Positions 1 through 15,244 of a stretch of DNA of 15,244 bases are shown here, piece after piece. Within the stretch, counting starts at the first letter, position 1, and each line of letters opens with the position of its first letter. The DNA is from Chloroflexota bacterium. GTDB lineage: Bacteria > Chloroflexota > UBA5177 > JANWHV01. The stretch spans positions 1 to 15,244 of the forward strand of contig JAICHN010000074.1 of NCBI GenBank assembly GCA_025924845.1, read 5' to 3'. The notes under the pieces are model-generated. The model was not told where the DNA came from and ran no database searches. It saw nothing but the letters and a program-made list of their open reading frames with translations. Both the position numbers and the translations under genes were made by a program.

Positions 1-1070
1 AAGCGATGGGCCAGGATGCTGCGTCGTATATCGGCAATGAGCGTCGTCATGAACCACAAATTATGGATGGTGGCGAGGCGATAGGCCAGCAACTCCTCGC
101 AGTGGAAAAGATGGTGGAGATAGGCCACCGTGTAGGTCCGGCACACCGCGCAGGCGCAGTCGGGATCGGGCGGCGCGTCACGCAGCGCGTGTTGGGCATT
201 TCGCAAGTTTACCCTACCACGCCGTGTAAGGAGACTGCCGTTGCGCGCGATCCGGGTAGGCAGCACCACATCGAACATATCGACCCCGCGCGCCACGCCC
301 TCTACCAAATCCTCCGGCGCTCCGACCCCCATCAGGTAACGCGGTCGGTCGGTCGGCAACTCGGTTTCCAGCACGTCAAGCATGGCATGCATCTGTTCTT
401 TTGGTTCGCCCACACTCAAGCCTCCGATAGCGTAACCGGGGAGATCGAACTCGCGCAGACGCCGCGCATGGTCGCGGCGGATGTCGGCGAAAACCGCCCC
501 CTGCACAATGCCGAAAAGCGCCTGATCGGGCCGGCGTTTTACGGCGATACAGCGATCGAGCCATCGCGTGGTACGTTCCATAGCCTCGCGGGCCGCTTCA
601 TGTTCGGCGGGTAGAGCAATGCACTGATCGAGCGGCATGATGATGTCCGCCCCTAATTGCTCTTCGAGGGCGATGACCGATTCGGGCGTAAAGCGGCGCA
701 TCGATCCGTCCAGATGGGAGCGGAAGGTTACGCCGGCATCATCAAGGGTGCGCAAGTGGCCGAGGCTAAAGATCTGAAAACCGCCGCTGTCGGTCAGAAT
801 CGGTCCATTCCACTGCATGAAGCGGTGCAGCCCGCCCAGTGCCTCCACCGCATCTCCTCCCGGGCGCAGCGAGAGATGGTAGGTGTTGGCCAGAATGATT
901 TGGGCGTGACAGGATCGAAGCTCATCCGACGTCACAGACTTCACGGTGGCGTTGGTGCCGACCGGCATGAACACGGGTGTGGTGATTTTCCCGTGCGGCG
1001 TTTGCAATACTCCGGCGCGCGCCGCCGGGTAGTCACGCGCCTCGACCCTGAAGTGGAACCCTTCCGCCAT
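1..1070 (-). CDS. tgt: tRNA-guanine(34) transglycosylase, 3' end cut by window
   Basis: Exchanges guanine 34 in the anticodon of Asp/Asn/His/Tyr tRNAs for preQ1, a step of queuosine synthesis in the cytoplasm. My translation gives 356 residues before the window edge; the family is about 370-380 long, so only the tail is missing. Diagnostic features are TPVFMPVGT (31-39), DSGGFQ (94-99) with the substrate-binding Asp94, GGLSVGE, FDVVLPTR with the presumed nucleophile Asp267, and the zinc site Cys305-x-Cys307-x2-Cys310-x25-His336. Most relatives have FDCVLPTR; here Cys is Val. The ATG at 1070 fits the usual short N-terminus. An in-frame GTG at 1085 overlaps the stop of the upstream prepilin peptidase gene as GTGA and is an alternative, translationally coupled start. 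Neither start has a strong ribosome binding site. It is the third gene of a three-gene minus-strand unit. The identification is very secure. Confidence 0.97.
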   Translation of the reverse strand, partial: MAEGFHFRVEARDYPAARAGVLQTPHGKITTPVFMPVGTNATVKSVTSDELRSCHAQIILANTYHLSLRPGGDAVEALGGLHRFMQWNGPILTDSGGFQIFSLGHLRTLDDAGVTFRSHLDGSMRRFTPESVIALEEQLGADIIMPLDQCIALPAEHEAAREAMERTTRWLDRCIAVKRRPDQALFGIVQGAVFADIRRDHARRLREFDLPGYAIGGLSVGEPKEQMHAMLDVLETELPTDRPRYLMGVGAPEDLVEGVARGVDMFDVVLPTRIARNGSLLTRRGRVNLRNAQHALRDAPPDPDCACAVCRTYTVAYLHHLFHCEELLAYRLATIHNLWFMTTLIADIRRSILAHR

Positions 1071-1081
1071 GCGTTCGTCGC

Positions 1082-1849
1082 TCACAGGACGCTGTATATC
1101 GGATGAAGGGTGTTTCCGGACAGGAGAACGTAGAGTACGCCCCCGATCAGAAATGGCCCGTAGGGAATCGGCGCGCCGCCCGCCGAACGTCGCGCGATCA
1201 TCACCAATATGGCGCCCAGGCCACCGAGAAACGCGCCCATGGCGAGCGACAGCACGACGAGCGGGAAGCCACAGATTGCGCCGATTGCCGCTGCCAGTGT
1301 AACGTCTCCGTCGCCCAGCGCTCCCTCGCCAAAGGTGAAGCGAGCAAAGAGAGCCAGCGCGAAGAACAGGGCGAAGCCAACCGCCGCTCCTTCCAGACTG
1401 CCGAGCAAGCCCAAACCTGGCCAGAGCGGACTACCCGCCAGAGCAATGACTATGGTTGGATAGACCAGCAATGAGGGGATAACTCGATGCTGAAAGTCGA
1501 TTACGGCGATCGCTCCTAGAAATACGGTGAGCACAAGAGATGAGATTAAGGGCCAACCCATACCGTAGCGCCCCGCGAGCATGACCCACAGCACGGCCAT
1601 AACGATCTGAACGAAACTGGCCAGCAGAATGGAACTGCCGGCACGGCACTTCGTGCGCCGATAAGTCAGCAATGGGCCGAGCAGAGGCACGAAAGAGGTT
1701 ACCCCGCCCGCCGTACGCCATGAGGCGCAAATAGGAAACGGCAGCAACGTGCCATCGCGCGAATAGTGGTCGGCGGCGCCCATAACGGCTACACCGGCAA
1801 ACGCGCCCGCGATTGCCGCGGGCACCTCACCAATCAAGGATAGGCTCAT
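1082..1849 (-). CDS. Type IV prepilin peptidase, A24 family, N-terminal cysteines lost
   Basis: A 255-residue polytopic membrane protein of the aspartic prepilin peptidase family, which cleaves the leader of type IV pilins and type II secretion pseudopilins at the inner membrane. The two catalytic Asp motifs are present: AVID with Asp118, followed by the typical HRVIPS, and GDGDV with Asp182 inside a Gly-rich loop. A conserved IPYGPFL stretch lies at 228-234. The N-terminal region, which in bifunctional PilD enzymes holds two CxxC pairs, is recognisable in outline (FVPLLGPLLTYRRTKCRAG, 53-71). It keeps only isolated Cys41 and Cys68, so the zinc-binding tetrad of the methyltransferase half is missing. 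About seven hydrophobic segments are visible. The ATG start is preceded by a weak AGGG. It starts 16 nt after the FW-repeat gene and runs into tgt. No pilin or secretion ATPase gene is in the window, so its substrate is unknown. Confidence 0.9.
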   Translation of the reverse strand: MSLSLIGEVPAAIAGAFAGVAVMGAADHYSRDGTLLPFPICASWRTAGGVTSFVPLLGPLLTYRRTKCRAGSSILLASFVQIVMAVLWVMLAGRYGMGWPLISSLVLTVFLGAIAVIDFQHRVIPSLLVYPTIVIALAGSPLWPGLGLLGSLEGAAVGFALFFALALFARFTFGEGALGDGDVTLAAAIGAICGFPLVVLSLAMGAFLGGLGAILVMIARRSAGGAPIPYGPFLIGGVLYVLLSGNTLHPIYSVL

Positions 1850-1865
1850 GGCCGGCGCCCTACGC

Positions 1866-3707
1866 CTAGAGTGCCTTGGCGGTGGCGGCGACTCGGGCGC
1901 TGCCGCCGGTTAGGTTCCATCCGGCCTCGTTCGGCCGCGCCGCGTGGATGGTAACGCCGGCACCGCCATGGGCCGCGCCCTTTGGCAGATACAGGGAGGT
2001 TCGCCCATGCGCCGGTAGAGCAACCTGCCAGGATCGGCCGCTACCCTGCACCCCTCGCACGCTGATGTGAACCGTGGTCGCCGAATTGGACGGATTAAAC
2101 AGATCGATCCCTTCGGTCATTCCCTTGTCGTCAAGACCCGCGACGAATGACCAGGTGTTGGCGGTGGCGGGACTGCCGAGGGTCGTAGCAGTGATCTCAT
2201 CCCCGGTAGCCCAGGATGCCGAGGCAAGAACCGGTTTACTCGCGCTCACATCGGCGGCAAGGCGATTGTTGGTGGTTAATTCGGCAAGGGGAAGGCGCCA
2301 CTCACTGTAGGGCGCCACGGTGCGTTGAATCCAACGTCCCGTCCCCGTATTCAGATCGGCGCGAATGGTCACCGTCGCGGCCGAAGCGGAAGGGTTAAAT
2401 ACATTGACCGTTCCCCGAGCCTTTTTGCCCCAGACGCTCGGCAGGTACCAGTGTGTCGCGGCGGCCGGCGAGCCCGGCACACCGGACACAGCCGTATGAT
2501 CGGCGCTCTCTCCAAGCCGCTCCGCCATAATCGGTTGGGCGGCGGAAAGGGTCACTGGGCCACGCAATGTATCCGGCGCGCCAAGCACCGCGGCATATTG
2601 GGAAAGCGGCGGAACGGTGATCTGGGTAGTCGAGGCGCAACAGCCGCCCGCGGTCTTTCCTACCCGAATGATTACCGAGGTCGAGCCGGGACCGGGATTA
2701 AACACCATCAATGATTGATCGGCGGGGGCGCCGGCCGGAAGCGAGGGGAACAGCCATGAGCGCGAAGGCTGCGTGGCGCCCAGCCCGAGGAGAAGACCCT
2801 GGCGCGGCGCGGACACACGCGCCCGGACCAATGGCCGATCGGCCTCGACGCTCGCCGAACTCCCGGTGCCGGGGGCTAGCCGATTCAGATTCAGCACCTC
2901 GCGTCCGCCACTGGCCAGGGCGAAAAGGAACGATCGCTCCGCACCGTCCGGTCGGTAGAGGGTCACATGGGCGTGGGCAACTCTAGGCCCTGGATAGTAG
3001 ACAGCCAGTATCTCATCATTGCCCGAGACCGTGGAACCGGCGGGGAACACCGCCCGATAGACCGAAGTACCAACCCACGGTGAGGAAACTATCTGCCCGT
3101 CACCTCCTGGAAGCACGATCGTGGGTTGCGGCGCCGCCACGACCGGCACCGGGGTGGCGGTAGGTCGTGCGGCAACGGTTGGCGTGGCGGTGAATCCTCC
3201 CGCCCCGCGTTGTACGACGATTTTCACCCAAGCCTGGTGGGGAAAGGGTACTCCCTTAGGATCTACCATCTGCCAGAAGCTGGTGTAGACGCCGGTGGCC
3301 ATGGGAGCCTGCATCGGCACGCTGATTATGGTGGAACCGCCGGGAGCGGTCTTACTGACCGGGACCGAAATGACCTTTCCGGACATCAGCGTGCCGGCCT
3401 CAAAGTGCCAACGATAATCCGTGGTCCACGGTACGGTGCCCGCGTTCTTGATCCGCCACACCTTGGTGAACCTGGCCCCTGGGGTAAAGTACGTGCCGTC
3501 CGGCACGCTTATATCTCCGTTATAAAGCGCGATTTCGGTGCCTGCCGCGGCATGGGCCGGAGCGGCGGACCGGCTGACCCGGGGTGTCTCGGCGGAGGAT
3601 GCCGCCCGCGAGGGTTGAAGCGTGGGCCAGGATAGAACGAGAAGGATGACTGAGAAGAGTATGCTCAGCCCGCGAAAAATCGAACACCGAGGGACACAGC
3701 GAAGCAA
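1866..3707 (-). CDS. Secreted NBR1-type FW-domain protein with four Ig-like repeats
   Basis: 613 residues. An N-terminal hydrophobic segment (about 13-36, ending SRAASS) looks like a signal peptide or membrane anchor. Residues about 58-166 match the four-tryptophan (NBR1-like, Ig-fold) domain: DGTYFTPG at 70-77, KVWRIKNAGTVPW at 82-94, a conserved AP then G-Y-x-S-x-W at 134-145, with Trp84, 94, 100, 145 and 160. A Thr/Pro/Ala linker (about 173-200) follows. The rest is four repeats of about 101 residues, each with a hydrophobic strand ending in an N/Y-P-G/S core at 237, 337, 437 and 537 (YYPGP, FNPGP, FNPSA, FNPSN), resembling extracellular DUF5719-like beta-sandwich arrays. The start is TTG, supported by GGGAG at 3715-3719 with 7-nt spacing. 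A good promoter lies just upstream. Function is unknown; binding of cell-surface glycan or protein is plausible. It is the first gene of the unit with the prepilin peptidase and tgt. Confidence 0.82.
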   Translation of the reverse strand: MLRCVPRCSIFRGLSILFSVILLVLSWPTLQPSRAASSAETPRVSRSAAPAHAAAGTEIALYNGDISVPDGTYFTPGARFTKVWRIKNAGTVPWTTDYRWHFEAGTLMSGKVISVPVSKTAPGGSTIISVPMQAPMATGVYTSFWQMVDPKGVPFPHQAWVKIVVQRGAGGFTATPTVAARPTATPVPVVAAPQPTIVLPGGDGQIVSSPWVGTSVYRAVFPAGSTVSGNDEILAVYYPGPRVAHAHVTLYRPDGAERSFLFALASGGREVLNLNRLAPGTGSSASVEADRPLVRARVSAPRQGLLLGLGATQPSRSWLFPSLPAGAPADQSLMVFNPGPGSTSVIIRVGKTAGGCCASTTQITVPPLSQYAAVLGAPDTLRGPVTLSAAQPIMAERLGESADHTAVSGVPGSPAAATHWYLPSVWGKKARGTVNVFNPSASAATVTIRADLNTGTGRWIQRTVAPYSEWRLPLAELTTNNRLAADVSASKPVLASASWATGDEITATTLGSPATANTWSFVAGLDDKGMTEGIDLFNPSNSATTVHISVRGVQGSGRSWQVALPAHGRTSLYLPKGAAHGGAGVTIHAARPNEAGWNLTGGSARVAATAKAL

Positions 3708-3758
3708 CTATCTTCTCCCAATCTAGGAGGCATTGACGCCGCGGTCGCATTCCGGGCT

Positions 3759-3787
3759 ACTGTAGCATCAGAGAGATAACGTGTAAA
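3759..3787 (-). promoter_or_regulatory. Sigma-70-type promoter for the FW-repeat/prepilin peptidase/tgt unit
   Basis: Read on the minus strand: TTTACA (5 of 6 to the -35 consensus), a 17-nt spacer, then TACAGT (4 of 6 to the -10 consensus). The predicted start of transcription near 3752 leaves a leader of about 45 nt before the TTG start at 3707. It lies in the short gap after the MOSC gene stop (3804), so the downstream unit can be transcribed on its own. Confidence 0.5.
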
Positions 3788-3803
3788 TAGCCGGAAAATC
3801 CGC

Positions 3804-4715
3804 TCATTTACGTACGGGTGAGTCACTCCGAAGCTCCAACACCTGTACTTGGTCTCCGACCTTGAGCGTACCGGGCCGATCGTGGATCAGATTCTGGCCA
3901 AAGAGGGCGCCGTGGTGCCCCCGTCGAAAGGACGCCAGGGTACGCAGCGGCTCAGTGCCCGTCTTGGCCGTCTCTTGCTCCACGGTAGTGATGACGCAGC
4001 GGGCGCAGGGCTTTACTGCCTGGAAGGTGATCGCGCCGAGAGTGAACCGGCGAAGGTAATCCTCACCAAACGCGATGCCGCTTCCCGCCAATACAAGGTT
4101 GGGACGGAAGCGATTCATTGGCACGGGGTCGGACAGACGGGCGTTGAGATCGGCCAGCGATTCCACCGAGGCGACTAGAAACGGGAAGCCGTCGGCGTAA
4201 CTCACCACATCCTTCTCATCTACCGCGTAGTCGCGGTTTACGGGGCGAGCGGTTTCCGAAGCCATGCGCACCAGCCGACAAGCAAACCCAAGGTATCGGC
4301 TGAACCACTCGGCGGCCGCATCGCCCTGGTCGATGCTTGCCACCTCGTCTTTCCAGATGGTAACGGCCATCGTCGGACCCGTGTGGCTAATATCCAGGGT
4401 CAGGGCCTTCATCCCCGGCCCTTCCAGGATCAGTTGCTCCTCGCCGCGATGCGGAGTCACCAAAGCCATCCGCGGTTGCTCGCGTTGGGTGAGCATCACA
4501 CCCTGCATGGCATCCACTACCATGAACTCCCGATCGTAGCGCAGGCCGCGTGGTTCGACCGTCGCCGTGGAAAGCGTATGACCGGCACACGACTTGATGG
4601 GATAGTAATTGATCGCTGCGAGCCGAGCCTGTCCCAGGGCGCCCGCGGTTTGATCGTCGGCTAGGTTCTCAGGGCGGACGCCGTTGGCTACTGCCGTTCG
4701 CGGGTGCTGGATCAC
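3804..4715 (-). CDS. MOSC-domain protein, mARC/YcbX-like molybdenum cofactor protein
   Basis: 303 residues with an N-terminal MOSC beta-barrel domain (about 31-125; YYPIKSCAG at 37-45, GLRYDREFMVVD at 57-68) and a C-terminal MOSC domain (about 165-295). The segment KPCARCVITTVEQETAKTG starting at 235 carries Cys237 and Cys240. By analogy with mitochondrial amidoxime reducing component and E. coli YcbX, the second Cys of this CxxC is the likely molybdenum ligand. EPLRTLASFR and LFGQNLIHDRPGTLKVGD are also typical. Such proteins reduce N-hydroxylated compounds using a separate electron donor; none is seen nearby, nor any molybdopterin synthesis gene. Unlike full YcbX there is no C-terminal ferredoxin domain. 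The start is GTG, preceded by AAGGGAG about 10 nt away. The first 30 residues look non-conserved, so the true start could be further in, but no better start is obvious. Confidence 0.88.
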   Translation of the reverse strand: MIQHPRTAVANGVRPENLADDQTAGALGQARLAAINYYPIKSCAGHTLSTATVEPRGLRYDREFMVVDAMQGVMLTQREQPRMALVTPHRGEEQLILEGPGMKALTLDISHTGPTMAVTIWKDEVASIDQGDAAAEWFSRYLGFACRLVRMASETARPVNRDYAVDEKDVVSYADGFPFLVASVESLADLNARLSDPVPMNRFRPNLVLAGSGIAFGEDYLRRFTLGAITFQAVKPCARCVITTVEQETAKTGTEPLRTLASFRRGHHGALFGQNLIHDRPGTLKVGDQVQVLELRSDSPVRK

Positions 4716-4752
4716 GGTATAAGGTCTCCCTTGCTCTCAACTCGGCAAGCAT

Positions 4753-4782
4753 TTTACACGGCGCGCCAGGGTATAGTATAAG
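4753..4782 (+). promoter_or_regulatory. Upstream promoter candidate for the mannosyltransferase unit
   Basis: TTTACA (4753-4758), an 18-nt spacer, TATAAG (4777-4782). Each box matches consensus at 5 of 6 positions. Transcription would begin near 4789, giving a leader of about 85 nt to the ATG at 4875 that contains the GTGAT repeats and a hairpin. The overlapping TATAGTATA is nearly palindromic and also offers TATACT on the minus strand, facing the MOSC gene, but no good -35 box accompanies it there. Confidence 0.45.
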
Positions 4783-4790
4783 AGCTTTGC

Positions 4791-4836
4791 ATCACTTTGA
4801 TGGTGATCCGGGCCGGCAGGTGTGGTGATCCACCAC
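4791..4836. promoter_or_regulatory. Cluster of GTGAT half-sites and a perfect palindrome, possible operator
   Basis: ATCAC (4791-4795) and GTGAT (4803-4807) form an inverted repeat with a 7-nt gap. TGGTGATCC occurs at 4801-4809 and again at 4823-4831, exactly 22 bp apart, about two helical turns. The second copy lies inside the perfect inverted repeat GTGGTG-ATC-CACCAC (4822-4836), which abuts a candidate -35 box at 4837. This layout between divergent genes fits a dimeric regulator binding site. In an upstream transcript it would form a small hairpin instead. Confidence 0.4.
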
Positions 4837-4866
4837 TTGACGCTTGCAAATTACCCTTCGTACACT
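4837..4866 (+). promoter_or_regulatory. Second promoter candidate, giving a near-leaderless transcript
   Basis: TTGACG (4837-4842, 5 of 6), an 18-nt spacer, TACACT (4861-4866, 4 of 6; also fits TANNNT). The -10 box ends 8 nt before the ATG at 4875, so transcription would begin at or next to the start codon. That would explain the lack of a convincing Shine-Dalgarno sequence there. Confidence 0.35.
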
Positions 4867-4874
4867 ACGCGGGT

Positions 4875-5693
4875 ATGAGAACGTTGCAGGTAGACGAACG
4901 AGAGGTCGCGAACACCCTGAAAGAGTCTAATAACGGCTCGGTGGTCGCCGTAACTCAGCGCCCTCTCGTGGTGATTCCCACCTACAATGAACGCGAGAAC
5001 ATCGAAGCTATCGTGCTCGCCATTCGCGAGCAACTCCCCCAGGTCAGCCTATTGATCATCGACGATAACTCTCCGGATGGTACCGGAGCTATCGCCGACG
5101 GGCTTGCCGAACGGCTGGGCAACATGGAGGTGCTGCACCGATCGGGCAAACTGGGCCTCGGTACGGCGTACATCGAAGGATTTCGCTACGCGCTCCGCCA
5201 CGACTATAGCTGCGTGTTTGAGATGGACGCCGATTTTTCCCACGATCCACGCCACCTGCCGCAGCTCCTGGCGGGCATAGAACGATATGACCTGGTGATA
5301 GGGTCGCGGTATGTGCCGGGAGGGGCGACGCCTGATTGGAAGGCCATCCGGAAGGTCATAAGCGGCGCCGGTAACGTATTTGCCCGTAACACCCTGGGGT
5401 TGCCGGTGCGGGACTGCACGGCAGGCTACAAGTGCTATCGCCGTGACCTACTGGCGGCGTTGGATCTCGATCGCATCAACCTTCAGGGTTATGCGTTCCA
5501 GATCGAAACCGTCTATCAGACCATCCGCGGCGGGTTCACCGTGGGCGAAGTGCCGATCGTTTTCCCCGACCGCCGGCTCGGCCACTCCAAAATGTCCGGC
5601 CAGATTGTAGTTGAGGCATTCAGGTATGTGGTGCGACGGCGCTGGCAGGAGCTTCGGCGCCGGCGCGGGCAGGCGCGCGCTCCTCGGGGTTAA
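4875..5693 (+). CDS. Polyprenol-phosphate mannose synthase-like GT2 glycosyltransferase
   Basis: A DPM1-family enzyme that moves mannose (or another hexose) from a GDP/NDP sugar to polyprenyl phosphate on the cytoplasmic face of the membrane. With the ATG at 4875 it has 272 residues. Motifs in order: PTYNE (35-39), DDNSPDG (63-69) for nucleotide binding, GKLGLGTAY (91-99), the metal-binding DADFSHDP (118-125), GSRY (143-146), DCTAGYKCYRR (180-190), QGYAFQIE (204-211) and RRLGHSK near 233-239. There is no C-terminal membrane domain, so it is the soluble, membrane-associated type. The frame is open back to a TTG at 4797, but the extra 26 residues do not resemble the family and that start falls only about 8 nt from the predicted transcription start. 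The tail is very Arg-rich, which may help membrane contact. The next gene is 104 nt downstream and encodes a likely user of the lipid-linked sugar. Confidence 0.92.
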   Translation: MRTLQVDEREVANTLKESNNGSVVAVTQRPLVVIPTYNERENIEAIVLAIREQLPQVSLLIIDDNSPDGTGAIADGLAERLGNMEVLHRSGKLGLGTAYIEGFRYALRHDYSCVFEMDADFSHDPRHLPQLLAGIERYDLVIGSRYVPGGATPDWKAIRKVISGAGNVFARNTLGLPVRDCTAGYKCYRRDLLAALDLDRINLQGYAFQIETVYQTIRGGFTVGEVPIVFPDRRLGHSKMSGQIVVEAFRYVVRRRWQELRRRRGQARAPRG

Positions 5694-5797
5694 TCGCCTA
5701 TCCGGCATAACCTGCGTTCTCCACGCCCCATACAACGCACCTCATCGCGACCCTGTACACTCCAGGCTGGAGCGGTCGGCGTTGAGAGGGAGCGCCC
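5694..5797. other. Intergenic gap with a short inverted repeat
   Basis: 104 nt between two same-strand genes. A small inverted repeat CTCCA-GGC-TGGAG sits near 5760-5772. It has no T-run, so it is not a convincing terminator. No clear promoter was found; the two flanking genes could be co-transcribed. Confidence 0.3.
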
Positions 5798-7267
5798 ATG
5801 GCGGTGGAGTGCGACACGTCCGAGGCCGTGAGGAAGCGCCGTCTTCCGTCCCCACCGGCCGGGCTCCTGCCGGCGACGGCCGTACTTCTCGCCCTGTGCG
5901 CCGCCTATTGGCCGGCGGCAATGCGCCCTTCAAGTCACGCTTACCTCGACTATGTCGACGGCTACTACCTTTATGTCTCCCAGCGTATGGCTCAGGGGGC
6001 GGTGCTCTATAGCGGCGTCATGGGCGTGCAGCCGCCGGGCATCTACGTGGTCGGCGCCGCGCTGTTCCGGCTGTATGACCATCTGGCGGCGGCGCGCGTG
6101 TACTCCGGTCTGCTGCACTGCGCCACGATCATCCTCATGGCGGCCGTCTCCTACCGACTGAGCGGCCGGAGAGCCGAGGCGCTGCTGGCCGCGGCAATTT
6201 TCACCGTGGCGCCATATGGTTTGCTGTGGAGCCGGCTCTTTGATCCGAATCCCCTGGTAACCTTTCTCAGCCTGAGCTCGCTTTGGGCGCTCCTTGGGGA
6301 CCGCACACGTTGGGCGGCAGCGGCCGGGGGGTTCGCCGCCCTGGCTTTGCTGACTAAGGTCTGGTATCTCCCAGTTGGCGGGATAACGATCGTATGGCTC
6401 GCCATGCGGCGCCGTGAGCAGCTTGCCCCGTTCGTGACTGGCCTGGCCCTACCCGCCCTCGTCGCCTTCGCGCTGGGAACGCTCAGTGCGGGCGATGCCT
6501 TCCGCCAGGGGCTTCTGGTGCAGGATGCCTCGCCGATAAGCGGAAGCTGGTTTGAGACCTCCATCTACCATGTACTCAGCGACGACTGGCCTTTGCTCCT
6601 GCTCGGGTTGGCGGGGGCGCGGGCCATGTGGAGGCGCGGTGACGAGCGACATCACCTGGTCGCCCTCTGGATTCCCTGCTCCTGCCTGGTAATTCTGGCA
6701 ACTGTGAAGGAAGGAACCGCCTGGCCGGTGTTCCAATTCGCGGAGCCATTTCTGGCCATCGGCGCGGCGGCTCTCCTGGGTTGCCTGCCGGCGGGCAAGC
6801 GGACTGTCCGCGCCGAACCCAGCAACAAGCTCCTGCCGAGTCCGCCTTCGCTGCTCGTCCTGCTGCTCCTCACTCTTTTCGCTCTGCCGACGGTGCGCGA
6901 GGCGTCGTCATGGCCGGATTCCGGTGAGAACTCCCTGGCGCGGGCGCTCCGCGTCGCCGCGCCGCTCAACCGACCGGTGTTGGCGCCCCCGTTTTATCTC
7001 TATCTCTCGGGAAGGCGCGGCATAGATCAATTCGCCGATATCAACCTGTGGGGCCAGGAAGCAGAGCGCGGCAATCCTCGGGCGATGACGGCGCTCACGG
7101 CGATGGTCATTGCCTTGAATCGGGGCGCCGTACCGATGGTGCTGGCCGATAACCGCGTGTGGGCCCTGGCGGGGGTTCCGGCAGCGCTCCACGCCCACTA
7201 CCGGCAACTTCCCTTACGGGACCGCCTGCCGGTGGACCGGAGTGTCACGGTCTGGGTTCCGCGGTAA
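5798..7267 (+). CDS. Multi-spanning GT39/PMT-superfamily glycosyltransferase
   Basis: 489 residues with roughly ten hydrophobic segments in the first 360 and a soluble C-terminal part (about 380-489). After the first membrane segment (about 23-42) comes a short loop with Asp51 and Asp54 (LDYVDGYYLYVSQRMAQG), then QPPG (78-81). This matches the GT-C pattern of ArnT/PMT-type enzymes, where an acidic residue in the first outer loop is catalytic and an H/Q-PP motif follows. Such enzymes use polyprenyl-phosphate sugars on the outer face of the membrane to glycosylate lipids, proteins or polysaccharides. The preceding gene makes just such a donor. The ATG start has a good AGAGGGAG 5 nt upstream. 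The C-terminus shows no recognised domain. The gene ends 12 nt from the convergent ppc stop. The acceptor cannot be told from sequence. Confidence 0.83.
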   Translation: MAVECDTSEAVRKRRLPSPPAGLLPATAVLLALCAAYWPAAMRPSSHAYLDYVDGYYLYVSQRMAQGAVLYSGVMGVQPPGIYVVGAALFRLYDHLAAARVYSGLLHCATIILMAAVSYRLSGRRAEALLAAAIFTVAPYGLLWSRLFDPNPLVTFLSLSSLWALLGDRTRWAAAAGGFAALALLTKVWYLPVGGITIVWLAMRRREQLAPFVTGLALPALVAFALGTLSAGDAFRQGLLVQDASPISGSWFETSIYHVLSDDWPLLLLGLAGARAMWRRGDERHHLVALWIPCSCLVILATVKEGTAWPVFQFAEPFLAIGAAALLGCLPAGKRTVRAEPSNKLLPSPPSLLVLLLLTLFALPTVREASSWPDSGENSLARALRVAAPLNRPVLAPPFYLYLSGRRGIDQFADINLWGQEAERGNPRAMTALTAMVIALNRGAVPMVLADNRVWALAGVPAALHAHYRQLPLRDRLPVDRSVTVWVPR

Positions 7268-7279
7268 GCTGCCCAATTG

Positions 7280-10006
7280 CTATCCGGTATTGCGCAGACC
7301 CGCCGCAATCCCGGCGATCGTAAGTTGAATGGCCCGCGCCACGGCGCCTTCCTGCTCGGAGCCGGCACTGAGCCGTAAGCGACGCAACAGCTCGATCTGG
7401 AGGAAGCTGAGTGGATCGACGTACGGATTTCGCCGCGCGATCGAGCTTTGCAAGACGGGTGCGTTCTGTAAAAGAACCTGGAAGCCGGTGAGACGCAGAA
7501 TGTGTCGCTCGGTCAGATGGTACTCGGCGGCGATGCGGCGAAAGACGCGCTGACCCAGCGATTGGTTCCGTACCAGCCCAGCGTAATGTGCCGCGATGTG
7601 GATATCCGCCTTGGCCATCGCCATCATGGCGTTATCGATCATGCCCTGGAAAAACGGCCACTCGGTATAAAGCTCGCTAAGCAGCCGCCCCGCGTCGGGT
7701 TCGGTGGCGTGGAACGCTTCAAAAGCACTGCCCAGACCGTACCAACCGGGGAGCGTGTGCCGGCTCTGCATCCAGGCAAACACCCAGGGAATGGCCCTGA
7801 GATCGTCAAGCCCGACGCCGGCTGAACGACGGACCGGTCGTGACCCCATGTTCAGGCGTCCAATCAAATCCAGGGGCGTGGCCTCATGTAGGTACTGGGG
7901 GAAGTCGGGGTCATCGATGAGCGTACGGTAGGCGACGCGGGCCCGATCCGAAAGGAAGTCAAGGCAGGTCCGCCAACGGGCGCCAACCGGCTCGGCATCG
8001 GCGCCGGGGGCAACGGTACTGAGTAGGGTAGCGGCGGCGACTGAATCGAGGTTGCGGAGGGCAATGGCGGGGAGCCCGTACTTGAAATTGATCATCTCGC
8101 CTTGCTCGGTTACGCGAAGACGGCCACGTACGGTACCGGGCGGCTGACTGAGGATCGCCCGGTAGGCCGGCCCGCCGCCCCGTCCCACGGTGCCGCCCCG
8201 TCCATGAAACAGCTCCAGGGCAACCTGCTCGGTCGATGCTACCTCCTGCAGCGCCTCCTGAGCCTTGTAGAGTTCCCAGCATGACGTAAGATAGCCGCCG
8301 TCCTTGCTGGAGTCCGAATAGCCAAGCATCAGTTGCTGCCGGTCGCCACAGGTATGCAAGTGCTCGCGGTACACCGGCACGCGGAAGAGTTGGGTCATCA
8401 ATCGCGGCGCGTGGTGGAGATCTTCCACGGTTTCAAGGAGCGGGACGATCGGCAGGCCGGGCGTGTATCGACAGAGAGCGAGCGCGCCGATCACATCGCT
8501 AACCTGATGCGTCATGCTCACAATAAAGGAGCCGATTGCCCCAGAGCCAATCGATTCCTCGGCCCAGGGAATAAGATCTTGAATCCGCCCCTGCTCCTGA
8601 ATGTCCGCCGGCGCGTCGGGCGGCGGACCGAGCGGCAGAGCCAGCGCGCGCGCCTGCTCGAGCGCGTCGAGGCGCTCCTGGTCGGGGAGCGAGCCATAGT
8701 CGATGCCGAGCCGTGCATTGAGTGACCAGGCGAGCGTATCCACCAATCGCTCACTGTGCCGACGTAGGTCCAGCGGTAAAAGATGCAGCCCAAAGGCCTC
8801 GACCTGGCGGATCAAGGTCGTGAGGGCGCCCTCGGCCAGAATACCTCGTCCGCCCTCCCGTAGACTCCGTTCGACGATCTTGAGATCCTCGTGCAACTCA
8901 GCGCCGGTTCGATACGGTGCTCTTGCGGGCAGGCCGTCCAACGCCATGCGTGTCTCCTGCAAGCGATGCCAAATAAGAGTGAACTTCCGCCGATAAGACT
9001 CATGGTCGGAGCGCTCACGTACCTGTTCGGCGATATCGGGGAGGAGCAGGGCGTCCAGTCGCAGCGATGTCCGCAACTCCTCGGAAACCGGGGCCAGTCG
9101 ATCGGCCTGGCTGCATTCATTGGCAAGCTGGAAGACCGCCGCCCGATAAAGACGGATGGCCAGCCTCTTCTGCAGCAGCAGAGTTTGGCGGGTCACCTCC
9201 GCCGTAACGGCGGGATTGCCGTCCGCGTCGCCGCCAATCCAACTGGCAAAGCGGAGAAAGGTGGGCACGCGCGGCGTTTTTTCGGGATAGTACCGTGCAA
9301 AGAGCCGCGAACAGCGCTCGAAGAGAGCGGGCACCTGCGTCCACAGCACATGTTCCACGTAAAAGAGACCCTGTTTGACCTCGTCAAGCACCTCGGGCGG
9401 GCGCCCGCGAATCTCTTCGGTTTGCCAGAGCAGCAGGACGAGTTGGCGGAGGCGACGCAGTAAATCTTCTCGCTCGTCAGTCGTGATGCCGATTTGGTCG
9501 AGAGCTTCCAGGCAGGAGGCAATTTCAATGTGCTTTTGCAGCGCGGACTCGCGAACGGGTTCGGTGGGATGGGCGGTTAACACCAGCTCAATACTCAGGC
9601 TTTCCATTGCTTCGCCCAGTTGATCGGCCGTGACTCCACGTTGCTTGAGGATCCCCAGCGCCTCATCCAGCGATTCACGCTGCGGCTTCGCGGTGGGGTC
9701 GCGCAGATAGGCCCGTCGCCGACGTACCCGGTGGACCTGCTCGCAGACATTTACCAGTTGAAAATAGAGGGCGAAGGCACGGATGAGCGGTTCAGCGTCG
9801 TCCAAGCTCAGTGAATGCATGATTTCGAGGATCCGCGCCTCGATTTCCGGGCCGGCATCGGCGCGCATGGCCTTGCAAAGCGCCCGCAGCTCTTCCTCGC
9901 GGCCAAAGACGCCGGGTCCAGCCTCCTGGATGATGACACGGCCCAACAGATCGCCCAGCAGCCGGATGTCGCGGCGGAGCGGCGCCCCTTGATCTTCCTG
10001 ATTCAT
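7280..10006 (-). CDS. ppc: Phosphoenolpyruvate carboxylase
   Basis: A full-length 908-residue cytoplasmic enzyme that carboxylates phosphoenolpyruvate with bicarbonate to oxaloacetate, refilling the TCA cycle and feeding aspartate synthesis. Catalytic and binding motifs are all present: LTAHPTE (143-149) with catalytic His146, GGDADGNP (258-265), LLPLDLRRHSERL (409-421), YSDSSKDGG (563-571) with Lys568, and GRGGTVGRGGGP (602-613). The gene ends in the family's invariant RNTG, whose Asn contacts the inhibitor L-aspartate in the E. coli enzyme, so aspartate feedback is likely. The ATG start has no obvious ribosome binding site. It lies 17 nt after the asparaginase gene stop, suggesting expression depends on that upstream gene. 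The opposite-strand glycosyltransferase gene ends only 12 nt beyond its stop and no terminator hairpin lies between them. Confidence 0.98.
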   Translation of the reverse strand: MNQEDQGAPLRRDIRLLGDLLGRVIIQEAGPGVFGREEELRALCKAMRADAGPEIEARILEIMHSLSLDDAEPLIRAFALYFQLVNVCEQVHRVRRRRAYLRDPTAKPQRESLDEALGILKQRGVTADQLGEAMESLSIELVLTAHPTEPVRESALQKHIEIASCLEALDQIGITTDEREDLLRRLRQLVLLLWQTEEIRGRPPEVLDEVKQGLFYVEHVLWTQVPALFERCSRLFARYYPEKTPRVPTFLRFASWIGGDADGNPAVTAEVTRQTLLLQKRLAIRLYRAAVFQLANECSQADRLAPVSEELRTSLRLDALLLPDIAEQVRERSDHESYRRKFTLIWHRLQETRMALDGLPARAPYRTGAELHEDLKIVERSLREGGRGILAEGALTTLIRQVEAFGLHLLPLDLRRHSERLVDTLAWSLNARLGIDYGSLPDQERLDALEQARALALPLGPPPDAPADIQEQGRIQDLIPWAEESIGSGAIGSFIVSMTHQVSDVIGALALCRYTPGLPIVPLLETVEDLHHAPRLMTQLFRVPVYREHLHTCGDRQQLMLGYSDSSKDGGYLTSCWELYKAQEALQEVASTEQVALELFHGRGGTVGRGGGPAYRAILSQPPGTVRGRLRVTEQGEMINFKYGLPAIALRNLDSVAAATLLSTVAPGADAEPVGARWRTCLDFLSDRARVAYRTLIDDPDFPQYLHEATPLDLIGRLNMGSRPVRRSAGVGLDDLRAIPWVFAWMQSRHTLPGWYGLGSAFEAFHATEPDAGRLLSELYTEWPFFQGMIDNAMMAMAKADIHIAAHYAGLVRNQSLGQRVFRRIAAEYHLTERHILRLTGFQVLLQNAPVLQSSIARRNPYVDPLSFLQIELLRRLRLSAGSEQEGAVARAIQLTIAGIAAGLRNTG

Positions 10007-10023
10007 ACTGGGATTGCCGCCGT

Positions 10024-11031
10024 TTAGAGTCGAGAGAGGGTTGAAAGATCCAGGAGCACGCTGGTTTCTCCAACCTGAATACCGCGATGGTTGCGTACCA
10101 TCGACCGATCAAAGGGCGCCAACGCCCGCGGCAGCGGATGCTTCACGATGCCCAAACCGCGCAGAATGGCAAGCAGGACCGGTTCGGCACCTTCCGACCG
10201 ACCACTTTCAAATTTGATCGCCAAACCGAGCCCATGGTCGGGTAAGCCCAGGCATAAGAGACCTTCGGCGCCGCCTTTGCTGATCACGGGAAGGGCGCTC
10301 ATCAGCGCCGTATCCAGACCGTCGGTTCCCCGCACCAACCACGGGTCGGCCCGCATGGCCTTCCCCGCCGTTTTGAGCGCGCGCGCCAGATCGGGCGCCT
10401 GGGCCTGAGGATCGGCGATCGAGGCAAAGCATCGCGCAATGGCGCGCATCGGGACGGCAAAATTAGGGGCGCTACAACCGTCCACCCCGGTGGCAATCCG
10501 ATCTTCGGCGAGACCGGAACAGGCGGCCATGGCGCGCAGAATCCCCCGCTGCACCGGATGATCGGGTTCCAGGTAACTATCAAGCGGCGCTCCCATAGCC
10601 TGAGCGGCGGCCAACATCCCGGCGTGTTTTCCCGAGCAATTATTGTGAAGCGGGGTTGGTTGCATGCCGGCCCTGGCTAGGGGGTAGAGGACGGGCGGCG
10701 ACAGATCATGAGTACCGCACTGTAAGCAGTCGGGTGAAACGCCCGCCCGCCGCAGCAGGTCGCTCACGGTTGCCACGTGGCGTGGTTCCCCCTTGTGCGA
10801 AGCACAGGCAACGGCGATATGCCTGGGCTCCAGGCTAAACCGTTCCACCGCTCCGCTCAAGAGAACGGCCGTGGCCTGAATCGGTTTGGAGGACGACCGC
10901 AGGAAGGTGACATGATCGGGATCACCCGCCGACCATACTATTGAACCTCGGGAGTCCGCGATCACGCAGTGACCGCGCTCTAGACGTTCGATCACTCCAT
11001 TACGGGCCGAGCCAAACATTGGAACCGACAT
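10024..11031 (-). CDS. L-asparaginase of the Rhizobium etli (PF06089, zinc) type
   Basis: A 335-residue enzyme hydrolysing L-asparagine to aspartate and ammonia, of the family unrelated to the E. coli type. Seen in the translation: FLRSSSKPIQ (43-52), ACASHKGE (75-82), HNNCSGKHAGML (129-140) and GVDGCSAPNFAVP (182-194). From memory of the R. etli structure, the residues matching its Ser/Lys catalytic pairs and zinc ligands are Ser46-Lys49, Ser78, Cys132, Lys135, His136, Asp184, Cys186, Cys260 and Lys273, all conserved here. No signal peptide is seen, so it is cytoplasmic. The ATG is preceded by AGGGAGG about 4-5 nt away. A TACAAT box lies about 20 nt upstream, but no good -35 box goes with it. 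The ppc gene follows after 17 nt, so the pair probably forms an aspartate/oxaloacetate operon. Confidence 0.93.
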   Translation of the reverse strand: MSVPMFGSARNGVIERLERGHCVIADSRGSIVWSAGDPDHVTFLRSSSKPIQATAVLLSGAVERFSLEPRHIAVACASHKGEPRHVATVSDLLRRAGVSPDCLQCGTHDLSPPVLYPLARAGMQPTPLHNNCSGKHAGMLAAAQAMGAPLDSYLEPDHPVQRGILRAMAACSGLAEDRIATGVDGCSAPNFAVPMRAIARCFASIADPQAQAPDLARALKTAGKAMRADPWLVRGTDGLDTALMSALPVISKGGAEGLLCLGLPDHGLGLAIKFESGRSEGAEPVLLAILRGLGIVKHPLPRALAPFDRSMVRNHRGIQVGETSVLLDLSTLSRL

Positions 11032-11184
11032 GAACCCTCCCTGCCGCTACCTACTCATTGTAACGAGGCGGCCCCAGGCCCGGACATAGGGGGGCGGGAG
11101 GTGTCGCGACGACGAGGAAGGGGTACCGAGAATTGGGGATCAGCACTGGGGCGTCACAAGCGGCCGCCCCATGGCGTTGAAAAG
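11032..11184. other. Intergenic gap with a GC-rich hairpin
   Basis: 153 nt between the zinc-ribbon gene stop and the asparaginase start. It holds a perfect 7-bp inverted repeat, TGGGGCG (11147-11153) and CGCCCCA (11165-11171), with an 11-nt loop and no following T-run. Transcription could be slowed or partly ended here, but read-through into asparaginase and ppc is equally possible. The TACAAT near the asparaginase start hints at a separate weak promoter. Confidence 0.3.
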
Positions 11185-11586
11185 TTAGAGGTCTTCCGGG
11201 GTGGTACGTTCGGTAATAAATGGGCGCATGGAATACCACACGCTCGGGGCGATCGAGGCGGCAACCTGATCGCCGGAATTGGACCATTGTTCGAAGCCGT
11301 ATTCGCTGTTCCAATTCAAATCGGGTTTTACACAGCGCATCAATACGTTACGCAGATGAGCGGAAAACTCGTCCACCGTCTCGTCGATCAATCGAATTCG
11401 TTCGGTGAGCGAGACGTTTGCCTCCGGAGACGCGTCGGCCCCTTGTCGCAGCAGGCAATCCATACACAGCACTGCCTCTTGCGAGCCAAAGAGTCCCACG
11501 GCGGTACTGGCAAGCTCCAGCGGCGTGCCACACGCGCTGCAGGTAACCTGCACGGTGGCTATCTCTGGTTCAAACAGGTCGGGCAT
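11185..11586 (-). CDS. Small zinc-ribbon-like protein of unknown function
   Basis: 133 residues from the ATG at 11586. That start is chosen over an upstream in-frame ATG at 11658 because a perfect AAGGAGG (11595-11601) sits 8 nt before it. Two CxxC pairs, Cys16/Cys19 (TCSACG) and Cys41/Cys44 (CMDC), are 21 residues apart and probably bind one zinc ion. A charged, probably helical middle part follows (about 54-85, including LTERIRLIDETVDEF). The C-terminal part has several Trp residues (near NWNSEYGFEQW and VWYS) and no family signature I recognise. There is no signal peptide. It could be a transcription-associated or metal-binding protein, but nothing in the sequence decides this. It lies upstream of asparaginase and ppc on the same strand with a 153-nt gap. 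Confidence 0.75.
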   Translation of the reverse strand: MPDLFEPEIATVQVTCSACGTPLELASTAVGLFGSQEAVLCMDCLLRQGADASPEANVSLTERIRLIDETVDEFSAHLRNVLMRCVKPDLNWNSEYGFEQWSNSGDQVAASIAPSVWYSMRPFITERTTPEDL

Positions 11587-11594
11587 TTCTCGTT

Positions 11595-11601
11595 CCTCCT
11601 T
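11595..11601 (-). promoter_or_regulatory. Strong ribosome binding site fixing the zinc-ribbon start
   Basis: AAGGAGG on the minus strand, 8 nt from the ATG at 11586. It is the best Shine-Dalgarno sequence in the window and decides between two in-frame starts. Confidence 0.8.
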
Positions 11602-11658
11602 AGCCTGCCGCTTGGATCGTACCATACGCCGGGCTTTCAGGTGTGCAGTGTAGCGCAT

Positions 11659-11977
11659 TAAACGGGGACGGGTCGCCGTTTGCTCTCCCGGCCTCCACTA
11701 TAGCCCCGCCGGCCCGCTTTTGTAATCCCCTCTTCGGAGGAGGATGCGCCCGCGTCAAGGAGAGTGTTGCTTCGATAACTCTCTGAATTCAGGGTACGCC
11801 TGCCCAGGTGAAAGGTCCATTAATTCGTGGTACATGCATAGTGGCATATTAAGTTTGGTTGCTGCACACTATTCCTTAGGATGTCGATTGACGATCCAAG
11901 GCGTGGAACGGAATCGGGCGCTCGCCACCGTTCACAGTGGCGGATGTGGGGCGACAACGTCGCTAAAGGGGGATCGG
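11659..11977. other. Divergent intergenic region and leader of the terpenoid operon
   Basis: About 320 nt between divergent genes, taking the prenyl synthase start at 11978. The stretch 11764-11890 is clearly more AT-rich than its surroundings (TTAATT, CATATT, TTAAG), as expected for a promoter region, but I cannot pick convincing -35/-10 boxes. Two short perfect hairpins stand just before the start: CGCCAC-N8-GTGGCG (11923-11942) and GCGAC-AAC-GTCGC (11951-11963). The second ends right before the ribosome binding site AAAGGGGG. The frame is open from 11744, but its translation there does not resemble any protein family. Confidence 0.45.
11697..11725 (-). promoter_or_regulatory. Weak promoter candidate for the zinc-ribbon gene
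   Basis: On the minus strand, TTACAA, a 17-nt spacer, then TATAGT. The -10 box matches 5 of 6 but the -35 box only 3 of 6. The leader would be about 105 nt. Other TACACT/TACGAT boxes closer to the gene lack -35 partners. Confidence 0.3.
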
Positions 11978-13003
11978 ATGAGTATCGCGCAGGAAAGTAT
12001 CGCGGGGTTGGCCACGCGCCCGGATGACGGAGAGCGCCTGGCGAGCTACCTCAACCACCAACTGTGCGCCGATATCCTGTCGCATGGCGGCTTGCTGGCC
12101 CAAACGACCAGCCATGCGCTGGCGGCTCCGGGAAAACTGCTCCGGCCGCGGCTCCTGCTCGATGCGTGTCGTGCCGTGGGCGGCGACCCCGAGCGTGTCT
12201 TTCCCGCCGCCGCCGGAACTGAATACGGGCATATCGCCAGTTTGATCCACGACGACATTATCGACGGCGACGGCGTGCGCCGCGGCCAAGAGTCGGTGCA
12301 TGCGAAGTACTCCGTGCCCGCGGCGATCCTGACCGGCGATCTGCTGATCTTCCAGACCTTCCTGAGCTATACCCTGTGCTATGCGCGCGGCATCAGCGCG
12401 GAGCGCGTGCTCACGGCAATCCGTCTGCTGAGCCTCACCTGTATCGGGGTGTGTGAGGGGCAAGCGCTGGAAGCAGGTATGGTTGGGCGTCTGGACACCA
12501 CGGAGCCAATGTACCTGGAGATGATTCGCCTGAAGACGGCGGGAGTATGGCGTGCCTCCGCCGAGATCGGCGCTTGCCTCGCCGGGGCCCCCGAAGAAAG
12601 TATCACCGCTTTGCGCGCCTACGGCGAAAATCTGGGCCTGGCCTTTCAGGTCGTCGACGACCTACTGTGCTTTGATGGCGTATCTGAACGCCTGGGCAAG
12701 TCGCCCCAGAGCGATTTGAGCAACGGACGGGTGACCTTGCCCATCATCTATGCCCTGGAAGACGCCGATCCGGCCACGCGCCGTCGGATCGCTAACCTCT
12801 TTGAGGACGGTCCACCGGATGCCGAGCATCGCCACGCGGAACTGGTTCGGCTCGTCACCGCTTCCGGTGGGCTGGATCGGGCACGTCAGACGGCGGTACG
12901 GCTAGCCTTGTCGGCCACGCGCCGGCTGGATCAGCTTCCTCCTTCCGATGCGGCCGCGCGCCTGCGCGCCATGGCCGACCTGGTTCTCTCTCGCGACTAC
13001 TGA
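11978..13003 (+). CDS. Polyprenyl diphosphate synthase (GGPP synthase-like)
   Basis: 341 residues from the ATG at 11978, which follows AAAGGGGG by about 5 nt. Condenses isopentenyl diphosphate with allylic diphosphates (trans-isoprenyl diphosphate synthase fold, all helical). Seen: GKLLRP (52-57), the first Asp-rich motif HDDIID with Asp92, 93 and 96, LTGDLL (118-123), KTA (186-188), the second motif DDLLC at 227-231, then GKSPQSDL (240-247) and RVTLP. Residues 4-5 before the first motif are Ser and Ala rather than aromatic, which by the usual rule permits products longer than farnesyl, so C20 or above. The second motif lacks its last Asp (Cys231 instead), a known but uncommon variation. The next two genes are a YjbQ protein (60 nt on) and a class II-type terpene cyclase, so geranylgeranyl diphosphate for a diterpenoid is the best guess. 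Quinone side-chain or carotenoid supply is an alternative. Confidence 0.9.
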   Translation: MSIAQESIAGLATRPDDGERLASYLNHQLCADILSHGGLLAQTTSHALAAPGKLLRPRLLLDACRAVGGDPERVFPAAAGTEYGHIASLIHDDIIDGDGVRRGQESVHAKYSVPAAILTGDLLIFQTFLSYTLCYARGISAERVLTAIRLLSLTCIGVCEGQALEAGMVGRLDTTEPMYLEMIRLKTAGVWRASAEIGACLAGAPEESITALRAYGENLGLAFQVVDDLLCFDGVSERLGKSPQSDLSNGRVTLPIIYALEDADPATRRRIANLFEDGPPDAEHRHAELVRLVTASGGLDRARQTAVRLALSATRRLDQLPPSDAAARLRAMADLVLSRDY

Positions 13004-13025
13004 GCCGTCGCGTCGAGCGCCGGCC

Positions 13026-13050
13026 CTAATCCGCCTTCATCGCCGATTAG
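13026..13050. repeat. Inverted repeat between prenyl synthase and YjbQ genes
   Basis: CTAATC (13026-13031) and GATTAG (13045-13050), perfect 6-bp arms with a 13-nt spacer, directly before the ribosome binding site of the next gene. There is no T-run. It could be an mRNA hairpin that tunes translation or stability of the downstream genes. Confidence 0.35.
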
Positions 13051-13063
13051 AAAGAAGGTACTC

Positions 13064-13678
13064 ATGAACGTCGAAATGCTAGCGGTCCCGTTCGTCCCTG
13101 ACGTCGATCCGGATACGCCCGCTCCCGCTCCTGATGTCGTGCATCGGGGCACCCAACGGTGCATCGGCGTCGCCGTGGCTTTCAGTGAGAGCTTCGCCGT
13201 GCATACGACCGGCCTCGCCCCCGCGTTCTTCGATGTGACTGATCTCGCTTGCGCCGTGGTGCGGCGCTCCGGCGTGTGGCAGGGTCATGTGCTCGCTTCG
13301 ACGTCTCATACCACCTGTGCCCTCATCGTGCAGGAAAACGAGCCGCTGCTTTTGCGCGACCTCGCCGACCGCTTGCAGCGCTTTGCTTCGCCCGATGAGA
13401 CGTACCGGCACAATCAGATGGGCGTTCGCACGGTCAATATGTGCGGGATCGACGAGTGTGCCAATGGCCACAGCCATTGCCAGCACGCCGTACTGGGCAC
13501 AAGTGCCCTGCTGCCGGTTCAGGACGGCGTGCCTGCCCTGGGTAGATGGCAGCGGCTCCTACTGGTGGAACTGGATCACCCGCGTCCGCGTGAGTTTACC
13601 ATACAGGTTACCGGAGTCGGTTCGCCCGACGCGGGGCATGCCGATCGGGCTGACCGGTGGTCGGGCGTGGGCCGGTGA
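13064..13678 (+). CDS. YjbQ/UPF0047 family protein with extended termini
   Basis: 204 residues; the family is usually about 135-140. The core (about 43-184) carries the signature STSHTTCALIVQENE (79-93), YRHN (114-117), NGHSHCQHAVLGTS (134-147) and PALGRWQRLLLVELD (157-171), ending in PRPREFTIQVTG. E. coli YjbQ has been reported to have weak thiamine-phosphate synthase activity, and databases carry that name; the true role is unsettled. The conserved His/Asn cluster (His82, Asn92, His116, His138) is kept. An insert at 120-135 adds Cys127 and Cys132, with Cys139 nearby. A Pro-rich 40-residue N-terminal extension and a 20-residue tail are not part of the family core. The ATG has GAAGG 5-6 nt upstream. 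The stop overlaps the cyclase start (TGATG), so the two are translationally coupled. A thiamine role does not fit the neighbours. Confidence 0.87.
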   Translation: MNVEMLAVPFVPDVDPDTPAPAPDVVHRGTQRCIGVAVAFSESFAVHTTGLAPAFFDVTDLACAVVRRSGVWQGHVLASTSHTTCALIVQENEPLLLRDLADRLQRFASPDETYRHNQMGVRTVNMCGIDECANGHSHCQHAVLGTSALLPVQDGVPALGRWQRLLLVELDHPRPREFTIQVTGVGSPDAGHADRADRWSGVGR

Positions 13679-15244
13679 TGCAGGCCGTTGTGTCCGGTCC
13701 TGGAAAGACTGCCTCGCTCGGCCTGGTTGTCTCTACCGTGACGACGGGCACGCCGCCGGCTCTGGACCTCCAGGAGGCGTTGGCCGGCGCCCTTCATCGC
13801 TTGGGCCAGGGCAGGCCCGCGGGGCAGGGTTGGGTAGGAGTCCTGTCATCCTCCGCCCTGGCCACGGCCGTGGCCATCGTGGCGCTCCAGCTTACGGATG
13901 CTCAACGGTATGCGACAGAGATCACGCGGGGGCGCCGCTGGTTGTGGGAAACGCAAGCGCCGGACGGAGGCTGGGGCGATGCCGTGGTCGATCCGTCCAA
14001 TATCAATGCTACCGCTCTGGCGATCGGCGCGCTTACTTTCACCGCTCCTCCTACACTCGATGCGGGCGCGGCACGGGCGCCGGCGAAAGCACACGCCTGT
14101 CTCGCGCGCTTCGGCGGCTTCGACGCCGTTGGTGATCCGCGGCGTTGTACGCTGAGCGGTCCGGCCCGGACGGTCGCTGCCCTGGCTGGGCTGATGGATT
14201 GGCGCCGCATCAAGCGCCTGCGGCCCGAAGTCGTGCTTCTTCCGCCACGGCTTCGCCGCACCATTTCCACTACCTTTCCGGCCTACCTTAGCATTGCCGG
14301 CGTGCATGCGCGCATGGCGCCACATCCGCTCAACTTGCTCCCCACGTACGGCTATGCGCGCGGGCGCCTCGTGGATTGGTTGCGCCGCGCTCAGGGGCCG
14401 GACGGCTCTTTCGAGGAATCGGCCTTCCTCACTTCGGTGATCATTGCCGGTATGCTGCTTGGCGAGCAACGCCCAGTGCCCTGGCTCCCGGCGGCCATCC
14501 GGTTTGTCGTGGAGAGTCAACGCGAGGATGGCAGTTGGCCGATCGATCGTGACCTGGAAACCTTCGACACGGCCATGAGCGTGCAGGCGCTCCACGAGGC
14601 AGGGGTTGCCGTGCCGCACGGCGAGCAGGTCCGTGACTGGCTGTTGGCAAGGCAGTTTCAGGATCCCTGCTTTCCGACCGGTGCCCGCCCCGGCGGTTGG
14701 GCCTGGGCGATGCCGGCGGGATGGCCGGAGTGTGATGACACCTCGTATGCTTTGCTTGCCCTCCTCGCACTCGGTGTCCCTGCCTCGGCGTCCCCAATTC
14801 GGCAGGGCGCTCGCTGGTTGGAGCGCATGCAGAACGCCGACGGCTCCTGGTCCACCTTCGTGCGCGACTCACACATGCCCTTCGATCGCGACTGTCCGTA
14901 CATTACAGGCCATGTGCTCAGCGCACTCTGGGCAGCCGGGCGCCTGAGCCGAACCTCGCCTATGCTGACTCGGGCCCTCGACTATCTGGCCCGTGCGCAA
15001 CGCTACGACGGATCATTCGGTTCCATCTGGTTTCGTGAGGCCACGGCGGGTACCGCGTCGGTGCTCGAGGCGCTGGCCGATTGTGGCCTGGAGCGGACGG
15101 CCATGGCCCTGCGGGCCCGTGATGCTCTGCTGAGGAACCAGAATGCCGATGGCGGCTGGGCTGGACTCCGTGGGCAGGCAAGCACGGCAGAGGAAACCGC
15201 CTGGGCGACGCTGGCACTGCTACGCTGCCCGTCGGAGGCAGAAA
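13678..15244 (+). CDS. Class II terpene cyclase (squalene-hopene cyclase fold), 3' end cut by window
   Basis: 522 residues are visible and the frame is open at the right edge. Alpha-barrel QW motifs end at residues 99, 245, 287, 391, 447 and 494 (for example ETQAPDGGW, MQNADGSW, NQNADGGW); two have Phe for Trp. The acid motif is PECDDTSYALLAL with Glu351-Cys352-Asp353-Asp354, a variant of DxDD that keeps the central catalytic Asp. GQASTAEETAWATLALL at 499-515 resembles bacterial class II diterpene cyclases such as M. tuberculosis Rv3377c (as I recall it) more than squalene-hopene cyclase, and the spacing from the acid motif (about 150 residues) also fits. Such enzymes protonate geranylgeranyl diphosphate and leave the diphosphate in place. 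No signal peptide is seen. The ATG overlaps the YjbQ stop. A triterpene or C35 cyclase remains possible. A class I partner, if any, would lie beyond the window. Confidence 0.83.
   Translation, partial: MQAVVSGPGKTASLGLVVSTVTTGTPPALDLQEALAGALHRLGQGRPAGQGWVGVLSSSALATAVAIVALQLTDAQRYATEITRGRRWLWETQAPDGGWGDAVVDPSNINATALAIGALTFTAPPTLDAGAARAPAKAHACLARFGGFDAVGDPRRCTLSGPARTVAALAGLMDWRRIKRLRPEVVLLPPRLRRTISTTFPAYLSIAGVHARMAPHPLNLLPTYGYARGRLVDWLRRAQGPDGSFEESAFLTSVIIAGMLLGEQRPVPWLPAAIRFVVESQREDGSWPIDRDLETFDTAMSVQALHEAGVAVPHGEQVRDWLLARQFQDPCFPTGARPGGWAWAMPAGWPECDDTSYALLALLALGVPASASPIRQGARWLERMQNADGSWSTFVRDSHMPFDRDCPYITGHVLSALWAAGRLSRTSPMLTRALDYLARAQRYDGSFGSIWFREATAGTASVLEALADCGLERTAMALRARDALLRNQNADGGWAGLRGQASTAEETAWATLALLRCPSEAE

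Follow-up and report, generated by a model that had tools for sequence, protein, structure and literature searches.

The window (the whole stretch of DNA that was analysed, 15,244 nt of a Chloroflexota bacterium contig) ends in a three-gene operon, all on the forward strand, in the order polyprenyl diphosphate synthase (PPS), YjbQ/UPF0047 protein and class II terpene cyclase, and relatives of its YjbQ protein are fused to three isoprenoid enzymes: PPS, type II IPP isomerase (IDI-2) and IspH. The operon probably yields a ring-closed terpene, and the fusions suggest that YjbQ acts in the isoprenoid pathway and itself works in isoprenoid synthesis. The sequence-only reading of this DNA had proposed a terpenoid pathway not yet characterised, with YjbQ coupled to it, which our results support; it had also held that YjbQ is not a known partner, and the partnership proves real and, with the three kinds of fusion, wider than was supposed.

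We propose, with roughly even confidence, an isoprenoid operon in which the PPS would make a linear prenyl diphosphate, YjbQ would handle prenyl diphosphates, the cyclase would close rings by protonation, and a UbiA prenyltransferase, expected just past the window by analogy with relatives, would transfer the ring-closed chain to an acceptor, which may be glycerol phosphate or lyso-phosphatidate. The most likely substrates of YjbQ would be allylic diphosphates, namely HMBPP, DMAPP or polyprenyl-PP, the diphosphate being lost or hydrolysed. The joint claim that YjbQ/UPF0047 is an isoprenoid enzyme on allylic diphosphates and that the operon, with the expected UbiA, makes a ring-closed prenyl ether glycerolipid is put forward tentatively, as one that may well not hold in full. 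The rival explanations weighed below address different parts of the story and are not mutually exclusive.

The YjbQ family is widespread and still lacks an assigned native function, the activity named in the literature being a secondary one, and its fusions to three successive isoprenoid enzymes pose a testable question on one substrate class. Within the collection of open-access papers searched, nothing joined YjbQ with terpenes (and no YjbQ paper was on isoprenoids by title), nothing dealt with class II terpene cyclases in 'Chloroflex', and nothing joined Rubrobacter with UbiA and squalene-hopene cyclase, or UbiA and ether lipids with a class II terpene cyclase.

Operon layout and linkage

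The PPS gene (11978..13003, + strand; 341 a.a.; PF00348, 4.8e-58, 196.8 bits) is followed after 60 nt by the YjbQ/UPF0047 gene (13064..13678, + strand; 204 a.a.; PF01894, 2.4e-26), whose product has the insertion typical of the isoprenoid-fused subfamily. The YjbQ stop and the cyclase start overlap in TGATG (13676..13680, + strand, read directly), with the cyclase ATG beginning on the final base of the YjbQ TGA. The cyclase gene (13678..15244, + strand; 521 a.a.; PF13243, 1.2e-31; PF13249, 1.3e-19) is cut by the window end, where its reading frame is still open; a 94% identical homologue (P0121) has 587 a.a. Domain matches and direct reading thus confirm the strand, gap and overlap that had been described for the three genes.

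Among the YjbQ homologues listed, 118 come with the size of their longest contig, and for 12 of them this size is identical to that of one of 120 listed cyclase homologues, whereas the chance level, obtained by sliding the sizes by 1–60, has a mean of 0.7 and a maximum of 4; this excess points to YjbQ and cyclase genes on shared contigs, the gene order itself not being seen in such matches. Among 400 genomes, the nearest by PEPC (G098; 66% over residues 1–705) has a PPS gene (63% identical) and then a YjbQ gene (64% over the first 125 residues) in which its contig stops, and the complete trio was not found in whole genomes. A search without a positive control found no A1 cyclase (E ≤ 1e-100) in G098 and six other genomes of its class; among 158 genomes of the class of G001, a match was found in G001 only, and the cyclase is present in four out of 47 genomes of the order of G006. 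YjbQ was found in none of the 79 cyclase loci from public genomes (DNA fetched; many loci are cut by contig ends), making it optional for PPS and cyclase elsewhere. The idea that the trio is conserved in relatives therefore holds in part: linkage is kept in one lineage, but the closest public loci have PPS and cyclase together without YjbQ.

The synthase and the genes after the cyclase in relatives

Aligned with 13 other PPS sequences, the window PPS has DDIID as its first Asp-rich motif and DDLLC, which departs from DDxxD, as its second. The third Asp of the second motif is also missing in seven other loci (L001, L002, L003, L007, L008, L182 and L009) and in the PPS of two hopanoid clusters (L125 and L141); L153 and L162, whose PPS is fused, retain it. 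No NCBIfam chain-length model reached its cut-off for the window PPS, including the GGPP (C20) synthase equivalog NF041003 (201.6 vs 500), so the C20 assignment made at first is not borne out.

UbiA prenyltransferase is encoded by the next gene after the cyclase in eight out of 10 close loci, with DegV near UbiA in six, PlsY in five, and one or the other in six. The UbiA domain is well above its cut-off of 34.2 in L001, L002, L004 and L008 (111–124 bits); the UbiA proteins of relatives are below the curated NCBIfam cut-offs (e.g. 119.5–136.8 vs 296 for equivalog PRK12882 in L001, L002, L003 and L004). The best solved-structure match of the L001 protein is the archaeal DGGGP synthase 6m31 of M. 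jannaschii (1.3e-17).

A classical diterpenoid operon, in which a GGPP synthase and the class II cyclase feed a terpene synthase of class I or UbiA type, is possible though doubtful. The UbiA proteins of L001, L002 and L004 keep both Asp motifs (by eye) and are nearest to DGGGP and chlorophyll synthases, DegV and PlsY lie close to UbiA in several loci, and neither a class I terpene synthase nor a P450 was found among those neighbours of close relatives that were scanned. The sequence-only reading had pointed to a known diterpenoid pattern; a classical route of that kind is not borne out here. By analogy with these loci, the position of UbiA next to the cyclase with DegV or PlsY close by suggests that the product of the operon may be a cyclised-prenyl glycerolipid. 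If so, ring-closed prenyl ethers would be added to bacterial membrane lipids, and Rubrobacter, a genus with cultured members and a cyclase (P0232) 52% identical to that of the window, could be examined for such lipids.

YjbQ fusions and conserved residues

The window YjbQ passes two curated models, PF01894 (92.6 bits, cut-off 27) and TIGR00149 (74.4 bits, cut-off 67.75), and its predicted structure (mean pLDDT 79; insertion residues 117–127 below 50) matches YjbQ structures (1vph at E 3e-14), available from the PDB since 2004 as 1vmf, 1vph and 1xbf. We collected 60 genome regions with YjbQ by score and long frames, a choice that favours fusions in the counts: YjbQ is fused to PPS in 21 and to IDI-2 in five, 27 have no PPS, IDI-2, IspH or cyclase match near YjbQ, and three more have a PPS nearby, but on the opposite strand and with nothing else. 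Two IDI-2–YjbQ fusions exceed the TIGR02151 cut-off of 281.3 (L156, 389.8 bits; L152, 306.5 bits). What the region search returns are relatives of one IDI-2 fusion; among its long homologues (120 listed of 129 passing) 114 carry IDI-2 and six carry IspH. Unfused YjbQ is found inside the hopanoid clusters of L125 and L141 (in the latter with the order PPS-IspH-YjbQ-cyclase). A quick tree places the PPS fusions in one supported clade and the IspH fusions in another; the IDI-2 fusions are the sister group of the PPS fusions, so the YjbQ proteins of these two are partly dependent on each other.

Every class, fused or unfused, retains the putative active site: H82, T83, T84, E91, E93, D99, H116, R122, E131, N134, H138, Q163, E169 and R176 are conserved to at least 95% in every group of the subfamily. 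The groups are 120 stand-alone homologues, 35 further genome copies, and 118 IDI-2-fused, 21 PPS-fused and six IspH-fused domains; L151, an IDI-2 fusion, was labelled stand-alone both in this comparison and in the tree. YjbQ could instead be a non-catalytic regulatory or scaffold domain, which would bind prenyl diphosphates and bring isoprenoid enzymes together or control them, as its fusion at either end of unrelated enzymes and its co-occurrence with the pathway genes tested would allow; we think this rather unlikely, as 17 polar or tyrosine columns conserved to at least 95% across all compared groups go beyond the need of a mere scaffold, although they would fit a binding site too.

Returning to YjbQ as an enzyme of the pathway, we looked at 28 genomes chosen because their YjbQ is fused or lies in a cluster (completeness is not given, so single absences mean little). 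IspF is present in 27, IspH in all 28, ThiE/TenI (PF02581) in 26 (the match is missing in G054 and G066) and HMG-CoA reductase in one, which indicates that these genomes use the MEP pathway and that YjbQ replaces none of IspF, IspH and ThiE/TenI; a role as stand-in for IspF or IspH is ruled out. As for a replacement isomerase, IDI-2 is above cut-off in seven out of the 28 genomes, including three out of 20 with PPS fusions.

A chance placement of a YjbQ with an ordinary role, as thiamin phosphate synthase or in damage repair, is improbable: TIGR00149 gives it the former name, and Morett et al. in 2008 reportedly described that activity as a low secondary one, but the enzymes joined to YjbQ, by three kinds of fusion, belong to isoprenoid synthesis, and with PF02581 (covering ThiE and TenI) so common in the same genomes YjbQ is unlikely to be the sole TMP synthase. 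The reported side reaction, on HMP-PP, would suggest allylic-diphosphate chemistry. A 2021 paper (PMC7954711) lists the function of YjbQ as still unknown and reports that overexpression of yjbQ relieves a pdxB mutant, as hisB and php also do.

The cyclase and comparison with known systems

The window cyclase has the N and C domains and the fold of the squalene-hopene cyclase type, and its class II DxDD motif reads ECDD. Among the 120 listed cyclase homologues 92 have DxDD, 22 have ExDD and six lack a recognisable pattern; no link between the Glu variant and YjbQ was seen, with ExDD in two (P0161 and P0177) out of the 12 contig-matched cyclases.

That the operon is of the standard hopanoid or squalene-cyclising kind is unlikely: for the hopene cyclase model TIGR01507 (cut-off 431.1) the window cyclase, cut at 521 a.a., scores 101.6 bits whereas the L125 and L156 cyclases reach 802 and 713, about 50 residues of the latter two are missing from its relatives, and the scanned window proteins include no squalene synthase. 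On this contig, which ends in the cyclase, no hpn model exceeded its cut-off in the 12 window proteins scanned with Pfam or NCBIfam; a glycosyltransferase reached 38.9 bits on HpnB (cut-off 379). These results do not refute the sequence-only reading, which was to fall if the cyclase grouped firmly with squalene-hopene cyclases beside other hopanoid genes.

The window YjbQ shares the fold of the YjbQ/UPF0047 family (PF01894, TIGR00149; e.g. SSO2532, 1vph) and, with three ordinary YjbQ proteins, H82, T83, T84, D99, H116, H138, G160, Q163, E169 and R176; unlike these three, the window subfamily has an insertion with R122 (absent there) and Glu rather than Asp at residue 131, and unlike the ordinary family it has isoprenoid neighbours and fusions. 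The cyclase resembles the Alicyclobacillus squalene-hopene cyclase (2sqc) in its class II fold, in the final two Asp of DxDD and in a His aligned with H451, but differs in the Glu that replaces the first motif Asp, in the missing segment and in falling far below the hopene cyclase cut-off. With drimenyl diphosphate synthase SsDMS (7xq4) it shares 22–25% identity, but unlike SsDMS it is partnered by YjbQ here and by UbiA in relatives. The UbiA of relatives, finally, keeps both Asp motifs like digeranylgeranylglyceryl phosphate synthase (6m31), but unlike that enzyme adjoins a class II cyclase and misses the curated NCBIfam cut-offs.

The operon and conservation of its arrangement

At the right end of the window, on the forward strand, genes encoding a polyprenyl diphosphate synthase (PPS, 11978–13003), a YjbQ/UPF0047 protein (13064–13678) and a class II cyclase (from 13678) are found in this order. 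The sequence-only reading of a three-gene operon on one strand with YjbQ in the middle is borne out: 60 nt separate PPS and YjbQ, and the stop codon of YjbQ shares a base with the start codon of the cyclase (TGATG); the window ends after 521 residues of the cyclase (a homologue at 94% identity has 587). Its interpretation of the operon as terpenoid, with a diterpenoid-type pattern, is supported in part, and the connection between YjbQ and isoprenoid synthesis is the stronger result. Elsewhere in the window (4797–7267), two tandem genes encode a GT2 glycosyltransferase and a protein that matches PMT_2 below threshold, a possible polyprenol-sugar pair.

A contig size is stated for 118 of the listed YjbQ homologues, and in 12 of these it is exactly that of one of the 120 listed cyclases (chance level: mean 0.7, with lengths slid). 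This points to YjbQ and cyclase genes on shared contigs and says nothing of gene order. The genome with the best PEPC match among 400 (G098; 66% over residues 1–705) has the PPS–YjbQ order again, at 63 and 64% identity to the window, on a contig that ends within YjbQ. This PEPC match, together with the names of some homologues, suggests that the window comes from a member of Chloroflexota. In a scan of public genomes YjbQ was absent from the fetched DNA of all 79 cyclase loci, and PPS adjoins the cyclase in several of them (L001, L002, L003, L007 and L008); YjbQ is thus a partner added in one lineage, and no obligatory part of the PPS/cyclase arrangement. Nine close loci come from eight genomes, six of which have a weak YjbQ match (≤65 bits) elsewhere.

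Two actinobacterial loci (L004, 9003–9971; L012, 1318–2226) have before the cyclase a PPS-like gene with neither Asp-rich motif (HDNLPGMD and HDALPAIG, respectively, at the position of the first), so that its product may be a non-catalytic subunit. Two actinomycete loci (L009, 7980–12863; L010, 8039–12731) encode a PPS, a UbiA match, a related cyclase and then a protein that by eye resembles an FAD-dependent oxidoreductase. The open-access literature searched yielded nothing on YjbQ with terpene or cyclase with UbiA; a Herpetosiphon kolavelool synthase appears in an excerpt of PMC9440906.

YjbQ among isoprenoid genes

A search across the phylum found YjbQ matches (E ≤ 1e-25) in 104 of 400 genomes, and we fetched 60 regions, picked by score and long open frames. 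In 21 regions YjbQ is fused to the N terminus of a PPS, and in five to the C terminus of a type II IPP isomerase (IDI-2); examples of both fusions were confirmed by Pfam and NCBIfam. In four, YjbQ is unfused and, on its own strand, a match to PPS, IspH or the cyclase lies no more than 5 kb away, and in three a PPS lies about 3 kb away on the other strand. In the remaining 27, none of the four queries (PPS, IDI-2, IspH and cyclase) matched. One region with unfused YjbQ (L125) is a hopanoid cluster around YjbQ, with a cyclase above the SHC cut-off, HpnH and HpnE above theirs, and two squalene/phytoene-synthase-family genes; another (L141) has the order PPS, IspH, YjbQ, cyclase match and HpnC (above cut-off).

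In a further region (L126, 4614–12911) YjbQ adjoins genes that fall into the same clusters as L125's squalene-synthase and HpnE genes; in a related search locus (L096) the upstream cyclase is seen as short pieces only. YjbQ is also found near biotin carboxylase, carboxyl transferase and methylmalonyl-CoA mutase genes (L127, by domain scan; L128 and L156, by clustering). Genome G135, which has a YjbQ–PPS fusion (L170), also has, elsewhere (C1, 16117–17034), a partial IDI-2 match (168 bits) beside another YjbQ match, and may thus carry both fusion types. G054 and G066, of the same class as G098, have three and four YjbQ matches, one of them fused to the isomerase.

When the YjbQ part of an isomerase fusion was used as the database query, the best 120 of 129 matches comprised 114 fusions to IDI-2 and six to IspH, counts biased towards relatives of the query; names on the listed fusions include Sphaerobacter, Eremiobacteraeota, Binatus, Dormibacteraeota and Acidoferrales. 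In a quick tree of 104 of the 304 domains (SH-aLRT support only), PPS fusions and IspH fusions each have a clade of their own (100 and 99, respectively), and isomerase fusions are grouped (93) beside the PPS fusions (95). PPS and isomerase fusions differ in domain order, so they probably arose as separate events, close as their YjbQs may be.

Candidate role and conserved residues of YjbQ

The 28 chosen genomes with fused or clustered YjbQ use the MEP pathway: 27 have IspF, all 28 have IspH and one has HMG-CoA reductase. YjbQ is thus no substitute for IspF or IspH, nor, in most of them, for ThiE (ThiE/TenI family in 26 of the 28; no match in G054 and G066).

IspH, IPP isomerase and PPS all work on allylic diphosphates. 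Thiamin phosphate synthase activity is reportedly a secondary activity of YjbQ (Morett et al. 2008). The thiamin phosphate synthase reaction displaces the diphosphate of HMP-PP, whose CH2-OPP is on an sp2 carbon. We therefore propose, by analogy, that the native chemistry of YjbQ may be on allylic diphosphates. According to an excerpt of PMC7954711, overexpressed yjbQ relieves a pdxB mutant, as do hisB, php and other genes, which would also fit a phosphatase role. IspDF fusions are mentioned in an excerpt of PMC13001223; neither this paper nor PMC3857490, also in excerpt, is among the open-access papers that name YjbQ.

In each of five groups of this YjbQ subfamily, 17 columns with polar residues or tyrosine are conserved at ≥95%, including H82, E91, E93, D99, H116, R122, E131, N134, H138, Q163 and R176 (numbering of the window protein). 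Since they are kept in fused and unfused groups, both likely have a functional site, judging from the alignment; a ligand-binding site would give the same conservation as a working site. The insertion typical of the subfamily is poorly modelled (pLDDT <50 for residues 117–127). Three ordinary YjbQs have part of the kept columns in common with the subfamily; R122, however, is absent from them.
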